From a virus: a stretch of 64,000 nt of DNA. The first letter of the stretch is position 1. Each line of letters begins with the position of its first letter. A model generated the notes under the pieces. It saw only the letters and a list, made by a program, of their open reading frames with translations. It searched no databases and was not told the DNA's origin. Both the position numbers and the translations under genes were made by a program. The stretch is from IMG/VR virus record IMGVR_UViG_3300025264_000007, positions 1 through 64,000 of that record; one strand, written 5' to 3'. Of this stretch, positions 1-64,000 are shown in pieces.

Positions 1-466
1 GGGTGCTGCCGCCTTCAATTGCTCCAGCCACCGTCAGCGCACCGTTCATTCCAACAGCACCACTCATGTTGATCTTGGTGTCAGCCGTAATGTCAAGGTG
101 ACCATCAACCGAACTAGAGATCTTAAGAGCCGAATCACGGAATTGTAATTCCTGTGCGCCTTCCAAAATAGCGTGATGACCTAGATCATACTTGAAATTT
201 GCACCAGCAAAACCGCCGTCGTTGTTGTTTGTCTGGATAGAACCAGACGCACCACCTGGCTCGTTACCAGCAGCGGCGTCATAAACCGAGTTAAGAGCCG
301 CAATAATGCTCTGATTATTGATGGAACTGGAAAGGGTGTTGTCGTAGCTACCCGACGTGCCCCCTTTCAAACTATAGAACGACCCATTATCATTAACTGT
401 CAAGCCACCGAGCATTACACCATTTAATTGGTATGGTGCTGCGGAAGCAGATACTACATTTGCCAT
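1..466 (-). CDS. Virion-like repetitive structural protein (partial, C-terminus beyond left edge)
   Basis: The reading frame opens at an ATG (464-466) behind a strong AGGAGG ribosome binding site and stays open to the left edge, giving about 155 residues without a stop. The protein is rich in Gly, Ala, Ser, Asn and Thr, has no Cys, and contains short alternating beta-like stretches, as in phage fibre, tail or capsid-decoration proteins. The C-terminal part of the visible sequence (an ADTKINMSGAV-type stretch) resembles the N-terminal face of tail-fibre or tailspike proteins whose chaperone-like end would lie outside the window. No specific family is recognised, so the structural assignment rests on composition and on the neighbouring virion-like gene. 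Confidence 0.75.
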   Translation of the reverse strand, partial: MANVVSASAAPYQLNGVMLGGLTVNDNGSFYSLKGGTSGSYDNTLSSSINNQSIIAALNSVYDAAAGNEPGGASGSIQTNNNDGGFAGANFKYDLGHHAILEGAQELQFRDSALKISSSVDGHLDITADTKINMSGAVGMNGALTVAGAIEGGST

Positions 467-722
467 ATTATTTTCCTCCTAAAAGAAAATAAAATTGTTT
501 TTTTACCTACCGGAAAATCCGGCAATTCATATGCAACTTTTTGGGAACAAATAAAGAAAACTCTTTATTAAAACTGAAGAGTGGAAAACCGCGGCCATCT
601 TCAAGTCAGCGCGTTTGTATTGCTGACATGGCTTATACGCTGTATATAGGTTTTCTATTCACCTTTGGATTGGTATTTATCTCTTTTTTTATGCCAAAAG
701 AAATAATACTTTGAGACCAAGT
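467..722 (-). other. Intergenic leader of the left-edge structural gene
   Basis: This 256-nt gap holds no convincing gene. On the coding strand it carries a short AT-rich element reading GATAAATA (672-683), which is loosely like the TATAAATA late-promoter element of T4-type phages. A single match is weak evidence. There is a small CCGGAAAATCCGG inverted repeat near 510-522. No clear Rho-independent terminator follows the upstream gene. Confidence 0.3.
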
Positions 723-1094
723 TTAGCTGGCGCTCGTCACATATCTAACGGTTGGCGGGGTGCTGGGAGCCGCTGTGCTATCTTCGGCAGCAGCGGTTAC
801 GCACCAATGGCTAAAGCCAGAACTAAACGCCATTCCCTCTGGAAATACATAACTTCTCTTTACTGAGGCAGCGCACTTCAGCACGATGCTGGCTGCGGTT
901 GTCCCAGCCGTAGCACTAGTGGCATCAGCAAGTTTAAAATAAACGATGGCAGCAAGACCCGTATTGTCAATTTCCACCATGTAGAGGGTGCCAGCGGCAC
1001 CTGTTGTATTGTCTACCGCAGAGTTGGTTGCAGCCGTGTCTTGAACTAGTCTAGCGCCAAGAGGATTAGATTGGTTGGTAACTGTGACGGCCAT
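723..1094 (-). CDS. Small virion-like protein, unknown
   Basis: This 123-residue protein is rich in Ala, Thr, Ser and Val and lacks charged clusters. It has an all-beta character reminiscent of capsid decoration or tail proteins. The ATG follows a GGGAG ribosome binding site inside an AT-rich leader. It lies between the left-edge structural gene and the tRNA block, and its composition matches the protein at 7723-8214, suggesting both are virion components. No enzyme motif is seen. The virion role is inferred from composition only. Confidence 0.7.
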   Translation of the reverse strand: MAVTVTNQSNPLGARLVQDTAATNSAVDNTTGAAGTLYMVEIDNTGLAAIVYFKLADATSATAGTTAASIVLKCAASVKRSYVFPEGMAFSSGFSHWCVTAAAEDSTAAPSTPPTVRYVTSAS

Positions 1095-1203
1095 GGGGTT
1101 AGCTCTCCCTTTGTTTTCGATAAATAAACATTCTCATTAGTTAGTCTCGTGAGTGCCCTTTAAACGGATTATCTTATCATTTTATTCGCGAAAAAGAAAT
1201 TAA

Positions 1204-1232
1204 ATAAAAAAGCCCCACCCGAAGGTGAGGCT
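1204..1232 (-). terminator. Rho-independent terminator after the tRNA cluster
   Basis: On the minus strand the sequence forms the stem AGCCTCACC / GGTGGGGCT around a TTCG loop and is followed directly by TTTTTTATTT. It sits 4 nt past the 3' end of the tRNA-Gly gene, so it ends the tRNA transcript. Confidence 0.9.
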
Positions 1233-1236
1233 TGGA

Positions 1237-1308
1237 GCGGGCAGTCGGGTTCGAACCGACGACATTCAGTTTGGAAAACTGACACTCTACCAACTGAGTT
1301 ATGCCCGC
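1237..1308 (-). tRNA. tRNA-Gly (anticodon TCC)
   Basis: A full cloverleaf can be drawn: acceptor GCGGGCA/TGCCCGC (7 bp), D-arm ACTC..GAGT, anticodon stem TCAGT/ACTGA with loop TTTCCAA, and T-arm GTCGG-TTCGAAC-CCGAC. The anticodon TCC reads GGA-type glycine codons. CCA is not encoded. This is the last gene of the tRNA block before the terminator. Confidence 0.95.
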
Positions 1309-1311
1309 ATA

Positions 1312-1385
1312 TGGTGCCCAATGGAGGTGACGCTCCCCCGTCTACTGGATACAAATCAGTTATTCTGCTGTTGAACTAATCGGGC
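1312..1385 (-). tRNA. tRNA-Thr-like (anticodon TGT) with an abnormal T-loop, CCA encoded
   Basis: The acceptor GCCCGAT pairs with ATTGGGC (one G-T), the D-stem GTTC pairs with GAAT, and the anticodon loop TTTGTAT gives TGT (threonine). The discriminator is A and is followed by an encoded CCA. The anticodon stem has one A-C mismatch at its loop end. The T-stem GGGGG/CCTCC closes a seven-base loop AGCGTCA, which lacks the usual TTCRA. The gene may therefore be decaying, or be a tRNA-like molecule with another role. It lies 3 nt from tRNA-Gly. Confidence 0.65.
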
Positions 1386-1426
1386 AAAGGCTGATTTTGA
1401 ATCAAGAAGATCAGCTAACTTCTTTG

Positions 1427-1463
1427 TAGAACCGCTAGGACTTGAACCTAGATAGAAACGCTT
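1427..1463 (-). tRNA. 3' half of an intron-split tRNA (probable Lys-TTT)
   Basis: This segment carries AA-GCGTT (end of anticodon loop and 3' anticodon stem), a five-base variable loop, a canonical T-arm CTAGG-TTCAAGT-CCTAG and the 3' acceptor strand CGGTTCT plus A. The matching anticodon-stem 5' strand GACGC followed by TTTTT is found at 2478-2487 beyond the intron, which would give the loop TTTTTAA and a Lys anticodon. However, the expected 5' acceptor strand (AGAACCG) and a normal D-arm are not present there. The 5' exon is therefore degenerate, or I have misplaced it. The amino-acid identity is tentative. Confidence 0.55.
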
Positions 1464-2477
1464 CAGGTTTGTGCTGGTTTCCCAACTCCCTGGACTATAT
1501 CATCATCTACAGCACAATCTGTTTAGATGTCGGACGCTAATCTTGTATTATGCTGAAAGTTCGTTCAGCCCCAAGTAGTCTCTGCACCTTCCTACCACGC
1601 TTGGTAGGCTTGGCTCAGGATTGCCATACCCCTAAGGGCTTAGGTTTCCCTGAATTCATCCGATTTGCAACAATCATTTCTGACTGAGGTCACCCTTGAT
1701 GAGGCGTTCTCATTAACCAAATTATGATACGGTTCCGTATTCTTTAATAAATTTATCAAACTCTTGATTTACAAATTCAGGGTTATGTTTCCCCCTATCT
1801 TTTATAACATATGGAGTGAACCCTGCCTTTATGATTTCTTTGATCTTGATGCGATCCCTATTTTGTACCTGTTTCACACTGTGTGCTTCAGTTATCTTTT
1901 TGTAATGCCAAACTCCGTTCCACATAACAGCAACCTTGATAGACGGGATAATAACATCGGCATCCCAGCCATTAAACATTGGTTCATTACATAAAACCTC
2001 TTTGTAGACACCGCCGCAAAGCTCGGAAAATAGAATCTCGTTTTTACTTCGCCGTGTATCCTTTTGAACCTCGGCTGAAATCCTGCCTCCTTTTCTTCCC
2101 AACGCTTGCCAATCTCTAAACTTAGCAGCACATTTTCTGCTGCAATATTTCTGTGATCTTTTAGTCTGTGCAACATCAAAATGTTGATCACAACCCTTAC
2201 AAAACCGTTTTACCATTTCAACTGGCTTTCCCATTCCTGATCGGTAGTTCACGCCAGTCATAGTTTTACTTATTTTCTCGTTGATTTCTTTTCTTTTGCT
2301 TTTTGTTGAGAAGCTCCGAGCGCATTCACGACTACAAAACTTTCCATTAGAATATTTGCTGTATTTTACAGCCTCTTTACTATCACAATTCATACATTTC
2401 ATTTCTTTTCCTCCTATAGTATATAGTCGGCTTGAACTAAAAACGTATAGCTTTGTCTCATTTCCTATTCAGTTTTC
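1464..2477 (-). ncRNA. Group I intron (tRNA-type, IC3-like core) carrying a homing endonuclease
   Basis: The core at about 1490-1680 has the classic conserved elements in order on the minus strand. P is TTCAGGGAAACCTAAG, Q is GGCAATCCTGAGCCAAGCC, R is GGTGCAGAGACTA and S is GATATAGTCC. R and S pair to form P7, and P and Q carry P4. The Q segment closely matches the tRNA-Leu group I introns of cyanobacteria and plastids. The endonuclease gene sits between the 5' splice region and P3. The 3' boundary is placed at the G at 1464 next to the tRNA half, and the 5' boundary at 2477 after TTTTT. The core is seen directly; the boundaries are inferred. Confidence 0.82.
1722..2402 (-). CDS. Intron-encoded homing endonuclease, zinc-finger + EDxHD/Vsr-like
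   Basis: This 226-residue protein begins at an ATG behind TATAGGAGG. The first 100 residues contain two short treble-clef-type zinc motifs (CMNC..FCSREC at 3-27 and FCKGC..YCSRKC at 67-92), typical of phage HNH and homing enzymes. The C-terminal half carries E122, a D-A-D pair in WDADVII (about 147-149) and WNGVWHY with H166. That layout resembles the EDxHD homing endonucleases of the Vsr-like fold. It lies entirely inside the group I intron, so its likely job is intron mobility by cutting the intron-less tRNA site. The catalytic class is inferred from the motif pattern. Confidence 0.75.
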   Translation of the reverse strand: MKCMNCDSKEAVKYSKYSNGKFCSRECARSFSTKSKRKEINEKISKTMTGVNYRSGMGKPVEMVKRFCKGCDQHFDVAQTKRSQKYCSRKCAAKFRDWQALGRKGGRISAEVQKDTRRSKNEILFSELCGGVYKEVLCNEPMFNGWDADVIIPSIKVAVMWNGVWHYKKITEAHSVKQVQNRDRIKIKEIIKAGFTPYVIKDRGKHNPEFVNQEFDKFIKEYGTVS

Positions 2478-2520
2478 AAAAAGCGTCTGATGGTTTGGTA
2501 GCCGCCCCATCACTATAATA

Positions 2521-3165
2521 CTATAACATATTCTGATTGTGTGTCAAATCTTTTTCTGTGTTTCCAAGATTACTATACTCTTTTTCTACCAGTTTTCTAA
2601 ATGTTTTTTCGAGCCCTTGATTTACCCTGCGAGCATGCGGCATAATGTCATGCCGTATAATGCTGCGCATGAACTTTCTGTCTGCGTTGGCGGGGTCAAC
2701 CAAGAACGGCACTTCCTTACGCTCGCACCAATCTTCTAGGGAGCGTTTAGAGGTAGAGATAAAGGGTCGAAAAACGTTTTTATTGCGGTAGGGAATAATC
2801 TTACCCTGTCCATGTATTGAAGAGAATAAATACCACTCTATCACATCGTCTAAGTTGTGACCCGTAACGACTGGATCGTGAAAGCTGCGAAACATTTTGT
2901 ACCGCTCATCACGCCAGTGCTCTTCAAGTGATTTGTGCGGAGGACAATCATTATAATTAACTCCTATCACAAAGGGAATATCTCTACTTTCGCAAAAGTT
3001 CTTTACAAATCTTTTACATTTCTTCCCGAAGTCTGTGCCGTGGTCAAAATAGACTGCGGTCACATCGTGATTGTTGCTGAGAAAGTCTAGGATAGCCATT
3101 GAGTCTGGCCCGCCGCTGACGGCAACTGCCAACTCTCTCGGCAACTTTCCCAAAACTTTAAGCAT
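2521..3165 (-). CDS. tilS: TilS-like tRNA(Ile) lysidine synthetase (PP-loop ATPase)
   Basis: The family loads lysine onto C34 of tRNA-Ile(CAU), changing codon reading from AUG to AUA. The protein (214 aa) shows the PP-loop SGGPDS at residues 17-22, the GHNLDDVIE motif (family GHxxDDxxE), the RPF..S...LEDW segment and the DPAN.D..FMRS.IR..IMP block typical of TilS N-terminal domains. It lacks the C-terminal substrate domain of bacterial TilS (about 430 aa), so it is a short form. It lies between tRNA-Arg and the intron-split tRNA, so a tRNA-modification role fits. No tRNA-Ile(CAT) is visible in this window; one may lie elsewhere, or the host tRNA may be the substrate. Confidence 0.85.
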   Translation of the reverse strand: MLKVLGKLPRELAVAVSGGPDSMAILDFLSNNHDVTAVYFDHGTDFGKKCKRFVKNFCESRDIPFVIGVNYNDCPPHKSLEEHWRDERYKMFRSFHDPVVTGHNLDDVIEWYLFSSIHGQGKIIPYRNKNVFRPFISTSKRSLEDWCERKEVPFLVDPANADRKFMRSIIRHDIMPHARRVNQGLEKTFRKLVEKEYSNLGNTEKDLTHNQNML

Positions 3166-3178
3166 TTAAATTCCTTTG

Positions 3179-3253
3179 TGGTCCCGGCAGGACTCGAACC
3201 TGCGACCGACGGTGTAGAAAACCGATGCTCTAATCCAACTGAGCTACGGAACC
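3179..3253 (-). tRNA. tRNA-Arg (anticodon TCT)
   Basis: The cloverleaf has acceptor GGTTCCG/CGGGACC, D-arm GCTC..GAGC, anticodon loop TTTCTAC (TCT, reading AGA) and T-arm GCAGG-TTCGAGT-CCTGC. CCA is not encoded. One outer mismatch is present in the anticodon stem. It is the first gene of the tRNA block in the direction of transcription, directly upstream of the TilS-like gene. Confidence 0.93.
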
Positions 3254-3496
3254 AGATTTGAGGAGTTTCGGAACCTACACGCGTAAAAGCAGGTTCTCCC
3301 TGTTACTTTGTATCTAACCCTAAAAGCTGTTTTCCACACGCAACTCCCCGAAGGTATGTGGTTACTGCAAGTAGGGACGCTGGCTCTTTATGTTTCCTGC
3401 CAGATCGGTTCAGGTTTACCCTTGACACTTATCGTCGTCGGGTTTTGCCAATCTCCATTTTGTATCTCCTGTGTTTTGTGTAGCCAATAAATAGAT
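3254..3496 (-). other. 243-nt structured leader before the tRNA block; possible tiny ORFs
   Basis: On the minus strand this gap has several inverted repeats: CCACA..TGTGG enclosing a CCTTCGGG turn, and a nested GGAG/CTCC plus GAACCT/AGGTTC hairpin just upstream of tRNA-Arg. A ribosome binding site AGGAGATACAAAATG starts a 9-codon peptide that ends in TAA. The same frame then restarts with GTG and stays open for 41 codons. Neither peptide resembles a known protein. The region may be a structured leader RNA or a processing signal for the tRNA transcript; this is not established. Confidence 0.35.
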
Positions 3497-3721
3497 CTAT
3501 AAAAAGTAACCGAGCGCAAACCCGGAAAGAAACAAAGTAGGCATCAACCAACTTGACCTTTCAGCAGTAATTTCGTTTCGCCCGGCTTCAAGCAGAAAAA
3601 GCGGAGAAACTCCCCAATTGGGCTTTTCCAAATCTTCCTGTGTTAGAGTGCCTGCTTCAAGATTGGCCACAATACAATCATGTAATTGCTCCATGTCTTC
3701 AAAATTGTTCCACTGGTCCAT
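3497..3721 (-). CDS. Small protein with C-terminal membrane anchor, unknown
   Basis: This 74-residue protein has an acidic N-terminal half (DMEQLHDCIVANLEAGTL) and a hydrophobic C-terminal segment (WLMPTLFLSGFALGYFL) that could span a membrane as a tail anchor. It starts with ATG behind TAGGAGAGAAT, 8 nt after the next gene upstream. No family is recognised. Confidence 0.7.
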   Translation of the reverse strand: MDQWNNFEDMEQLHDCIVANLEAGTLTQEDLEKPNWGVSPLFLLEAGRNEITAERSSWLMPTLFLSGFALGYFL

Positions 3722-3729
3722 ATTCTCTC

Positions 3730-4050
3730 CTAAAGTCCGTAGACGCCAATTACATCTTTTGCGTTGTCTTCAAGAATGTTTCCACGGGGGAAGTTCTTAG
3801 CGGGAGCTTTCCAAGAAGCAGCCTTCCAAATCAAGCCGTCCTCTTTGCTCACGAAGAACCAAACGCTCTCGCTGGAACTACGCTTTTCCTTTTTGGAAAT
3901 CTTGTAATACTTTCCGCCGGGATACACCTTGATATCGGGAGCATCGAGGCTACCGTCAAACTTAGAATCATAGTGCTCCTTAAGCATCTCATTACATTGC
4001 TCAAGGAAACCATTAAGATGAAACTCAACTTCGGGATTTGCGATGGCCAT
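3730..4050 (-). CDS. Conserved phage protein with C-terminal ASWKAPAK motif, unknown
   Basis: This 106-residue protein ends with a domain reading WFFVSKEDGLIWKAASW and then KAPAK-N-PRGNI. I recognise this pattern from small proteins of large marine and T4-like phages and from some bacteria, without a known function. The start ATG overlaps the previous stop as TAATG, so it is translationally coupled to the 4050-4523 gene. The N-terminal half is a helical segment rich in Asn, Glu and Lys. Confidence 0.8.
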   Translation of the reverse strand: MAIANPEVEFHLNGFLEQCNEMLKEHYDSKFDGSLDAPDIKVYPGGKYYKISKKEKRSSSESVWFFVSKEDGLIWKAASWKAPAKNFPRGNILEDNAKDVIGVYGL

Positions 4051-4523
4051 TATGACACCCTTTCTAAATCACGCTCGGAGTAGAAGGGATCGTAGCGATC
4101 TTCCGAGCCGGGATACTGAACCTTGTAGTTGCCTCCGGACTCAGCCTGCATGACCAAGGCGACCTTGCCAGCCAACTTCCAACGCCCGTTGCGCTTGTTG
4201 TCCTTGAAGCGGACTAGCGAACCGACAGGATACCTGGGAGGCAGCGCAGCCACCGTATTCAACGCTTGCGTAATGTTGTCAACGTGGTAGCCTGCGAAGT
4301 AATCCGTGTAAGGATCGCTCTCATCGCCGTCACTCACGATGTGCGGAGAACTGATGGAGTCGTTGCTGTTGACCCAAAAGGAAATTGTCTGGTTAGAACC
4401 CTCAAATCGGGCATAAACCTTAGATGACCCATTGCCGTGGTGATCAAGATCTTTGATTACCACCTCACGGTCTACGAGTTTAGCACGATTGCGAATCTTC
4501 TTGATAGCAGCAGCTTTTTTCAT
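4050..4523 (-). CDS. Unknown protein with C-terminal GDLV/SH3-like module
   Basis: I chose the ATG at 4521-4523 because it follows GGGAGAGACAGTT and lies downstream of the promoter. A longer reading from 4544 would begin inside the -10 region. The last 60 residues contain YPVGSLVRFKD, KVALVMQ and a final ERDLERVS, the same layout as the tiny GDLV proteins of the 50-55 kb array. The first 100 residues are a separate mixed domain with no recognised family. It is transcribed from its own strong early-type promoter. The role is unknown. Confidence 0.8.
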   Translation of the reverse strand: MKKAAAIKKIRNRAKLVDREVVIKDLDHHGNGSSKVYARFEGSNQTISFWVNSNDSISSPHIVSDGDESDPYTDYFAGYHVDNITQALNTVAALPPRYPVGSLVRFKDNKRNGRWKLAGKVALVMQAESGGNYKVQYPGSEDRYDPFYSERDLERVS

Positions 4524-4544
4524 AACTGTCTCTCCCTCATTCAT

Positions 4545-4572
4545 ATAATAGCACGGATTAGGAGTAGGTCAA
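4545..4572 (-). promoter_or_regulatory. Sigma70-like extended -10 promoter
   Basis: The -35 is TTGACC (4567-4572) and the -10 is TATTAT (4545-4550) with TGC directly upstream; the spacer is 16 nt. It drives the 4050-4523 gene and belongs to a family of near-identical promoters across the window. Confidence 0.85.
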
Positions 4573-4808
4573 GTTTTATTTTCTGTTATTATTATTTCGG
4601 CAGTTGGCAGCCATCCTCGGTATGCCTGATATTCATTTTCGGGAACCCCCGCCGAGACCACTAATGTTCCAGCTTGTTGATTGTGTAGACATGCTATGGA
4701 ATCTTTTTGCATAACAATATGCCAGCCTTTCTCGCCGTACCTTTTTATTTTTTGGATGGTGCGATTTGATGCTCTTTTGGTGGCTTTGAGAAAAACGATT
4801 TTATCCAC
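4569..4808 (-). CDS. Small basic protein, unknown
   Basis: This 79-residue protein starts with GTG behind TTGGAGGAAAACAG. It is basic at the N-terminus (KATKRASNRTIQKIKRYG) and has a mixed alpha/beta C-terminal half ending in IIITENKT. Its last codons overlap the -35 element of the next promoter downstream. No family is recognised. Confidence 0.65.
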   Translation of the reverse strand: MDKIVFLKATKRASNRTIQKIKRYGEKGWHIVMQKDSIACLHNQQAGTLVVSAGVPENEYQAYRGWLPTAEIIITENKT

Positions 4809-4864
4809 CTGTTTTCCTCCAATTTCACACCAGCCGCCCTATACGGCGTAGTTGGGCACTTTAT

Positions 4865-5044
4865 TTAAAACCCGGTAACCTCGGGCGGAAACATATTAGT
4901 TGCTGGGATGGGATAACATTCCATCATATCTTTCGGGACTTCGAAGAAATCCATGTCAATCATAAAGGTCTCCACCGCATCTTGCAGGGTAGGAGCCCAG
5001 ATGGTAAAGATTACGCCGCGGACTTCGATTTGAAAGCAGTTCAT
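4865..5044 (-). CDS. 59-residue acidic protein, unknown
   Basis: The gene starts with ATG behind CGAAAGGAAAATAA and ends in TAA, encoding an acidic protein with MDFFEVPKDMMECYPIP in its centre. The start overlaps the stop of the 5041-5268 frame as ATGA, which supports both. It has no recognised family. Confidence 0.7.
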   Translation of the reverse strand: MNCFQIEVRGVIFTIWAPTLQDAVETFMIDMDFFEVPKDMMECYPIPATNMFPPEVTGF

Positions 5045-5268
5045 TTATTTTCCTTTCGTGAACTTTTGTTTCGTTTGCTACGCATATATATCAATTGTTC
5101 CCTCTGCAATTTTTGCAGAGTTCTTGTTCTTCTGTTGCTTATCTTCTTCAACAATTCTCGCTGCTTCTCTGCGTGCTTTGATTTCAGCCACACGATGAAC
5201 ATCAAAGTTCCACCAGGCAAAAGCAGGGCTAATAGAATACCAGCCAGTAGCGTAATTGATGGGATCAC
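5041..5268 (-). CDS. Small single-span membrane protein (one of two overlapping frames)
   Basis: The 75-residue frame has a strong N-terminal membrane segment (IPSITLLAGILLALLL..LMFIVW) followed by a highly basic tail. It starts with GTG after GAGGAG and ends in an ATGA overlap with the next gene. A second frame at 5078-5272 also starts with GTG at better spacing from the same GAGGAG and encodes a plausible charged protein. I favour the 5041-5268 frame because of the coupled stop and the membrane segment, but both may be translated. The overall form resembles a spanin or holin-type small protein; no function is shown. Confidence 0.55.
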   Translation of the reverse strand: MIPSITLLAGILLALLLPGGTLMFIVWLKSKHAEKQRELLKKISNRRTRTLQKLQREQLIYMRSKRNKSSRKENK

Positions 5269-5282
5269 TCACTTATACTCCT

Positions 5283-6053
5283 CTATTTCTTTATATAGGT
5301 TTGAAGAGCTAAAATAAGCTCTGCTGGCCCTTGAATGTCGTGGTAAGCGGCGCATTTCATAGCAATATCCACATCATTTCCGTCGGGGGTTATTTTATCC
5401 CCAAAAAATATGCATTGAGCAGGAGACTCTCCTATATTTTGGAGAGCATAGCTTTTATCCCACCCTTCACGCGTCACGTCAATCGATATTTGACCACCGA
5501 GCCTAAATGATAATCCCCATCCACTAAAATCTTCTCGCAACTTATCGATAATCTTTTTTCGTTCTCCGCTTTTTTGGTCCCACTTCACATAATCTTCGCG
5601 CTGGGTAGTGGTGCAGTTTCTGCCAACTACAGAAAAGTTAATTTGGCTTTCTCGCCACTCAACAAATGTTCCGGTCTTAAATTTGGTATGGGTATCTGCC
5701 GCAGTTTTGAGGAGCACGTTAACAATATGATTAATATCCGCGCGCGAGTAGTGGTCAAGCAGGGTCACCTTGTGGATAAGCTCCGGCTCGATAGCTCTAG
5801 TTTCATCATCCATATCCAGGCGTGTATTATAAACTCTCGTTCCGTTGCATGCAAACACGCGGTCAAACACGTTGAGTAAAGTAGCGTTTGGAATTTGCTC
5901 TTCTATTTTGGCGAAGTCTGATCCTGTTACTAGATACTTTTTAGATGCCATCGGGAGCGATTCGAGCGCGGTCACCACCTCCTCGGAAATTCTTTGGCGA
6001 GGGTCGGTAAGTGTTCCATCCATATCAAACAAAAATGCTTTGGCCTTTTTCAT
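5283..6053 (-). CDS. Eukaryotic-type phosphomannomutase homologue (HAD superfamily)
   Basis: The family interconverts mannose-6-phosphate and mannose-1-phosphate, feeding GDP-mannose and nucleotide-sugar synthesis. Residues 10-14 are DMDGT (HAD motif I). The sequence then follows eukaryotic PMM closely: VTGSD..KIEEQ, INFSVVGR, a YVKWD..SGERKKII segment, the GGQISIDV..GWDKSYAL block and FFGDK..PDGNDVDIA. The length (256 aa) matches that family. I chose the ATG at 6051-6053, which overlaps the previous stop as ATGA; upstream codons lack a ribosome binding site. The phage may use it to modify host or virion glycans, which is inference. A different sugar phosphatase specificity cannot be excluded. 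Confidence 0.85.
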   Translation of the reverse strand: MKKAKAFLFDMDGTLTDPRQRISEEVVTALESLPMASKKYLVTGSDFAKIEEQIPNATLLNVFDRVFACNGTRVYNTRLDMDDETRAIEPELIHKVTLLDHYSRADINHIVNVLLKTAADTHTKFKTGTFVEWRESQINFSVVGRNCTTTQREDYVKWDQKSGERKKIIDKLREDFSGWGLSFRLGGQISIDVTREGWDKSYALQNIGESPAQCIFFGDKITPDGNDVDIAMKCAAYHDIQGPAELILALQTYIKK

Positions 6054-6418
6054 ACTAGTGTTTCTCCACTTACATACCTTAAAAACTCCCGCAACTTTAC
6101 AGGAGGCATCATTAAATAACACACAGTTTCATATTCGCTCTCGTTAATCACAAAGCAATTCTCCTGGGGGGTTACAGCATATCCCGTTGGAAAAAGAAGA
6201 AGGGTATAAATTATAGTATTCTCTTTATCCTCATTGTAGGAAGCCGGCTGCAAAAAAGCATCAATTATTACTCCCAACTTATTAAATCGACTTGAGCGCG
6301 CAAACGTTCCGAGCGGAACTGCCCTTTTCGGATAATCATCCAAGGTGTCAGATTCCTTCAATGCACTAACAATCTCCTTGACGAAGATATTTTCTGTTTC
6401 TTCGGTTGTATCACTCAT
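6050..6418 (-). CDS. Unknown 122-residue protein
   Basis: The protein has an acidic N-terminus (MSDTTEETENIFVKEI) and a beta-rich centre (GVIIDAFLQPA..TIIYTLLLFPTGYAV). It is coupled to the PMM homologue by a 4-nt ATGA overlap, so the two are co-translated. No family is recognised and no catalytic motif is evident. Confidence 0.7.
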   Translation of the reverse strand: MSDTTEETENIFVKEIVSALKESDTLDDYPKRAVPLGTFARSSRFNKLGVIIDAFLQPASYNEDKENTIIYTLLLFPTGYAVTPQENCFVINESEYETVCYLMMPPVKLREFLRYVSGETLV

Positions 6419-6461
6419 GTGTCTTTTTTATAAGTAGGTCTTATTTTAGGGCTCACCACTT

Positions 6462-6683
6462 TTAATGAATGGTCGGCTCTTTAATATCGTCGTCGAAAAG
6501 CATCATCATTTCAATTGAAGCGGCGGCTTTCAGCAGTTCAGCGCGCCGCCAGGAATCCAAAATATCTAAGTTGTCTAAAGCCGTAAAAAATTGAATCGGT
6601 GTGATGCCAGGAGTATTTCCTAGAGTTTCGAGAATTTCTCCGGCTTCGGCGAGTATTCTGTTTTCCTCTTCAAAGCTTTTCAC
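6462..6683 (-). CDS. Small acidic helical protein, unknown
   Basis: This 73-residue protein starts with GTG and is predicted to be mostly helical with many Glu and Leu residues (NRILAEAGEILETLG..). It lies 27 nt after the zinc-knuckle gene. No ribosome binding site is obvious, so the start is uncertain. The family is not recognised. Confidence 0.55.
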   Translation of the reverse strand: MKSFEEENRILAEAGEILETLGNTPGITPIQFFTALDNLDILDSWRRAELLKAAASIEMMMLFDDDIKEPTIH

Positions 6684-6710
6684 ATTTTGTTTTTTGATGA
6701 CAATGTTTTC

Positions 6711-7607
6711 CTACAACACATCCTGCCACTTGGTGCCGACTTCATCCAGCAGTTGGGTAACTTCGTCAGCCCACTCCGCATCCATCATCTGCTTGCCCCA
6801 GCGGGAGATGGTAAGGCCAGGAGGGAGAAGCGTAATATTGTTGCCCAAGTAGCCATCTTCGTTGACCTTGCCGCCGATGACGGGGCTGACCATCCTAGTG
6901 CTGGAGTCGCTCGGGGACGCTCTGTAGTGGTAGGAGGTCTGCTGGGGGAGGTCCCGAGAAAACGCTGCCCAAGTCTCTGAGCCGTTCTGCTTCCTCACAC
7001 GGATGTAGGTGCTCTGAACGTACCACTCTTCAATATTGGTGTTGCAACCGTCACTGGTGTCCAAATCCTGTTTGGCAATCTCTTCCCAATTGATACCGGT
7101 GACGACGCCGAACTGCGTGGCGTAGTGCCCCTTGTCGTAGTCGTATTCTCGGTACCGCATCAGAGCGCCAGGAACCAACCCTGCCTGCTCCAAGGAAGCC
7201 CGCATAATGCGGTGAGCCAAGGCTCTTACCGAGCCGCAAGTGATGATGTGTTCCTTCTTGGCTTCGCAGGTGCGAGAGTTGTGCCCACGCTCGTTGCAGA
7301 AACGGCACTTACGACCGCCGCTCTTCTTGGTGGCATTCAACTTGTTGAGGCGGTTTTGCTGTTCTTCCCAGAGCCACCGCTCTTGGTAACCAAAATTGTC
7401 TTCGTGCCACTTGCCGGCGGTTTCAATCGTAGCCTGGAGACGCTGCCACTGAGAATTCCCGCGGTATTCCCGTTCGGTGTTTGTGATCTCAATGTTGTAT
7501 TTCTTTGCGAGATCTTCCATACGCTGGTAGTTCTCTTTGATCCGGGGGCAACTACGGCGATTGTGTCCGTACTGTCCGCAGGATTGGCATTGGTTCTGTC
7601 GTGTCAT
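6711..7607 (-). CDS. Protein with two CCHC zinc knuckles and a GDLV-like module
   Basis: The N-terminus has CQSCGQYGHNRRSC (7-20) and a second knuckle CRFCNERGHNSRTC, both matching the C-X2-C-X4-H-X4-C retroviral-type knuckle that binds single-stranded RNA or DNA. Between them is a helical stretch. The C-terminal half contains LVPGALMRYREY and FGVVTGI, similar to the GDLV proteins of the 50-55 kb array, and ends in a helical region. It has its own early-type promoter. A role in binding host or phage transcripts is possible but unproven. Confidence 0.85.
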   Translation of the reverse strand: MTRQNQCQSCGQYGHNRRSCPRIKENYQRMEDLAKKYNIEITNTEREYRGNSQWQRLQATIETAGKWHEDNFGYQERWLWEEQQNRLNKLNATKKSGGRKCRFCNERGHNSRTCEAKKEHIITCGSVRALAHRIMRASLEQAGLVPGALMRYREYDYDKGHYATQFGVVTGINWEEIAKQDLDTSDGCNTNIEEWYVQSTYIRVRKQNGSETWAAFSRDLPQQTSYHYRASPSDSSTRMVSPVIGGKVNEDGYLGNNITLLPPGLTISRWGKQMMDAEWADEVTQLLDEVGTKWQDVL

Positions 7608-7628
7608 AACGTCTCTCTCTCCACTAGT

Positions 7629-7656
7629 ATATTACCATGGATACAGTATGCGTCAA
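7629..7656 (-). promoter_or_regulatory. Sigma70-like extended -10 promoter
   Basis: The -35 is TTGACG (7651-7656), the spacer is 16 nt and the -10 is TAATAT (7629-7634) preceded by TGG. It drives the zinc-knuckle gene. Confidence 0.85.
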
Positions 7657-7670
7657 GTTTTTAATGCAAT

Positions 7671-7694
7671 AAAAAAGCACCCCCGAAGGAGTGC
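7671..7694 (-). terminator. Rho-independent terminator after the 7723-8214 gene
   Basis: The minus strand reads GCACTCC-TTCG-GGGGTGC followed by TTTTTT. It separates the virion-like gene upstream from the promoter of the zinc-knuckle gene. Confidence 0.93.
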
Positions 7695-7722
7695 TGATTT
7701 ATCATATAATTTAAACTTTAAA

Positions 7723-8214
7723 TTATGAGGTGGCTGCCGTAACACAAACGAGGGAAACACGCAGAATAGCGTCGGTCGTTTGGGTTCCCACATCGCCATG
7801 TGTCACTCGAACAGTAATAGCACTATCCGACCCGTCATCGCCGTCGGGAGGGATCGCGATTGGCGAAATCACTTGGGCCGCCACTGCGTTGATACTCAGG
7901 GCAATTGTGCCACTGTAGCAATCATTGGAATTGGCTGTCCCCACATCGGTAATATTAACTGTGCCACCGCCGGCACTTGCTGTCTCTACAGCGATTTCTC
8001 CACACAGAACGAATGAGCCTGCGGGGACGAGATCGGAAAAGTCAGTAGTCTGCGCGTCGTCGGAAACTGTTGCAGTGCCGTTTACAATTTGCAACGCTGC
8101 GCTCATTTGTCCTGATTGAACAACAGGGTTAATAGCCGCTCTTTCGATCGCTAGACCGCTTTGTCCACCATATTGTACCAAACCTTTATTATCATTGATA
8201 ACTGTTCTAACCAT
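7723..8214 (-). CDS. Virion-like beta-rich protein, unknown
   Basis: This 163-residue protein is rich in Ala, Val, Thr, Ser and Gly and has an all-beta appearance with a final VSLVCVTAATS strand. It starts with ATG behind an ATAGGAGG site, the same arrangement as the left-edge structural gene, and is followed by a strong terminator. Composition and expression signals suggest an abundant virion protein such as a capsid decoration or head fibre component. No family is recognised. Confidence 0.75.
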   Translation of the reverse strand: MVRTVINDNKGLVQYGGQSGLAIERAAINPVVQSGQMSAALQIVNGTATVSDDAQTTDFSDLVPAGSFVLCGEIAVETASAGGGTVNITDVGTANSNDCYSGTIALSINAVAAQVISPIAIPPDGDDGSDSAITVRVTHGDVGTQTTDAILRVSLVCVTAATS

Positions 8215-8324
8215 AATAATTTCCTCCTATTTGTTCGCATGATTCCGACACGACGGCGATATCGTCTTATGGAATGTGCCGGGCCTATTGTTAAATAGTA
8301 TTAAGGTTCGGCAATAGAGGATAA

Positions 8325-9320
8325 TCATGAAATTAATTCATAATCTAGTATTTTTATTTCCCGCGAAAGAGGTTCTTCGGTTTTGGCGCATAAATCGGTC
8401 GTCAAATACTTCTTATTTCCGTCTGGAAGCACAGTAGCGACGTTTGAACCCTCTGGAAGCTCGCTGGCCTTCAAAATAGCCCCAAAAACATTGGCTCCAG
8501 ACGAAATACCGACAGATAGCCCTAAGTTATTGATTTGTCTAGCAATATTTATCGCATCGGCGTCATTTACTCGTAAAACAGGGCTAAGTGCTTGTAAATC
8601 CACGATTTTTGGTATAAAGCTGTCTCCGGTGCCTTCAATTCGATGTTTTCCGTCTTTATTCTCTCTCGGAAGGATGGGGTAAGCCTTAAAGTCGTTTTTT
8701 TCGCTTTTATTGGTCGAAAGTTCCGAAAAATAGTGAAAAAAGCCCATTACGGTGCCCCCAGTGCCGATTCCGGCAATAAAAACGTCTAATTCTCCCAAAT
8801 TATTGATTCTTAGTGCATTTTCGAGTTCGGGAGCCGTTGTTTGGGCGTGTGCAAGCACGTTCCACGAGTTTTCGAACTGTTTTGGGCAGAAATAGCCGTT
8901 TTTCTTGCTTTTCTTGGCTGCGAGGGCTATACACTTGTCAAACCCGCCCTCTTTTAGCGTTATTTCGAGCAATTTTGCTCCGTAGAAGCGCATAAGGCGT
9001 TTTCTTTCGGTAGAAAGCCAGCTTGGCATGTATATTTGAACGGGATGACCCAGGTAAGCCCCCATAGCAGCAAAAGAAATGCCCGTATTGCCGCTTGTGG
9101 CTTCTACTATGGTGTTTCCGGGTTCTAGCTGACCCGCTATGTAGCCGGCTTCAAGGATTTGGATGGCCATGCGGTCTTTGATGCTGCCGGTAAAGTTACC
9201 AACCTCGTATTTTGCTAAAATATAGAGTTTTTTCCCTTCAAACTCGCACTCTAGTCTTAGGGTGGGTGTGTTTCCAACGAAATTTCGGAGTTTTTTGAGT
9301 TTTTCCGGCACTGTGTTCAT
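8325..9320 (-). CDS. cysK: Cysteine synthase / beta-substituting PLP enzyme
   Basis: The family makes cysteine from O-acetylserine and sulfide with pyridoxal phosphate. K48 in GNFTGSIKDR is the expected PLP lysine, residues 75-80 are the TSGNTG loop, and GIGTGGTVMG and GISSGAN are the phosphate-binding and C-terminal PLP motifs. The length (331 aa) is normal, so the enzyme looks intact. It is the last gene of the operon with PrkA, SpoVR and DUF444, 9 nt after PrkA. The beta-synthase class cannot be resolved beyond CysK/CysM/CBS-like by eye. In infection it could supply cysteine or handle sulfide or redox stress; that is inference. Confidence 0.92.
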   Translation of the reverse strand: MNTVPEKLKKLRNFVGNTPTLRLECEFEGKKLYILAKYEVGNFTGSIKDRMAIQILEAGYIAGQLEPGNTIVEATSGNTGISFAAMGAYLGHPVQIYMPSWLSTERKRLMRFYGAKLLEITLKEGGFDKCIALAAKKSKKNGYFCPKQFENSWNVLAHAQTTAPELENALRINNLGELDVFIAGIGTGGTVMGFFHYFSELSTNKSEKNDFKAYPILPRENKDGKHRIEGTGDSFIPKIVDLQALSPVLRVNDADAINIARQINNLGLSVGISSGANVFGAILKASELPEGSNVATVLPDGNKKYLTTDLCAKTEEPLSREIKILDYELIS

Positions 9321-9329
9321 TGGGAGTGC

Positions 9330-11273
9330 CTAGCTGTCTCTCCAGAGGTTGTTGGCGGCAAACTTAATAACCTCGGCAGCCGAGTCTTCGCTGTAATTGT
9401 AATCTTCGATCAGCGTTTTCACCATTTCGTTATATTTGCCCTGTTGCTTTTTGTCGCGGCTCTTGGATTTGGTAACAATGCGTGAAATTTGCTTAACTGA
9501 GGAGGTTAGTTTGTTTTCGATCGCCTCTCTCAAAGGCGTATAAGACTGCCAATCTACTTTTTCTCCGCGCCGAAGCTTGGAAAACATGTAGGCGGTAATA
9601 TCCACGCGGAAATTATCTTTAGCGGTGCCGACGATGCCGATCTGTTCTTCTATCGACACTAAGAATTTCTCATCGGGTGCAATTTCTTCGTTGGTTATCC
9701 GATCCTTCAGCGTTGCCATATTAACATATGCCTCGGCGTGGTCGAGATAGTTATTAAATAGCGATTCCGCTTGCTCGTCATAAGCGGAAACGAATGCCTT
9801 GGTAATCTCTTTTTCCAAGATGACGAGATATTCCTCGTGAAGAGTCTTGCCCAGGAAATCAAGATACCGACTGCGGTCATCCTCTACTACAATTTGATCT
9901 TTAACTTGTTTGATTAACGCTTCGCGGATAGAAATAGGCGTCACCATATTTTTGTCGCTATCAGACAAAGCAGAATCTATAGCCTTCATGATAAATCGAG
10001 TGGAAATGCCAGTCATTCCTTCTCCTCGCGCCTCATCGCGCAAGTCATTAATATCGACCTTTTTTATATGCCCTTTCTCTATGACTTCTGCCCCATCGTA
10101 TAGTTTCATTTTAGTGAGGGGGTCTACTTTGTTGGATAAGTGCAGCCGGCTAAGAACTGCGAACATGGCGGCCACTTCTAAGGTGTGTGGGGCAACATGG
10201 GCGTCGAAGTCAGAGAGCGCGAGCATCTTCTCATAAATCTTTTGTTCTTCCGAATATTCCAGGCAGTAAGGAACATTGACCCTAACGATGCGATCTAGAA
10301 TTGCTTCATTAGTATTTTCAGATTTAAACTTGTTCCATTCGGCTTCATTACAATGAGCCAAAATAACACCGTCAAAATAAATCATTGGACCTTTACCTGG
10401 CGATGGAATAGATTTTTCTTGAGTGGCTGTAATCATGGTATGCAAGAACTCAATCTCATTTTTGAATACTTCCACAAACTCTACGATCCCGCGGTTGCCT
10501 ACGTTGAACGCGCCGTTCAAAGATAGAACTCGGGGATCGTCTTCGGCATATAGATCAAGCTTAGAAATATCTTCGCTCCCGATCAACATAGTCACATCCT
10601 GGCTGTTCGCATCCATGGGAGGAACAACACCAACTCCGCGCCTGCCGCGCACCGAGAAAGAAGATTGAGCAATAGGCATAGAAGTATAATCGTTGTCATA
10701 TTCTTCCTTTAGTCTAAAACGACAAACGGGGCATAGGTCGCCCTCAATACGCAATCCATAAATGCTTTGAAACTGTTCTCGTAATGAACGAGGAATCAAG
10801 TGGAGTGGTTCTTCATGAATAGGGCACCCCTCAATATGATACATGGAGTCGCACCCCTCCAGGGCTGCTTTGACATGTTCCATAAGGGCTGATTTGCCCG
10901 CGCCAACCGGGCCCAGCAGCAGAAGCACTTGGCGGCTTTCCTCGCCCTTAAGGGAAGCTGATCTGAGAAACCTCATAATTTTGGCAAGGGATCGCTCCAT
11001 GCCAAAAAACCTGCTTTGGAAATAATCGTATGTTTTTAATTCTTCCCCGTTGAATAGTTTGTTACAGCGCGGGCTGCCTTGAGACATTCTTGTGATTCCA
11101 TAACCGGTGATGGCCTCATAGAGCCTCTTGTGAGCAAGTTGGGTTATAGACGAATCTTTCTCCAGCAGTTTAAGATAGTCTTCCAGAGTTCCGTGGAATG
11201 TTTCCACCTTTTTCTTTTCTTGGTGTTTCTCAACCAAGGTGAGAAATTTCTCTGACTTCTTTATTTTCGTCAT
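9330..11273 (-). CDS. prkA: PrkA-family serine protein kinase (AAA+)
   Basis: The length (647 aa) and layout match bacterial PrkA/YeaG. An N-terminal AAA+ domain carries Walker A GPVGAGKS (121-128) and the characteristic CPIHEEPLHLIP segment, followed by a C-terminal PrkA domain. In Bacillus and E. coli the family acts in starvation, sporulation-linked and stationary-phase responses, and its genes sit with those of DUF444 (YeaH/YhbH) and SpoVR (YcgB) proteins. All three are here in one operon, with 3 nt to SpoVR. No frameshift or missing key residue is seen. A phage copy could reprogram a host starvation response. Confidence 0.95.
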   Translation of the reverse strand: MTKIKKSEKFLTLVEKHQEKKKVETFHGTLEDYLKLLEKDSSITQLAHKRLYEAITGYGITRMSQGSPRCNKLFNGEELKTYDYFQSRFFGMERSLAKIMRFLRSASLKGEESRQVLLLLGPVGAGKSALMEHVKAALEGCDSMYHIEGCPIHEEPLHLIPRSLREQFQSIYGLRIEGDLCPVCRFRLKEEYDNDYTSMPIAQSSFSVRGRRGVGVVPPMDANSQDVTMLIGSEDISKLDLYAEDDPRVLSLNGAFNVGNRGIVEFVEVFKNEIEFLHTMITATQEKSIPSPGKGPMIYFDGVILAHCNEAEWNKFKSENTNEAILDRIVRVNVPYCLEYSEEQKIYEKMLALSDFDAHVAPHTLEVAAMFAVLSRLHLSNKVDPLTKMKLYDGAEVIEKGHIKKVDINDLRDEARGEGMTGISTRFIMKAIDSALSDSDKNMVTPISIREALIKQVKDQIVVEDDRSRYLDFLGKTLHEEYLVILEKEITKAFVSAYDEQAESLFNNYLDHAEAYVNMATLKDRITNEEIAPDEKFLVSIEEQIGIVGTAKDNFRVDITAYMFSKLRRGEKVDWQSYTPLREAIENKLTSSVKQISRIVTKSKSRDKKQQGKYNEMVKTLIEDYNYSEDSAAEVIKFAANNLWRDS

Positions 11274-11276
11274 CTA

Positions 11277-12593
11277 TTAAAACTCCCAAGTGTCATCTTC
11301 TATAACAGTAGTAAATCTTACACCACCTTGCCATAGAGTGTTAATGTGCTCAAAAACTTTATTTGCTTCTGATAACTCTAAATCCCTTCCGTCGTGCTCA
11401 TGTTTTAATATAAGCGTTCCGTCTTGGAGCAGTTCGCTAACAAATATTACGGGCACCGAATTAAGCCCTATGTTTGTAATTAGATCGTCTCGGATAGTTT
11501 TCCAACTCTTCTCGCCCGTAACCTCGGTAATGCGATTATATCCTTCTTGTGGTTGGAATGAATAACTAAACAAATTCAGTTCTTTGCACAAATCATAATC
11601 TAAATAAGATTTAATAAAACTTTCGTCGTTGTGTGTTTCTCGTATTCGCAAGCATTCACTAAATCCTTGTTTTTCCTCAATATATTTGAACATTTTATAT
11701 CCAAGGTGATAGGGATTTATTCTTCCCAAATGAGGTCTAATCACTTGATTATGCAGCCGAATAAATGCGAGATGATATTCGGGAGGTAAATCTAGCGACG
11801 TAAGGATTTTTTCATGGATCAGGCATGCCCAACCCTCATTCATAATTTTCGTCAGTGCCTGCGGCATAAAATATGATGACTCTTGAGCTACGATATTAAT
11901 AAGGTCTCTCTCCCATTCTTCCAAGAAGCGACTATATTCCGCCATGAATTGTAAGACGTTTATATCAGGTTCTAGGGGGATGCGGTTTAGATCAAATTCA
12001 TCCCATCTTCCTGTTGTGTCAGATATTTTAAGATCGTGGTAATATTTTAAAAGCTCTTTGTGGTTTCTCCTTTTCATTCCAGGGGTGCGAGGAATTTGAA
12101 AGCGAATAGAATGGCAGGCATCCAATATTTTTTCTACCCTCTCTATTCCAATAGTAGGGTCTTCCACATATTTCTTGATGCGCTTAGAGGCTGACTTAAA
12201 TCGAGAAAGAGCATTGTCTGCGTCAGTCTCGATGAACATGCGGTTGTTCTTAAAGAAATCGCTATGCCCGACGCAATGTGCCATTGTAAGCACATGAGTG
12301 GGCATCGGATTTTCTGTCATCAAGTAAGAGATGCTGGGATTGGAGTTAATGATCATTTCATACGGAAGACCCGACATTCCTAAATTATATTCTGTCTGAA
12401 TGCGATCAAAAGATTTTCCGTATGACCAGTGTCGGTAGTGTGTAGGTAAGCCTGAATAGGCCATGTGCCCGATCATCTCCTTATAGTCGCATATTTCATA
12501 ATCAATCGGGTACCAGTCTAGCCCAAGCTCTTTCCCGAGATTACAAATTTTAGAATCCCATTGCTGTAGCTCGCTCATTGACCATTCAGCCAT
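11277..12593 (-). CDS. SpoVR/YcgB family protein
   Basis: This 438-residue protein has the SpoVR pattern: W-x-DWYPIDYEICDYKEMIG near the N-terminus, MPTHVLTMAHCVGHSDFFKNN, an NEGWACLIHEKI block and a C-terminal beta region. It is slightly shorter than E. coli YcgB (about 510 aa). Biochemical function of the family is unknown, but genetically it partners PrkA and DUF444. Its start overlaps the DUF444 stop by 1 nt. It is probably needed as part of the three-protein unit. Confidence 0.95.
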   Translation of the reverse strand: MAEWSMSELQQWDSKICNLGKELGLDWYPIDYEICDYKEMIGHMAYSGLPTHYRHWSYGKSFDRIQTEYNLGMSGLPYEMIINSNPSISYLMTENPMPTHVLTMAHCVGHSDFFKNNRMFIETDADNALSRFKSASKRIKKYVEDPTIGIERVEKILDACHSIRFQIPRTPGMKRRNHKELLKYYHDLKISDTTGRWDEFDLNRIPLEPDINVLQFMAEYSRFLEEWERDLINIVAQESSYFMPQALTKIMNEGWACLIHEKILTSLDLPPEYHLAFIRLHNQVIRPHLGRINPYHLGYKMFKYIEEKQGFSECLRIRETHNDESFIKSYLDYDLCKELNLFSYSFQPQEGYNRITEVTGEKSWKTIRDDLITNIGLNSVPVIFVSELLQDGTLILKHEHDGRDLELSEANKVFEHINTLWQGGVRFTTVIEDDTWEF

Positions 12594-13780
12594 TATTTCG
12601 TGCCTCCAAAAAGTTTCTTAAATGATTTCCAGATATCCCTGTGGTCTACCAGGCGCGTGCGCTTAAAGTCTTTATCTTCCGCGAGCTTCAGCCAATCCCA
12701 CAGTTTTTTTTCAGCCGTCCCAGTAAAAAGAAAACTGTCGTGGTCGAATATTTGTTGTTTTCCGATTTCAGTATAGCATGTCATCTGGCTTATCTCTTTA
12801 ATCCGTCGAAAGCTTTCTAGTGCTTCCTTATTGTCGATTGTCCAATTATCTCCATCGCCGCAATAGAAAGTGTAAATATTCCAGTTGTTGGGGTGATAAC
12901 GTTTCTCTATTATTTCTTCTACTTTTTTTATCCCCGTCGAAACTAATGTTCCTCCGTTGGGAATTTGCGTAAAGAATTGATTCTCGTTTACCTCGTGAGC
13001 GATGGCTGTGTGGGAAATAAATACCACATCTACTGCCGAGTATCGATGATTGAGAAATTGATAGAGAAGAAAAAAGAAACTTCTAGCTAGAAACTTTTTC
13101 GATTTATTCATCGATCCTGAAACATCCATTACGAAGAAGACCACGGCTGACGTGTTTTCTTTTTGAACCGGGGCTATGTGCTTATATCGCAAGTCACTTT
13201 CATGAAAAGGAAAACGATCATCCTTCTCGGGATCATAGGCTCCAGCTTTGATCGCTGCTTTTTTTCTTCTAATCTTTTGTTTTATAGTTTCTTTTTTTGA
13301 CAGCCGCGGGCGAATTCCCCAGGGTCGCTTCCCTTTGCGCTTCATTTTTTCTTCTGTAATAAACTTGAACCGTTTTTTTTCTAGTTCCGGAAGATTAAGA
13401 TCGGCAAAGAGATATTCTGCCAATTCTTCCAATGACATTTCTATCTCATATTTTTCGTCGCCGGCTTTGTCTCCGGGTTGGTCACCGGGTCGGGCTGCGG
13501 TCTTCCGCCGCTTACCAATGCGCTGCCCTTTCTTTACTTGTTTCCCCTGCGCAGACCCTACCGTTTTATTTTTCTCGTTACTGCCATATACAAAGCGGTG
13601 CTCTTTAATTCCCCTAACGGGAATTCGAATTTTCTTTTTGCCATTTTGACCGATAATACTTTCTTCGGCCACCACATCTTTAATGCTGTCTTTGATCGCC
13701 TTTTCTATTTTGTGGCGATGCCGCGAACGATCTCCCGATGCTCGGTCAGCAATTGTTTTATGTTCTCTAAAAGTGCTCAT
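12593..13780 (-). CDS. DUF444 (YeaH/YhbH) family VWA-like protein
   Basis: This 395-residue protein has a long basic, low-complexity N-terminal half and a C-terminal VWA-like domain with the MIDAS motif MDVSGSM (218-224). The family is encoded beside prkA and spoVR in many bacteria and is thought to work with the PrkA ATPase in the same way VWA proteins work with MoxR ATPases. It is the first gene of the four-gene operon. Its ribosome binding site lies inside an inverted repeat (13786-13822). Confidence 0.95.
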   Translation of the reverse strand: MSTFREHKTIADRASGDRSRHRHKIEKAIKDSIKDVVAEESIIGQNGKKKIRIPVRGIKEHRFVYGSNEKNKTVGSAQGKQVKKGQRIGKRRKTAARPGDQPGDKAGDEKYEIEMSLEELAEYLFADLNLPELEKKRFKFITEEKMKRKGKRPWGIRPRLSKKETIKQKIRRKKAAIKAGAYDPEKDDRFPFHESDLRYKHIAPVQKENTSAVVFFVMDVSGSMNKSKKFLARSFFFLLYQFLNHRYSAVDVVFISHTAIAHEVNENQFFTQIPNGGTLVSTGIKKVEEIIEKRYHPNNWNIYTFYCGDGDNWTIDNKEALESFRRIKEISQMTCYTEIGKQQIFDHDSFLFTGTAEKKLWDWLKLAEDKDFKRTRLVDHRDIWKSFKKLFGGTK

Positions 13781-13785
13781 AAATT

Positions 13786-13822
13786 TAAGATCCTACAGTA
13801 AGTAGTTTTTATTCGGATCTTA
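13786..13822 (-). promoter_or_regulatory. Inverted repeat that could mask the DUF444 ribosome binding site
   Basis: On the transcribed strand TAAGATCC (13815-13822) can pair with GGATCTTA (13786-13793) over a 21-nt loop. The second arm contains the AGGAT ribosome binding site, 5 nt before the DUF444 ATG, and the first arm overlaps the stop codon of the upstream gene. Pairing would hide the site, and ribosomes ending on the upstream gene would open it. Confidence 0.5.
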
Positions 13823-14113
13823 TGCGAGCGTGAGTTCTGAAATCTCTATCTCGTGGGAGTTCCCGTCGGGGTCCATGACGATTGCTACTCCACCCACATC
13901 GCCGCCGCTTGTGAGGAGTTCGGCAACTTCTCCGGTCATTGCCATTCTTTCGTAGTCAACTTTTTGACGTCCGCTGGCTGTGGTCTTCATCACCTTAGCC
14001 AGAACATTCCAGTTGACCATTTGCCCCGGCTGAAAGTCTGTTTCCATACGGAACCCTTGTTCATTTATTGCTTCTTTGATAAGCGTTCTCAATAAGGCTT
14101 TGGTGAGCTTCAT
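13820..14113 (-). CDS. Unknown protein with N-terminal LIKEAINE peptide
   Basis: This 97-residue protein begins MKLTKALLRTLIKEAINEQG, an amphipathic N-terminus shared with several neighbouring proteins and ending in L-x-x-E or I-x-E. This is similar to the capsid-targeting peptides cut by T4-like prohead proteases. The rest is beta-rich and contains PGQMVNWNVLAKV and a C-terminal EIEISELTLA, again SH3-like. Function is unknown. The gene overlaps its upstream neighbour by 4 nt. Confidence 0.75.
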   Translation of the reverse strand: MKLTKALLRTLIKEAINEQGFRMETDFQPGQMVNWNVLAKVMKTTASGRQKVDYERMAMTGEVAELLTSGGDVGGVAIVMDPDGNSHEIEISELTLA

Positions 14114-14337
14114 TTCTTGCGCTTCTTCGCCATCTTGCGGAAAGTCTTAGCAAGGTTATAACGCTTGCTTCCTTCTGGGCAGCTTTCGCTGCCAAACTTA
14201 TCTCCGGTGCAGACGCCCTCGGTTCCACGTCGCTCAATATCTTTCTCTGCGCCTTGAATCCACTTCTCATCTTTCTCATTGATTTTATTAATCTCTTCTT
14301 GGACCATAGTTCTAAGTTGTGTCATTGTAATTTTCAT
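14110..14337 (-). CDS. Unknown small basic protein with amphipathic N-terminus
   Basis: This 75-residue protein begins with an LRTMVQEEINKINEK helix like those of its neighbours and ends in a very basic tail (FRKMAKKRKK). It has two Cys residues (CTGDKFGSESC) that could form a disulfide or weak metal site. It overlaps the genes on each side by 1-4 nt. A packaged, DNA-binding internal protein would fit; this is inference. Confidence 0.7.
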   Translation of the reverse strand: MKITMTQLRTMVQEEINKINEKDEKWIQGAEKDIERRGTEGVCTGDKFGSESCPEGSKRYNLAKTFRKMAKKRKK

Positions 14338-15455
14338 TATCTATATCCCGTTGGGTCTCCGTCTGGGTGATTCTTTTTGTAGACCTGATTTAAATAGTTC
14401 TCTAATTCCTTTATAGTCTTTTGTTTTGTTGCCCGCATAAGTGAGGCGAGCATCTCTAAGGTCTTGCGGGCATCAGGATTGGAACTAACATTATGGAGTG
14501 GGTTGTCAATGTCTCGTGCAAAACGTCCAACGGCGTTGGGTGACCCAGCCAATCCCCGAAAGAATGCGGTGGCTTTTCGCTTGCGTTCTAACTCGTCTGA
14601 ATAATCCACCTTGCCTTGGACATTCGCTCCCTCAAATTGCTCTTTGCCAGCGAGGATATCTTGGGCGGCTTGAACAAACAAAAACACATCATCTTCACCT
14701 GCTTGTTTGCGGACCCTATCCTTATCCATACTCCTATCTCTAGGCTCTGGCTTATCAGTAATCTTTACTCCCGACTTCTCTACCTCTTGCTTGAAGTCCG
14801 CCAGTTTAGTGAGGGCTTTTTTCTTTCCGACCTCAACGTGCGGCCAAGTACTTTTATCGATATGAATATAATAAGGGATGCCCCTTTGTTCTGCTACTGC
14901 CACGCCTCGTTCTATTCCATCCATTTGATACCAGTTGAGAGAAAGTGCGGTTCTTCTTTCCATCTTATTGGAGAACATATCTTTTTCATTCCTATAAAGT
15001 GGGACAGCAAAATGTATCTCGTCAATGTAGGTGTCGGCATCATCAATATAGGGTTCGTCCAAAAGGATTCTATCTTCTGCCTCAAAGGCTTCTGAGTGTC
15101 CTGTCTTATCAACGTTGGCTGCCAACTTAGAAGACGTTCCTCTTTTTGGGTCAGCCCAATAATCCGTGGGGACTCCTTTATATTTTTGGGCCAAAGCCCG
15201 GCCATCCAATTTGAAGATAGCCCCTTGTGGATAGGTTCCTGTATAAGCATTGACTGGCGTTCTTGCGGTGGAAAAATAATAAAGCTTACCTTTACCTAAC
15301 TCAGCTTCCACTTCTTTAGTAAATCCACCGGACGCCATAAACTTATTGTCTTCAAGTATCTTGGCTGCTTTATTAATCCCGCTCGTATAGTGATAGACAA
15401 CATCGCTGATGCCTTCCTTCAGGAACTTGCGCCAGTTTTCCATTAGGAGTTTCAT
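14337..15455 (-). CDS. ADP-ribosyltransferase-like candidate injected protein
   Basis: This 372-residue protein begins MKLLMENWRKFLKEG, very close to the T4 internal-protein targeting peptide that ends FIAE|A. Cleavage after FLKE would follow the T4 gp21 rule. Directly after it comes DVVYHYTSGINKAAKILEDN, then YYFSTARTPVNAYTG and SEAFEAEDRIL. The HYT, FSTAR and downstream Glu order resembles the H-[ST]-E type ADP-ribosyltransferase fold, as in DarT-like and other toxin families. T4 injects the ADP-ribosyltransferase Alt, so a similar role is attractive. The similarity was judged by eye and is not proven. Confidence 0.6.
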   Translation of the reverse strand: MKLLMENWRKFLKEGISDVVYHYTSGINKAAKILEDNKFMASGGFTKEVEAELGKGKLYYFSTARTPVNAYTGTYPQGAIFKLDGRALAQKYKGVPTDYWADPKRGTSSKLAANVDKTGHSEAFEAEDRILLDEPYIDDADTYIDEIHFAVPLYRNEKDMFSNKMERRTALSLNWYQMDGIERGVAVAEQRGIPYYIHIDKSTWPHVEVGKKKALTKLADFKQEVEKSGVKITDKPEPRDRSMDKDRVRKQAGEDDVFLFVQAAQDILAGKEQFEGANVQGKVDYSDELERKRKATAFFRGLAGSPNAVGRFARDIDNPLHNVSSNPDARKTLEMLASLMRATKQKTIKELENYLNQVYKKNHPDGDPTGYR

Positions 15456-15456
15456 T

Positions 15457-15954
15457 TTATGCGATACCTCCCATCCGATTTACTACTAGATTTTTTATTA
15501 GTACAAGTAACGCCCCTGCGGGCAGAAGAAAAAGACCCGCACTAGCTAGGGCGTTTATGAAGTTTAACTTTTCTTCCTCGGAAAGCCCCTCTCCCGCTTT
15601 CCACTTCTTCACGGCAACAACAAATGGCTCAACGCCTGATGCTAGTTTTTCCTTGAATACCCTAATGACGGGCTTAAGTTTGTCAAGGTTGCGGGAAATC
15701 CACTCTCCAACCCTTCCTTCTTCAAGTGCCTGTTCAAATCCCTCTAGGAGAAGGTTGCTATGTTCCGTGATCGGGCCCGACTTACCAGGCTTGGCAGCCT
15801 TCTGTGTAAAGGGGGGAGTGTTGGCGTTGCCACCGCTCCCTGCTAGCTTTACCATAGAAGCGAAAGTTCCTTTGGCATACTTTTGAAACTTGCCCTCGGC
15901 TGCGGCTTCGGTCACTGCCTTTCTCACCATCTCTCTTAGCTTCTCTTTTTTCAT
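15457..15954 (-). CDS. Small membrane-anchored protein, unknown
   Basis: I chose the ATG at 15952-15954, which overlaps the previous stop as TAATG; a longer reading lacks a start signal. The N-terminus (KKEKLREMVRKAVTEAAAEG) is again amphipathic with a V-T-E cut-like site. The C-terminal 40 residues read LSEEEKLNFINALASAGLF and then a hydrophobic span (LPAGALLVLIKNLVV). This could be a tail-anchored membrane protein. No family is assigned. Confidence 0.7.
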   Translation of the reverse strand: MKKEKLREMVRKAVTEAAAEGKFQKYAKGTFASMVKLAGSGGNANTPPFTQKAAKPGKSGPITEHSNLLLEGFEQALEEGRVGEWISRNLDKLKPVIRVFKEKLASGVEPFVVAVKKWKAGEGLSEEEKLNFINALASAGLFLLPAGALLVLIKNLVVNRMGGIA

Positions 15955-16076
15955 TATTTTTTTACCTGGGGGGTTACTTTCACCACCTCCCAAATCTTCT
16001 CAAGTTGCTTTTCTCTCATGAAGTGATCTTTCAAGAGTTCACGGATAATATCCCATTTTTTCATATTATTTTTCAT
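15954..16076 (-). CDS. 40-residue basic peptide, unknown
   Basis: The frame encodes a short helical, basic peptide (WDIIRELLKDHFMREKQLEKI). Its TAA overlaps the next ATG as TAATG, which supports translation. Two in-frame Met codons (16076 and 16064) are possible starts and neither has a good ribosome binding site. Confidence 0.5.
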   Translation of the reverse strand: MKNNMKKWDIIRELLKDHFMREKQLEKIWEVVKVTPQVKK

Positions 16077-16140
16077 GATCGGTTCCCACTTAAGTTTTAA
16101 GGGCTGAAATAAATAGTATATTTATTAACAAAAAACACAG

Positions 16141-16539
16141 TTAGCGTGTTTCCATCAGTGCCTTAAGAACCTGGGAAGAAATTACTTTATCTCCCGTTTT
16201 ATAAAATCCCGTGCTTATGACCAAGAACCTATTTGCTCCCAAGTCGCAACATAGGGAGATATCCACCTTGTAGGATGTTTTGTTGCCGAGCCGGGTTTCC
16301 GGAATCAAGGCGACTCGATCGTCGCCGTCACCGAGCCGTAAAATGTCGTCATAAAATACATCCATGGCTTGAAAGTGATGGATGCCTGATGCTGCGGCTA
16401 CCTTAGCTTTGGTGATGCGCTGGAGATTGCCGGCAATCCTCATATCGTCGCGCGACATATAGAATAGTGTGAGGGTCGAGGCAGTAATTAAAAGTAACAC
16501 AAACATCGTGACCATCAAGGCCATACCGCGTTTCTTCAC
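16141..16539 (-). CDS. PilX-like minor pilin / type IV pilus assembly protein
   Basis: This 132-residue protein starts MKKRGMALMVTMFVLLL, a class III signal-type N-terminus with KRG before a hydrophobic helix, followed by MSRDDMRIAGNLQRITKA. This matches the PilX N-terminal pattern of minor pilins (RGxALxxxL ... rMAGN). The C-terminal part is beta-rich with a CC pair. Minor pilins prime pilus assembly in the inner membrane. The phage copy may disturb or mimic host pili, for example to block superinfection by pilus-dependent phages. It overlaps its upstream neighbour by 4 nt. Confidence 0.75.
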   Translation of the reverse strand: MKKRGMALMVTMFVLLLITASTLTLFYMSRDDMRIAGNLQRITKAKVAAASGIHHFQAMDVFYDDILRLGDGDDRVALIPETRLGNKTSYKVDISLCCDLGANRFLVISTGFYKTGDKVISSQVLKALMETR

Positions 16540-16865
16540 CGACCCACCCCCACATTAATCATTAGGTTTCTTCGGGGAAGCGACGGAACATTAAATCTGT
16601 CTATAGAGAAAAGTTGTAGATTTTCCCTAATCCACGTTTCCGTTCTCTGCACACATTGGGAGCGCGGAGTGTTGGATCGGATGCAGATTGCTTCTTCTCT
16701 TTTAATTACCTGGCAATAGCAGCGCATGCGGTTTTGTAGTTCCTGCTCCGGCGAGAGTGTGACCCCTGCCGGCAAAGGAACGTTGGTGCCCGGAAGCCAC
16801 TTAGGGCAAGTCACCGGATTTAATCCAGCAAAAATAATCAGATATGTGGATAGAATAGAAGTCAT
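16536..16865 (-). CDS. Secreted Cys-containing protein beside the pilin gene
   Basis: This 109-residue protein has a short hydrophobic N-terminus (MTSILSTYLIIFAGLNP), Pro-rich centre and six Cys residues (TCPKW, RCYCQ, CIRS, QCVQ), suggesting an exported, disulfide-bonded protein. It is coupled to the PilX-like gene by a 4-nt overlap and follows an extended -10 promoter. The two may act together at the cell envelope. No family is recognised. Confidence 0.65.
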   Translation of the reverse strand: MTSILSTYLIIFAGLNPVTCPKWLPGTNVPLPAGVTLSPEQELQNRMRCYCQVIKREEAICIRSNTPRSQCVQRTETWIRENLQLFSIDRFNVPSLPRRNLMINVGVGR

Positions 16866-16903
16866 TGAAAAGCCTCATTATTTCTTGTAAGAAGATTTGT
16901 CTT

Positions 16904-16932
16904 ATTATAGCAAAGTTTTATAGGTTAGTTAA
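16904..16932 (-). promoter_or_regulatory. Extended -10 promoter of the pilin-like operon
   Basis: The -10 is a perfect TATAAT (16904-16909) preceded by TGC; a weaker -35 TTAACT lies 17 nt upstream (16927-16932). It would transcribe the two-gene unit 16865-16141. Confidence 0.75.
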
Positions 16933-16967
16933 AGGGGATCTCTTGGCTGCCCTCATCCGAATTTTTT

Positions 16968-17201
16968 TTAGTGATACTCATCGAACATCGACACCAAAAT
17001 CTTTCCTTGATAGTTGGGTAGCCCCGTATGATAGCTTAGGCCGTATTGTTGAATAACCTTTACAGCCTCAAACAGCATTTGTTGGCTGTTCCCCGTTATG
17101 ATTTCCACAAAGGCTCCGCTTTGTAACCAGCGTTCTAAAAAGCGCGCAACCACGTTGCCGACCTCATAATAAGTTAGCCCATGCAAATCAAGTGTAGGCA
17201 C
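16968..17201 (-). CDS. Stand-alone Smr domain protein
   Basis: This 77-residue protein has the Smr signature: LDLHGLTYYEV at the N-terminus, then FLERWLQSGAFVEIITGNS and a C-terminal IL-V strand. Smr domains are nucleases or nucleic-acid-binding modules acting on RNA or branched DNA and in ribosome rescue. The GTG start overlaps the previous stop as TAGTG. The usual HGxG-type second motif appears as ITGNS, so activity is uncertain. Confidence 0.8.
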   Translation of the reverse strand: MPTLDLHGLTYYEVGNVVARFLERWLQSGAFVEIITGNSQQMLFEAVKVIQQYGLSYHTGLPNYQGKILVSMFDEYH

Positions 17202-17350
17202 TACTCATCCCTCTCTAGTGCTTTTGCGCTGCGTGCCGCCCACGCTCCCATCCTACAACTATGCTTTAGCACAAAACATTGAAGCTTCCAGTTGATCGCT
17301 AAAATAGCGACGAAAAATTTTCTCTTCACCGCATTATATCGTTTTTTCAT
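17201..17350 (-). CDS. 49-residue basic protein, unknown
   Basis: An ATG behind AAAGGTGAGAG opens a 49-codon frame with a hydrophobic segment (FFVAILAINWKLQCFVL) flanked by basic residues, and its stop overlaps the Smr start. A small membrane-associated peptide is plausible. Nothing further is recognised. Confidence 0.55.
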   Translation of the reverse strand: MKKRYNAVKRKFFVAILAINWKLQCFVLKHSCRMGAWAARSAKALERDE

Positions 17351-17399
17351 CTCTCACCTTTAAACTCTCGTTTTTTCTTTGGAAATTTTTTTGTTACGG

Positions 17400-17624
17400 C
17401 TATTCATCGCTAATACCGCTAATCACTTCTACATGTTTAGTTCGCACCCAATAATCACGTTCCCCGCTGCGCACCTTGCAGTAATCGGATAACACAGCCC
17501 CTTGCTCAGATGGATCCTTGTCAAGGGTGCAGTCAACGGCAGTCATCAGCACTCCAATACCGGAGACTTGAGTGCCGTGCTTTCCGTAGTGAAACTTGAC
17601 CAAGTCGCCCACATTATACATCAT
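17400..17624 (-). CDS. GDLV-family small SH3-like protein
   Basis: This 74-residue protein reads YNVGDLVKFHYGKHG, IGVLMTAVDC and a final TKHVEVISGISDE. This is the layout of the family expanded at 50-55 kb: Gly-Asp-Leu-Val strand, central GVL strand, C-terminal EVIS. It overlaps the upstream member by 4 nt. The fold is probably a small beta-barrel (SH3, KOW or Tudor-like), as judged from the pattern. Confidence 0.8.
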   Translation of the reverse strand: MMYNVGDLVKFHYGKHGTQVSGIGVLMTAVDCTLDKDPSEQGAVLSDYCKVRSGERDYWVRTKHVEVISGISDE

Positions 17625-17848
17625 TCCGTCTGAGCTTTCGAAACCAAATAGAATTGGTCATAGCTCCAAAGATGTTTTTCACCAGTGGAGCAGACATAAC
17701 CATAAAAATGTTTTTTACTGCCGCCAACGGTGTCAACCACAAGTATAAGACCATCCGTTCCCAAGAGCGGTTTATCAGTGAGAGCGCAGTTAACTCGGCT
17801 AGCAGGCTTGAACCTAAGCAGGTCGCCCACGTCAAAATCCGTTATCAC
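17621..17848 (-). CDS. GDLV-family small SH3-like protein
   Basis: This 75-residue member reads FDVGDLLRFKPASR, GLILVVDTVG and a final FYLVSKAQTE. It overlaps both neighbours (17 nt upstream, 4 nt downstream), like other members. No enzyme motif is present. Confidence 0.8.
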   Translation of the reverse strand: MITDFDVGDLLRFKPASRVNCALTDKPLLGTDGLILVVDTVGGSKKHFYGYVCSTGEKHLWSYDQFYLVSKAQTE

Positions 17849-18050
17849 TCAACCACTCCTTATATTGCCGGCAATGCGATAAAAATACATAACCCGACCA
17901 AGTAGGGAATTGCACCGTAGCTTGATCAGCACCTTCTGGCCAAGTTCGGATCGGCAGTAAAGTGTTGGCGTCAAAGATATCGGTGATCACTCCGAACTCC
18001 TCACAGCCGCCCCCATATTGCCATACAATGAAGTTGCCGACGTCAAACAT
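17832..18050 (-). CDS. GDLV-family small SH3-like protein
   Basis: The likely start is the ATG at 18048-18050, giving MFDVGNFIVWQYGGGCEEFGVITD; the longer reading from 18071 would add an improbable extension. The overlap with the upstream member is then 8 nt (ATGTTTGA). The family glycine is followed by Asn instead of Asp. Confidence 0.75.
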   Translation of the reverse strand: MFDVGNFIVWQYGGGCEEFGVITDIFDANTLLPIRTWPEGADQATVQFPTWSGYVFLSHCRQYKEWLSDNGF

Positions 18051-18276
18051 TATGTGACCAAGTGCCGGCATGTTTTTGGGCTTTCTCTAGTTCATAGCTC
18101 ATGAACCATAATGGTAAGGAACTGCTGGGAAAAGATACTGCGTATTGGGTAACGGCTCCGGAGTCAAAGATTGCCTCTATCACGAGCCCGACCTCAGAAC
18201 GGTTGGAAAAAACTGAAGTGATGCTTTTGTGCCCGCCCGTGCGACGCCGACGAACGATATCTCCGGGCTTTATCAT
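18043..18276 (-). CDS. GDLV-family small SH3-like protein
   Basis: This 77-residue member reads MIKPGDIVRRRRTGG, VGLVIEAIFDSG, and a final FMSYELEKAQKH tail. It is the first gene of the four-member cluster and follows a TGC-TATAAT extended -10 element. Confidence 0.8.
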   Translation of the reverse strand: MIKPGDIVRRRRTGGHKSITSVFSNRSEVGLVIEAIFDSGAVTQYAVSFPSSSLPLWFMSYELEKAQKHAGTWSHNV

Positions 18277-18318
18277 GTAGTAACCGTTCCGAACATGCTG
18301 AGGATTTCTTTATAGTTT

Positions 18319-18327
18319 ATTATAGCA
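18319..18327 (-). promoter_or_regulatory. Extended -10 element of the 17.4-18.3 kb GDLV cluster
   Basis: TATAAT (18319-18324) is directly preceded by TGC. No good -35 hexamer is seen 16-17 nt upstream, so the extended -10 may carry the activity. It lies about 45 nt before the first GDLV gene of this cluster. Confidence 0.6.
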
Positions 18328-18385
18328 TACACTTGCGCAGCTTTCTAGCCTAGCCGGCGTACATTCTTTTTTTTCTTGTTTTTTT

Positions 18386-18583
18386 CTATGCGTGTGCTAG
18401 CTGTGCCCAGCCTGCAACCCTACAGAAGTGAGAGTGAGTTGGGTATTCCCAGAACTCTTCGTTTTCCATGAGCTTCTCGTAGGCAGCGTGTATCATGGGT
18501 GGGAGTTCTTCCCATACTTCATCGGCATCTGCTGCCAACTCCGGCAAAGATAAGCCAGCGTCGTGATTAAGTAGAGGGGTCAT
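18386..18583 (-). CDS. Small acidic protein, unknown
   Basis: I chose the ATG at 18581-18583 behind AAAGGAAGAAAAA, which overlaps the previous stop as ATGA. A longer frame begins with TTG and would read through the neighbour. The 65-residue product is acidic (ADADEVWEELPPMIHAAYEK) and ends in GWAQLAHA. No family is recognised. Confidence 0.65.
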   Translation of the reverse strand: MTPLLNHDAGLSLPELAADADEVWEELPPMIHAAYEKLMENEEFWEYPTHSHFCRVAGWAQLAHA

Positions 18584-18756
18584 TTTTTCTTCCTTTCTCT
18601 TTCGAGCTTTTCTATGAGTCTGCTTGCTAGCGTGTGTGCTAGCAGTTCCCGTGTATCGGGGGATGTTAGATGTTGACAATCATTTTTTAATACCTTCAAA
18701 AAGAAGGCTTTAGCTTTTCTGTGGTGTTTTTCTCTAAAGTATACTTCGTGTGACAT
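18580..18756 (-). CDS. 58-residue basic protein, unknown
   Basis: An ATG-started frame encodes a basic helical protein (YFREKHHRKAKAFFLKVLK at the start, RLIEKLERERKKK at the end). Its stop TGA overlaps the next ATG. There is no obvious ribosome binding site. It could bind nucleic acid; nothing specific is recognised. Confidence 0.55.
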   Translation of the reverse strand: MSHEVYFREKHHRKAKAFFLKVLKNDCQHLTSPDTRELLAHTLASRLIEKLERERKKK

Positions 18757-19024
18757 TTTAGTCTAATATCAAAAATCTCTAAAAATTAGCTATCCGTTGT
18801 GAACGTACCTAGCACAGACCGTACCCCCACCGGGGCGGGTGGGAGATACATTAGGGGGGCAGGCAGGGGCTCCCGTCTTGGCAGGATACTATAGCGGTTG
18901 CCGCTGTCAAGCTTTAAAGCTGGCAGGGGCTATCAGCAGCAGGCAGGCGTAGGCGCTGGCGTTGCTGGTGTTCGCTGTTACTCTCTCCTATAGTTTTCAT
19001 TCTTTTATTTGTTTCCCGCAAAAA
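18757..19024 (-). other. GC-rich intergenic leader with repeats
   Basis: This 268-nt gap has no convincing gene. It is markedly G+C-rich compared with its surroundings. It contains two copies of GGCAGGGGCT (on the plus strand, near 18861 and 18920), several GGCAGG units and a CCCACCC..GGTGGG hairpin. The coding strand also carries TTGACA followed at short distance by TATAGT, which is too close for a standard promoter. It separates the GC-rich VWA/MoxR genes from the small AT-rich genes. Confidence 0.4.
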
Positions 19025-20266
19025 CTAAGCGTCGATCGCGATCACACGCTCATTGGTTTGGAAGTAGGGGCGAGCAGCACCACGCTGGTCAGTCATCCAC
19101 ATGCGTTGGGCCTTGCACCGCTTGGGCTTGGGAGCTTCCATATCCGTCAGAATAATGACACCGTCAAAGCTATGCTTATTGACATAATCGGTGGGAGCAT
19201 CGAAGCAAGTGCCGCCGCAGGATACCCGCTCAGTCTTCTTGTTCTGCCCCTTCTTCCAGACGTAGACCTTATCCTCTGGCACCTCAGTATCAAAGGGGAT
19301 GACCGTGAACTCTGCCAGCTTTGCCAGCCCATTGAGTTCAGCGAAGAAGCTCTCTAGCATGTGATCGCTGACAGAGCCCGACTGGTCGATGGCAATGGCA
19401 ATCTTTGCCTGCCGCAGCACCTTCTTGCCAGGGTGGATGTAAGCGTAACGCTTGTTGATCCGCTTCACACTGGAGCGACGACTAGCACGCTGGCTGGTCT
19501 TGATGAAGTAGCGGAGCACCTTGCGCCAGTCTACCTTAGTCTCTAGTCTTTTTATAATCTCTTGTTTTACTTCCGCCGAAACCGAGCCCCAACCTTTAGC
19601 AGCTTGGCTAGCTTCTTGGGCAGCTTCTTTGAGCGCATTCTTGAGACGTTCCTGAGCCATCTGGTTAGCCTCTGCCGGCATGTTGCCGTCATCCCAACCG
19701 GAGTGGTCGTCAAAGCTACCAGGCTCGCCGGCACCACCGCTGTCGCCTGCCTCGCTGCCTTCACTACTGTCGCTACCTTCGCCGTCTTCGGTAGACTCGC
19801 CGCCATCACCGCCGGCAGAGCCTTCACCTTCTTCTTCGCCACCATCTTTCTTAATGTTGGCAAGGTACCACTCGGCACTCTCACCCGCAGGCAGATCAGC
19901 GAAGGGCCCGACACCAGGCATGCAAGCCAGTTCGGGCAGTTCATCTTTGAGGTGGCTGTTGATAGCCAGATCAGCCGCGATGTTCCACGTCTTATGGGGA
20001 ACGCCTTCAGGCTTGCGACTCGTAACATGTTCGAAGATCAAGTGGTAGAACTCATGCTTGAGAACACCCTTGACGTGCTTTTCGGAAAGACTGGCAAAGA
20101 ACTCGGGGTTGTAAACCATCTCGAACTGTGCCGTCTCAGGGTTCACACGCACACCCGCTGTTGGGATGGCAGTCGTAGAGATCTTTTCGATCCGACGGCT
20201 CAAGGCTGCGAAGAAGGGCTCTTCCATCAACAGTCTATAGGCGTGAAGGCTTAGATCAAAACTCAC
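19025..20266 (-). CDS. Putative metallopeptidase/VWA protein (DUF2201-like), MoxR partner
   Basis: This 413-residue protein has an N-terminal peptidase-like domain with LKHEFYHLIFEH (HEFYH at 71-75), an acidic Gly/Ser/Glu/Asp linker (about 140-205), and a C-terminal VWA-like domain with AIDQSGSVSD as MIDAS motif. This domain order is that of DUF2201-type proteins, which are encoded beside MoxR ATPases in bacteria. The MoxR-like ATPase is the adjacent upstream gene. It starts with GTG after GGGAGAGGCACT and has its own promoter. MoxR/VWA pairs act in maturation or chaperone-like remodelling of protein complexes; the phage target is unknown. Confidence 0.85.
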   Translation of the reverse strand: MSFDLSLHAYRLLMEEPFFAALSRRIEKISTTAIPTAGVRVNPETAQFEMVYNPEFFASLSEKHVKGVLKHEFYHLIFEHVTSRKPEGVPHKTWNIAADLAINSHLKDELPELACMPGVGPFADLPAGESAEWYLANIKKDGGEEEGEGSAGGDGGESTEDGEGSDSSEGSEAGDSGGAGEPGSFDDHSGWDDGNMPAEANQMAQERLKNALKEAAQEASQAAKGWGSVSAEVKQEIIKRLETKVDWRKVLRYFIKTSQRASRRSSVKRINKRYAYIHPGKKVLRQAKIAIAIDQSGSVSDHMLESFFAELNGLAKLAEFTVIPFDTEVPEDKVYVWKKGQNKKTERVSCGGTCFDAPTDYVNKHSFDGVIILTDMEAPKPKRCKAQRMWMTDQRGAARPYFQTNERVIAIDA

Positions 20267-20286
20267 AGTGCCTCTCCCTCATTCAT

Positions 20287-20314
20287 ATAATAGCATGGAT
20301 ACACTACTTGTCAA
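20287..20314 (-). promoter_or_regulatory. Sigma70-like extended -10 promoter
   Basis: The -35 is TTGACA (20309-20314), the spacer is 16 nt and the -10 is TATTAT (20287-20292) preceded by TGC. The spacer ends TATCCATGC, nearly identical to the MoxR promoter. Confidence 0.9.
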
Positions 20315-20332
20315 CTTTTATTTCGTTCCCTT

Positions 20333-20360
20333 AAAAACAAAACCCAGCGTTTGTGCTGGG
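20333..20360 (-). terminator. Rho-independent terminator after the MoxR gene
   Basis: The minus strand reads CCCAGC-ACAAAC-GCTGGG followed by TTTTGTTTTT, about 37 nt past the MoxR stop and just upstream of the VWA-gene promoter. MoxR and VWA genes are therefore separate transcription units. Confidence 0.92.
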
Positions 20361-20396
20361 TCTTGCCGATCTCAAAGGAGTCTGGAGAGAGAGGGA

Positions 20397-21440
20397 TCAG
20401 GCTCCCAAGATCTTGGAGAGGTGGGTTCCAACCGCTCCTTTGTTTGCCCCGTGGAAGTTGACCACGTTGCTTTGAATGCCGCCCGTGGAGATCACACTCC
20501 AGAGCTTCATGGCTGCTTCGCTAGGCAGGCTGACGAAGTAGTTAGCCAGGTTGGCAACTTCCTTCTCAGAGAGTTCCTTCTTGCAGACGTCTTCAGCCTC
20601 GACCTTTTCGATCATGGCACAGTGCTCGTTGAGCGAGAAGGCTTCCAGAGTTTCGCTGCGATCGCCAGCTAGCAGTTGGGCAACCGTCACAACCCGCTCG
20701 TAGTTCTGAGCGAAGTCGTTGAAGGCAACAGCCGCTTCGAAGCCGACGAAGCTTTGAGCCAAGGTGAACATGGCAGGGGAAGCTTCTTCCAGAAGATCAG
20801 CCTTTACCAGCACATCGTTCAGCCGATGCCAGGAGCGACGGCTGGGATAGCGTTTGTTGGGCTCAATGTCAGCGTTATGCTCAAGGTGAGCACGGTTCTG
20901 ATTGATGAAATCCCAGATGAGGCCATCAATATTTTCTTTGCCCCAAGCCAACCAATCTTCTACCGTGGGCTCAATGTCCCAGACCGACCAGCGATCGAGT
21001 TCAGCAGGATCCATCTCATTGACCTGATACTGCTCGCCATGCTCGCCGCCGTTGATGGCAGCGAACACTACGGTATCCGGGTGAAGATGATGACCGTTCA
21101 GCTTCCGGCTGTCGGTCAGTTCGAAAATCCCCTGCCGAACTTCTAGGGTAGCGCGGTCAACCTCGTCGAGGAAGAGCACAACCGGTTGCTCGCAGGATTC
21201 TTTGAACCAGTCAGGGGGATTGAAGGTGGTGCGATTGCCGTCAATGCTGGGAAGACCGACAAGGTCTCCCTCGGTCATTTGGCTGGCACGCCGTTCAACA
21301 ACAGGCAGTTCCATGTTGGCGGCCAACTGGTAAACAACCTGGCTCTTGCCGACACCGTGGCGACCACGGAGCAGAACTGGCAAGCGAGCAGCACTCACTG
21401 CGGGAGCCAGCTTGACAAAGGTTTTGAAGTCTACAGACAT
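20397..21440 (-). CDS. MoxR-family AAA+ ATPase
   Basis: This 347-residue ATPase has Walker A GRHGVGKS (26-33) and Walker B VVLFLDEVDRA, then a sensor region IFAAINGGEHGEQYQV and an SRRSWHRLNDVL segment near sensor 2. The family hydrolyses ATP to remodel or load cofactors into protein complexes, usually with a VWA-domain protein. That partner is the next gene. It has its own strong promoter and terminator. No defect is seen. Confidence 0.9.
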   Translation of the reverse strand: MSVDFKTFVKLAPAVSAARLPVLLRGRHGVGKSQVVYQLAANMELPVVERRASQMTEGDLVGLPSIDGNRTTFNPPDWFKESCEQPVVLFLDEVDRATLEVRQGIFELTDSRKLNGHHLHPDTVVFAAINGGEHGEQYQVNEMDPAELDRWSVWDIEPTVEDWLAWGKENIDGLIWDFINQNRAHLEHNADIEPNKRYPSRRSWHRLNDVLVKADLLEEASPAMFTLAQSFVGFEAAVAFNDFAQNYERVVTVAQLLAGDRSETLEAFSLNEHCAMIEKVEAEDVCKKELSEKEVANLANYFVSLPSEAAMKLWSVISTGGIQSNVVNFHGANKGAVGTHLSKILGA

Positions 21441-21464
21441 TGTTCTCTCCCTCTCTCCAACTGT

Positions 21465-21492
21465 ATAATAGCATGGATAGGGTATCTGTCAA
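21465..21492 (-). promoter_or_regulatory. Sigma70-like extended -10 promoter
   Basis: The -35 is TTGACA (21487-21492), the spacer is 16 nt and the -10 is TATTAT (21465-21470) with TGC before it. It drives the MoxR gene through a purine-rich ribosome binding site. Confidence 0.9.
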
Positions 21493-21765
21493 CTTTTAAA
21501 TGCACTTTTAACGCTTTTTTCTTGCGTTTTAAAGCCAATGGTGCTCGAATTGACAAAGACCCTTATACTATGTATTAGGCACCTCAAGACAAACGCCCCC
21601 AAACGCTGACAATATCTGACACACGCAGAAAACGTTGGTATTGCTGGATTTCTATTATCTTTTAACCATCCACAGCAGACAAACCAAACAGTTACAGCAC
21701 TGTGCAACTTTTGCAGTCAGTTCTGTCAACTATGCATCATTTATTTGCAGCAGGCAGAGAGCACC
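21493..21765. other. Non-coding gap upstream of the MoxR promoter
   Basis: No believable protein is encoded in these 273 nt. On the plus strand a TTGACA at about 21550 is followed by TATACT and TATTAG boxes, one of which (17-nt spacing to TATTAG) might form a promoter reading to the right. There is also an AACGC..GCGTT inverted repeat near 21510-21531. A small plus-strand RNA is possible but unsupported otherwise. Confidence 0.3.
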
Positions 21766-22239
21766 CTAGAACTTTAGTTTAGATAGGTCTGTGTTCTCTA
21801 TATAATCTTCTATAGATCCTGTATGATTCTCTGCCTCTTCTAGCATGTCGTAGATGGAAAATGTTTTATCTTTTTTGTTTGGTGCCGCATGAAGCTGACC
21901 TGAGAATATCCTGTGAACTGTAGAGGGATTAACCTTCATAGCCCAGAAGCGTTTAGAGAATGCTTTTGCAGTTTCCCTTGTGCTTAACCTATACTGTTGT
22001 TCCTTTATCCAGGCTATGTGCTTCTCGCTTAATTTATGCGTTCTTTGTTTTCTTTTTTTTGCGCGCCTTTGATTTGATGCTTTGGTGTCAGCATCATAAC
22101 ATTTTCTACAACGAGAGCGGAGACCGTCTTTAGCAGACTTGATCTTCGACTTGTAATAGTGTTCGACCGGCAACGTCTCTTTGCATTTTGTGCAAGTCTT
22201 AACGTGGTTGCCGCCCTCGTCGTAGAACGCATGTGGCAT
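21766..22239 (-). CDS. Zinc-ribbon plus HTH DNA-binding protein
   Basis: This 157-residue protein begins with a KTCTKCKETLPVEHYYK..RSRCRKCYDAD motif, the CxxC..CxxC zinc finger found at the N-terminus of many phage HNH endonucleases. The HNH core itself is missing. It continues with LSTRETAKAFSKRFWAMKV and STVHRIFSG, a helix-turn-helix-like region. It may be a transcription factor or a decayed homing-type protein. Confidence 0.7.
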   Translation of the reverse strand: MPHAFYDEGGNHVKTCTKCKETLPVEHYYKSKIKSAKDGLRSRCRKCYDADTKASNQRRAKKRKQRTHKLSEKHIAWIKEQQYRLSTRETAKAFSKRFWAMKVNPSTVHRIFSGQLHAAPNKKDKTFSIYDMLEEAENHTGSIEDYIENTDLSKLKF

Positions 22240-22241
22240 CG

Positions 22242-22358
22242 CTACTCGCGGTTATTGTTATTGAAGCTTTTGGCAGTGAACGCGAGAAACTCAAAGGCTA
22301 GCTTAGTCACAAAAAAGCCTCCCACCAACGCAGCGGCAATTACGATTGCCGTTTTCAT
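22242..22358 (-). CDS. 38-residue membrane peptide
   Basis: The peptide is MKT followed by a hydrophobic span (AIVIAAALVGGFFVTKLAF) and a polar Asn-rich tail. Its ATG overlaps the SlyD stop as ATGA, which supports translation. It resembles the other tiny one-span peptides of this genome. Confidence 0.6.
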   Translation of the reverse strand: MKTAIVIAAALVGGFFVTKLAFEFLAFTAKSFNNNNRE

Positions 22359-22816
22359 CCGTCTGTTCCAGTAGGGGTGATCTCCACCAGTTCAATAGCG
22401 AAGTTTAGCGTCTTGCCTGCCAGAGGGTGATTCACGTCGAAGGTGACCTCCTCATCCGTGCTGCTGGTGACGGTGGCCATCACCGGCTGTCCGTTGGGAG
22501 CCATGAGCGGAACCTCTGATCCATCCGTGAGATCCAGATCCTCCGGAAACACATCGCGCTGAATAGTGGTGACTGCTTCCGCGTTGGGATCGCCGTAAGC
22601 ATCTTCCGGGTCGAGGGTGATGGTGCGCTTTTCGCCCGGCGTCATGCCGGCAACTGCTTGGTCGAACCCGGCAATGAGTTCGCCGGATCCGAGGGTAAAT
22701 GTGAGGGGAGTTTCGCGTTCGTATGAATTGTCGAACTCGCTCCCGTCATCGAGGGTGCCGCGGTAGTGAACCGCAACGGTATCGCCTGTTTGGGCTGTGG
22801 GGGTGGTGGTTGTCAT
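22355..22816 (-). CDS. slyD: FKBP/SlyD-type peptidyl-prolyl isomerase
   Basis: The family catalyses cis-trans isomerisation of prolyl bonds and helps folding. The protein (153 aa) shows the VHYRGTLDDGSEFDNSYER and GSGELIAGFDQAVAGM segments, a DPEDAYGD flap, an insert-in-flap chaperone domain (IQRDVFPEDLDLTDGSEV) and a VDVNHPLAGKTL-like return strand, all typical of SlyD. The His-rich metal tail of E. coli SlyD is absent. It is coupled on both sides by 4-nt overlaps. It adds to the folding factors encoded by this phage. Confidence 0.92.
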   Translation of the reverse strand: MTTTTPTAQTGDTVAVHYRGTLDDGSEFDNSYERETPLTFTLGSGELIAGFDQAVAGMTPGEKRTITLDPEDAYGDPNAEAVTTIQRDVFPEDLDLTDGSEVPLMAPNGQPVMATVTSSTDEEVTFDVNHPLAGKTLNFAIELVEITPTGTDG

Positions 22817-23355
22817 GAGTTATCTTCTCCTAGATAAAAGTCTTTACAGACTTGTTCGAATTTATTAATAGCGTTCCACAAAAGTGTGTCGAGGTCATCG
22901 ACTCCATGGTCAGGATAGTTGTCGTCGTAATACCTGGCCACTTCGTCAGCATCAAGGGACAGGAGTTCTTTGTCTTGCAGAACCTCCCCATCCATGCAAG
23001 CGTAGCCCCCTACTCGGCACTCGTCCTCCGAAATAGTTGTCATGGTGACTAGCCGATTCTGAAAATATGAGGTGTCGCGACTCGCAGCTAGAACCCAACC
23101 TTTGGGTCTCTCCCACTTTGTTTCCAAAGTAACGAGAAGGCGCTCAGTAGAAGGATCGTAATCGTAGTCAGCGACCTCTATCCACCCCACGCTACTCCAC
23201 TCGTCAGCATTAGGCACAAGTTGGAACAGTAACGAGTCTGACCCAAGCGCAGCACCTGTCGCATCATAATCGAAGGCAAAATCTTCTGCTTGCTCAGGCG
23301 TAATACCGTAAACGGTGACGTAGCTTCGGGTGGCGTCAATTTTAGTGCTCGTCAT
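22813..23355 (-). CDS. Acidic protein, unknown
   Basis: This 180-residue acidic protein has a ferredoxin-like beginning (SYVTVYGITPEQAEDFAFDY) and a beta-rich middle (VGWIEVADYDYDPSTERLL..LETKWERP). It sits between a methyltransferase and SlyD with 4-nt overlaps on both sides, so it is co-translated. No family is recognised with confidence. Confidence 0.7.
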   Translation of the reverse strand: MTSTKIDATRSYVTVYGITPEQAEDFAFDYDATGAALGSDSLLFQLVPNADEWSSVGWIEVADYDYDPSTERLLVTLETKWERPKGWVLAASRDTSYFQNRLVTMTTISEDECRVGGYACMDGEVLQDKELLSLDADEVARYYDDNYPDHGVDDLDTLLWNAINKFEQVCKDFYLGEDNS

Positions 23356-24116
23356 CTGTTTTCTCCTTTTTCTAGGTGATTACAAAGATTATCTAGTCGT
23401 TCCAATGATTTTTCTAGATAATCTTCTTCTATTTCACACCCTTTAAATGATCGTTCTGTGTTGGCGCAAGCAATCATCGTCGATCCACTCCCGCTAAAAC
23501 AGTCTAACACAATATCGCCAGGGTGTGTATGGGCTTTAATCATTCTTTCAATTAAAACGATAGGTTTTTGGGTAGGATGCCATCCGGCGTATTCTTTGCT
23601 CGTGGTGTGATTGTTTTTCGCCCACACATCAGTCGGAATCTTCCCCAGGGGGTTATTTTGGGCTCCGGCCCGCACATTTTTGGGCATTTTGTAAGGAATT
23701 CGCACGTTGTCGGCATAAAATGGGAACTCTTTTCCCTTAGAATACATTAAAACATCTTCGTGCTTGCGAGGGAACTTTTTCCTTGTGCGGCCGCCCCAGT
23801 CATACGACCAAATGATCCAATTCTGGTAGTGAGCGTCCGGAATATTATTCAATACGTCTAGCTTGTAGCGTAAAAAGGTGTCTTTTTTGGTAGTTCCCCA
23901 CACATAAAAGCAGGCACCCGGCTTCATTACGCGAAAACATTCTTTGGTCCATTGGTCGCACCATCTTAAATAGTCTCCCTCGGAAGCCCACTGGTTATCC
24001 CAGGAATCTTTGATAATTTCAAAGTAAGGAGGGTCAACAATGACCAAGTCTATTGATTCATCCGCCACCGTCTTGAGGTAGGAAAGGCAATCAGCTTTCT
24101 GAAGATCCGCTGTCAT
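23352..24116 (-). CDS. DNA (adenine-N6/cytosine-N4) methyltransferase, beta-class order
   Basis: This 254-residue enzyme has motif IV DPPY at 28-31, then the target-recognition middle and finally the SAM-binding motif DCFSGSGST. That order (catalytic motif before SAM motif) is the beta class of amino-methyltransferases. The HPTQKP block is also typical. DPPY favours N6-adenine. Its recognition site cannot be deduced. No restriction partner is adjacent, so it may be an orphan that protects phage DNA. Confidence 0.9.
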   Translation of the reverse strand: MTADLQKADCLSYLKTVADESIDLVIVDPPYFEIIKDSWDNQWASEGDYLRWCDQWTKECFRVMKPGACFYVWGTTKKDTFLRYKLDVLNNIPDAHYQNWIIWSYDWGGRTRKKFPRKHEDVLMYSKGKEFPFYADNVRIPYKMPKNVRAGAQNNPLGKIPTDVWAKNNHTTSKEYAGWHPTQKPIVLIERMIKAHTHPGDIVLDCFSGSGSTMIACANTERSFKGCEIEEDYLEKSLERLDNLCNHLEKGENR

Positions 24117-24366
24117 TTTCTCTCACAATTATCTCGACGTCAGTAGTGTCGGTTTCCATCTCAATCCATACTCTTGCTCCACAACTCAAAGGTTTGTGGG
24201 GTCGATAGATCACCTTGGCTAATTCTATACCATCTTTGGTTTTGATTATAGCTTCGTGGGCATAATTATTTTCTTTATATGTTTTTACCGTCAAAACAGG
24301 CTCGTCAGTTCCGTGCTTTGTGTTGCGCTTGATGACGTGTTGGTTAACGTGGATGATCTTTTTCAT
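24091..24366 (-). CDS. Conserved small phage protein (HVNQHVIKRN family), unknown
   Basis: This 91-residue protein reads KKIIHVNQHVIKRNTKHG, LTVKTYKENNYAHEAII and RPHKPLSCGARVWIE. I recognise this combination from small conserved proteins of large marine phages, without known function. It ends in an acidic Ser-rich tail that overlaps the methyltransferase start by 26 nt. Confidence 0.8.
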   Translation of the reverse strand: MKKIIHVNQHVIKRNTKHGTDEPVLTVKTYKENNYAHEAIIKTKDGIELAKVIYRPHKPLSCGARVWIEMETDTTDVEIIVRENDSGSSES

Positions 24367-24379
24367 ACTAGCCCTTTCA

Positions 24380-24409
24380 GAGCAGGGCCAGCTATAGCTG
24401 GCCCTGCTC
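24380..24409. repeat. Perfect 30-bp palindrome
   Basis: GAGCAGGGCCAGC, TATA, GCTGGCCCTGCTC is a perfect palindrome with a 13-bp stem. It lies between the ParB-like gene and the next gene and lacks a T-run, so it is not a classical terminator. It could be a dyad binding site (for example for the adjacent ParB-like protein) or an RNA hairpin for processing or transcript stability. Confidence 0.75.
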
Positions 24410-24417
24410 CTTGGAAG

Positions 24418-25593
24418 TTACTCGTCTTCATCATCAACGATGAACGAAGGATCATCAACAGGAATTAATCTCCCATTGTCCATCGCCTCTTTGTCTTGGA
24501 CCATCTTCTGCGGTAACCGCAACAAGTCATCATTGAGGGTGCGAGCACGATACCCCCCAGCATGCAGTTTTTCAACTGCCTCCGCCTGGGTGACTCCGTC
24601 GGGAATCTTCACGACAAGAAGCTTTTGGGTGGGCTCCCACCGCTCGCTCATGAAGGTTTCAAGGGCGTCGTCTACGGCGGACTCGCCGTTCCTCACGGGA
24701 AAGTGAACACCCCAACGAGCAACCTTATCCCAATCATCGTCACTCTTTGCGAGTTCGCCGATGAACGTTCCAAGATTACGCTCCCAATTAGCCCCATCGC
24801 CACTACAAATCCGAACCACAGCATCGGCATCATCTAGAGTGAGATGCCGATTGGCCATGTTGTAAGCGAAGTGCGCTGCGCCTTCTACTCCTTTGCCTCG
24901 ATAATTCCGCACTTGGTAAACTATTTGGCTGTTGTTGTCGATAATTCGCTGGGAGATCTCTTTTAATTTAGTCTCTGCCAGAGGATAGTTTTTCCGCAAC
25001 CAAGTATTCATAGCTTTTTTGCGCGTTTCATCGCGGACAGCCTGGTCCCCGAACAAACCGTCTACAAATCCCTGATTGAGTGCTTTTTCCGCTTCAGTCG
25101 CTGTGCAAGGCAGTTTGACCTCGGGCCCGTTAAACGATGCTTGAACTAGCATGCGCTGACCGTCGGTGTCAAAGAAATCGTGAGGTAACGTGATTGCACG
25201 AATTTTTGTGCCGTTAGCTGGGTCGAATGATTTGCACTTTTCGTTGGCAAACAAGTCGGAGACCGCCGTGAAGCGATGAACCCCCTCAATTATTTTGAAT
25301 TTCTTCGAACTGTTGGGAGCTTCTTGAATTATGATGGGAACCTCCAAGCCATTGTTCCAAATCGCTATGGTTATTTTCTTAAGGTGCCCGTCATGAGTTG
25401 TCTCCACATGGCGAATCTGACTCTCGTCATGTGGGGCTGCAATTAAAGCAAGATTTACCAGGGAGTCTTCTTGGTCTTCAATCAATTGCGTGATCAACTC
25501 TACGACCGCCGTGGTGTAAGCAACCCCCTTGAGGGATTTAATATGTGAGATCCTATTTCGCATCTCTTGGGTTTCATACCATTGTTTTTTCAT
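24418..25593 (-). CDS. ParB/Srx-like nuclease-domain protein
   Basis: This 391-residue protein has a ParB N-terminal-like segment with IEGVHRFTAVSDLF and an upstream strand VPIIIQE, which is the ParB/Sulfiredoxin core. A long helical central region and an acidic tail (VDDPSFIVDDEDE) follow. Such proteins in phages bind or nick DNA, or modulate transcription. It starts with ATG in an A+T-rich leader. A 30-bp palindrome lies just downstream. Confidence 0.75.
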   Translation of the reverse strand: MKKQWYETQEMRNRISHIKSLKGVAYTTAVVELITQLIEDQEDSLVNLALIAAPHDESQIRHVETTHDGHLKKITIAIWNNGLEVPIIIQEAPNSSKKFKIIEGVHRFTAVSDLFANEKCKSFDPANGTKIRAITLPHDFFDTDGQRMLVQASFNGPEVKLPCTATEAEKALNQGFVDGLFGDQAVRDETRKKAMNTWLRKNYPLAETKLKEISQRIIDNNSQIVYQVRNYRGKGVEGAAHFAYNMANRHLTLDDADAVVRICSGDGANWERNLGTFIGELAKSDDDWDKVARWGVHFPVRNGESAVDDALETFMSERWEPTQKLLVVKIPDGVTQAEAVEKLHAGGYRARTLNDDLLRLPQKMVQDKEAMDNGRLIPVDDPSFIVDDEDE

Positions 25594-25742
25594 TTGGTTT
25601 TTTCCTCTATTTGAGTCGCATTGACTCGTTAAAAAGATCTAATATTCACCATGAATATCTTGATCGTAAATGAAATTACCATTCACCTCTCATGGTTGAG
25701 CTTCTTGTAAGATCCTCCTTCCGTCTATTCTTATATCTTATA

Positions 25743-25943
25743 TTATCCCTCTTTGGGTGAGGCGTTAAGCTTTTTTTCTAAAATAACAATGCGTGCATCA
25801 AGTTCCATTTGGATGCGGGCTACTTCGTCGAGTTGTGCAGTTAAATAATTGATAGACCCTACCAAAAGATCAAAAACTTCCTTGGTAAAGGGGAGGAAGA
25901 TATCCGCCTCCGGCGGGCGCTCAGGAGGAGTTTCGTCAGTCAT
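25743..25943 (-). CDS. Small coiled-coil protein, unknown
   Basis: I chose the ATG at 25941-25943. The 66-residue product has a Pro/Glu-rich N-terminus and a heptad-like helix (QLDEVARIQMELDARIVILEKKL) that should form a coiled coil. Function is unknown. Confidence 0.65.
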   Translation of the reverse strand: MTDETPPERPPEADIFLPFTKEVFDLLVGSINYLTAQLDEVARIQMELDARIVILEKKLNASPKEG

Positions 25944-26007
25944 CAATGTTCTTTCTTAAAATTGTCGTTCCCTCTCTTGCGAGTTTATTATATGATATTT
26001 TTTTCAT
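25936..26007 (-). CDS. Possible 23-residue peptide
   Basis: The frame begins in an ATGA overlap with the upstream gene and ends in TGA overlapping the start of the coiled-coil gene. The chain of overlaps suggests translational coupling, but a peptide of 23 residues cannot be judged by content. Confidence 0.3.
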   Translation of the reverse strand: MKKISYNKLAREGTTILRKNIDD

Positions 26008-26156
26008 CTTCTGCCGCCTCTTAGTCGATTTATTTGTATTTCTAATTGTTTTATAAGATCTGTCGTGGGTACCCGATATGCGTCGCGCAGTATCAGAGAG
26101 AGAGTGCTCTTGAAATTCGCTAAAGCCGAAGCTATTTCCTCCTTAGAATTCTTCAT
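26004..26156 (-). CDS. 50-residue helical protein, unknown
   Basis: The frame encodes KNSKEEIASALANFKSTLSL and a basic amphipathic C-terminal helix (LIKQLEIQINRLRGGRR). It starts with ATG, without a clear ribosome binding site; a good AAGGAGG occurs a few codons inside the frame. Confidence 0.45.
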   Translation of the reverse strand: MKNSKEEIASALANFKSTLSLILRDAYRVPTTDLIKQLEIQINRLRGGRR

Positions 26157-26222
26157 AGGCTGGTCAATCTGGAGTCGTCACAACGATTACTTTAGTTCTC
26201 ACACGCACGGGTCTATGCTGCT

Positions 26223-26342
26223 CTAGAAAAGCAGGTAATAGCTGATGACACAGCCCATGACTGCACCGAAAGCAGCACACAGCGCCACCTGAAGAAGCAT
26301 CAACTTTCTATCGTATTTGGGGAGCTTGCTTATTCTTTTCAT
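26223..26342 (-). CDS. 39-residue membrane peptide
   Basis: The peptide has a basic start (MKRISKLPKYDRKL) and one membrane span (LQVALCAAFGAVMGCVISYYLLF). Its ATG overlaps the upstream stop as ATGA. It is one of a string of tiny membrane peptides here. Confidence 0.55.
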   Translation of the reverse strand: MKRISKLPKYDRKLMLLQVALCAAFGAVMGCVISYYLLF

Positions 26343-26464
26343 TGGTCTTCCTTGTTTCTTCTTCTCGTTATGCTCTCTAGGAAGGAGCTAGCTGTGTTGG
26401 TTATAGCTCTCCCGAACATAAAGCCTATTACTACTACTGCTGTTGCTATAATAAATGTTTTCAT
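26339..26464 (-). CDS. 41-residue membrane peptide
   Basis: The peptide reads MKT followed by FIIATAVVVIGFMFGRA and a polar basic tail (TRRRNKEDQ). It is coupled to the next peptide by a 4-nt overlap. It resembles the peptide at 22242-22358. Confidence 0.55.
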   Translation of the reverse strand: MKTFIIATAVVVIGFMFGRAITNTASSFLESITRRRNKEDQ

Positions 26465-26487
26465 TTTATTTCTTGGTGCCTTTCATG

Positions 26488-26865
26488 TCAGAATTCTTCG
26501 CAAGTTGATTCGGCTGGGTCACAGTCAAGTGGCGTTTGCCAACCGTTCTCAAGCGGGAAGTAGTAGGAGCGCACCGCATGAGGCTGAAAGTTTTGCTGCG
26601 AAGCCACAGCCAAAACCAAAAGCTTTTCGTTGGTGTTGACACCGAAAACAAATCGGCATCCCCTAAGAAGCCCAGGCACATGCTTATTGTTGAGGGATTT
26701 GGGGTCTTTGGTGAGCACCCCAACCGCAATCACCCTGCAAAACCGATAGTAGCGTTGCATCTCGACGGTGCGAACATCCAGCCGTTGGCAGCAATGCTGT
26801 TCTGGTGTGGCGGGAGCGTGTGAGCACCCCACAAATATTAATGATGTCATTAAAATATATTTCAT
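26488..26865 (-). CDS. Lipoprotein A of a tandem pair
   Basis: I chose the ATG at 26863-26865 behind GAAAGGAACACA. The signal peptide MKYILMTSLIFVGC ends in a lipobox with Cys14, so the protein should be lipid-anchored. The mature part starts SHAPATPEQHCCQRLDVRT, closely matching the neighbour at 26862-27143, so the two arose by duplication. It has several Cys residues. Phage lipoproteins often block superinfection or act as spanins; which applies here is unknown. Confidence 0.75.
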   Translation of the reverse strand: MKYILMTSLIFVGCSHAPATPEQHCCQRLDVRTVEMQRYYRFCRVIAVGVLTKDPKSLNNKHVPGLLRGCRFVFGVNTNEKLLVLAVASQQNFQPHAVRSYYFPLENGWQTPLDCDPAESTCEEF

Positions 26866-27143
26866 TGTGTTCCTTTCACTGCAAAAACATATTTGCAAAT
26901 GTCTAAGCCTTCTTTAATATTCTTTACTGCCTTGGGGTCATGCGGGAATCGGTTCTCTAAGAAAGCAAGTCCGATGCATAGCCTTTCAAATCTTCCAAGA
27001 GTGTCGGTACGCAGCTTCAGGCGCTTGCAGCATTGCCCCCCCTCTGAGGGAATTGGTTGCGCATGAGAGCAACTGGTTACAAGGAGGGCGCTACAAACAA
27101 TGATAGCTAAGAGAACTATAAACTCTAGGGGATTGAGATTCAT
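26862..27143 (-). CDS. Lipoprotein B of a tandem pair
   Basis: The ATG at 27141-27143 follows CCAGGAAAAAAAGAAA. A hydrophobic signal (EFIVLLAIIVCSALLVTSC) ends in a lipobox Cys, and the mature part begins SHAQPIPSEGGQCCKRLKLRT, the same pattern as lipoprotein A. Both also share CRxxxG/ICKYVFAV-type C-terminal segments. It overlaps both neighbours by 4 nt. Confidence 0.75.
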   Translation of the reverse strand: MNLNPLEFIVLLAIIVCSALLVTSCSHAQPIPSEGGQCCKRLKLRTDTLGRFERLCIGLAFLENRFPHDPKAVKNIKEGLDICKYVFAVKGTQ

Positions 27144-27433
27144 TTTCTTTTTTTCCTGGGCTGCGGAATGCCGGCCTCGTTCATTAAGAAATCTAAATGC
27201 CACTGGTCAAAAGCGTTTATCTCTTTTTGTCTTTTTCGCCGCTCGCGCTTGTAATCGATCTTTGGAACCCATCCCATATAATACATGACCGAGCGCAAAA
27301 CACGCGGGTCTTGCTTCTTTAGCATTTGTACAATTTGATGTGCTTTTGCACGAACCTGACGGTGGGTCAGGGGTTTAGTGTTGTACCCATTGTGCGTGGT
27401 GATGTACCCCGCTAAAAGCAAACTAACCATCAT
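27140..27433 (-). CDS. Small basic protein with N-terminal hydrophobic segment
   Basis: This 97-residue protein starts MMVSLLLAGYITTHNG, continues with a basic helix (THRQVRAKAHQIVQMLKK) and ends in PRKKRK. It overlaps the methyltransferase stop by 11 nt. No family is recognised. Confidence 0.6.
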   Translation of the reverse strand: MMVSLLLAGYITTHNGYNTKPLTHRQVRAKAHQIVQMLKKQDPRVLRSVMYYMGWVPKIDYKRERRKRQKEINAFDQWHLDFLMNEAGIPQPRKKRK

Positions 27434-28313
27434 TTAAGACCAAGTGCGCCTGCGCTTTTCGGATGCGTTCGATTGCTAGCTCGCGATACTCGTCGTTGAT
27501 TTCAAACCCGATAAAGTCGCGGTTATTTTCGAGCGCCACCACTGCGGTGGTACCAGATCCAATAAAGGGATCGAGAACAACTCCGCCCTCAGGGCAACTC
27601 GATAAAATAGGATCAGCGATGAGTTCTGGCGGATAAACAGCAAAGTGGGCACCTCGATAGCTTTTTGTAGAGATATCCCATACCGTAAACTTCGGGCGCG
27701 TCAGTGTTTCGCCGGCTTCAATACGCTTGCGGAGTTTTTCGTAGTGAGAAGCTTGATTGACACTCGAAATGGCAAAACCTTCTTTGCCATGAGCATCTTT
27801 ATCTTTACGTTTACTAATATTGTTCTTGGAGAATGCGCGACGGATCGAAATCTCTTTCTGCGGCACTCGCGGTTGATCAAAGTAATAACCCTTAGTAACC
27901 TTAGTAAACATGTAAAGTTTTTCGTGGCTTACCCAAAACCGATCTTTGGCCGACATGGGTTGGGGATTGGGCTTGCTCCAAATCACTTCGTTACGCAAAA
28001 TCCACCCACGATTGGTCATTTCAATTTCAAATCGGCTAGGAATCTGTGCAAGACACTTCTTAATATAAGTGTCACCGATGTTGACCCAGCACACCCCTGT
28101 CTTTTTAAGCACTCGTTGAACTTCGTCGAAAATATTACACAGATCATTCACATAATCTTGATAACTTTCTTCCAAGCCAATCTGGCGATCCTTTTTATAA
28201 TCACGAAGATTATAATAGGGAGGTGAGGTGATACACATGTCAACCGACTCGGCAGGAAGCTTCTGAAGTTCTTCCAGCGAGTCGCCTAAATGAATGACGT
28301 TTCTCTCTAGCAT
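27423..28313 (-). CDS. DNA methyltransferase, TSPPY (probable N4-cytosine) type
   Basis: This 296-residue enzyme has motif IV TSPPYYNLRDY near residue 30 and the SAM motif DPFIGSGTT near the C-terminus, the beta-class order. TSPPY is typical of N4-cytosine methyltransferases, although adenine enzymes with this motif exist. It overlaps the upstream gene by 7 nt. That gene may encode its restriction partner. Confidence 0.9.
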   Translation of the reverse strand: MLERNVIHLGDSLEELQKLPAESVDMCITSPPYYNLRDYKKDRQIGLEESYQDYVNDLCNIFDEVQRVLKKTGVCWVNIGDTYIKKCLAQIPSRFEIEMTNRGWILRNEVIWSKPNPQPMSAKDRFWVSHEKLYMFTKVTKGYYFDQPRVPQKEISIRRAFSKNNISKRKDKDAHGKEGFAISSVNQASHYEKLRKRIEAGETLTRPKFTVWDISTKSYRGAHFAVYPPELIADPILSSCPEGGVVLDPFIGSGTTAVVALENNRDFIGFEINDEYRELAIERIRKAQAHLVLNDG

Positions 28314-28915
28314 GCGAGCCCCTCTTCAATCCGTTCAATCGCGTCATCGCGCAATTCTTTCGCCGTGGGATAATCCTTTTTAGCATGATTTGGTTCGAAC
28401 TTAAAGGTCGAGTAGGGAAAAAGTTCTTCAAACCTGAGCAGCCGTCGCCACGACGCAGCGCGGTAGACCTTGCGCTTGGAAAAGGCGCAGGATGCCGCGC
28501 TTCCGAGCACTTCAAGCTCATAAAGACCCTTCACAGTCTCGGCAGGAATCTCGTAGGCTAAGGGCTTGCCGCCGTCATAAATGGGGTTCATGTCGAGAAC
28601 CACATATGAGTCTACCTTTTCCAACTTATCATAGAAAGTGCTTTCTTCGAAGAACCTTCCCTTGCCCGTTGCCGTTGAAGGAGCAAAACTAAGCTTTGTC
28701 TTCATGTTCCGCACTTCGATGCGGGATGACCAGTGGTCATTGCCGGCGATTACATCGTAGGCTTCCTGTCCTGGCACGGTGCGCCCATCAACGAGGCGAG
28801 CGACGGTGCGCTCGGCTTGCGCTGACATTGAGTTACAGTTCATATTCCGAACGAATTCGTCTCGCGTATCGCCGTAACCCTCCGCGATCTTATCCATGTT
28901 CCAATTGATTTCCAT
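28307..28915 (-). CDS. Candidate restriction-endonuclease-like partner of the methyltransferase
   Basis: This 202-residue protein overlaps the methyltransferase gene by 7 nt. Its centre reads YDVIAGNDHWSSRIEVRNM followed by FAPSTATGKGR and KVDSYVVLDM. An Asp followed by E-V-R after about 12 residues resembles a PD-(D/E)xK core with Arg in place of Lys, a layout seen in several type II restriction enzymes. The adjacency supports a restriction-modification pair. The nuclease call is uncertain because the catalytic Lys is not seen. Confidence 0.5.
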   Translation of the reverse strand: MEINWNMDKIAEGYGDTRDEFVRNMNCNSMSAQAERTVARLVDGRTVPGQEAYDVIAGNDHWSSRIEVRNMKTKLSFAPSTATGKGRFFEESTFYDKLEKVDSYVVLDMNPIYDGGKPLAYEIPAETVKGLYELEVLGSAASCAFSKRKVYRAASWRRLLRFEELFPYSTFKFEPNHAKKDYPTAKELRDDAIERIEEGLAC

Positions 28916-28952
28916 CGTGGCAGCCTTTCATTATAGTTGTTCCACGCTTACT

Positions 28953-28980
28953 AGAATACCTTACTTTGGTAAGAAGTCAA
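28953..28980 (-). promoter_or_regulatory. Sigma70-like promoter
   Basis: The -35 TTGACT (28975-28980) is 16 nt from a -10 TATTCT (28953-28958). No TG extension is present. It drives the 28307-28915 and methyltransferase genes. Confidence 0.65.
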
Positions 28981-29201
28981 GTTTTATTTTTGTTACGTTG
29001 TTCGGCTTCGAAGCCTCGCCGCAGAATCCGGCTGACCGAATTGGGTGATTCTATGACTTTCATCAGCGCACCGCAGACAGGGCAGTTAGGAGCTTGAATA
29101 TCTCGGGGATCAAAATAAAAAACAAACTTGCATTCTTTCACGAGATCGTTGTTGCGAGTCCCCGCGGAGGAGCACTGCCAGTTGGGTGGCGGAGAAGTCA
29201 T
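28977..29201 (-). CDS. Small zinc-ribbon protein, unknown
   Basis: This 74-residue protein has Cys residues in CSSAGTRN and a CPVCGALMKV zinc knuckle in its centre. The first part mentions WQCSS and KECKFVFYFDPRD, so four Cys could bind zinc. It is probably a nucleic-acid or protein-binding adapter. Confidence 0.65.
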   Translation of the reverse strand: MTSPPPNWQCSSAGTRNNDLVKECKFVFYFDPRDIQAPNCPVCGALMKVIESPNSVSRILRRGFEAEQRNKNKT

Positions 29202-29214
29202 TTTATTCCTTTCG

Positions 29215-29289
29215 TCAGCCGTAACAAATCAGATACATCATAACAGCAAGGGAAGCTGCGATCAAAATATCTATCGTAGTTGGCTTCAT
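29215..29289 (-). CDS. Possible 24-residue membrane peptide
   Basis: The frame starts in an ATGA overlap and encodes one hydrophobic span (IDILIAASLAVMMYLICYG). It fits the set of small membrane peptides of this phage, but its size makes it uncertain. Confidence 0.4.
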   Translation of the reverse strand: MKPTTIDILIAASLAVMMYLICYG

Positions 29290-29585
29290 ACCTTAAGTAG
29301 GTATTTTTGAGCCAAGATTGCCTTACAAAAATATTTTTTCTCCCCAATTTGAAGTTCATAGGTTAGCGGTTGGTTAAGTTTATTAGTTTTGACTTGAACC
29401 ACTAAAGCTAGTTTTCCCTCTAAAGCATCTTTGGTCAGCCGAAAAGGCGGATCATAAAACGAGTCGTATCGTTCAGCAGGGCACTCACTTAAGAACTTGT
29501 CTTTGCCAGCGCGCGCGCAGCACAGGCTCCAGCCATGCTCATTGACAATCACTTGCAAAAGGTCGCCTGCCGTGAACTGTTTCAT
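29286..29585 (-). CDS. GDLV-family-like small protein
   Basis: This 99-residue protein starts MKQFTAGDLLQVIVNEHG and has LEGKLALVVQVKT in the centre, matching the layout of the GDLV family (Gly-Asp-Leu-hydrophobic strand, then a LALVV strand). It overlaps the upstream gene by 4 nt. The predicted fold is a small beta-barrel. Confidence 0.7.
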   Translation of the reverse strand: MKQFTAGDLLQVIVNEHGWSLCCARAGKDKFLSECPAERYDSFYDPPFRLTKDALEGKLALVVQVKTNKLNQPLTYELQIGEKKYFCKAILAQKYLLKV

Positions 29586-29887
29586 TCATCGGGGGTCTCA
29601 AATTCAGGTAAGGGAGCAACAGTTCCGGTGTGGTTATGAAGCATATTAGCAAATTGGTAAAGTTGAGCGCCCATTTCGGCTGCAAGTTCAGCCGTCTCGC
29701 TCATCATCTCCGGATCGAGCACCATCTCTGTTGCTCGTTTTGCGCCCCCATCGGCTACTTCTTCGATCAGACGTTTCATCTGAACCGACAGGTCGCCATA
29801 CATGCTAGGGAGATCCAGCGCGTCTTTAGTGACTTGAGGAAGGATTTCCTCGTAAATAAGTTGATAGTTGATGATGGGGTAAGTCAT
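29582..29887 (-). CDS. Acidic helical protein, unknown
   Basis: This 101-residue protein is helical (LIYEEILPQVTKDALDLP and AEMGAQLYQFANMLHNH) and acidic. It is coupled to both neighbours by 4-nt overlaps. No family is recognised. Confidence 0.7.
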   Translation of the reverse strand: MTYPIINYQLIYEEILPQVTKDALDLPSMYGDLSVQMKRLIEEVADGGAKRATEMVLDPEMMSETAELAAEMGAQLYQFANMLHNHTGTVAPLPEFETPDE

Positions 29888-30873
29888 GTGGTTTGACCTT
29901 TCTTTGTTGCGCGGCGTTCATCCTCAAGGTGTTGGGCAGCCGCCGCGGGGAAATCTGGGGGGATAGGGAGTGAGGCGTGAAATATACGGCGAAGGGGGTC
30001 ATCTGTGTTGACGGAATGCTCCGCTTTGGGTTGGGTACCGGCGGCGCGCGCGGCATCCTCCACCTTTAATGTGCTGTATGCCCCAAAATATGACCTTGAC
30101 ATACACTTCAGGTTGTGAAGGTCGTCGGTATCGGCATGCGTGGGGTCGTCGGTATCGGCAGGCGTGGCGCAGTCGTGAGTCTGCTGGAGGCTTTCGATGA
30201 GCTTCTCGGTTTTTTCTTTTTCGCCGTTGTGGAGTTCAATCTCGATGTATCCCACCCTAGACAAATCTTTGCCGGTGAGAAACTCGTATTCAGCGCCCTC
30301 GCAATCTACCTTAAGGTAGTCAATGAACCCATTGGGACTGGCCGCTAGAATATCTTCAATAGAAATCGTCTTTACTTCTTCGTATTCGTCGTCGAAAGGT
30401 TTTTCTGCGGAAGAATAGGCGTCGCCCGAAAAGTTGCCGTTCTGTAAGTTTTTTTGCATGTAAACTGTTTGCCCTGACGTGGCTCCCACTGCTAGGTTAT
30501 GCAGTTGAACTCGTTGGGGCGCTACGACCTGGCGTGCAACGTTGTCACTCAAGCGCCTAAAAGTTTCTTTGCACGGCTCGTAAGCTATTACATTGGTAGC
30601 TATTCGTGAAGCTAAATAAGTAAATGCGCCGACGTTTGCTCCCACATCCACAATGCACATGGGGCGGGGGCAAAGTGGGAATATGGGCAGACTTCCCCAG
30701 CCGATGAGGTACTCTGTGAGCATCTTTTCATCGTTGTGGGGATGGGAACTGGCCATTTGATTTAGGTTTACCATGCCATATGAGGGCCAGCTATAAGCTA
30801 CTGCTACCTCTCTGACGCGGTCGTAAAACCACTCGTCTTTCTGTCCTTGCGTAGCATCTTCAAACTCTAACAT
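29884..30873 (-). CDS. FkbM-type SAM-dependent methyltransferase
   Basis: The core contains a SAM motif CIVDVGANVGAFTYLAS, then AYEPCKETFRRL and IDYLKVDCEGAEYEFL, the characteristic FkbM pattern. Such enzymes O-methylate sugars and small molecules. The last 100 residues are an Asp/Thr-rich, low-complexity tail (TPADTDDPTHADTDD) unusual for the family. Substrate is unknown. A role in modifying surface glycans or phage-encoded sugars, perhaps with the PMM homologue, is inference. Confidence 0.85.
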   Translation of the reverse strand: MLEFEDATQGQKDEWFYDRVREVAVAYSWPSYGMVNLNQMASSHPHNDEKMLTEYLIGWGSLPIFPLCPRPMCIVDVGANVGAFTYLASRIATNVIAYEPCKETFRRLSDNVARQVVAPQRVQLHNLAVGATSGQTVYMQKNLQNGNFSGDAYSSAEKPFDDEYEEVKTISIEDILAASPNGFIDYLKVDCEGAEYEFLTGKDLSRVGYIEIELHNGEKEKTEKLIESLQQTHDCATPADTDDPTHADTDDLHNLKCMSRSYFGAYSTLKVEDAARAAGTQPKAEHSVNTDDPLRRIFHASLPIPPDFPAAAAQHLEDERRATKKGQTT

Positions 30874-30934
30874 TGAAACTCCTAATGGTTTAGTATACGC
30901 CAGGTTGGCTATGATGTTTAGTTATTTTCATCGT

Positions 30935-31180
30935 TTAATATCCCACATAAGGTGAGATTTCTGCCGGCAATACCCACCATAATATATTGCGCAGGAACTG
31001 CACTTGGTAGTGATGGCGGTGATTCCCGTCGGGTCCGCTGACGATCACTCCCACGGTTCCTTGTGTGATGGTTTGGTTGTCTTCATCCCCATCGATAGGA
31101 ACGCTCGAATAAATATTGGCGGCTGCTTCCACGAGCGCACCCGGATAATAGCATGACGATTCAGTCGCTTTAGTCGGCAT
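30935..31180 (-). CDS. GDLV-related small protein
   Basis: This 81-residue protein reads YYPGALVEAAANIYSS, QGTVGVIVSGPDG and WWVLPAEISPYVGY. The order matches the GDLV family, with a Gly-Ala-Leu-Val first strand. It overlaps its upstream gene by 11 nt. Confidence 0.7.
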   Translation of the reverse strand: MPTKATESSCYYPGALVEAAANIYSSVPIDGDEDNQTITQGTVGVIVSGPDGNHRHHYQVQFLRNILWWVLPAEISPYVGY

Positions 31181-31529
31181 ATTGGCGGAGAACTTCGTAA
31201 AGTCGTTGGGGTGTTAGATCGGAATAGTGGTAGAGGTTGTCAACTGCGCCGGCAAGACGCAAGGCGTAGGCAATCCACTCAGAACAATACCAGCGACCTG
31301 TGCGCTTGATGTGAAAGGGCGTGAACTTTGATAAGATCATGCCTGCCCAATCATAGCCGTCGCCTTTGGTGTCGTGGTAGAATAGCTCAATGGTGTTGAC
31401 CTGCTCAAGCGTAACGGGTATACAGATAATATCATAGTCTTCCATATTTTCTTCAGCCTCTAGCCAGATCTTTCGAACGCCTTCCGCGCTAAAGGGGAGA
31501 ATGCTTATTGATTTGCCGTCAGGCATCAT
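31170..31529 (-). CDS. NlpC/P60-like cysteine hydrolase, possibly longer at the N-terminus
   Basis: This 119-residue protein has YDWAGMILSKF and RWYCSEWIAYALRLAG, as in permuted NlpC/P60-type peptidases or amidases, with Cys in YCSEW as probable nucleophile. The frame continues open upstream to about 31648, encoding VAFYKGEGEWHNRLVR and TTQSIYSHAEL, which look like the true family N-terminus (a YSHVEL-type motif with the His). The region has no in-frame ATG, GTG or TTG there. One extra G in the GGGG run after ATG 31646-31648 would restore it. So the gene is probably frameshifted or uses an unusual start. Confidence 0.75.
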   Translation of the reverse strand: MMPDGKSISILPFSAEGVRKIWLEAEENMEDYDIICIPVTLEQVNTIELFYHDTKGDGYDWAGMILSKFTPFHIKRTGRWYCSEWIAYALRLAGAVDNLYHYSDLTPQRLYEVLRQYAD

Positions 31530-31767
31530 AAGTTCAGCATGAGAATAGATGGATTGGGTAGTCTTTCGGACAAGCCGGTTGTGCCACTCTCCCTCGCCCT
31601 TGTAGAACGCTACGCAAAGTTGAAGTGGTTCTGTCGGCTTTACCCCATAATAATATAACTATATCGGCAGGTAAGGAAATGAAAAAAATTTCGGCAAGTC
31701 TTTTTGGTGCTGAGAATTAACCTCAATCCCACGATGTTCTTCGCCAAATCTTGTGACGTCACCCGGA

Positions 31768-31989
31768 TCATTTCCCGAGTAAAAAGTAGGCGGTTAGAAA
31801 CCCCCCCACATAAAATACGGGGTGGAGCATAATGTGGAGTTTCATCCGTTGATGATAATACCCGGTAGCAATCATAAATTTAGCCACCAAGGCGGCGGTC
31901 TCCCGTCGGGCGCGGGGATCTTTCATCAGCGCGTCCTCCCACTCTTGTTGGTTACGAGCCACCTCATTATCTATATCTTTATTTGGCAT
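31768..31989 (-). CDS. Small protein with C-terminal membrane span
   Basis: This 73-residue protein has a charged N-terminal half and a C-terminal hydrophobic span (MLHPVFYVGGFLTAYFLLG). It overlaps the upstream gene by 11 nt. No family is recognised. The organisation is like the 3497-3721 protein. Confidence 0.65.
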   Translation of the reverse strand: MPNKDIDNEVARNQQEWEDALMKDPRARRETAALVAKFMIATGYYHQRMKLHIMLHPVFYVGGFLTAYFLLGK

Positions 31990-32362
31990 CGGCTTTTTTT
32001 CGTAACCATGAGGGGTTGGCTACCCTAGCTTTTCCCTTAACTATTTTAAGATGTTTGGCAACCGGGGGAATATCCCAATATGACACCCGGAAACACCCGT
32101 CGAATTCTCCCAGGGCTAACGGTTCGCACTGCATTTTTATAAGCTTCTTGCATAAAAATGTAAATTGCTTGGGAGTTTCTCGCGCCACATACAGGCCGAC
32201 TGTTCTCTCCTCAAAGCTACAGTAAAGCTCGTCTGTTTTCCACTTGCCGATGGAGCGAGCAACAGGAAGACCGTCTTCCGACTCCCGAAGGCGCAGGCGA
32301 TTCTTTCTACAGAATCTTTTAAACTCTTTAATTCTTTTTACTTGATCCTCGTCAGAAACCAT
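31979..32362 (-). CDS. Basic protein, unknown
   Basis: This 127-residue protein is basic (IKEFKRFCRKNRLRLRES) with a beta-rich middle and a basic tail (SWLRKKADAK). It starts with ATG after GGAGATAGAAA. No known motif is seen. RNA or DNA binding is possible from the charge. Confidence 0.65.
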   Translation of the reverse strand: MVSDEDQVKRIKEFKRFCRKNRLRLRESEDGLPVARSIGKWKTDELYCSFEERTVGLYVARETPKQFTFLCKKLIKMQCEPLALGEFDGCFRVSYWDIPPVAKHLKIVKGKARVANPSWLRKKADAK

Positions 32363-32372
32363 TTTCTATCTC

Positions 32373-32627
32373 CTATGAAAGGGGGCGGCGTTCATGCTGC
32401 GCCTTAAGCGCACGCGCAAACCAATTTAAACTTTTTCCTTCATTCACTAACATTGCCTCAAAGACCGGGTTATTTCTCACAATCACCGCATACAGCTTAT
32501 GCCATACATACCACTCTTCTTGCCCCACGGGGAGAAAGCCCGCCTGTGCCAGTTGGTGGTTGACCTCTCTGTATGAAAGGTCGCTCCGAGCCGCAGCTAG
32601 CAGCATTTGTCTTCTCTTCACATCCAT
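32373..32627 (-). CDS. Helical protein, unknown
   Basis: I chose the ATG at 32625-32627. A longer frame from 32705 exists but overlaps the next small gene and lacks a proper ribosome binding site. The 84-residue product reads VKRRQMLLAAARSDLSYREVN and ends AQHERRPLS, helical and basic. A CATAAT box about 7 nt before the ATG suggests a leaderless or very short-leader message. Confidence 0.55.
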   Translation of the reverse strand: MDVKRRQMLLAAARSDLSYREVNHQLAQAGFLPVGQEEWYVWHKLYAVIVRNNPVFEAMLVNEGKSLNWFARALKAQHERRPLS

Positions 32628-32679
32628 ATAGTCTATTATGCCATAAATCCCGCGGAGCGTAAAGAGCGATAGAGTGCTC

Positions 32680-32805
32680 TTATTCCCAGATGTGGCGACA
32701 CGCATCCCTCACTGCGTGGGCTGCGATACTTGCACCTAAAATCCCTAAAAACATTAATCCTACGACTCCGCTCCCAAGCGCCAACGCTATCTCGCGGGAA
32801 TTCAT
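32680..32805 (-). CDS. 41-residue membrane peptide
   Basis: The frame begins in an ATGA overlap with the upstream gene and encodes one membrane span (LALGSGVVGLMFLGILGASI) with short polar ends. It fits the set of tiny single-span peptides of this genome. Confidence 0.6.
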   Translation of the reverse strand: MNSREIALALGSGVVGLMFLGILGASIAAHAVRDACRHIWE

Positions 32806-33038
32806 TCGTCGATACCGTGGTGGCGACCCGCATTCCGAGCATAAAGATAGAGAGCCCTCTCCAGCAATTCTCTGAGCGCAGCACCCATCTCATCAGGAGA
32901 CATATCTTCGCCCCGGTAGCTCATGGAGCGGAGCAATGCCACGCCCTCTTCATGAATCACTACGGTGGTGCGCAGTGATCGCGTGAGATGGTTGTGCTCG
33001 CACTCCCACACATCCACTATTGGGTTCTTTTTACTCAT
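32802..33038 (-). CDS. Small protein, unknown
   Basis: I chose the ATG at 33036-33038 behind GGAGAAGAAGGAAAAGAAG. The 78-residue product contains VDVWECEHNHLTRSLRTTVV, an acidic centre and a final LYARNAGRHHGIDE. One Cys and several His residues are present. It overlaps its downstream neighbour by 4 nt. No family is known to me. Confidence 0.65.
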   Translation of the reverse strand: MSKKNPIVDVWECEHNHLTRSLRTTVVIHEEGVALLRSMSYRGEDMSPDEMGAALRELLERALYLYARNAGRHHGIDE

Positions 33039-33207
33039 CTTCTTTTCCTTCTTCTCCAAAACGTTTAACTTCAACATATCTTCCACAATAATACATAGCT
33101 CCGGCCAAGAACCCAAAGCTAAAACCGGTGATCCTTCCGGTCGCGAAATCGTGCGCGGCGCATGCCCCAAAAAAAACAATCATGAATACATAAAACTGCA
33201 AAAACAT
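33031..33207 (-). CDS. 58-residue membrane protein
   Basis: The frame starts with ATG just after the upstream stop and has two hydrophobic stretches (FLQFYVFMIVFFGACAA and FSFGFLAGAMYYCG) and an acidic tail. The last codons overlap the next gene by 8 nt. A small membrane protein or holin-like role is possible. Confidence 0.6.
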   Translation of the reverse strand: MFLQFYVFMIVFFGACAAHDFATGRITGFSFGFLAGAMYYCGRYVEVKRFGEEGKEDE

Positions 33208-33534
33208 TTAATTCACCTCCACTCGAATGTGGCAGAGATGGCGAAGCTCTTGCGTTTTCTGCTCGACCACATCTGATAACTGAGCCAAGTCAACCACTTG
33301 GTCTTTGCTCAAAACAATATATTCTTTGTTGTCGTCATTAGCCAGTATCACCTTGTTGTCGGCGAGAACCTCACTCATAAACTGAAGCTGCTCAGACAAA
33401 GCAGCGATGGCGCTAGCAAGAGCCCCGATATCGCTAACTCCAAACTCGCTGAAGGGGGCATCCACAAAAGCGCACAAGTAATCAAGCGTCAGCGATGCTT
33501 GTTCGACGCCTTGATTGTATGCGGCAAGACTCAT
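33208..33534 (-). CDS. Helical protein, unknown
   Basis: The start is the ATG at 33532-33534 behind AAAGGTGAATACCTA. The 108-residue protein is acidic and helical (IGALASAIAALSEQLQFMSEVL; QVVDLAQLSDVVEQKTQEL), suggesting a coiled coil. No family is recognised. Confidence 0.65.
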   Translation of the reverse strand: MSLAAYNQGVEQASLTLDYLCAFVDAPFSEFGVSDIGALASAIAALSEQLQFMSEVLADNKVILANDDNKEYIVLSKDQVVDLAQLSDVVEQKTQELRHLCHIRVEVN

Positions 33535-33563
33535 TAGGTATTCACCTTTTTTTGACCGCTTTG

Positions 33564-34094
33564 TCATTTGAGCGTCAACCATTCGGGAAACCTAATTTTA
33601 AAAAAAGCATAAGTTCTGTTTACCTTCTTACGATATGCCTGAATAGCTGCCACATTCTGGGAGCGCCGCCAACCGGGGCCGCCATTATAACACGCGGCTA
33701 GGTTTTTCCCCTGGCAAGTCTTGTAGGTTCGTAAATTAGTTAGCACGCGAGTTGCTGCTCTTGTGGCATGAGTAATGTTGTGCATGTCTCGGCGAAAATC
33801 GGCGAAGGAGGCGTATCCCCACTGTCGCTTCCCCCACCAATACCAGTTGATTTGAAATACTCCCACATCCCCCGTTGCCGATGCCGCATCCGCTTGAAGA
33901 CGTGACTCTGCCCAAGCGATGGAGATCAAGAAGTGAGGGTCGGCACCGCGCCGATTGGCTTCCCTTATTATATCTTCGGCGACGGCTAGCTGTGCGGGAG
34001 TATAGTAGGCGGGTGCCCCCAGATAGAAAAAGTGCTCCGCTTCGGTGAGAGAAAAATCCCAACCCACCAGCAAACTGATCAGCACCCCCATCAT
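33564..34094 (-). CDS. Lytic transglycosylase (SLT domain)
   Basis: The family cleaves the glycan strands of peptidoglycan. Residues about 55-80 read LISIAWAESRLQADAAS followed by TGDVGVFQIN, with the catalytic Glu in WAES and the GVFQIN motif of soluble lytic transglycosylases. The N-terminus is hydrophobic (MMGVLISLLVGWDF), suggesting export or membrane anchoring. It could serve in virion entry or lysis. It overlaps the ClpP-like gene by 4 nt. Confidence 0.87.
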   Translation of the reverse strand: MMGVLISLLVGWDFSLTEAEHFFYLGAPAYYTPAQLAVAEDIIREANRRGADPHFLISIAWAESRLQADAASATGDVGVFQINWYWWGKRQWGYASFADFRRDMHNITHATRAATRVLTNLRTYKTCQGKNLAACYNGGPGWRRSQNVAAIQAYRKKVNRTYAFFKIRFPEWLTLK

Positions 34095-34693
34095 GCGAAA
34101 TCAATCTCCACTTCTACCGTAATGCTTAACTGCGGCGTACGCAGATGGTTGACAATTCCATGTTTCTTTGCTTCCTCGGCGTCCATGAACCAGTCGGCAT
34201 GTTTTTTATTGAAAACCTTTTTCTTAAAGTAGTCGTCTTTCTTTCCACAATTACGAGCCATCATAGTAAATATCTTCTCATCCAGCCTTTCGGCTTCTTT
34301 TACATCGGCTTTTAGCTCTTCTATCTTTCCCCAGCCTCCGCTGCTCACGTCGTGAATCATGACGGTGGCATTAGGGTCGGCAAACCTCAGACCTTGTTCT
34401 CCAAAAGTTAAAAGAACGGCTCCGCAAGACATAGCTTTACCTTCTACAATGGTGGCAACGGGTAAGTCAGCAGCCTGAATAGCCCCTATCATTGACATTA
34501 AAGCATAAACTTGTCCCCCATACGAGTCAATGATGACCGGGATAACTTTTTGCCCGGTGTTGTGGGCGAGCGCCATCTTGTGCGCAAACTCCGTAGCCGA
34601 TTTTTCATTGAACTTGTTTACTCGAATAATAACGGGTTGCTTCCGCAACTCGCACTCTTTGATGAGTGGTGAGATTTCTGACTTCCAGATCAT
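34091..34693 (-). CDS. ClpP-like serine protease
   Basis: This 200-residue protein has the ClpP fold pattern: DSYGGQVYALMSMIGAIQA, then EGKAMSCGAVLL with the catalytic Ser89, MIHDVSSGG with His114, and DWFMDAEEAKKHGIV with a probable Asp and the family C-terminal signature. No ATPase is encoded next to it. In phages such proteases mature the capsid or act on host proteins. Because the sequence is closer to ClpP and its S14 relatives than to the T4 gp21 protease, either role is possible. Confidence 0.88.
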   Translation of the reverse strand: MIWKSEISPLIKECELRKQPVIIRVNKFNEKSATEFAHKMALAHNTGQKVIPVIIDSYGGQVYALMSMIGAIQAADLPVATIVEGKAMSCGAVLLTFGEQGLRFADPNATVMIHDVSSGGWGKIEELKADVKEAERLDEKIFTMMARNCGKKDDYFKKKVFNKKHADWFMDAEEAKKHGIVNHLRTPQLSITVEVEIDFA

Positions 34694-34698
34694 ATAAT

Positions 34699-34956
34699 TT
34701 ATCCTCGGAGAACCTGTTTCCCCTTATTTAAATAGGTTTTGAGGTCTTCGAACCCCCCAATAAACTTCTCACTCCCCGCAGTAATCTCGACTACCAGGGG
34801 CACCGTGCGCCAATTATAGGTATTCTGAATCTCTGTAAGAAGTTGGGGCTGCTGGTCGAGACCGTAGCATTCAAACTCGTGCTGCTTCTCTGCGAGCAGC
34901 CTGATTGCCGCATGGCAATAAGGGCAATCTGTCTTTGTGTATAATCTAAATTTCAT
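34699..34956 (-). CDS. Glutaredoxin
   Basis: This 85-residue protein is a typical glutaredoxin: FRLYTKTDCPYCHAA with the CPYC active site near the N-terminus, then TVPLVV with the cis-proline and GGFEDLKTYL near the C-terminus. It reduces disulfides with glutathione, and in phages commonly supplies electrons to ribonucleotide reductase. Confidence 0.93.
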   Translation of the reverse strand: MKFRLYTKTDCPYCHAAIRLLAEKQHEFECYGLDQQPQLLTEIQNTYNWRTVPLVVEITAGSEKFIGGFEDLKTYLNKGKQVLRG

Positions 34957-35821
34957 TTTTTACTATCTCCAATTCAAAGGGGTGAACCTCTTCATAAATA
35001 TCTCCCCCGAAAGAAATCCGGTAAAAGGAGCGTGCAAACTCGCCATTCGTGCGAGACGACGGTGCTAGCACAAGCCCATAGGGGTGCAGGGCTAGCGGGT
35101 TGGCTTCTGACCACTTAATAAAATCATCTAAGCCGGGTGGGGGGCGTCGTCGATCCCCTTCAATATACTCGCGCAACCCAAAAGCATAGCCGGCGGCATC
35201 TCTGGAAGATGTGCGGTATTCGGCTACAAGATCTAACAGTTTGTCGTCTTTCTTAGCGCGGGGATAAAAGTAAGCCATCCGAGGGCGAACCAAAGCGCCC
35301 GGCTGAAAAGGGTCGGCGTCGTGAGTGATCTCGCAGAACTCTTCGTACGACACCCTCTCCCCATACGATGAGTGCATCATACGGAGCGCGTTCTCATACC
35401 CAAAAACAGCCCCAAAAGGTCTAAAGATCGCCCACCCGATACGGAAAGGGCTCGGAATTACACTGCACCGGGAGGGAATACACAAGGCATCGCTTTCGTC
35501 TACCAAAAATCTTTTCTTGCCGCCGGTCAAGTTAAAAGAAAACTGTCGATAGCCGCGCGGGGATGTTCCTTCGTATGCCAGATTGTGACACCACAGGGAT
35601 CGGCCGCCACGAACCAACGTTGTATAGTCGGGGTGCTTCTCCAAGACTTGGGCGGGAAAAACCAGGCGAACGCGGTCTTCGTCCCGCGAGGGAGAATAGT
35701 TATACCGGCGGCGTGAGATTGCCTCAAAAAATGGATTACGTTCCACGGTGGTGTCGTCGCTATAATACCTAAACTGATTGCCAAAAAAGTTTTGGTATAG
35801 GTTGAGCCAGGTGTGTCGCAC
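34946..35821 (-). CDS. Unknown protein, 291 aa
   Basis: The protein starts with GTG, two nt after the upstream gene, and has no motif I recognise. It is rich in Arg, Tyr, Phe and Pro (RRRYNYSPSRDEDRVRLVF; RDAAGYAFGLREYIEGDRRRPP). Its last codons overlap the glutaredoxin start by 11 nt. It looks globular. Function is not assigned. Confidence 0.7.
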   Translation of the reverse strand: MRHTWLNLYQNFFGNQFRYYSDDTTVERNPFFEAISRRRYNYSPSRDEDRVRLVFPAQVLEKHPDYTTLVRGGRSLWCHNLAYEGTSPRGYRQFSFNLTGGKKRFLVDESDALCIPSRCSVIPSPFRIGWAIFRPFGAVFGYENALRMMHSSYGERVSYEEFCEITHDADPFQPGALVRPRMAYFYPRAKKDDKLLDLVAEYRTSSRDAAGYAFGLREYIEGDRRRPPPGLDDFIKWSEANPLALHPYGLVLAPSSRTNGEFARSFYRISFGGDIYEEVHPFELEIVKNEI

Positions 35822-35823
35822 GC

Positions 35824-36132
35824 TTAGGCTTGCCCTTTCGCCATCCGCACGAGGAGGCGATCCAGCGACTCGATCACAATTAACTGATTACTTGAGAGAG
35901 AATTGCTGCTGAGGAGGACGCGACTAAATTCGTGACGCTCGTCGAGATCGTCGGGCAGAAGCTCATCTTCTGTTTGTTTGCTCAGGTCGTGGGGGTAAAT
36001 CGCTACCACATAATCGGGATTGAGGGCAACTTCCCTAATGCCATATTTTTTACCATATCTCACCGACGCCGTAATATCATTTTTTCCGTACGCCTGCAAG
36101 GCTTGTTGGTGTAGTTCCATAACCTTTATCAT
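35824..36132 (-). CDS. Unknown 102-residue protein
   Basis: This protein has a mixed fold (MELHQQALQAYGKNDITASV.. VVAIYPHDLSKQTEDE) and ends in a helix (VIESLDRLLVRMAKGQA). It lies within a run of small phage genes. No family is recognised. Confidence 0.65.
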   Translation of the reverse strand: MIKVMELHQQALQAYGKNDITASVRYGKKYGIREVALNPDYVVAIYPHDLSKQTEDELLPDDLDERHEFSRVLLSSNSLSSNQLIVIESLDRLLVRMAKGQA

Positions 36133-36133
36133 C

Positions 36134-36367
36134 TTATACCTCTTTACAGTCTATCTTGCGCGCCAGCCAGGGAGACCCCTGGTAAAGAACCTCATAATAG
36201 GGCTCGGATTCGGTAGCAATGCGCTGAGGAGCTTCGTCGCATACAACCACGACGAGGGGCTCGTTTACTTGAACGAAGTCATCCACCACGTTATCGCACT
36301 CCATCTTAATGAGAGTTACTGCCGAGGGAAGGAAAACCAAGTCGCCTTTTTTAGGAGTCATCGTCAT
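36134..36367 (-). CDS. GDLV-family small protein
   Basis: This 77-residue protein reads PKKGDLVFLPSAV, EPLVVVVCDEA and a final SPWLARKIDCKEV, so it belongs to the GDLV group. It overlaps the upstream gene by about 17 nt. Confidence 0.75.
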   Translation of the reverse strand: MTMTPKKGDLVFLPSAVTLIKMECDNVVDDFVQVNEPLVVVVCDEAPQRIATESEPYYEVLYQGSPWLARKIDCKEV

Positions 36368-36737
36368 CGGGCACTTCCTCCTCTGTCATTTTTTGAACGA
36401 AGGCATCGAATCCCTTAAGCTGGCTGAGTGTCTCAGTGAGATCGCCGAGGTTGTGAATCGGTTGCCCTGGTGGGTCGGCGGCGGAGGTGGTCTCCGGGCT
36501 TCCTTCCAGCTTGGCTCGTTCAAAACTGAGAAGCATATCTTTATATTGCCGTAGCTGATGGGCTGCCTCATCCAAACGTTCCAGGGCCTCCTCAATGTCG
36601 TTGGCTAGAGAATCGGTGCCGGCAGCTTCTAGCTCTTCCACCGCTCTATTAAGACGGTAAGCCTCCTCTAACACCAGACACCTCATAGTGGCGGGTACGC
36701 GACCCACCTCTACTTCAAAGTTAATTGTTGCTCGCAT
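36351..36737 (-). CDS. Coiled-coil protein, unknown
   Basis: This 128-residue protein has a long helix with heptads (LEEAYRLNRAVEELEAAG; IEEALERLDEAAHQLRQYK) and an acidic tail (EEEVPDDDDS) that overlaps the next gene. Function is unknown. Confidence 0.7.
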   Translation of the reverse strand: MRATINFEVEVGRVPATMRCLVLEEAYRLNRAVEELEAAGTDSLANDIEEALERLDEAAHQLRQYKDMLLSFERAKLEGSPETTSAADPPGQPIHNLGDLTETLSQLKGFDAFVQKMTEEEVPDDDDS

Positions 36738-36791
36738 ATACTAATTTCTCCTTACTAGGATTATCTCTCACTCTTTACATTTTGTTAAGAG

Positions 36792-37436
36792 TTAGTTCTT
36801 TTTCTTTTTCTTCCGCTGTGCCGCCTTGAGGCAGCGGTCTTGCAGCCTGACCTTCTCTCCATTTACGAGGAGGGTTGAGGAGGCGTGGAGCCCGGTAGCG
36901 TGGTTCTCCATCACCAGACCAAACTGGTTGTGAAGTTTGCGGTTATTTACCAAATTGTAGTTGGCTCGGATGAGGCAGAGCGATCCAGCCGGGAAGGCAG
37001 GCGGCTCAGTCGCAGTAGCGATGGCCTTCTTGGCGTACTTGTTTTTGGCAATTGCTTCAAACTGGCGCTCGGTTGGAACGAAGTCCTCGTCAAGCAAAAT
37101 CTTGCCGGATAGGTCGCTGAAGTATTGAGTTGTGCGATAGTATTTGGCGACGATGAGGGCAGTGGGGCGGTGGTGAGCCTTGTATGACTGAACCCAACGC
37201 TCGCGCTTCAGGACAGTCTCGGGAGAATAGCGTTGCTCCATGCGCTCAAAGCACTCAATCTGCTTGGGGCTCAACTTGCCGCCATCCCCGAACTGACGTT
37301 CCAGAGATTCCGCAAACTGGCGATCCTTTTCAGACAGCTTCTTAGCCATCAAAGACTCAAAGCGAGCCTCGCCGTTCTCAACTTCAAGGCGTTCAGCACG
37401 TTGACGGCGGGGATACATTTGGTGCCAGTATGACAT
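36792..37436 (-). CDS. Basic protein with C-terminal GDLV-like module
   Basis: This 214-residue protein has a helical basic N-terminal half (RRQRAERLEVENGEARFES), a middle helical region and a C-terminal module FPAGSLCLIRANYN, NQFGLVMENH, GEKVRLQDR similar to GDLV proteins, ending in a Lys-rich tail. It has its own strong extended -10 promoter. It resembles the 4050-4523 and 6711-7607 genes, which combine a GDLV-like module with another domain and also have early-type promoters. Confidence 0.75.
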   Translation of the reverse strand: MSYWHQMYPRRQRAERLEVENGEARFESLMAKKLSEKDRQFAESLERQFGDGGKLSPKQIECFERMEQRYSPETVLKRERWVQSYKAHHRPTALIVAKYYRTTQYFSDLSGKILLDEDFVPTERQFEAIAKNKYAKKAIATATEPPAFPAGSLCLIRANYNLVNNRKLHNQFGLVMENHATGLHASSTLLVNGEKVRLQDRCLKAAQRKKKKKN

Positions 37437-37457
37437 AGGGGTCTTTCCTCCATAACT

Positions 37458-37485
37458 ATATTAGCATGGATGGGGGGCATGTCAA
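37458..37485 (-). promoter_or_regulatory. Sigma70-like extended -10 promoter
   Basis: The -35 is TTGACA (37480-37485), the spacer is 16 nt and the -10 is TAATAT (37458-37463) with TGC before it. The spacer ends ATCCATGC as in several others. Confidence 0.9.
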
Positions 37486-37491
37486 GTTTTT

Positions 37492-37623
37492 TTATTCCCC
37501 CCAGTCTTCCAGTAATATTTGGTTTTTTTTAATATTTTCTCTAACTTCCTCGCACTTCTTCCAGCGATTGCGGTAATAAATCGCTCCCCCTAGAAAAATG
37601 AGTGAGAGAAATAAGCCCAACAT
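37492..37623 (-). CDS. 43-residue membrane peptide
   Basis: The frame encodes one hydrophobic span (LGLFLSLIFLGGAIYY) followed by a basic and acidic tail (RNRWKKCEEVRENIKKN). Its stop lies just upstream of the promoter at 37458-37485. It is another of the phage's tiny single-span proteins. Confidence 0.6.
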   Translation of the reverse strand: MLGLFLSLIFLGGAIYYRNRWKKCEEVRENIKKNQILLEDWGE

Positions 37624-37629
37624 TTCATA

Positions 37630-38088
37630 TTACTTCATCATCAGGTCCATGAAATGTTTGACCCACATAGCCCCAGCGGCGGTGGCAATTAACCAAATGA
37701 CCTTGGTGATGCCTTCTTTCCAGCTTCTCAGTTCCGCCACTTCCATTTTGAGGTGTTCTACCTCTTCCAGATCTTTGTCTGCTTGGATCTTCCAGACTCC
37801 TAGTTCGCGTGCAAATTCTAATGAAGGCTTGGCCTCGTTGACAAACTCCATGCGTCTATCCGATTCTACCTCCAGTTGCTTTACTCGGCTGAAGAGTCCC
37901 GAGTCGGGTTCATAAATACTTTTCTTGATGCCGCGCATGCCTTGGAGCACCTCGTTTTGGGTTTCCTTGATGTGCGAGATCTCCATCAGGAGTTTATCAA
38001 ATCCCCCATTTAAGGATGATGCGCTGGCTAGTTTACACTCCATCTTGTCCACTTTGTGGAGAAGATTTTTTAGGATTTCTTCGCTCAT
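37630..38088 (-). CDS. Coiled-coil protein with C-terminal membrane span
   Basis: I chose the ATG at 38086-38088 behind GAGGGTCATTAAA. The 152-residue product is a long coiled coil (VEHLKMEVAELRSWKE and others) followed by a membrane span near the C-terminus (VIWLIATAAGAMWVKHFMDL). This layout resembles small phage holin-like or inner-membrane proteins, but the function is unknown. Confidence 0.65.
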   Translation of the reverse strand: MSEEILKNLLHKVDKMECKLASASSLNGGFDKLLMEISHIKETQNEVLQGMRGIKKSIYEPDSGLFSRVKQLEVESDRRMEFVNEAKPSLEFARELGVWKIQADKDLEEVEHLKMEVAELRSWKEGITKVIWLIATAAGAMWVKHFMDLMMK

Positions 38089-38104
38089 TTTAATGACCCT
38101 CACA

Positions 38105-38136
38105 TAAAAAAGACCAGCACAAAATATACTGATCTT
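38105..38136 (-). terminator. Rho-independent terminator (bottom of small-gene operon / upstream of coiled-coil gene)
   Basis: The minus strand reads AAGATCAG..CTGGTCTT (8 bp with one G-T, 11-nt loop) followed by TTTTTTATG. It lies between the GroEL stop (38182) and the next gene, so it ends the GroEL transcript. Confidence 0.88.
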
Positions 38137-38181
38137 TATGTATGAAACCGGCTGTTCTAATTAGTCGCTAGACTTGTGTTT

Positions 38182-40286
<2,105 letters not shown>

Positions 40287-40309
<23 letters not shown>

Positions 40310-41237
40310 CTTCATTCTCCTTTACGTTTAAGATTAATATTTCATTAGATTTTCCCATCTTCTTGACAGTCGCTTGGGAAGCGGCATTGAGCAAATCCAA
40401 GATGGGGGTAATTATCTCTTTATCTTTTAGCGCCTCGGAATTCTGGATCCCTTCCATCAGCGCAATACTCTTTTTGAGGTCACGGCGCACAGCTTTCTCT
40501 TCTGCGGTATAAATATTCTTCATACCATAACTCCAAACAGGATACTCGATTTGATAATCTTTGTATAGTTCCAAAATTTCGGGATGGCGATTATATGAAA
40601 TTGCCCAGTTATTCTTTTTCTTTATTTCTTTCGCGAACCTGAGATGATCGAAATCCTTATGCGTCGAACCCCTCTCACCGTATAGAGTAGAGTTTTCCAA
40701 AAGATATGGTGGGTCAGCGTAGATAAAAGTCTCATCGTCGTGCCTCCGTAAGCTGTCTTCAAAGTCTGCCTGCTCTACACTTAGAGAGTGACATACAAAG
40801 TTTTTTAGGCGGTCGATGCTGCTTTGGGTAAACCTCTTCTCCGCGGCTTGGTTGGAGTATCCTGCACTCAGAGTGCATCCGCTAAATGAGGAGCGGTTCA
40901 AAGCATAGAACATACAGGCCCGCTGCATGGCATCGTAATCTATCCAAGCCTGTTTCTTAAGAAAATCTGAGAACATTTTGGGGGTGCAAGGATGGAACGA
41001 CGTCTCAAGAAGAGTGGCGACTGCTTCTGGCTGTGTCAAAACATGCTGCCAGAAGTTGGTGAGAGGCTCAAAGATATCGTAGCCATGAACTCTGACGCCC
41101 TGAGAGGCGTAATGAATTTCAATGGAACCACCGCCAAAAAAGGGACTGACAATTTCTGTCAGGTCTTTTGGGAAATATTTGGTTATTTCTTTGAGTGCTC
41201 TTGTTTTACCACCGGGGTATCTTAAGAGAGATTTCAA
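40287..41237 (-). CDS. Dam-like D12-class N6-adenine DNA methyltransferase
   Basis: This 316-residue enzyme has the SAM-binding SPFFGGGS motif near residue 32 before the catalytic DPPYLLENSTLYG motif, the alpha-class order of the Dam/MboI family. The start is TTG behind GAGGAAGA. The adjacent barrel gene overlaps its stop by a few codons. Recognition sequence cannot be deduced; a GATC-like site would be typical for the family. Confidence 0.92.
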
Positions 41238-41262
41238 TCTTCCTCGCTTTCTTAGTCTGATT

Positions 41263-42933
41263 CTACCACGGTTCGCCCGTTGGCTTAATAGAGCTAAATA
41301 CCCGAGAAGCGTACTTCATTCTAATTTTGGCTAGCTTGGTTCCTTCGCTATCAGAAATTCCTATTGCATCTCTTCCTACCGGGGAAAATGTGAACCCTTG
41401 AGTCTCATTGTTGATATCTTGTGCTTTTTTCGTGGCTTTGCTAATGGTGGCGCTGTAGGGCGTCTTCTTTCCGCGCCCGGTCACTTGAATCCACGGAGGA
41501 GTTAAAGCGTCGCCTTCTTGCCTCACCCAAAAATACAAAAAGTGCTCTTTAAAGTCATCAAGAGCCATGTTGGTGTAAGTGTCGAGCACTTGATCTCGCG
41601 CATACTCCAACAACTGTCCCCCTGCCGTCTTTAGGTTCTTCAATAAAATGGGAGCCAGGTTCCCCATCCCCGTGGCTGAGAAAGGTGATATACCCTTGAG
41701 AGAGGGGTCATACCCTTCGTCGTTGGGGTCATCGATTGGGTTAATAGTTTTTTCGAGACGCTTTACAAAAAGTTTAAGGGCCTGCGCGCTCAGAGACCGG
41801 TATTCACCCGTTCCCTTTCCCTTTTTTTGGATTTCCTTTCCTAGCATCATCGAAAGAGCTTCAGCATATTTGCCAGGGTGCTTGGCTAGGTGGGCATTCA
41901 CAGTGTTTAAAACTGCCGTTCTGAGTTCCTCGCGCTTCTTTTCAATAGCGTAATATGATTTTTGTCCGGGAATTCCTAAGATTGTTTGTTTTAAATCCAG
42001 CCGAATCCCCGCTTTCATCTGTTTTGTGGTGATCCCCCCAACAGGATCCAAAAGACTGCCGATGCCCCGGTTCGCCCAGGCGATATCAGCCTTCTTTTGT
42101 TTAGTAGATTTGGCCGAAATTCCAAGAAAGTAGCCACCCCCAGCTAACTTACTTGGCTTCTTGTATTGAACGACGACGTCGGAAGGGTTCAACCGTTGGT
42201 CAACGGTTTTGCCGGGTTCCGGTGTGGGGCTGTCAGCCCCATAGATAAACTCGCCGAGGGAGCCTTTGCGTGCGGTCCATGCCACTCGGGCGACGTTGTT
42301 CGTGTACCCCCCCTGGTTCAACAGGTCATACATCGCCTGAGCCCTTCCCTTCTGGGCGTCGAGGCGTTTCTCATAATTCTTGGGGAACATCGCCTCAAGC
42401 TCATCTTCTCTTTGGGTGAGTGTCGCCTTGGCATCTCCGCCATGGGAGAAAATATTATCATAAGTGGAGCCATTAAGAAGATACGCTAAGTGGATCTCAT
42501 TAATGTCACCCTCTAAGGTTTGTTCTGCTGCTTCCGCGAGCAACTCTTCCACCACCACATCAACGAACTCATGTAGATTATTCAGACCTTCCCCGATTTT
42601 AATCGTGAGGGGAAGTTTAGCCTTCTCTTGAACGATCGCCGTCATCAACGCTGGAGAATGGTAGCGCAACTCTTCATCTACGTCAGGGCATCCGCAACTC
42701 TCAACCGCCCCCTTAACGTAGTCATCGACGCTGGCGGCACAGCCGCCATCTAAAAATAAATTCTGGCTAAAGATTTCTTGCTGATGATCCGTAAGCGTAT
42801 CCCAATTGGGATATTGCATCCCGTTCATTTTAAGCCGACGATCTAGCTCTCTCACCTTGTCGCTGAATTCATTATGAACCGCTGGGTGACTCCCTATGTT
42901 AGCTACGTTTTCTGGCTTAAAGTTGGCATACAT
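41263..42933 (-). CDS. Large unknown protein, possibly PD-(D/E)xK-like
   Basis: This 556-residue protein has a helical N-terminal half (LRYHSPALMTAIVQEK; VDVVVEELLAEAAEQTLEG; NEIHLAYLLNG) and a central region with NPSDVVVQYKKPSK, YFLGISAKSTKQKK. The D..V followed by GISAKST resembles the core of PD-(D/E)xK nucleases that occur in large marine phages, but the match is suggestive only. Its start overlaps the upstream stop by 1 nt. It lies in the block with candidate packaged proteins. Confidence 0.65.
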   Translation of the reverse strand: MYANFKPENVANIGSHPAVHNEFSDKVRELDRRLKMNGMQYPNWDTLTDHQQEIFSQNLFLDGGCAASVDDYVKGAVESCGCPDVDEELRYHSPALMTAIVQEKAKLPLTIKIGEGLNNLHEFVDVVVEELLAEAAEQTLEGDINEIHLAYLLNGSTYDNIFSHGGDAKATLTQREDELEAMFPKNYEKRLDAQKGRAQAMYDLLNQGGYTNNVARVAWTARKGSLGEFIYGADSPTPEPGKTVDQRLNPSDVVVQYKKPSKLAGGGYFLGISAKSTKQKKADIAWANRGIGSLLDPVGGITTKQMKAGIRLDLKQTILGIPGQKSYYAIEKKREELRTAVLNTVNAHLAKHPGKYAEALSMMLGKEIQKKGKGTGEYRSLSAQALKLFVKRLEKTINPIDDPNDEGYDPSLKGISPFSATGMGNLAPILLKNLKTAGGQLLEYARDQVLDTYTNMALDDFKEHFLYFWVRQEGDALTPPWIQVTGRGKKTPYSATISKATKKAQDINNETQGFTFSPVGRDAIGISDSEGTKLAKIRMKYASRVFSSIKPTGEPW

Positions 42934-43424
42934 TACAGATTGTTAATTTCGCTTTGGATCATGGTGCGCAGGGAGTGGATGGACTCTGTCTTTGCTTTCT
43001 TTTCTTTCTCTGCTTTTTCCATCGACTCGTCCTCGTCACCATCCTTGTCCAAGTCAAGGAAGTCGGGCTTCTTGGCTTCGGTGCGTTGTCCCGGTGACAA
43101 CTCGTCAGCGCGGCTTTTGATTCGGCGCATCAAGTCATTGACTAACTCATATATCTCGTGCTCCTCTGTTCCGTCAAGGTAAGGAATAAAATCATCGCGA
43201 AGAGAATACATCATGCCTTGCAGTTGATGAAGGGCAACTCTGTCTCCCCCCATGCGTCCCACGGTCAGATGCTTGGGAATAGCTTTTCCTTCTTCTGACC
43301 AGCGATTAATGTTTTGCATGAGGGCATTAGGTGGAGCGGCGGGGCGCACCTCTTCATGAAGAGATTGGTATTCCTCTTTGATGATTTGTGCTAACCGTGC
43401 TTTGGTAATTTTATATTGGGACAT
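42933..43424 (-). CDS. Unknown protein with targeting-like N-terminus and EF-hand-like loop
   Basis: This 163-residue protein starts with an amphipathic helix containing IIKE (MSQYKITKARLAQIIKEEY), the pattern seen in several proteins here. Near the C-terminus is DLDKDGDED, an EF-hand-like Ca loop, in an acidic, Lys-rich tail that ends with another amphipathic helix. It overlaps the 41263-42933 gene by 1 nt. A virion or scaffold role is possible. Confidence 0.65.
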   Translation of the reverse strand: MSQYKITKARLAQIIKEEYQSLHEEVRPAAPPNALMQNINRWSEEGKAIPKHLTVGRMGGDRVALHQLQGMMYSLRDDFIPYLDGTEEHEIYELVNDLMRRIKSRADELSPGQRTEAKKPDFLDLDKDGDEDESMEKAEKEKKAKTESIHSLRTMIQSEINNL

Positions 43425-43464
43425 TATTTATTTTCTCCTTGTGAGATGACCTATCTATAAATAG

Positions 43465-44178
43465 TCACTTATCTAGGTGATTTCTCAATTCTTCTTCAGT
43501 TAATAGTGTATACGAAAATGAGTTGCCGTATAGATCCGCCGACTGCTTACAAAGGCTGACGAACTCATCATAATCTTTCACCCGTTTAAACACTTGGCAA
43601 CCCGCACTCCACTTGTTGACAATATACGATTCTGTGTAAGGATTGCTCCGATGGATATTGATCCCAAAGAAGCCCTGGTTAACGTGACACTCCATGCGCT
43701 GATAATCAATCACGTCATCTTTGTTGTTGTCGCGCCACACTCCCACCTTTTGGCGCTGAACTAGGGCTTCATATCTTCCCTGGTGTTTTCCAAGTTGCCA
43801 GCCTCCTCGGTATTGGTTGGGAACCAAGACAGCCGTTCCCTGGGGATTCATGGGGTTTTCTAGCCAATACTTGCCCGGATCAGTCGTGATGGAGTATCTT
43901 TTCTGAATCATCAACTCTTCTTCTCGGTAGAGCACCAGCATAAAATCATCAAACTCGTTGGTGCCTTGGTTGTCGCGGCGCACCCCTATTAAATTTAAGT
44001 TTAGTTTTTTGTTTGCCCCGTCGAAAAAGACGTAGCCTTTCGCTTTCATCAGCGACATAATATTTGGGGAAGTTAGGAGTTCTTCTAGTGACTTAGGTGG
44101 GCTCTTCGGGGCCCGTGGGTTTTGCGGCTTTCGCAGCAAGTTCATTAGAAGATTTAATAATTGAGTTAACAAGTTCAT
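43465..44178 (-). CDS. Probable L,D-transpeptidase/peptidoglycan-hydrolase-like protein
   Basis: This 237-residue protein contains GINIHRSNPYTESYIVNK followed by WSAGCQVF, a His followed by S-x-G-C at about 19 residues, which is the YkuD-type catalytic layout (H-x-S-x-G-C). Upstream are TTDPGKYWL, GTAVLVPNQYRGGWQLG and RYEALVQ, as in a phage lysin-type family. The longest frame starts at 44178 and overlaps the upstream gene strongly; an ATG near 44056 is an alternative. It could be an endolysin or a virion-associated cell-wall enzyme. Confidence 0.65.
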   Translation of the reverse strand: MNLLTQLLNLLMNLLRKPQNPRAPKSPPKSLEELLTSPNIMSLMKAKGYVFFDGANKKLNLNLIGVRRDNQGTNEFDDFMLVLYREEELMIQKRYSITTDPGKYWLENPMNPQGTAVLVPNQYRGGWQLGKHQGRYEALVQRQKVGVWRDNNKDDVIDYQRMECHVNQGFFGINIHRSNPYTESYIVNKWSAGCQVFKRVKDYDEFVSLCKQSADLYGNSFSYTLLTEEELRNHLDK

Positions 44179-44452
44179 TCATTTCCGTGTCGGGTTTCAT
44201 CTTATAGAGCAACTCGCTGCCGTCTTCCTTGAATTCTAATTCTGCGGTTCCTAGTTTGTAATACATTAACATCGTTAAATAGGCTGGCAGGTTAAAATCG
44301 GGGTCATCTTGGACTTGGCGGTGTATCCATCTCATTACCCGAGCGGCAAAGAAAGCTTTCTCGGCGTGGATCACATTGTCGTCGCCTTCCTTAATATAAC
44401 CTTCTTCCTCTAAAAGTTTAATGACATTAAATGTCAACTTTTCCTCGCTCAT
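44093..44452 (-). CDS. Unknown protein
   Basis: I chose the ATG at 44450-44452. The 119-residue product has a helical centre (AFFAARVMRWIHRQVQDD) and an acidic C-terminal half, ending in KAAKPTGPEEPT. It overlaps genes on both sides. No family is recognised. Confidence 0.6.
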   Translation of the reverse strand: MSEEKLTFNVIKLLEEEGYIKEGDDNVIHAEKAFFAARVMRWIHRQVQDDPDFNLPAYLTMLMYYKLGTAELEFKEDGSELLYKMKPDTEMNELVNSIIKSSNELAAKAAKPTGPEEPT

Positions 44453-45356
44453 CTCGCATCTTCTGAATGCGGTCGGCGGCTTGCTGGCTTCCACGGAAAC
44501 CTTCGGGTCCGCCGGGCTCTAAGGTCGTGACGCCTCGGATCTCCAATTCGTCTTCAATCCACGCTTGTCCGATGGGGTTGCCCACCGGGGCTGTGACAAA
44601 CCCCATGGCGGCATCAACAATCGCATCTTCGGGAGGGCCAAACTCTGTGTTGTCCACGACAACAAAGTTGTCCCCGAAGAGTTCAGCGTAGGCATCTTTA
44701 TTATCTTGTACGTCTTGCCACATCTGCCGCACCCCATCTTCGGGGAGTTTGCGGGATCGGGCTGCGTTTCTTTCTAGGGCTACTTCCATAGTAGTATCCA
44801 CGAACAACATCAGCGTGTCATACCCCAGCGATTCCATCGCTTCTTTTTGTCCCAGTGTTTTCTTGTAGCGGCGGCCTGTTCCGTCAACGAGCAACCCAAG
44901 TCTTCCACTTGTGTAAAATGCTTTAAGTGCATTGAGTTGGTCTTTGGCTACGTTACGAATAGAGTCGGGGCTTGCGCCCTGAATAGCATCCCAAACGGCT
45001 GGGTCTGTTTGTTCAATGGTGGCAAGGTCGCTTGGGCTGATCCCGGCTTTGTTTAGACCCCTCTCAAATAATCTATCAGAATTAACATACTTGAGCCCAG
45101 TGTTCCCCAGGAACGAGGCGTTCTCAAAAGTGCTAGCACCTTTGGAGTTGCGCATCCCAAAAACCAAGTCAGCTACAAAAGATTTGCCGCTGCCGGGTCC
45201 GCCCGCTGTAAAGACACACTTAAGGATGCCTCGATCAAAGACGCCCTCCTCCAGAGTCTCGGGCTGCTCAAGCAGCCACTTAAGTTTTTCGGGCTGATAC
45301 GAAGAAACGACCTCCTTGATCAAATCACGAAGGTCGTCTTCTTGGAAACGATTCAT
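44427..45356 (-). CDS. Zeta-toxin-like / AAA-type P-loop kinase with targeting-like N-terminus
   Basis: This 309-residue protein has Walker A GGPGSGKSFVADLVFG near residue 53 and a kinase-like core (LLVDGTGRRYKKT, LMLFVDTTMEVALERN), the pattern of zeta-toxin and related P-loop kinases. The N-terminus MNRFQEDDLRDLIKEVV shares the LIKE motif of neighbouring proteins. Such kinases phosphorylate UDP-N-acetyl sugars or small molecules. The substrate here is unknown. It is a candidate packaged host-take-over factor. Confidence 0.75.
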   Translation of the reverse strand: MNRFQEDDLRDLIKEVVSSYQPEKLKWLLEQPETLEEGVFDRGILKCVFTAGGPGSGKSFVADLVFGMRNSKGASTFENASFLGNTGLKYVNSDRLFERGLNKAGISPSDLATIEQTDPAVWDAIQGASPDSIRNVAKDQLNALKAFYTSGRLGLLVDGTGRRYKKTLGQKEAMESLGYDTLMLFVDTTMEVALERNAARSRKLPEDGVRQMWQDVQDNKDAYAELFGDNFVVVDNTEFGPPEDAIVDAAMGFVTAPVGNPIGQAWIEDELEIRGVTTLEPGGPEGFRGSQQAADRIQKMRDERGKVDI

Positions 45357-45373
45357 TATTTTCTCCCGAAGGA

Positions 45374-46048
45374 TTACTTGCGTCGCAGGAGTCGTTCGAC
45401 CACTCGTTTAAGAACTGCTTCGGTGAGTTCCTCGTCATCAATGACCTCAAGATCGAGAGCCTCATCCTTGCGGTTGTTGACGAAGGCGTCGTCGCCCTTC
45501 TTCTCGCCACGACCCTTTCCGCTGGTCTTTTTCTTTGTTCCCTCGGCTCCGCGCTCTTCGGCTCCCTTGCGCATATCTTCGCCGGGCTTTTCCTTCTTGG
45601 CGGTGTAATCCTTGTCTTCCCCAATGTCGCGACGGTTGTAGGCGCGGCGGTTGCCAGCATCGTCTCCCATATCCATTTCTTCATCGGCAGCGTCATCAAG
45701 CTCATCCGACACATCCATGCCCATATCCATCTCGTCGTCAGCGGCTTCGTCAGCGGCTTCGTCACCGGCCTCGCCTTCGACTTCAATCTCGACTCCCGTT
45801 TCCGAGGAAATAGCATCCACCACGGCGGCGACGATGCGTTCAACCGCTTCTTCTTCGCCCACGTCTGCGGCAGCTTCTTCGCCTGCTTCCATCTCGGCTT
45901 CGCCGGCTTCGACCTCGTCTTCCGCAGCCCCCATCTCGTCTTCCATGTCGTCTTGCTCGTCGAGCCAGTTCTCCGTGAGCGGTGCCATGTTGGCAAGCTT
46001 GCCCCAACGGCGCAAAACACGTTCGTTCAAAAGAGTCTTCTTGGTCAT
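45374..46048 (-). CDS. Acidic, low-complexity protein (scaffold/core-like)
   Basis: I chose the ATG at 46046-46048 behind AAGGAGATTATTATA. The first 30 residues (KKTLLNERVLRRWGKLANMA..LTENWLDE) match a pattern I associate with core or scaffold-type proteins of large T4-like marine phages. The middle is extremely acidic with repeated Glu, Asp and Ala, and the end is basic (VVERLLRRK). This resembles phage prohead core proteins. The role is inferred. Confidence 0.6.
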   Translation of the reverse strand: MTKKTLLNERVLRRWGKLANMAPLTENWLDEQDDMEDEMGAAEDEVEAGEAEMEAGEEAAADVGEEEAVERIVAAVVDAISSETGVEIEVEGEAGDEAADEAADDEMDMGMDVSDELDDAADEEMDMGDDAGNRRAYNRRDIGEDKDYTAKKEKPGEDMRKGAEERGAEGTKKKTSGKGRGEKKGDDAFVNNRKDEALDLEVIDDEELTEAVLKRVVERLLRRK

Positions 46049-46116
46049 TATAATAATCTCCTTAAATGATTGGGTCATCAATCATTATTAAGTAGTTTGC
46101 CAATAGGGAAAAGCAC

Positions 46117-46449
46117 CTATTCTTCCTCAAAATCTTCAAAAACGCCGGCCCCCTTAAGTTTCTTAAAAGCCGCATGTTCGATCTGGCTAATCCTAGGAAA
46201 GCTTACCCCCATGCGTTCCGCCACTTCTCGCAGGCTTAATCCGTTGTCATGCTTGCGCGCACAAACCACAGCACAATTCAAGTCTTCGCTGTGGTTCATC
46301 CAGTTCCTGCACGCTGTTGCGTCACACTCCACTCTCCATTTTTCATGCACCTCAAAACAGGTGGGGTCGGGGCTATACTGAGTTTCAAATTCTGTAGGGT
46401 CTTTGTCTTTTTCTTGTTGCTGAGTTTTAGGATCTTTACGATAAAACAT
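46117..46449 (-). CDS. Sigma region 4-like DNA-binding protein
   Basis: This 110-residue protein ends with a helix-turn-helix LSLREVAERMGVSFPRIS followed by QIEHAAFKKLK, closely similar to sigma70 region 4.2 (…VGxxFGVTRERIRQIE..ALRKLR), the part that contacts the -35 element. The N-terminal 60 residues are unrelated. The protein may change promoter choice, like a minimal sigma or anti-sigma factor. It starts right after the IMPDH stop. No polymerase-binding region 2 is present. Confidence 0.7.
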   Translation of the reverse strand: MFYRKDPKTQQQEKDKDPTEFETQYSPDPTCFEVHEKWRVECDATACRNWMNHSEDLNCAVVCARKHDNGLSLREVAERMGVSFPRISQIEHAAFKKLKGAGVFEDFEEE

Positions 46450-47508
46450 TTATTTTCTCCGAGCGTTGTAGGTGTTGAGAATGTGGGCTCCACTCTCGTG
46501 AGTTCCGGCAGAAGTTTGCCTCGCCCATTCTACCTTATATCGGAGTTCTGTCAAGTTTCGTGCCCCCGAATAAGAGAGCCCACTTTTTATACCTCCTCTC
46601 AACTCTAAGAGAATATCCCCCACATTTCCTTTGTAAGGAATATAAGAAGCCACTCCCTCGGGAGTGGATGACTTGTTGCGCCAGTCGAGTTGAGCATCTT
46701 TGGAAGCCATTCCCCGATATTCTTTTACGGGATAGCCGTCGGGATGGTAAGCCACTGCCCCAGGAGTTTCGGTGGTTCCCGCAAGCAGGGATCCACACAT
46801 CACGAAGTCAGCGCCAGCGGCTAAGGCTTTGACGATATCTCCGGAGCTTTTGATTCCTCCGTCTGCGATGATCGCGACGTCTCGGTCAGTTCTCGCGCAA
46901 TCAAAGATGGTCTGGAGACCTGGGACGCCATGCCCAGTAACCACACGAGTAGAACAGATGGAACCCCCACCAATATTACAACGTATAGAATCAGCACCCC
47001 AGTCGGCAAGATCATTGACCCCCTCTAAGGTACATACGTTGCCCGCCATAATATGGATATGATTATCGTATTCTTCCCTCAAATTCTTGAGGGCTTCCTT
47101 CATCAAGATGTGATGACCGTGGGCAACATCTACGCAGAGGGTGTCTACCCCAGCCGCCACCAGGGCTGCGGCTCGTCTCATGTAATCGTCGGTCACGCCG
47201 ATGGCTGCTGCGACGTTGCCAGACCAGTCGGTCTGCTGAATAGCGTGTTGAGCCATCTTCGCCTGTTCTTCTACCGTATGGTACCTGTGAAGAATTGCCA
47301 TACCTCCAGCGTTGTTCATGGCAATAGCCATAGCATCTTCGGATACGGTGTCCATCGGCGATGCGATGATGGGGAGTTCTAAAACTTTTCCTCTCCCCAG
47401 GTCGCTTGATATATCTACCTCGCTTCTGCTCTTGATATCGCTGTATTGCGGTACCATCAGCATATCGTCGTAGGTGACTGCTTCTTTAAATTTCATTGGA
47501 TTGCCCAT
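46450..47508 (-). CDS. guaB: IMP dehydrogenase / GMP reductase family enzyme (no CBS domain)
   Basis: The enzyme controls purine nucleotide interconversion. The protein (352 aa) has a TIM-barrel core with the catalytic loop GGGSICSTRVVTGHGVPG, where Cys is the nucleophile, ADGGIKSSGDIVKALAAGA and YRGMASKDAQ as flap region. The CBS pair between residues 100 and 220 of bacterial IMPDH is missing, as in GMP reductase or in minimal IMPDH. By eye the two enzymes cannot be separated. It could raise GMP/dGTP supply during replication. Confidence 0.88.
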   Translation of the reverse strand: MGNPMKFKEAVTYDDMLMVPQYSDIKSRSEVDISSDLGRGKVLELPIIASPMDTVSEDAMAIAMNNAGGMAILHRYHTVEEQAKMAQHAIQQTDWSGNVAAAIGVTDDYMRRAAALVAAGVDTLCVDVAHGHHILMKEALKNLREEYDNHIHIMAGNVCTLEGVNDLADWGADSIRCNIGGGSICSTRVVTGHGVPGLQTIFDCARTDRDVAIIADGGIKSSGDIVKALAAGADFVMCGSLLAGTTETPGAVAYHPDGYPVKEYRGMASKDAQLDWRNKSSTPEGVASYIPYKGNVGDILLELRGGIKSGLSYSGARNLTELRYKVEWARQTSAGTHESGAHILNTYNARRK

Positions 47509-47767
47509 CTGCCAATTCCTTGGCTTGTTGTTGGCAGTCAGGGCAAAATAACCTGACTAATTTTTCTTGGTTTCTTACTGATACGCGCCAACTCATGTGA
47601 GCTTCACGCGTCTTGGGAAAATCTTTATTGCAACCCGAGCACTGCTCAGGCAGTTGACTGAAGAGGGTTAGCTGTGACTTCATGCGGATGGCAGCGTCTT
47701 GAGCTTTCCTCTTCTCTTTCTTTTTCTTGTTGGCTCGCTTGAGCTTCTTTTTATGTTTTTTATCCAT
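47486..47767 (-). CDS. Small basic zinc-ribbon protein
   Basis: I chose the ATG at 47765-47767 that overlaps the upstream gene. The first 40 residues are very basic (KKHKKKLKRANKKKKEKRK), and the rest has a four-Cys zinc site (CSGCNKDF and FCPDCQQQA). This combination resembles small conserved proteins of large phages. DNA or RNA binding is probable. Confidence 0.75.
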   Translation of the reverse strand: MDKKHKKKLKRANKKKKEKRKAQDAAIRMKSQLTLFSQLPEQCSGCNKDFPKTREAHMSWRVSVRNQEKLVRLFCPDCQQQAKELADGQSNEI

Positions 47768-48278
47768 TGACCACCTCAAAGGGTTCGGTGCGATACTCTG
47801 CCAGCCAGTTCGGAACCTTGTCGGCTGGGTACCGTAAGCGCGGCTTGGATGCGTAGAACTTGCGGTAAGATACAACCGGGTTGGCTGACCTGAATTTCTC
47901 AGGCATCGCAAGTCGTAGGGGCGTGGGGCGCTGAGTGGGGAATCGCTCCCCATCAAACAAGATGACAATGCGATGAAGAACTTCGGAGCACTTGTGAGTC
48001 TTGTTGAACCGGCGACCATACTCCGCGATCATAGCGTCGCAGTGAACGACCAGCGACATAAAATTTGCGGCGGACTCCGCTGCCCACATACATGATGGGT
48101 GCTTGGGGTTGAACGAGCGATAAGGAGCGTCAAGCCCCTGCTCGTTGAGAACTGTAGATAAAATCTGACACGATTCTAAAATCATTTTAACCACGCGGAG
48201 GTTGTCTTGTGACTCCGCTGACTTGATCCAGTCAATCTCGCCGGTATCGGCGTTGCCCTCAATAGCAAAGATGTTCAT
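47760..48278 (-). CDS. Conserved phage protein (MNIF..KMILES family), unknown
   Basis: I chose the ATG at 48276-48278 behind GGAGAACTT; a longer frame would begin inside the promoter. The 172-residue product starts NIFAIEGN and continues DNLRVVKMILESCQILSTV, a pattern recognised from conserved phage proteins of unknown function (MNIF..D..HVVKMxLE). Then comes MWAAESAANF and YPADKVPNWLAEYR. It has its own early-type promoter. Confidence 0.75.
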   Translation of the reverse strand: MNIFAIEGNADTGEIDWIKSAESQDNLRVVKMILESCQILSTVLNEQGLDAPYRSFNPKHPSCMWAAESAANFMSLVVHCDAMIAEYGRRFNKTHKCSEVLHRIVILFDGERFPTQRPTPLRLAMPEKFRSANPVVSYRKFYASKPRLRYPADKVPNWLAEYRTEPFEVVNG

Positions 48279-48296
48279 AAGTTCTCCATAGATACG

Positions 48297-48324
48297 ACTA
48301 TAGCACTTATCCTGCAAAGGTCAA
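48297..48324 (-). promoter_or_regulatory. Sigma70-like extended -10 promoter
   Basis: The -35 is TTGACC (48319-48324), the spacer is 16 nt and the -10 is TATAGT (48297-48302) preceded by TGC. It overlaps the end of the FtsH gene. Confidence 0.8.
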
Positions 48325-50150
48325 GTAATTTCTTCGGGCTCGTCGAAATAGTTGTCGAGAATTGAAAACATTCCCTCTAGCTCTGATGCCATCACCGTAT
48401 CTTGCTCCAGAAGCATATTAGACAACACTACCAGATGCTCGCGCTTGGCCGCCAGCAGAATCTCTGCCTCGCGCAGCGCATCGGCGATGATCTCCCTCAC
48501 CGAGCGATCAAACTGATCTTTAGTTAGTTCCGAAGAGTCGCTGGAGCGGGGAGCATAGCCTTCGGTCTTTCCAAAATAAACGGGGCCAAGAGCCCCCATC
48601 CCATAATCTTTGACCATTTTTTCTGCCACTTGTTTGGCACGCATCAAATCATTGGAAACGCCTGTGCTGGTGCCTTCCTCTCCATAAAACATTTTTTCTG
48701 CCACATAGCCACCCAGCAAAACCTTAATGGAGGCTATATTTTCTTTCTTGTTCCATGAATATTTATCATCTTCAGGCAATTGCATAGTGAGACCGAGCGC
48801 CTGACCGTGAGGAATGATCGTGACCTTATGCAAAGGATCCGCATCTGCTAGGTAATACGCCAAGAGAGCGTGGCCTGCCTCGTGAATCGCCGTCGCACGG
48901 CGCGCTCGATCGGTCATCTTCATAGACTTGCGCGGCTTCCCTATTATTAGTTTATCGCGCGCCTGCTCAAGGTGGCCTCGATCGACAGACGCGCTCCCCT
49001 CCATCGTAGCGCGGATCGCTGCTTCGTTCACCAGATTAGAAAGATCTGCTCCCGAAAAACCAGTGGTCATCCTCGCTATCTCATTTAAATCTACGGCAGT
49101 ATCAAGGGGCACTCCCTTACAGTGTATATCTAAAATTTGCTTACGCCCATGAGCGTCAGGGAGAGGTATATGCACCTTTCGGTCAAAACGACCGGGGCGC
49201 AACAGAGCCTTATCCAGAACCTCTGCGCGGTTAGTCGCCGCCAATACAATAATGCCACTATGCTCCGAAAACCCGTCCATTTCTACCAGTAGCTGATTCA
49301 ATGTCTGCTCGCGCTCGTCATGACCACCGCCGGAACCGGAGCCTCTTTTTCTTCCCACAGCGTCTATTTCGTCAATAAAAATAATACATGGAGCAAGACT
49401 TTTGGCTTGATCAAACAGGGCGCGAACTCGGGCTGCACCAACTCCCACAAACATTTCCACAAAATCGGATCCTGAAATAAGCAAGAAAGGGACGTTGGCT
49501 TCGCCAGCCACCGCCTTAGCCAGAAGGGTCTTGCCGGTTCCCGGCGCGCCCACCAACAAAGCTCCCTTTGGGAGTTTGCTGCCCATGCGGGTAAAGCGAG
49601 AGGGGTGCTTTAAAAAATACACCACCTCCTCAAGTTCTGCTTTGGCCTCCTCGCATCCGGCAACGTCAACAAAGCGAGTATGGTTAGCTTCAGGTAGAGA
49701 AAGACGCGCCTTGGTTTTAGCAAATCCGTCAACCTTCCCCGCGGAGGCAGATAAATTTTTGATCAAAAGATACAAAAAATAAAACAGGATCAGGAACGGC
49801 AACCACGACAGCAGGAGGGTCACCCACAGTGAGGGCGCTTCCGCCTCTAAAAATCTTACCTCTAAGTTCTTTTTGGTCGCCAGCTTATTAACGAAATCAT
49901 CGGTAAGGGGCGCGGTAGTCACATATACCCGCTCCCCCAATTCCAGCCGCCAGTTATTTCCCTGCACCACAAAGCGACCGGGATTGTGCTCGTTGACATT
50001 ATCAAGGAGCGAGAGAATTCTAGTATAACTCACCTCCTCTACAGACGGCTGGTGCCTTTTATCTGCCCAGGAGGCTAATGCTGAAATTAATAAAAAAGCG
50101 CCCAACCACATCGCTAGAACTCGTAGTTTTCGACTATAAAATATTCCCAT
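48321..50150 (-). CDS. ftsH: FtsH ATP-dependent zinc metalloprotease
   Basis: This 609-residue protein is a full-length FtsH. It has two N-terminal membrane spans (about 10-28 and 108-130), Walker A GAPGTGKT (201-208), Walker B IIFIDEID (256-263), the second region of homology (RPGRFDR) and the zinc-binding HEAGH (423-427). It sits in the inner membrane and degrades membrane and short-lived cytosolic proteins. Phage-encoded FtsH is known from some cyanophages. Here it could alter host proteolysis, for example of a lysis-lysogeny or stress regulator. No defect is visible. Confidence 0.96.
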
Positions 50151-50218
50151 CTATTGTGGTTCCCTCGCGCTCCTTTGTATAACTAGTTTTTGCGCAGGGA
50201 TTTTTATGGTGCGGAAGG

Positions 50219-50398
50219 TTACTCTAATAGTTCAAGAGTGTTGAGGATCTTCATTTCTGATTCCGCGGTAGTCTCTGTTTCTTCCCAGTGGATAGTCCAC
50301 CATTTGTCGTGGCGGCGAGTAAATGGTCCTAACAGCATTCCTACGAAACCGGTCGAAGGATCCTGCACCAAGGTACCTGATCTTAATTGTGTGCTCAT
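50219..50398 (-). CDS. GDLV-family small protein
   Basis: I chose the ATG at 50396-50398 behind GGAGGCTCG. The 59-residue product reads LRSGTLVQDPSTGFVGMLLGPF and ends MKILNTLELLE, the same layout as the GDLV proteins. It lies at the downstream end of the array region, after the HAD-like gene. Confidence 0.7.
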   Translation of the reverse strand: MSTQLRSGTLVQDPSTGFVGMLLGPFTRRHDKWWTIHWEETETTAESEMKILNTLELLE

Positions 50399-50441
50399 CG
50401 AGCCTCCTAACTTCCCACTACTATGGGTGCTTGTTGTCTGG

Positions 50442-50912
50442 TCATTTTTTACACATTTGGTTGTTGCACAACCCTGATAAAAAATTGAATTGTTTCTTCT
50501 GGAGGTTGCAGGTAAAGAAGGGATCTTTTTCTGCAAACTCATCCAAATATTTGTTGGCAATAATTGTTTGGAATACCGTGATGCCGTGATCTTTGATCTT
50601 GTTGACATAATAAGGGTTGTCATCGTAAAAGATTTCTATGTTATGTTCTTTTAGGATTTTTAATTTATGTTCCGCCATTTTCTGGAAGTGATCCAAATCC
50701 ATATTTTTTTTCTCATACTCAAATCCGCACAAGATATCTTCGTAGGTATCTGGACCAAATCCTAAATCGGCTAAACCTTTTTCTACTTCGTGTCGTTGAG
50801 AAGGGGGAGTTCCCGTTACAATATAAACCTTCCCCTGCCAACCGTTAATGAGTCTTTTAAAAAACTCAGGTGCATACGAAAGGGTATCGTGGAAATCAAT
50901 GCCGATATTCAT
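50442..50912 (-). CDS. HAD-like phosphatase
   Basis: This 156-residue protein has IGIDFHDTLSY (HAD motif I, D-x-D/H type), KVYIVTGTP (motif II Thr) and EIFYDDNPYYV (motif IV-like). The form matches small nucleotide phosphatases of the HAD superfamily, such as phage 5'(3')-deoxyribonucleotidase-like proteins. A housekeeping role in nucleotide pools is plausible; the exact substrate is not seen. The ATG overlaps the upstream stop as TAATG. Confidence 0.75.
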   Translation of the reverse strand: MNIGIDFHDTLSYAPEFFKRLINGWQGKVYIVTGTPPSQRHEVEKGLADLGFGPDTYEDILCGFEYEKKNMDLDHFQKMAEHKLKILKEHNIEIFYDDNPYYVNKIKDHGITVFQTIIANKYLDEFAEKDPFFTCNLQKKQFNFLSGLCNNQMCKK

Positions 50913-51154
50913 TAGCTCAAAATATCCATAGTATTATATATGTTTGTGTAAGTTTCCTGGGAAATATTATCTATCGCAAAGGGGCGTGGTTCGCCGATCC
51001 ACTGAAGCTGGAACCAGAGGACGCCGTCGGAACGATCCCAGTCAGGGGGGGATTTGATAATAAGGGCTGTTTGCTTTGTCTTGCGACACTGCACGAGTCT
51101 CCCCACTTCAAGCGTACGGGGGACAACCTCAAACATTCCGTAGTGCCTACTCAT
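50912..51154 (-). CDS. GDLV-family small protein (array member)
   Basis: This 80-residue member reads LEVGRLVQCRKTKQTALIIK and VLWFQLQWIGEPRPFA. The ATG follows AGGAAAGAAG and overlaps the upstream member by 8 nt. The family Gly is followed by Arg. Confidence 0.8.
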   Translation of the reverse strand: MSRHYGMFEVVPRTLEVGRLVQCRKTKQTALIIKSPPDWDRSDGVLWFQLQWIGEPRPFAIDNISQETYTNIYNTMDILS

Positions 51155-51395
51155 CTTCTTTCCTAACGATGTTGAAACAATTATTAACGTTTACTAAAAG
51201 TGTTTGTTCTTTCTCTCCGGAGGTGAGCCACTGAAGATCTACATAGCGGTTGGCCCAGCTTGTGCCGGTACCTTTCTTCTCCTCGTAAGACTTGGTGAGG
51301 ACAAGAGCGAGGCGGTCAGAACGTCGGCAACGCAGAAGAGTGCCGGGCATCTGAACTTTGTTCGCATGGTAGAGACTGTAGTCACTCTGATTCAC
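51147..51395 (-). CDS. GDLV-family small protein (array member)
   Basis: This 82-residue member reads MPGTLLRCRRSDRLALVLTK, then a VDLQWL strand, and starts with GTG behind GGGAGGTGCTGA. It overlaps the upstream member by 14 nt (51382-51395). Confidence 0.8.
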   Translation of the reverse strand: MNQSDYSLYHANKVQMPGTLLRCRRSDRLALVLTKSYEEKKGTGTSWANRYVDLQWLTSGEKEQTLLVNVNNCFNIVRKEDE

Positions 51396-51597
51396 TCAGC
51401 ACCTCCCAATTCATAGGCATATAAATACATCGGCGACCGTTCGGAAATAGCACATCCCATAAAATATTTTTACCGGTCACTACTTGCTTGTTAGCAAGGA
51501 TAGCATATTCTCCACACTCTTTAACGGTGGAGTTCTCACGGCACTGTTTCTTGATACGGAGAAGGGTGCCTGGTTTGAGTCTGTCAGGGTAATTCAC
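51382..51597 (-). CDS. GDLV-family small protein (array member)
   Basis: This 71-residue member reads LKPGTLLRIKKQ, GEYAILANKQVV and ends NWEVLSESE. It starts with GTG behind GGAGAAGGTAGCCA, with 14-nt overlaps on both sides (51382-51395, 51584-51597). Confidence 0.85.
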   Translation of the reverse strand: MNYPDRLKPGTLLRIKKQCRENSTVKECGEYAILANKQVVTGKNILWDVLFPNGRRCIYMPMNWEVLSESE

Positions 51598-51802
51598 TGG
51601 CTACCTTCTCCAACAGATCCGGGCGGTATCGCTTGGGATGGTTGCCGTTGTTAAAAAGAACGCTGACATAATGATATTGTCCGTCAGGAGTATGAGTGAC
51701 AAAGTTGGAGCGCGTGATAAGACCCATCTGTCCGCCGGGGACAGCAATGCGAACCAAATCACCCACCTTGAACTGGGGTTTTGTGTCGAAGTCTGGATTC
51801 AT
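51584..51802 (-). CDS. GDLV-family small protein (array member)
   Basis: This 72-residue member reads FKVGDLVRIAVPGGQMGLITRS and ends RPDLLEKVASELP. It overlaps the upstream member by 4 nt and the downstream one by 14 nt. The G-L-I strand after the GDLV strand is clear. Confidence 0.88.
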   Translation of the reverse strand: MNPDFDTKPQFKVGDLVRIAVPGGQMGLITRSNFVTHTPDGQYHYVSVLFNNGNHPKRYRPDLLEKVASELP

Positions 51803-51996
51803 TTTACTTTCGCCAGATATTCTATGGGGTATTGGGTTGACTGGTGCGCTCCAAAGAGAACGTCAACAAACTGAGTCTCGCCTCCGAGATATTCATCAAG
51901 AGCCCAATAGTTTGAGCGAGTGACGACGCCGAGAGCCTTTGTGGCGTTGGCACTGACCAATTCGCCAATCTTATAGCTCACATATTCGGGATTCAT
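51799..51996 (-). CDS. GDLV-family small protein (array member)
   Basis: I chose the ATG at 51994-51996, which forms a TAATG overlap with the upstream stop and has AAAGGATG upstream; a GTG two codons earlier is possible. The product reads YKIGELVSANATKALGVVTRS and ends EYLAKVK. Confidence 0.82.
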   Translation of the reverse strand: MNPEYVSYKIGELVSANATKALGVVTRSNYWALDEYLGGETQFVDVLFGAHQSTQYPIEYLAKVK

Positions 51997-52202
51997 TACC
52001 ACATCCTTTTCGTCAGTTTTTCTTCTTGAATAAAGAAGGTTGAGCTATCGGGCTTGAGTACACACCACATGGGATAGACCGGACCATTAATCTTTTCAAC
52101 CAGAACCAAGGGCGTCTTGTTGTCAGCCAGGTCAATGAACCACAAGGTTGACAAGTGGTCAATCGCCGTCTTTCTAATTCTTACTAGGTCGCCGCACTTC
52201 AT
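51996..52202 (-). CDS. GDLV-family small protein (array member)
   Basis: This 68-residue member starts MKCGDLVRIRKTA, continues TPLVLVEKINGPVYP and ends EEKLTKRMW. The ATG follows GAGGTAGTATC. It overlaps its upstream member by 4 nt. Confidence 0.85.
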   Translation of the reverse strand: MKCGDLVRIRKTAIDHLSTLWFIDLADNKTPLVLVEKINGPVYPMWCVLKPDSSTFFIQEEKLTKRMW

Positions 52203-52396
52203 GATACTACCTCAAAATGGCTGGCGTTTCGCCAATGCTCTGCGTGAAACCGTGGTTCGTGCGTGGTATCCATGAGAGTTACTCTGATGATTAGGTCTGC
52301 GGGGTCGGGTCCTATCTCCGTTACCAGTCCCAAAGCACCCCCAGGCTGATTGGTAACTCGATTGGGCTTGCGTCTTACGAGGTTGCCGACTTTCAT
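52199..52396 (-). CDS. GDLV-family small protein (array member)
   Basis: This 65-residue member starts MKVGNLVRRKPNRVTNQPG, has ALGLVTEIG and ends ASHFEVVS. The ATG follows GGAGGTGCTCTC, with 4-nt overlaps on both sides. Confidence 0.88.
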   Translation of the reverse strand: MKVGNLVRRKPNRVTNQPGGALGLVTEIGPDPADLIIRVTLMDTTHEPRFHAEHWRNASHFEVVS

Positions 52397-52653
52397 GAGA
52401 GCACCTCCGCTTGATCAGGGAAAACCATAACGGCACCCATGTCTAGGAAATTCATATTCTGCAAAGACTCGAACCGCACAAGAGACGGGTAAACCTTTAC
52501 TCGCTCCGGTAGCTTGTCTTGATCTAGCTTGTGAGAGAGGTCATACTTTTCTTGGATAACCAAGCCAATCTCCCCCTCTAGTTTAGCACGGATGACGGGA
52601 GCGAACTGAGCCAGACCAGATTTGTTTATTTTGATAATCTGTCCGACTTTCAT
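52393..52653 (-). CDS. GDLV-family small protein (array member)
   Basis: This 86-residue member starts MKVGQIIKINKSGLAQF and has EGEIGLVIQEKYD, ending DQAEVLS. It carries a longer insert than most. The ATG follows TGGAGCAGATTTC. Confidence 0.82.
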   Translation of the reverse strand: MKVGQIIKINKSGLAQFAPVIRAKLEGEIGLVIQEKYDLSHKLDQDKLPERVKVYPSLVRFESLQNMNFLDMGAVMVFPDQAEVLS

Positions 52654-52883
52654 GAAATCTGCTCCATGTTGCAGACATAATCTACGAAAGATTGCCCGCC
52701 ATCAATCGGCTCGCATTGATAGAAGAGGTGTTCATCGGCATCTTCATAGTCTCGGTCAAACTTACATGACGGCGACAAGCCGATAACCAAAGCAATCACA
52801 TTGACCTCGGTTGCTGCGTTGCTGTTGACCAGCATACCCGGCTGGATGCGACAGCGTTTTTGAATCTCTTTTGCTACGCTCAT
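52650..52883 (-). CDS. GDLV-family small protein (array member)
   Basis: This 77-residue member has an N-terminal extension, then IQPGMLVNSNAATEVNVIALVIG and a C-terminal VDYVCNMEQIS. It is the most divergent member of the 51-53 kb part and overlaps the next by 4 nt. Confidence 0.7.
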   Translation of the reverse strand: MSVAKEIQKRCRIQPGMLVNSNAATEVNVIALVIGLSPSCKFDRDYEDADEHLFYQCEPIDGGQSFVDYVCNMEQIS

Positions 52884-52892
52884 CTGTGCCTC

Positions 52893-53048
52893 TTAATACA
52901 TGAAGGTGTTTTCAACGAGGTGTTCAACAACCACGTCGTGAATTTCCATAGCATTTTGGGGATGCTCGTTGATGGCGTCGTACCAAGCGTCAAGTGCTCC
53001 TTGACCAACGGCTCCTAGAATCTTTTCAATGTGTTCTTGAACTGGCAT
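52893..53048 (-). CDS. 51-residue acidic protein inside the array, unknown
   Basis: The frame starts with ATG behind AAGGAGAGAGAC and a strong promoter, and encodes an acidic helical protein (VQEHIEKILGAVGQGALDAW; IHDVVVEHLVENTFMY). It lacks the GDLV layout, so it is a different gene inserted in the array. Its own promoter suggests an early product. Confidence 0.75.
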   Translation of the reverse strand: MPVQEHIEKILGAVGQGALDAWYDAINEHPQNAMEIHDVVVEHLVENTFMY

Positions 53049-53067
53049 GTCTCTCTCCTTGTATCTT

Positions 53068-53095
53068 ATATTAGCACGGATAAGGTGCCTGTCAA
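53068..53095 (-). promoter_or_regulatory. Sigma70-like extended -10 promoter
   Basis: The -35 is TTGACA (53090-53095), the spacer is 16 nt, and the -10 is TAATAT (53068-53073) after TGC. It transcribes the 52893-53048 gene and the array downstream. Confidence 0.9.
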
Positions 53096-53316
53096 GTTTT
53101 ATTCTTGGGTCCCTTAGAAATAAGTTCTAGGTGGTCGCACCTTACCCAATAGTCTCCGTCGGGTGTTCGCACTTTGAACTTATTGTCGGCAGTGAAAACA
53201 TAACGCTGCTTAATAACAATACCTGTCAACATCGTCTCATCAATATATTCTTCTGTTACTCGCCTAGCCTCAAAGTTTACAAGGTCGCCGAGTTGGTATC
53301 TAAACGGATTGCTCAT
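53092..53316 (-). CDS. GDLV-family small protein (array member)
   Basis: This 74-residue member reads YQLGDLVNFEARRVT, GIVIKQRYVF and ends CDHLELISKGPKNKT. Its end overlaps the -35 region of the promoter at 53068-53095. It overlaps the upstream member by 17 nt. Confidence 0.85.
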   Translation of the reverse strand: MSNPFRYQLGDLVNFEARRVTEEYIDETMLTGIVIKQRYVFTADNKFKVRTPDGDYWVRCDHLELISKGPKNKT

Positions 53317-53512
53317 CGTTCACTAATTTCAAATGCTGGACGGAATAATATTCTTCCAGTTCATATCCGAGCCAGTTAACCTTTACACAGACCGTAGTGC
53401 GGTCGTCTGGTGTTTCTGGATAGGAAAGCACCAGCCCAAGTTGGCGATTGTTGCCTTTGGCTACTGATTCCCGAAAACTCCAATCGGGCTCTACTAAGTC
53501 ACCGGGTTTCAC
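53300..53512 (-). CDS. GDLV-family small protein (array member)
   Basis: This 70-residue member starts MKPGDLVEPDWSFRES, has QLGLVLSYPE and ends SVQHLKLVNDEQSV. It starts with GTG behind GAGGTGATAA, with a 14-nt overlap (53499-53512) with the upstream gene. Confidence 0.88.
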   Translation of the reverse strand: MKPGDLVEPDWSFRESVAKGNNRQLGLVLSYPETPDDRTTVCVKVNWLGYELEEYYSVQHLKLVNDEQSV

Positions 53513-53666
53513 TTATCACCTCTAGGCTTCCTTCTCTAAAGACTTGACCGCCGCTGAACCCTTCTAAACGAACAAACCCCTCAGCCACTGAAAGAACCAA
53601 ATATGTTCGGTCGCCAAGGCTGGCTCCATATCGTCCCTTGATCGAGACCAAATCACCCGGCTTCAT
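53499..53666 (-). CDS. GDLV-family small protein (array member)
   Basis: This 55-residue member starts MKPGDLVSIKGRYGASLGD, has TYLVLSVAEG and ends GSLEVISETR. The ATG follows GGAGGTCATAA. It overlaps both neighbours by exactly 14 nt (53499-53512, 53653-53666). It is among the shortest members. Confidence 0.85.
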   Translation of the reverse strand: MKPGDLVSIKGRYGASLGDRTYLVLSVAEGFVRLEGFSGGQVFREGSLEVISETR

Positions 53667-53844
53667 TTATGACCTCCAAATACTTATTCCGAAACCAGTG
53701 AGTTTGTTTGCCCAGTGATGTTTTTTCGGTCAGAAGTAGTTGAGTGTAGTCTTCTTCTTCTGAAGATTCAAGAGCAATAATGATCCCGTAGAATATTTGG
53801 TAAGAGTAGCCCTCAGCCGTCTTAACCAAGTCACCGAGTTTCAC
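53653..53844 (-). CDS. GDLV-family small protein (array member)
   Basis: This 63-residue member starts MKLGDLVKTAEGYSYQ, has FYGIIIALES and ends RNKYLEVINEAG. The start is GTG. Both junctions overlap by exactly 14 nt (53653-53666, 53831-53844). Confidence 0.88.
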   Translation of the reverse strand: MKLGDLVKTAEGYSYQIFYGIIIALESSEEEDYTQLLLTEKTSLGKQTHWFRNKYLEVINEAG

Positions 53845-54022
53845 GCCACAACTCCAATTCGCCGTAGTGCCAAGTTCTTTCTTTGCCTTCCAGCAAAGTC
53901 AAAACTGTTTCGCTTCGGTGGGAACCACCTTCAATAACTTTGATGACCAGCATCTTTTTGCCGGCCACTTCTCGGTCGGAAAAAATGTTTGGGGCTTGTC
54001 TTACCAAATCACCCGGCTTCAT
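53831..54022 (-). CDS. GDLV-family small protein (array member)
   Basis: This 63-residue member starts MKPGDLVRQAPNIFSD, has KMLVIKVIEGG and ends YGELELWRETR. The ATG follows AAGGTGCTAA. Both junctions overlap by 14 nt. Confidence 0.88.
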   Translation of the reverse strand: MKPGDLVRQAPNIFSDREVAGKKMLVIKVIEGGSHRSETVLTLLEGKERTWHYGELELWRETR

Positions 54023-54203
54023 TTAGCACCTTCAATTCACACAAGCGTTGCTTACAGGGGGAGTTGTCGGACATAAAGTTCCAGAGAACGTCGCACCACA
54101 TATAGCCCGCTGGGTTTTTGGGTGGGAGATAAACTTTTACAACAATACCTGAGACTGACTTGTCCATTTCGTGCTCAAACGTTACGAGATCACCGACTTT
54201 CAT
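54009..54203 (-). CDS. GDLV-family small protein (array member)
   Basis: This 64-residue member starts MKVGDLVTFEHEMDKS, has GIVVKVYLPP and ends LCELKVLNEAG. The ATG follows GGAGCTAGTCA. Both junctions overlap by 14 nt. Confidence 0.88.
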   Translation of the reverse strand: MKVGDLVTFEHEMDKSVSGIVVKVYLPPKNPAGYMWCDVLWNFMSDNSPCKQRLCELKVLNEAG

Positions 54204-54378
54204 TGACTAGCTCCAAATAATCGTGGTCTTTGGGATAGGGTCCATTGCCTTCTCCGTCAGTCCACGCAATATCAACTTTTTCTTCTGCGCCTTCACAAGC
54301 CTTCCACACACCGACAACCACGCCATAGACTGGTTCTTTCGTGGGGTGTGACCATTTTACTAAATCACCGCGTTTCAC
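54190..54378 (-). CDS. GDLV-family small protein (array member)
   Basis: This 62-residue member starts MKRGDLVKWSHPTKEP, has YGVVVGVWKA and ends DHDYLELVNESR. It starts with GTG behind AAAAGGTAATCA. Both junctions overlap by 14 nt. Confidence 0.88.
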   Translation of the reverse strand: MKRGDLVKWSHPTKEPVYGVVVGVWKACEGAEEKVDIAWTDGEGNGPYPKDHDYLELVNESR

Positions 54379-54571
54379 TGATTACCTTTTCTATACGATA
54401 GGAGCTACAATTGCCGGGAGATCCGTCCTCGCAGTAAACCATACGAATGTGGGGCGGGATGCCCTCGCCGTGAAGCTCAACTTTAGAAATGAGGGCGAGG
54501 TGACCCGACTTCATCTCAACAAGGTCGCCAACTTTTAGTTCGTATCGCCAACCGGCGTCGTCTCTAATCAT
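54365..54571 (-). CDS. GDLV-family small protein (array member)
   Basis: This 68-residue member has an N-terminal extension, then YELKVGDLVEMKSGHLALISK, and ends RIEKVISETR. It overlaps the downstream member by 14 nt and the upstream gene by 8 nt. Confidence 0.85.
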   Translation of the reverse strand: MIRDDAGWRYELKVGDLVEMKSGHLALISKVELHGEGIPPHIRMVYCEDGSPGNCSSYRIEKVISETR

Positions 54572-54827
54572 TTGTTTCTACAATCTCAAAGTTAGGGTCG
54601 CTGTGAAGGCTCACCCAGCGGGCATCCCTTACCTGACCCAAAGCCTCAAGCAGGAGGAAGGGGCCAGGAGCAGGCGTCTTAAACGATACCTTGTCAGTCT
54701 CCCCGCTCACCTTCCACATGTCACCCTTTTCGTGAATGCGGTTTTTGCCGTGACGGGTGATGCCAGAGAGCTTAACTGTCTTGCCTACGTTAGGTCCAGG
54801 CGGTAGCTGTGTCCAGTGCTTTTTCAC
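54564..54827 (-). CDS. SH3-like small protein, possible GDLV relative
   Basis: I chose the GTG at 54825-54827 behind GGGAGAGAGTC; the longer frame from 54842 starts inside the promoter's -10 region. The 87-residue product has GKTVKLSGITRHG, KGDMWKVSGETDKVSF and ends FEIVETND, again a beta-rich layout. It is the first gene of the array and has its own promoter. Confidence 0.75.
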   Translation of the reverse strand: MKKHWTQLPPGPNVGKTVKLSGITRHGKNRIHEKGDMWKVSGETDKVSFKTPAPGPFLLLEALGQVRDARWVSLHSDPNFEIVETND

Positions 54828-54846
54828 GACTCTCTCCCTCACTAGT

Positions 54847-54874
54847 ATACTACCACCCTATTGGGATAAGTCAA
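54847..54874 (-). promoter_or_regulatory. Sigma70-like extended -10 promoter of the GDLV array
   Basis: The -35 is TTGACT (54869-54874), the spacer is 16 nt, and the -10 is TAGTAT (54847-54852) preceded by TGG. It starts the array transcript. Confidence 0.85.
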
Positions 54875-54884
54875 GTTATTTATT

Positions 54885-55127
54885 TTATTGTGCCAGCAAT
54901 ATTTCAGCGTAATTTACACATAGACAGACAGTCTTGATTCCCTCGGGACGACACAGAAGTGGTCCTCGTCCAGATTTAGTGAAGGGGTTTCCAGAATAGG
55001 CAACCACGCTATAAAAGTATCCTTCGGGCCAAATAGGTTCAGGCCCACTACACACATACCCCAGCGTGGGCTTACCCTTCAGACGAATTTCAACCACTTC
55101 ACCAATCTCAAATTCGTTTTCAACCAT
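54885..55127 (-). CDS. GDLV-family small protein
   Basis: This 80-residue member reads FEIGEVVEIRLKGKPTLGYVCSG and ends CVNYAEILLAQ. It has its own promoter and stands apart from the array by one gene-free interval. It starts with ATG behind GGGAGGTTTTC. Confidence 0.82.
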   Translation of the reverse strand: MVENEFEIGEVVEIRLKGKPTLGYVCSGPEPIWPEGYFYSVVAYSGNPFTKSGRGPLLCRPEGIKTVCLCVNYAEILLAQ

Positions 55128-55151
55128 AATGAAAACCTCCCTTACAGCAGT

Positions 55152-55179
55152 ATATTAGCACACTTCTAGGAGAGGTCAA
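55152..55179 (-). promoter_or_regulatory. Sigma70-like extended -10 promoter
   Basis: The -35 is TTGACC (55174-55179), the spacer is 16 nt and the -10 is TAATAT (55152-55157) preceded by TGC. It drives the 54885-55127 gene. Confidence 0.87.
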
Positions 55180-55180
55180 G

Positions 55181-55420
55181 TTATATTTCGATTCTGAGAA
55201 AAGTCAAAAATCTGGAAAGTAGGGAGCGATTATTTTTCGGAGCCATCTCGTTTTTGGTAATTTCATCCGCACAGGTAAAAAAGCGTTGCTCTCGGTATTG
55301 CTGGAGCAGGCGCTCGTCGCTTAATACCCACTTGCGGAGTCTGAACCATTCCACCAAGTCACTGGGAGTATAAACGGGCTGGTTCTCTAAGATAGCCAGA
55401 CGGTATAATGCAGTAGCCAC
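55181..55420 (-). CDS. Small protein, unknown
   Basis: I chose the GTG at 55418-55420 behind GAGGAGAACTCC; a longer frame from 55438 would start inside the -10 region. The 79-residue product is helical (TPSDLVEWFRLRKWVLSD..LLQQYREQRFF) with a basic, hydrophobic C-terminus. No family is recognised. Confidence 0.72.
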   Translation of the reverse strand: MATALYRLAILENQPVYTPSDLVEWFRLRKWVLSDERLLQQYREQRFFTCADEITKNEMAPKNNRSLLSRFLTFLRIEI

Positions 55421-55438
55421 GGAGTTCTCCTCTACCAT

Positions 55439-55466
55439 AGTATACCATTCCTTCGGCAGAGGTCAA
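55439..55466 (-). promoter_or_regulatory. Sigma70-like extended -10 promoter
   Basis: The -35 is TTGACC (55461-55466), the spacer is 16 nt and the -10 is TATACT (55439-55444) preceded by TGG. It drives the 55181-55420 gene. Confidence 0.83.
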
Positions 55467-55474
55467 CAAAAAAA

Positions 55475-56119
55475 CTAATCGTTTAGTTCAGATATGAAAG
55501 CCTCTCGCCAATTTGTGTAGGACCCATTTGGATACCTTTCTTTACAAACTCTACTGTATTCATACGTCATATCCCAGCCGTCTAAGATGGCCATGTGTGG
55601 GAGAGAGATAGAACCGTTACTTGGGCACACATCAATTAGTTGCGCCCCCATTGTAATGCTGAAATTGGGATCAATGACCATCTTGGCGGGATCGGCTTCC
55701 ACCAGTTCCGCATAGGCCAAACATTCTTCTGGAGATATGTCTGGGCTGCCTGTCGCATCTTGAGCTACTGCTATCAGGTAATCCCACTGTGCGTTGTCGC
55801 CGCCAGAGATGGCGTGGTCGAAGGTGATGCCTCGGAGGTAAGCCTTGCAGGCAGGGCACCAGACTGTGCTGATGGCGAAGACCTGTAATTTATTTTTGCC
55901 GCAGCCGTCGTGCAGTTGAACTTCCTCACCAAGGCAATTAATAAATGTAGCGTTGCGTAGTTGGTCGCCGATTCCGTTGCCGGTTCCCCGCTCTTCGCAT
56001 CCGTGGTCAGGCTCGGAGGGTCCAGCGTCTGCCGGTCCTGCATCTAGCGTGCCCTCAAGCGGGGCTTCTCCGCACGCAAGTATCCCTAGAAGAACCCCTA
56101 CATAAAACTTCCCTTTCAT
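55475..56119 (-). CDS. Thioredoxin-like lipoprotein with a DAGP-rich linker
   Basis: The signal peptide MKGKFYVGVLLGILAC ends in a lipobox Cys16. A low-complexity linker follows (LDAGPADAGPSEPDHG), a composition typical of Myxococcota and related deltaproteobacterial lipoproteins. The C-terminal domain is thioredoxin/TlpA-like, with STVWCPACKAYL as CxxC active site and a cis-Pro-type SLPHMAILDG. It should act in the periplasm or on the outer membrane, reducing or oxidising disulfides. It looks like a host-derived gene. Its role in infection is unknown. Confidence 0.8.
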   Translation of the reverse strand: MKGKFYVGVLLGILACGEAPLEGTLDAGPADAGPSEPDHGCEERGTGNGIGDQLRNATFINCLGEEVQLHDGCGKNKLQVFAISTVWCPACKAYLRGITFDHAISGGDNAQWDYLIAVAQDATGSPDISPEECLAYAELVEADPAKMVIDPNFSITMGAQLIDVCPSNGSISLPHMAILDGWDMTYEYSRVCKERYPNGSYTNWREAFISELND

Positions 56120-56158
56120 ATAGTAAGTATGTTGGGATATCCGTAAGTTGACGTATTT

Positions 56159-56716
56159 TTATTTATCGCCCGTTGAACCGAGAGCGCCGTCACCCCGGCT
56201 TGTTTCCTCGTCGTAAATATTTTCTGCCTCCACCAACTCAAGGTCGGTGGTGATTTTGACGAAGACCGCTTGGGCAATTTTATCACCCGCATGAAGCGTC
56301 TGGGTACGGTCGCTTGGGTTGTGAAGGTTCACAAAGATTTCTCCTGTGTATCCTCGGTCAACCACGCAGGCTCCCACGAGGAGGCCACGCTTGGAGGCGA
56401 TCCCAGACTTGTTCTTGATCTCCATCATATATCCTTCGGGCACCTCAATCTTAAGACCTGTTGGCAGAGTAGATGCCCCGTGAGGAAGGATGCTCTCAAT
56501 CTGTTTAGGTATCATATCATTCGGAGGGGGGCAGAAAAATAAATCCATGCCGGCATCTGTGGGGTGTGCCCGTTGAGGCATTTTAGATTGGGCATGGAGT
56601 AATTGAACTCGGAGGGGCATCATATCACTTTCATAGTCTGGGCAAGCTGGCTTGAGGTTACAACCGCAATTATAACATAATAGATCGTCTTTAATTAAGT
56701 TTTTTCCATCAATCAT
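56159..56716 (-). CDS. dut: dUTPase with an N-terminal Cys-rich extension
   Basis: The enzyme hydrolyses dUTP to dUMP and keeps uracil out of DNA. All five motifs are present: DAGMDLF, NKSGIASKRG, VDRGYTGEI, AGDKIAQAVF and RGDGALGSTG at the C-terminus. The first 33 residues (CYNCGCNLKPACPDYESD) have four Cys in a CxxCxC..C arrangement, which is not part of the classical enzyme and may bind a metal. The start overlaps the upstream stop as ATGA. The rest looks fully functional. Confidence 0.94.
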   Translation of the reverse strand: MIDGKNLIKDDLLCYNCGCNLKPACPDYESDMMPLRVQLLHAQSKMPQRAHPTDAGMDLFFCPPPNDMIPKQIESILPHGASTLPTGLKIEVPEGYMMEIKNKSGIASKRGLLVGACVVDRGYTGEIFVNLHNPSDRTQTLHAGDKIAQAVFVKITTDLELVEAENIYDEETSRGDGALGSTGDK

Positions 56717-56886
56717 CGGGGAGTCAATCCTCTCTTGTGTATTTTAATTATCTTCGTACGAAATTTCACGGTACAAATATCTCCTTCAATATCCATTATT
56801 ATTCCTTCCCAGTCAAACAGGGATAAAAGTTCCCATACATTGCAATGGACGCTTTGCCCAATACAAAACTCTTTGATTGGATTCAC
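56713..56886 (-). CDS. Small GDLV-like protein
   Basis: I chose the GTG at 56884-56886, directly after the upstream stop; a longer frame begins with TTG. The 57-residue product reads FCIGQSVHCNVWELLS, WEGIIMDIEGD and TVKFRTKIIKIHKR, similar in layout to the GDLV family. It precedes dUTPase with a 4-nt overlap. Confidence 0.65.
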   Translation of the reverse strand: MNPIKEFCIGQSVHCNVWELLSLFDWEGIIMDIEGDICTVKFRTKIIKIHKRGLTPR

Positions 56887-56887
56887 A

Positions 56888-57442
56888 TTAGTCGTGAAAC
56901 GCCATGTCAATGCCGTCGTCTACCTCATCGCCATGAACATCCCAGCCCTTAGTGGTCTGGCGAGCAAATAGTTCCAGCTTTGCCTGGTCCGGAAACATTT
57001 CTTCAATTCTCTTTCTTACTTCCCCTGGCTTGGTGCTGTGTTTTTGGCGCATCTTCGATACCAGTTGTCGGATGTTCCGTGCCCCACGCGGTTGCGGGAT
57101 CTTACCTCGCTTACCGATAAGGCACAGTTCGCACTGACTCATAGTATAAAAACCGGGATTCACTTTTTGTTTATCCCAAACAAAACCGACGGTCGCCCAG
57201 CTAAACCCCCACGCCTTCATGAGTTCAATGGCCTGGTCGAGGTGAGGATTGGTTGTCCACAAAAAAAGGAGACAATCCTCGTCGCAATGACGTGTGATAT
57301 CGAGGCGTTTTAAATCCTTAAGTTTGAGGCACTCATAATGACGCAGCGCGCCCCCGCTGTCGGGGCCGCCTTTACCCGTGTGCTGCAACTGCCCTTTGTA
57401 ATCCCACGGGGGATCTGCGTAGATAATCTGATATTTTTTCAA
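56888..57442 (-). CDS. MT-A70-family adenine methyltransferase
   Basis: This 184-residue enzyme has the DPPWDYKG motif near residue 10, LFLWTTNPHL in the middle and a C-terminal PDQAKLELFARQ..KGWDVHGDE block, all typical of MT-A70 methyltransferases that act on adenine in DNA or RNA. It is coupled to DnaE by a 4-nt overlap. It is the fourth methyltransferase of the window. Confidence 0.92.
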   Translation of the reverse strand: MKKYQIIYADPPWDYKGQLQHTGKGGPDSGGALRHYECLKLKDLKRLDITRHCDEDCLLFLWTTNPHLDQAIELMKAWGFSWATVGFVWDKQKVNPGFYTMSQCELCLIGKRGKIPQPRGARNIRQLVSKMRQKHSTKPGEVRKRIEEMFPDQAKLELFARQTTKGWDVHGDEVDDGIDMAFHD

Positions 57443-60400
57443 GTCAACCTCCTAAAGGTTCTGCGGAGACTGCGAGTGCTAAATCCCCATTTATCACTGT
57501 GTTCTAGGTTGGCGACGTAAACTTTATTCAAGGAAATCCTGTCGTTGTCTTTGACGCCCCAGCATCTAATGCGGGCATCAAAGGCGTTGCTGTCAGTCGT
57601 GTGGATAATCCAATACGCTGCGCCGTTCTTTGTCTTCTTTACTTTTACTTCCCTCGGAATGAACCAGACCAGTTGAAGGTCGGGGTCATACTCGCTGATA
57701 GGTGGGCAGCCTCGTCCCATTAGATTGTCCTGAATCTCTTGTGGCATAATCTCGTGGATCGGAAAGATGCCAGTGAGAGAGGCGAAGTGTTCCAGCTTCT
57801 CTTCATCCGTGAAGTCTCCTTCGGGAGCGTAGAGTTCAATGTTATCCTCAAGGTTTTTCTCCTTGCGTGGCCGGTCAACTGCTACCGCTGACCAAAAGTG
57901 TCTGAGTCCTGTGAACCTGTCATCCATCAACTCGTCAAGAGCTTTACTCCTGACCAGCACATCCAAGGCTTTCTTGTTGAGTTTGGAGTAGGTAATGTTC
58001 TCATGGAAAAGGAACTCCTCAATCGTATTGAAGGGTCGGTTGTTGATAATCTGGTCTAGGGCGCTGTCGCCCAGACCTTTGATGCCGGCAAGCGGTTGAA
58101 TTAATGTTTTGCCGTCGTCTCCAATTTCCCAGACTCGTCCTGATCTATTAATGCTGGGTGGCTCTATCTCAAACCCAAAGGCTTTGGCGGTGTTGATAGC
58201 GCCAGCCTTCTTGTCCTCTGGTTCCTTGTCCAAGAACGCAGCCATCCACTCAACGGGATAATAATAACTAAGCCACGCACACTGGAATGACACCGCTCCG
58301 TAAGATACAGCGTGTGACAAGTTGAAGCCATATCCGGAGAAGTATTCCATGTTGGCCCACTGTTTATCGGCCACCTGTTGGGATAGCCCATGCTCGGCAC
58401 AACCTGCTACGAACTTTTTATAAATCTTGTCTCTTACTTTATCTTTTCCTGTCCCCTTTTTCGTCAGAACTTTACGGAGGAGGTTGCCCTCGTCCAGAGA
58501 AATATCCTTGCCGAGCTTGTGAGCTAGCATCGCCAACTGTTCTTGGAAGACCAGTAGTCCGTGAGTCTCGCCCAAAACTTCTTTAATGATTGGGTGGTCG
58601 TAATAAACTTGGCTCGGGTTGGTCTTGTTGGCAACATAGAGACTATGCGCCTTAGCGGATAAAGGTCCCGGTCTGAAGATAGCTGTGACCGCTGCGAAGT
58701 CTAGTAACGATGTGGGCTCTGCTTCTTGGCAGAACCGTTGTGCTCCGCCGTTGGTCATCTGGAAGATGCCAGCCCACTTGCCTTTGTGAAAAACCTCTCG
58801 CCAGACTTCTTGGTTGTCAAAATCAATTGCGTCGGGATGGAGATGAGCATTATAATAATCTCTGACCTGTTCAAATGTCGGCTCTTCAATCCCTTCGTGT
58901 CGTTTTAATATATGTCGGATGGCTCCCGAAATCATACGGAGAGTTGATAGTCCGAGCAGGTCGAATTTAATGAAGCCGAGTGGCTCAAGGTGGCGAACGT
59001 TCTGGCCTTCACTCCACGGGGTCTGGATGACTCCGCCGGAATTGATGAGCGGCATATGTTTGTCAAGGTCCTCTGCTACAACCACGCCGCCAGCGTGTCG
59101 TGATATGCTCCGCATATTGCCGAACAGATTATCAACGTGAGTCTCAATATGAGGATACTTTTGGAAGAAGTCTTGGAGGGTTTCACTGTATTCTTTTACC
59201 TCCGTAAATGTTGGGGTATAGACGCCAGCGATTTGACCGTGCGCTTTCTTGGCTAGAGGTGTGGCTTCGCTCATCATAACACCAGTGACCTTGTTGACTT
59301 CCATAAACGGAATGTCATAGAACTTGCCAATGTCTTTGATGAGAGAGCGGAGTTGAAGCGTATTGAAGTTGCTGATGGGGACGACCGTTGTCTTTCCCCA
59401 GTCTTCTGCTAGTTGCTCCTTCAAAGCCATTGGCTCCTCAACATCAAAGTCAATGTCCGGGTAGCCTTTGCCGCCCTTGGTTAAGAACCTCTCAAACTGT
59501 AGGTCGTATTTGATGGGGTCAATCTGAGTAATGTCTAGAACATATGACAGGAGGGAGCCAGCGGCTGAACCTCGTCCAAGTCCTACCAACATTTCCTCCT
59601 GGGCTTTATCACTGATAGCTTTCATCGTCAGAAAATACTGGGCGAACCCTCGGTCCTTGATGATTCCTAGTTCATATTTAAGACGCTCCACATACTCGGG
59701 GTCTGTGATATTCTTTTCTTTCATTCCCGCCAAGGCGTCTTGGGTCAGAGCTTGGATGGCTGTCTTGCCTTTGGGCACCACGAATTCTGGGAGGCGTACT
59801 TCACTGCCCGGAAGGAAATCTTCACAGCGATCAAAAGCGATGTGATGGGTGCGTTCAATGCTGTCACGGATGGCGGTATCATCATAACTGATACGGTGCT
59901 TGGCTGAATATCGTTTGTAACTCTCCCACATCTGGTCCCCATTTTTGGGATAGAGTTCGTAGCCGACTTCATCAACCGTCTCGGGAAGACCGTTGTCGCC
60001 GTCAGCCCACGCTGGAACTTTGCCGCCCCAGCCGATGCGCTTATACATCTCTCGGTCTTTCCAAAGTTCTGGTCGGGGGTAGTGACTGTCGGCAGTGCTG
60101 ATAATCTCTACGCCCATTTCCATACAGGCTTGGATAATATAATTGTTGCCTTCGTGCTGTTCCTTGATATCGTTCCATTGAACCTCTCCGTAGAAGCGGT
60201 CGCCAAAGATTTCTTTGAACTGGGCGATTGTGTCCCGCATCGCTGAAAGAACGTGGTCTGGGCTCTTGTCTCTGTTCTTCCAGAAGTCTGCGAACAAAGG
60301 ACCAGACATACAGGCGCTGCTGATGATGAGCCCCTCATTGTATTTGTCCAGCATCTCAAAATCCATACGAGGATAACGATAAAAGTTTTCAGGTTGGTAG

Positions 60401-60852
60401 CTGTTGGATACCAACTGGAAAAGATTGTTGAGACCTGTCTGGTTCTGCGCAACCATCACAAGGTGGTTGCGGCTATTGAGAGGATTAAATTTCTTTTGTC
60501 GGTCCTCATCTTCAATGACCATTCCATACTCTTCTTTTTTTTGTTTCTTCTTGGAGTTGGCCTTGTGTTCTTCATACATTGTGCGCCACTTACGATGGGA
60601 CTTGATGAAGTAGGATTCACATCCGTAGATGGCTCGGAAGTCTTTGCCGTCTGCCTTCATTTGCTTCAAGTGTTCCACCTGAAATGACAAGCCGTTCATG
60701 TGACCGTGGTCGGTGAGAGCGTGGGCATTCATCCCGTTCTCGTAGGCGAAATCCATATGTTCGCCTGGCATCCCCAATCCGTCAAAGGGGGAGAGCCCAG
60801 AGTGTGCATGAAGACCCACAAATGGGATCTTGCTTACAATCCGTTCAGACAT
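57439..60852 (-). CDS. dnaE: DNA polymerase III alpha subunit (C-family, DnaE)
   Basis: This replicative polymerase (1137 aa) has an N-terminal PHP domain (FVGLHAHSGLSPFDG, DHGHMNG) and a C-family palm with GLGRGSAAGSLLSYVL and the catalytic KGYPDIDFDVEEP. A helix-hairpin-helix region follows (LAGIKGLGDSALDQI). I chose the ATG at 60850-60852 behind GAAAGG; an upstream TTG is not supported. A C-family polymerase, rather than the family B polymerase of T4, marks a distinct lineage of large phages. No beta-clamp or tau-like gene is seen in this window. Confidence 0.95.
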   Translation of the reverse strand: MSERIVSKIPFVGLHAHSGLSPFDGLGMPGEHMDFAYENGMNAHALTDHGHMNGLSFQVEHLKQMKADGKDFRAIYGCESYFIKSHRKWRTMYEEHKANSKKKQKKEEYGMVIEDEDRQKKFNPLNSRNHLVMVAQNQTGLNNLFQLVSNSYQPENFYRYPRMDFEMLDKYNEGLIISSACMSGPLFADFWKNRDKSPDHVLSAMRDTIAQFKEIFGDRFYGEVQWNDIKEQHEGNNYIIQACMEMGVEIISTADSHYPRPELWKDREMYKRIGWGGKVPAWADGDNGLPETVDEVGYELYPKNGDQMWESYKRYSAKHRISYDDTAIRDSIERTHHIAFDRCEDFLPGSEVRLPEFVVPKGKTAIQALTQDALAGMKEKNITDPEYVERLKYELGIIKDRGFAQYFLTMKAISDKAQEEMLVGLGRGSAAGSLLSYVLDITQIDPIKYDLQFERFLTKGGKGYPDIDFDVEEPMALKEQLAEDWGKTTVVPISNFNTLQLRSLIKDIGKFYDIPFMEVNKVTGVMMSEATPLAKKAHGQIAGVYTPTFTEVKEYSETLQDFFQKYPHIETHVDNLFGNMRSISRHAGGVVVAEDLDKHMPLINSGGVIQTPWSEGQNVRHLEPLGFIKFDLLGLSTLRMISGAIRHILKRHEGIEEPTFEQVRDYYNAHLHPDAIDFDNQEVWREVFHKGKWAGIFQMTNGGAQRFCQEAEPTSLLDFAAVTAIFRPGPLSAKAHSLYVANKTNPSQVYYDHPIIKEVLGETHGLLVFQEQLAMLAHKLGKDISLDEGNLLRKVLTKKGTGKDKVRDKIYKKFVAGCAEHGLSQQVADKQWANMEYFSGYGFNLSHAVSYGAVSFQCAWLSYYYPVEWMAAFLDKEPEDKKAGAINTAKAFGFEIEPPSINRSGRVWEIGDDGKTLIQPLAGIKGLGDSALDQIINNRPFNTIEEFLFHENITYSKLNKKALDVLVRSKALDELMDDRFTGLRHFWSAVAVDRPRKEKNLEDNIELYAPEGDFTDEEKLEHFASLTGIFPIHEIMPQEIQDNLMGRGCPPISEYDPDLQLVWFIPREVKVKKTKNGAAYWIIHTTDSNAFDARIRCWGVKDNDRISLNKVYVANLEHSDKWGFSTRSLRRTFRRLT

Positions 60853-60880
60853 TAGCAACCTTTCTGTTTAGTATGCTTCT

Positions 60881-60908
60881 AGTATACATCAAAATAAGAA
60901 AATTTCAA
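60881..60908 (-). promoter_or_regulatory. Sigma70-like promoter of dnaE
   Basis: The -35 is TTGAAA (60903-60908), the spacer is 16 nt and the -10 is TATACT (60881-60886) with an adjacent TG. It follows the same 16-nt spacing as the other early-type promoters. Confidence 0.8.
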
Positions 60909-60910
60909 GT

Positions 60911-60941
60911 AAAAAATGAGCGGGGTACCCCCTCCCCGCTC
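60911..60941 (-). terminator. Rho-independent terminator upstream of dnaE
   Basis: The minus strand reads GAGCGGGG-AGGGGGTA-CCCCGCTC followed by ATTTTTTAC. It ends the transcript of the 60992-61348 gene and insulates the dnaE promoter. Confidence 0.92.
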
Positions 60942-60991
60942 GCCACCCGCCGTAACAGGGAACACCAATTACCTCTAAATAGTAATCCGCG

Positions 60992-61348
60992 TCACGCTTC
61001 GGCGGTGCTTTCTTCATCAAGGGGGCTCCCGTATACATCCTTGTGCCCGTCCTGGTAAGTAATGATGGTTCGATTAGCTGGGTGTGGTTCAATGTGAACC
61101 TTCACAAAATCGCTCATACTATCAAAGATGGCAATACCTCCACGGGGCGGTGGGTACAGCCAATGAACAACACACTGTCCAGTCGCCATGACGACGCCTT
61201 CAATAACGACGCCGTCGCCGGAGACTCCGGTCTCATCATGCTGGCGGAATACTGTAAAACTGGTAATCCCTCGTGGTGCCAGCTTTGAAGGTGGCTTGGG
61301 GATTAAGTCGTCAGCAACCTCTTCAGCCGTTTTCTGTTCTTCGCTCAT
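60992..61348 (-). CDS. Conserved phage protein, unknown
   Basis: I chose the ATG at 61346-61348 behind GGAGAATATCAAA. The 118-residue product contains GDGVVIEGVVMATGQCVVHWL and IFDSMSDFVKVH, a combination I recognise from conserved proteins of large phages. It is followed by the strong terminator at 60911-60941. Function is unknown. Confidence 0.72.
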   Translation of the reverse strand: MSEEQKTAEEVADDLIPKPPSKLAPRGITSFTVFRQHDETGVSGDGVVIEGVVMATGQCVVHWLYPPPRGGIAIFDSMSDFVKVHIEPHPANRTIITYQDGHKDVYGSPLDEESTAEA

Positions 61349-61637
61349 TTTGATATTCTCCGTAAGCATTCAAAACATTCTCTAACCACTGGGTGCTTAC
61401 TGGCGTAAGCCAGTCTACCCGAATCTCTTCAGGCTCCCGATAGGAGGATCTCATTTTTTTATCCCAGGCAATCTTGGCAATATGAATGTCGTCTTCCAGC
61501 CAGTTAACTTTGCAATAAGCCCAGCCGTGGTCGCCGATTCGTTTGGAACGCACGACGCCTAGGCGCAAAAGTTTGTGGTGCATGTTCATTACAAATGTTC
61601 CCACATGAATTCCGTAGGGTTCGTCTTTTAATCTCAT
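61323..61637 (-). CDS. GDLV-like small protein
   Basis: This 104-residue protein reads IHVGTFVMNMHHKLLRLGVVRS, then AYCKVNWLEDDIHI, and ends ENVLNAYGEYQNE. The first half has the GDLV layout; the C-terminal half is a longer helical extension. It starts with ATG behind GAAAGGTAGAACA. Confidence 0.75.
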   Translation of the reverse strand: MRLKDEPYGIHVGTFVMNMHHKLLRLGVVRSKRIGDHGWAYCKVNWLEDDIHIAKIAWDKKMRSSYREPEEIRVDWLTPVSTQWLENVLNAYGEYQNERRTENG

Positions 61638-61651
61638 TGTTCTACCTTTCT

Positions 61652-62164
61652 TTACTCGCCCTCTAATTGGGCTTGTTCGTCTTCGCCGACTCTGGTGGCT
61701 TCATAGGGAATGAAAAGAGATACCACATCAAAGCCGGACAACGAATAAAAAATGCCGTCATAACTTTCTCGGATATGCTCTAGCATATCGTTCCATTCCA
61801 TTCCTTTGCGCAATCCATAGACACGATGGCGGTGCATCTCCTTGTGACCCTCGGGGTCGTTGCGAAAATCATAGATGCGATTAGCGAGAATCGTTGCTTG
61901 GTAAAGATACCGTCCTGACGACACTTGTCTTTCCTTCTGTTCCAAATCTACATACCAAAATGTTCTGGGCACCGTACTTGTTTCATACTCTCTCATAGAA
62001 AACGAACTTCTTTTAGCTTTGTCGGCAAAATATTTGGGGTCTACTATAATCTCTTCTTGGTTTGTGGGGGCATAATGGTATAGGGTGAGGGTACCCCCTC
62101 TGTCGTAGCGATTCATCTGGGCCTCACTGAGGAACTCTTTAAAATCTTTAATAAGTTTTTTCAT
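61652..62164 (-). CDS. T4-internal-protein-like candidate (targeting peptide plus ART-like core)
   Basis: This 170-residue protein begins KKLIKDFKEFLSEAQ, very close to the T4 internal-protein prefix ending FIAE|A. The body starts TLTLYHYAPTNQEEI with a YHY element, then SSFSMREYETSTVPRTFWYV and a late EHIRESYDGIFY. This order again resembles ADP-ribosyltransferase-type folds. It lies next to a second gene with the same N-terminus. A packaged and injected enzyme is the best guess; the activity is unproven. Confidence 0.6.
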   Translation of the reverse strand: MKKLIKDFKEFLSEAQMNRYDRGGTLTLYHYAPTNQEEIIVDPKYFADKAKRSSFSMREYETSTVPRTFWYVDLEQKERQVSSGRYLYQATILANRIYDFRNDPEGHKEMHRHRVYGLRKGMEWNDMLEHIRESYDGIFYSLSGFDVVSLFIPYEATRVGEDEQAQLEGE

Positions 62165-62859
62165 AAATTCTTTTTTAGTTCCCGAAGTTTGAGACGCAGG
62201 ATTTGGCGATGGTGCCAGCGGGACTTGGGTGTCCTGTTGGTATCCAGAGAGTATCCAATTCTGTTATTGATTTCCTTTATCAAAGTTTTATTAGTCTTTC
62301 GCTGTTGCGCTGTTAAACTGGGAAGGTCGTAATCATATTCATGACCTTCTTCCATTTCATATTGGTCGTCAAAGAAGGGAATATAAAATTTACGAGCGGC
62401 TGACTGCCGTTCTTGAGAGAAGAAATCTTCGCGCGACTGAACTTCTTCGTCGAACAAGACTGCATCTCTCTTCTGCATCGTCTGGTCGCCCTCGATGTAT
62501 TCAAAAACAAACCGGTTTTCCTCCGTCTTCTCCCCCCAAATGACTGACTCTTGGTTAAAATATTTGCCAGCCTCAACCATATCTTCACGGCTGATATTGG
62601 GTATCATCATAGAACGCTCCTTGCTACCGAACTTTCCACGAATGCGGATAGGTCCATAGCCCCTCTCTCGAAACCAAGCCATCAATTCTTTGTTAAGTTC
62701 TCGGTTTTCTTTGGAGGATAATTTTTGAGCCATTGGGTTTTCGCCGGTCATAAAGCCGACCGTATCTACCGAGGCTACTTTACCCTGTAGGATATTCTTG
62801 ATCCGGTTAAACCCAGATTCATTCAAGAACTTTTTCCACTCTGTCAATAAACTTTTCAC
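62161..62859 (-). CDS. T4-internal-protein-like candidate (DUF3293-like core)
   Basis: This 232-residue protein begins KSLLTEWKKFLNES, again a capsid-targeting-type prefix with a FLNE|S cut-like site. The body reads GFMTGENPMAQKLSSKENR, ELMAWFRERGYGPIRIRGKF and MMIPNISREDMVEAGKYFNQ, like a small family (DUF3293-like) seen in large phages. The C-terminal part is helical and basic. It overlaps the next gene by 4 nt. It is a candidate virion-packaged protein. Confidence 0.62.
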   Translation of the reverse strand: MKSLLTEWKKFLNESGFNRIKNILQGKVASVDTVGFMTGENPMAQKLSSKENRELNKELMAWFRERGYGPIRIRGKFGSKERSMMIPNISREDMVEAGKYFNQESVIWGEKTEENRFVFEYIEGDQTMQKRDAVLFDEEVQSREDFFSQERQSAARKFYIPFFDDQYEMEEGHEYDYDLPSLTAQQRKTNKTLIKEINNRIGYSLDTNRTPKSRWHHRQILRLKLRELKKNL

Positions 62860-62863
62860 TTAT

Positions 62864-63118
62864 TTACTCCACGCAAATGAGGTGATTTTCTCCGATAAAA
62901 ATATATTCATGGCCCTCGACCTTAACCGTCTCCATCCCAAACGCATGAAACACGATCTTTTTATCCGTAAGGTCGGAGGAGCAATCATCAGCACAAGCGA
63001 TAACCCTAGCGGTTAGAAACTCGGCTGCCTGTTCTTCAACCGGAACGAAAAAAACCCCCTCCTTTTTTTTCTCTTTTATTACCTCAATAAGTAGTCTGCG
63101 GTTTAGCGGTTTCATCAT
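62864..63118 (-). CDS. groES: GroES-type co-chaperonin (T4 gp31-like role)
   Basis: This 84-residue protein starts MMKPLNRRLLIEVIKEKK, has AEFLTARVIACADDC and ends VKVEGHEYIFIGENHLICVE, the GroES fold pattern (iKPL..RvlVe, VvavG, evk..g.ey.il.e.dil.v). The mobile-loop region is short. It matches the lengths and layout of GroES-like proteins of large marine phages. Together with the GroEL at 38182-39768 it makes a complete phage chaperonin. The two genes lie 23 kb apart with separate promoters. Confidence 0.75.
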   Translation of the reverse strand: MMKPLNRRLLIEVIKEKKKEGVFFVPVEEQAAEFLTARVIACADDCSSDLTDKKIVFHAFGMETVKVEGHEYIFIGENHLICVE

Positions 63119-63142
63119 AGCTCCGTTCGATACTCTGATATC

Positions 63143-63171
63143 ATCATATTATATGTTGACGTTTTTGTCAA
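63143..63171 (-). promoter_or_regulatory. Sigma70-like promoter of the GroES gene
   Basis: The -35 is TTGACA (63166-63171), the spacer is 17 nt and the -10 is TATGAT (63143-63148). It overlaps the end of the ribonucleotide reductase gene. Confidence 0.75.
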
Positions 63172-64000
63172 GTAATTTCACACTCACCGCCGGCACACGC
63201 TGCCTCCCCCTTAAGGTCGGTGTTATCATCTTCTTCCACAATCGTCGTAAGATCAACGGTGGCAAGCTTTTTCATCATCACGGTATATTTTTCCTCTGAA
63301 CAATCTTCAAAGGGGGGTTGGCAATAAGTTCCTCCGTTATGGGGAAGGACACTCAGTCCGTTATAATGATTGCGATTGTCCCACATCCATTCCCCAGCAT
63401 CGATCCACTCGTTCTCATGCAGGGAGATGGTGGCAGAGACGTTGTGTCCGTTTTGACCTGAGCGTTTGCCTGGGCTAACCCATTCTTGTGTTATTTTCTT
63501 TACTCGTCGCAAAAGTTGGAAGGCAGATTCCGTGCGGAGGATGGCCCCTTCGGGAGCCTTCTGGGGCACCGAGATGACGGCTGTATCGTGGGGGCGGAAG
63601 AACTCGTCTTCCACCAACTCCGGGTGGTGAATTGCTAGGTGCCAATAAATTGGCTCATTTTTGCCAACCCTAATGCGGCGAATATAATAATCATTGTGCC
63701 AAGCATGAATGCCGCTAGAGGTTCCCAGGGTCAAACTAGTGGTTCCTGCGGGCTTTACGCAGGTTGTGCGGGCAGCGTGATTGATACTTATAAGATCAGC
63801 AACTCGGGCATTTTCTGCCTTGACTGCTCGGGCCGCTGCCGTCAAATCTATGTCGTCTTGGAGAACTCTTCCTGATGCAATGCCTGTCATTGACACACCG
63901 ATGAGAGCATCCTTTTCGGTGTTGCGCTGCCAGATGTTGCGAAGGTAATGAAAGTCGGTGTATCCCGCTTGAAGAGTGCCGATAAAAGCGGCGGCCTTCA
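63168..64000 (-). CDS. nrdJ: Adenosylcobalamin-type (class II) ribonucleotide reductase, C-terminal part
   Basis: The frame continues past the right edge; the visible 277 residues are the C-terminal part. They include SMTGIASGRV, RTTCVKPAGTTSLTLGTSSGIHA and NDYYIRRIRV, which match class II (B12) reductases of the monomeric RTPR type (KPSGTVS..LG.SSGxH..), and the C-terminal CAGGECE redox pair. The enzyme makes deoxynucleotides from ribonucleoside triphosphates. A B12-dependent phage enzyme implies a host that makes or imports cobalamin. The glutaredoxin at 34699-34956 may serve it. Confidence 0.9.
   Translation of the reverse strand, partial: KAAAFIGTLQAGYTDFHYLRNIWQRNTEKDALIGVSMTGIASGRVLQDDIDLTAAARAVKAENARVADLISINHAARTTCVKPAGTTSLTLGTSSGIHAWHNDYYIRRIRVGKNEPIYWHLAIHHPELVEDEFFRPHDTAVISVPQKAPEGAILRTESAFQLLRRVKKITQEWVSPGKRSGQNGHNVSATISLHENEWIDAGEWMWDNRNHYNGLSVLPHNGGTYCQPPFEDCSEEKYTVMMKKLATVDLTTIVEEDDNTDLKGEAACAGGECEIT

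What the first reader, a model, noticed from the sequence alone, without database searches (positions are those of the whole stretch)
8325..13780. Phage operon of PrkA kinase, DUF444 and SpoVR with a cysteine synthase
The three-protein unit PrkA/YeaG, DUF444/YeaH/YhbH and SpoVR/YcgB is a known bacterial cluster linked to starvation, stationary phase and sporulation. Here all three appear intact, in one operon (gaps of 3 and -1 nt) in a phage, and are followed 9 nt later by a complete cysteine synthase. I infer that the phage imposes or copies a host starvation-type state, perhaps with sulfur or redox control. I know of no well-described phage with the whole set plus CysK, but cannot check databases here.
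Basis: partly seen in the sequence, partly recalled or inferred. Interest (0 to 1): 0.75.

Follow-up and report, generated by a model that had tools for sequence, protein, structure and literature searches.

The report
Phage starvation-type operon with sulfide enzyme
A clade of large marine T4-like phages carries a complete, strongly conserved copy of the three-gene PrkA / DUF444 / SpoVR stress operon known from bacteria, in rearranged order, and in this phage it is followed by a 'cysteine synthase' whose closest relatives instead break cysteine down to hydrogen sulfide and serine.

Summary
In detail: 8325-13780, minus strand, encodes intact DUF444 > SpoVR > PrkA > a CysK-like PLP enzyme, with spacings of -1, 3 and 9 nt. 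It is genuine phage DNA: large contigs with the same operon carry a T4-type capsid protein (13/13) and usually a terminase (11/12), and a 190-kb relative has the same layout. The set is not unique in phages: at least 163 IMG/VR stretches encode a close PrkA, and Thermus phage phiYS40 and relatives and huge phages have all three genes. In this marine lineage the genes always run DUF444-SpoVR-PrkA, a rotation of the bacterial PrkA-DUF444-SpoVR. PrkA, SpoVR and DUF444 trees each put the marine copies in one fully supported clade, so the unit entered once and was inherited. Functional residues are intact and selection is strong. Best reading: an AAA+ motor (PrkA; kinase activity unproven) with a MIDAS-vWA adaptor and SpoVR, remodelling host or phage protein(s) in a starvation/stress setting. 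The 'cysteine synthase' belongs to the Fusobacterium Fn1055 clade (cysteine to H2S plus serine), fails the curated CysK/CysM cut-offs, and accompanies the triad only in the nearest subclade. The starvation-state idea is plausible but untested.

The parts
12593..13780 (-). DUF444/YhbH/YeaH-type protein with a C-terminal vWA domain carrying an intact MIDAS motif (D219-x-S221-x-S223, T278, D309); first gene of the operon
   Evidence: PF04285 345 bits. MIDAS residues invariant in marine phages, bacteria and Thermus phages. Model's vWA domain matches NorD and Rea1/MDN1 MIDAS structures
11277..12593 (-). SpoVR-family protein with conserved H106-x3-H110 and E253-G-x-A-x3-H260; second gene
   Evidence: PF04293 390 bits. 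H106, H110, E253 and H260 are identical in all 27 marine phage and all 20 bacterial rows. Model pLDDT 84, no PDB match at E<=0.001
9330..11273 (-). PrkA/YeaG family AAA+ protein (AAA_PrkA plus PrkA C-terminal domain), Walker A GPVGAGKS intact; third gene
   Evidence: PF08298 462 bits and PF06798 265 bits; PDB relative 9xip; 250 of 647 positions >=97% identical in 81 phage sequences
8325..9320 (-).
   Evidence: Nearest PDB 5b53/5z5c/5b55 (E 6e-78); 100/100-supported clade with Fusobacterium/Bacteroidota enzymes, Asp233 conserved; below the CysK, CysM and CBS cut-offs
13799..13808 (-). AAACTACTTA leader element 19-28 nt upstream of the DUF444 start; candidate promoter or operator (inferred)
   Evidence: Same decamer at -17 or -28 (one at -14) in 9 of 11 close relatives; 18 copies on the gene strand and 0 on the other in 223 kb; absent upstream of gp23

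Best explanation
This is a vertically inherited, phage-adapted copy of the bacterial PrkA-DUF444-SpoVR system in a clade of large marine T4-like phages. It was acquired once as a unit and rearranged to DUF444-SpoVR-PrkA. Most likely mechanism (inferred): PrkA is an AAA+ motor; DUF444 is its MIDAS/vWA adaptor, analogous to NorQ-NorD, RavA-ViaA and Rea1; SpoVR is the third component, probably the effector or client, with a conserved His/Glu site that could bind metal. The machine would remodel or activate host (or phage) protein(s) so that infection completes in slow-growing, nutrient- or oxygen-stressed cells. In the subclade of this phage an Fn1055-type PLP enzyme has been added. It would turn cysteine plus water into H2S and serine, changing cysteine/sulfide balance and possibly protecting against oxidative stress. 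Shown here: gene identities, intact motifs, order, monophyly, selection, phage context and enzyme clade. Inferred: complex formation, substrate, timing and benefit.
For: Family identity. Intact Walker A, MIDAS and SpoVR His/Glu residues across phages and bacteria. One fully supported marine clade in each of the PrkA, SpoVR and DUF444 trees. Invariant DUF444-SpoVR-PrkA order in marine phages against PrkA-DUF444-SpoVR in bacteria. Mean nonsynonymous change 0.09-0.14 for the triad against 0.19-0.37 for four neighbours, with synonymous change 0.70-0.83. T4-type gp23 in 13/13 and TerL in 11/12 large triad phages. vWA fold match to NorD, including a NorQ complex, and to Rea1 MIDAS. E. coli yeaG and yeaH act together in N starvation, and AAA+ residues are required (PMC4664914). 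Fn1055 clade with conserved Asp233; Fn1055 makes H2S and serine from cysteine (PMC9865163).
Against: No functional data for any phage copy, and the molecular substrate of the bacterial system is unknown. The triad lies in the head/packaging module of Thermus phage Lalka27a, which hints at a particle-assembly role. Two large gp23 relatives (183 and 175 kb, not shown to be complete) lack PrkA, so it is not essential to T4-like growth. The PLP enzyme is missing from close relatives that keep the triad (L010, L011, L012, L014), so the two functions need not be linked. Its active-site environment was not modelled.
Confidence: 0.5

Rival explanations
1. The triad serves virion morphogenesis or genome packaging: the AAA+/vWA/SpoVR machine remodels capsid, portal or internal proteins rather than host metabolism.
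For: In Thermus phage Lalka27a the three genes lie between portal/minor head protein and TerL, and in phiYS40 only two annotated genes separate PrkA from the TerL gene. AAA+/MIDAS pairs commonly mature large assemblies (general knowledge; Rea1/MDN1 and NorD structures).
Against: In the marine lineage the triad is tens of kilobases from TerL and gp23 in most contigs with both; G004 is an exception at about 4.4 kb from gp23. Its neighbours there are PhoH, glycosyltransferases, a PMM-like HAD and unknowns. The leader motif is not shared with gp23. The triad is missing from large gp23 relatives.
Confidence: 0.17
2. Ordinary AMG cargo that copies the host stress response generally (rpoS-type or persistence effect), with no phage-specific target; the fourth gene is a normal cysteine synthase supporting protein synthesis.
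For: yeaGH promotes rpoS-dependent adaptation (PMC4664914). spoVR is an abundant AMG in an OMZ virome (PMC8940887). Other phages carry canonical cysK.
Against: Rearranged, monophyletic and under strong constraint over a whole clade, which is more than recent cargo. The fourth gene is outside the canonical CysK/CysM clade and below their cut-offs.
Confidence: 0.25
3. Assembly chimera or host DNA: a bacterial operon joined to phage sequence.
For: The genes are of bacterial origin. One bacterial MAG contig (L175) carries the same arrangement.
Against: The operon recurs in >=163 viral stretches. Large contigs carry gp23 and TerL. The pol-to-triad spacing is conserved (47 kb here, about 44.5 kb in the 190-kb relative, same strand). 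The L175 contig itself carries TerL and nests inside the phage clade, so it is a mis-binned phage.
Confidence: 0.02

Closest known systems
Bacterial PrkA(YeaG)-DUF444(YeaH/YhbH)-SpoVR(YcgB) operon, Clostridia/Deltaproteobacteria type
   Same: All three proteins, end to end, functional motifs intact; PrkA up to 62% identical to bacterial copies; bacterial copies lie next to the phage clade in the PrkA tree
   Different: Gene order rotated (DUF444-SpoVR-PrkA), single phage clade, extra PLP enzyme in the nearest subclade
Thermus phages phiYS40, phiLo, MN1, Lalka27a (DUF444, SpoVR, PrkA)
   Same: Whole set, in the same order as in the marine phages
   Different: PrkA about 33% identical and in a separate clade, so an independent acquisition on the tree; no CysK annotated in the neighbourhoods read; in the head/packaging module in Lalka27a
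Huge phages LR756502, LR745206, LR756504
   Same: Encode all three proteins
   Different: E. coli-type PrkA (62-65% to YeaG), a third acquisition; the CysK of LR745206 is not linked to its triad
Fn1055 of Fusobacterium nucleatum (PDB 5b53; L-cysteine + H2O to H2S + L-serine)
   Same: Same 100/100 clade, 46-47% identity to Fusobacterium homologues, Asp233 equivalent, C-terminal NKKYL[ST]TDL motif
   Different: Phage operon context; activity untested
AAA+/vWA pairs NorQ-NorD, RavA-ViaA, Rea1 MIDAS
   Same: An AAA+ protein with a MIDAS-vWA partner; the DUF444 model matches NorD and Rea1 MIDAS
   Different: PrkA is a different AAA+ family and SpoVR has no counterpart there

Membership tests
PrkA/YeaG family (PF08298 + PF06798) | Both Pfam domains over the whole protein with intact Walker A | tested here: met
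   462 and 265 bits; GPVGAGKS at 121-128
PrkA/YeaG family (PF08298 + PF06798) | NCBIfam equivalog NF011999 cut-off | tested here: not met
   384 bits against a cut-off of 576: same family, not the same equivalog
PrkA/YeaG family (PF08298 + PF06798) | Protein kinase, protease or ATPase activity | not testable with these tools
   Kinase activity was not detected in a Bacillus PrkA (PMC13001217)
DUF444/YhbH (PF04285) | Pfam cut-off and MIDAS DxSxS...T...D | tested here: met
   345 bits; D219, S221, S223, T278 and D309 invariant
SpoVR (PF04293) | Pfam cut-off and family-wide conserved His/Glu residues | tested here: met
   390 bits; H106, H110, E253, H260
PrkA-DUF444-SpoVR operon | All three genes adjacent on one strand | tested here: met
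   Spacings -1 and 3 nt
PrkA-DUF444-SpoVR operon | Bacterial gene order PrkA-DUF444-SpoVR | tested here: not met
   Rotated to DUF444-SpoVR-PrkA in this lineage
Cysteine synthase A/B (CysK/CysM) | NCBIfam equivalog cut-offs TIGR01139 / TIGR01138 | tested here: not met
   232 against 350.95 and 176 against 394.2 bits
Cysteine synthase A/B (CysK/CysM) | Groups with E. coli CysK/CysM in a tree | tested here: not met
   Separated by a 100/100 branch
Fn1055-type cysteine hydroxyl-lyase | Clade membership and the Asp that is Asn in PDB 5b55 | tested here: met
   100/100 clade; Asp in all 21 clade rows, not in the CysK/CysM references. The importance of this Asp to catalysis is from my own knowledge of the structure work
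Fn1055-type cysteine hydroxyl-lyase | L-cysteine + H2O to H2S + L-serine | not testable with these tools
T4-like phage genome | gp23-type major capsid protein | tested here: met
   13/13 large relatives, 0/14 cellular controls. The window's own record is an 80.6-kb fragment without a TerL match; gp23 was not sought in it. Its polymerase is 90% identical to that of a gp23-bearing relative

The most novel reading that the evidence does not exclude
Large marine T4-like phages carry a self-contained machine that drives infected cells into, or keeps them viable in, a starvation/redox-protected state: a phage-evolved PrkA-DUF444-SpoVR AAA+/vWA complex with a phage-specific client, coupled in this subclade to enzymatic H2S release from cysteine. 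As far as I know that would be the first viral sulfide-producing protection module.
Probability: 0.2. Interest if true: 0.78.

Novelty: new variant of a known kind. Interest (0 to 1): 0.52.

Why it matters
PrkA-DUF444-SpoVR is widely distributed in bacteria, yet its molecular job is still open. A phage clade that has kept the whole machine under strong constraint, plus separate acquisitions in Thermus and huge phages, shows that the unit is portable and useful during infection. That argues against a function limited to sporulation and offers isolated Thermus phages as a genetic test bed. The fourth gene is a candidate viral H2S-producing enzyme hidden behind a 'cysteine synthase' label.

Tried and rejected
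1) Chimera or host contamination: rejected. 2) Recent donor: the nearest bacterial PrkA copies are at most about 62% identical, and the one bacterial MAG copy nested among the phages (L175) is on a contig with TerL, a mis-binned phage. 3) Late-gene control: the T4 late motif TATAAATA is not enriched (3 found, 1.7 expected) and NATAAATA is not general upstream of DUF444 (5/80); a different leader motif was found instead. Expression class is unresolved. 4) Sigma-70-like promoters were not above chance. 5) SpoVR model against PDB: no match at E<=0.001. 6) Defence system: no meaningful PADLOC hit for the four proteins. 7) A search for close relatives of the PLP enzyme in viral contigs gave only 2 loci because its patterns were query-specific, so its distribution was read from triad loci instead. 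8) The phage collection did not return Ralstonia phage RsoM2USA, reported to carry SpoVR and PrkA (PMC8504454), so counts of isolated phages are lower bounds. 9) A dN/dS ratio for the triad rests on 2-6 unsaturated pairs per gene, so raw pN was used.
Full report
WHAT IS THERE. The window is the first 64 kb of an 80,615-base IMG/VR virus record. On the minus strand at 13780-8325 four intact ORFs follow each other: DUF444 (395 aa), SpoVR (438 aa, 1-nt overlap), PrkA (647 aa, 3-nt gap) and a PLP enzyme (331 aa, 9-nt gap). Pfam confirms all four far above cut-off. The order is DUF444 > SpoVR > PrkA > PLP enzyme.

IT IS PHAGE DNA. A close PrkA was found in 163 IMG/VR stretches from six query peptides. 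In the 80 best, 79 have DUF444-SpoVR-PrkA in that order on one strand; in the 80th the contig ends just upstream of SpoVR. Of 12 large contigs searched, 11 hold a single terminase match, and 13 of 13 hold the T4-type capsid protein gp23, found in none of 14 cellular controls. All 15 large contigs tested hold SpoVR. The window's DNA polymerase is 90% identical to that of a 190-kb gp23-bearing relative with the same operon. Polymerase and operon lie 47 kb apart here and about 44.5 kb apart there, on the same strand. The chimera worry is therefore answered.

ORDER AND ANCESTRY. In bacterial genomes with all three genes in one run the order is PrkA-DUF444-SpoVR (56 loci, plus two with an extra PrkA fragment or paralogue). 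The only bacterial record with the phage order, L175, is a 305,838-base contig in a Methylococcaceae MAG that carries a terminase and nests in the phage clade: a mis-binned phage. Marine viral copies form one clade in the PrkA tree (27 rows, support 100), with Clostridia and other bacterial copies nearby. SpoVR and DUF444 give the same single clade (27 of 27, support 100; FastTree, local support only). So the unit was gained once, rearranged and inherited. Thermus phages have the same rotated order, but their PrkA falls in a separate clade with long branches. Huge phages have E. coli-type PrkA. This suggests at least three acquisitions; that the two rotations were independent is inferred. The triad is not universal in T4-like relatives: two gp23 relatives of 183 and 175 kb have no PrkA, though these records may be incomplete.

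CONSTRAINT AND CATALYTIC RESIDUES. Across 81 phage PrkA sequences, 250 of 647 positions are at least 97% identical, including most of Walker A GPVGAGKS. The DUF444 MIDAS residues and SpoVR H106/H110/E253/H260 are identical in all marine phage and all sampled bacterial rows. Among 12 close contigs, mean nonsynonymous change is 0.089 (PrkA), 0.134 (DUF444) and 0.141 (SpoVR), against 0.19-0.37 for four neighbouring genes and 0.22 for the PLP enzyme; synonymous change is 0.70-0.83, near saturation. These genes are used, not decaying cargo.

WHAT THE TRIAD PROBABLY DOES. PrkA is best called an AAA+ protein. In B. anthracis PrkA no kinase activity and negligible protease activity were detected after full purification, although an earlier study reported protease activity for the B. 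subtilis protein (PMC13001217). In E. coli yeaG and yeaH deletions give the same nitrogen-starvation phenotype, and point mutants of YeaG do not complement (PMC4664914). The DUF444 model (pLDDT 69 overall, mostly 80-94 over the vWA domain) matches MIDAS/vWA domains, among them Rea1/MDN1 and NorD bound to the AAA+ protein NorQ. That supports, but does not show, a motor-adaptor pairing like NorQ-NorD and RavA-ViaA. SpoVR (pLDDT 84) has no match in the PDB at E<=0.001; its invariant His/Glu set is a candidate metal site (inference). 'Sporulation' is only a name here.

THE FOURTH GENE. Its nearest solved relatives are 5b53, 5z5c and 5b55 (E 6e-78 and 3e-77), well ahead of classical cysteine synthases. 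5B53 is Fn1055 of Fusobacterium nucleatum, which converts cysteine and water to H2S and serine (PMC9865163). 5b55 differs at one Asp, which reads Asn in the aligned sequence; the phage has Asp there (D233). In a tree of 36 sequences the ten triad-phage enzymes, two Fusobacterium and nine Bacteroidota sequences form a 100/100 clade separate from E. coli CysK/CysM and from Lactococcus phage cysteine synthase. All 21 have the Asp; the CysK/CysM references do not. Scores are below the curated cut-offs for CysK (232 against 351), CysM and cystathionine beta-synthase. Eight of 248 sampled Bacteroidota genomes carry this type. It follows PrkA in 9 of the 80 best loci, all in the closest subclade, and is absent from L010, L011, L012 and L014. 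It is an optional addition.

CONTEXT AND EXPRESSION. Around the marine triad only the three genes are conserved in all 44 neighbourhoods compared; many relatives have PhoH about 6 kb downstream, and others a PMM-like HAD hydrolase. In most large contigs gp23 and terminase are tens of kilobases away. In Thermus phage Lalka27a the triad sits between the portal/minor head genes and TerL, so a morphogenesis role is kept as a rival. A decamer AAACTAYTTA lies at -17 or -28 (one at -14) of DUF444 in 9 of 11 close relatives, with 18 copies on the gene strand and none on the other in 223 kb. It is rare in the wider clade (1 of 68) and absent upstream of gp23. It may be an operon promoter; expression class is unknown.

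PRIOR KNOWLEDGE. spoVR has been reported as the most abundant sporulation-type AMG in an oxygen-minimum-zone virome (PMC8940887), SpoVR and PrkA in a Ralstonia jumbo phage (PMC8504454), and all three genes are in the phiYS40 record. The open-access literature searched held no paper describing the marine T4-like triad, its rotated order or the Fn1055-type companion; absence from that library is weak evidence of novelty.

VERDICT. Observation confirmed; interpretation partly supported. A new variant of a known system, moderately interesting, with two sharp testable points: the H2S activity, and the starvation versus assembly role of the triad.

Noticed in passing
window 1471-1756 (-): Group I intron (Rfam RF00028, 84.7 bits), just upstream, in the gene direction, of two tRNA matches (1315-1385 and 1236-1308).
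   Followed up: no
L175 (NHDW01000006.1, 305,838 bases): A contig in a Methylococcaceae TMED69 MAG is a mis-binned phage: rotated triad inside the phage clade and a terminase on the same contig.
   Followed up: yes
window 14337-15455, 14110-14337, 13820-14113 (-): Proteins upstream of the triad begin with similar tags (MKLLMENWRKFLKEG, MKITMTQLRTMVQEEINK, MKLTKALLRTLIKEAINE); similar starts occur in proteins of relatives. They might be targeting or propeptide sequences, untested.
   Followed up: partly
window 48321-50150 (-): 609-aa AAA ATPase that matches PADLOC IetA models (E 3e-40) and phrog_30773; a defence-type ATPase inside a phage.
   Followed up: no
window 38182-39768 (-): Phage-encoded GroEL-like chaperonin (phrog_5725, E 9e-143).
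   Followed up: no
window 5283-6050 (-): HAD protein matching eukaryotic phosphomannomutase (PF03332, E 6e-43), a few genes downstream of the operon in close relatives too.
   Followed up: partly
window 23352-24116, 27423-28313, 40287-41237 (-): Three DNA methyltransferase genes in one phage fragment.
   Followed up: no
MN688132.1 (Enterobacter phage LAU1) 1-3308: The record begins with yeaG/yeaH, the first nearly identical to E. coli YeaG (97.7%); this looks like a host flank in the deposited phage genome rather than a phage gene set.
   Followed up: partly
L310, L326, L302, L332, L320 and other contigs at about 32% PrkA identity: IMG/VR contigs (up to 363 kb) with the bacterial order PrkA-DUF444-SpoVR and E. 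coli-type PrkA; some have a terminase, others not, so part may be cellular or prophage DNA.
   Followed up: partly
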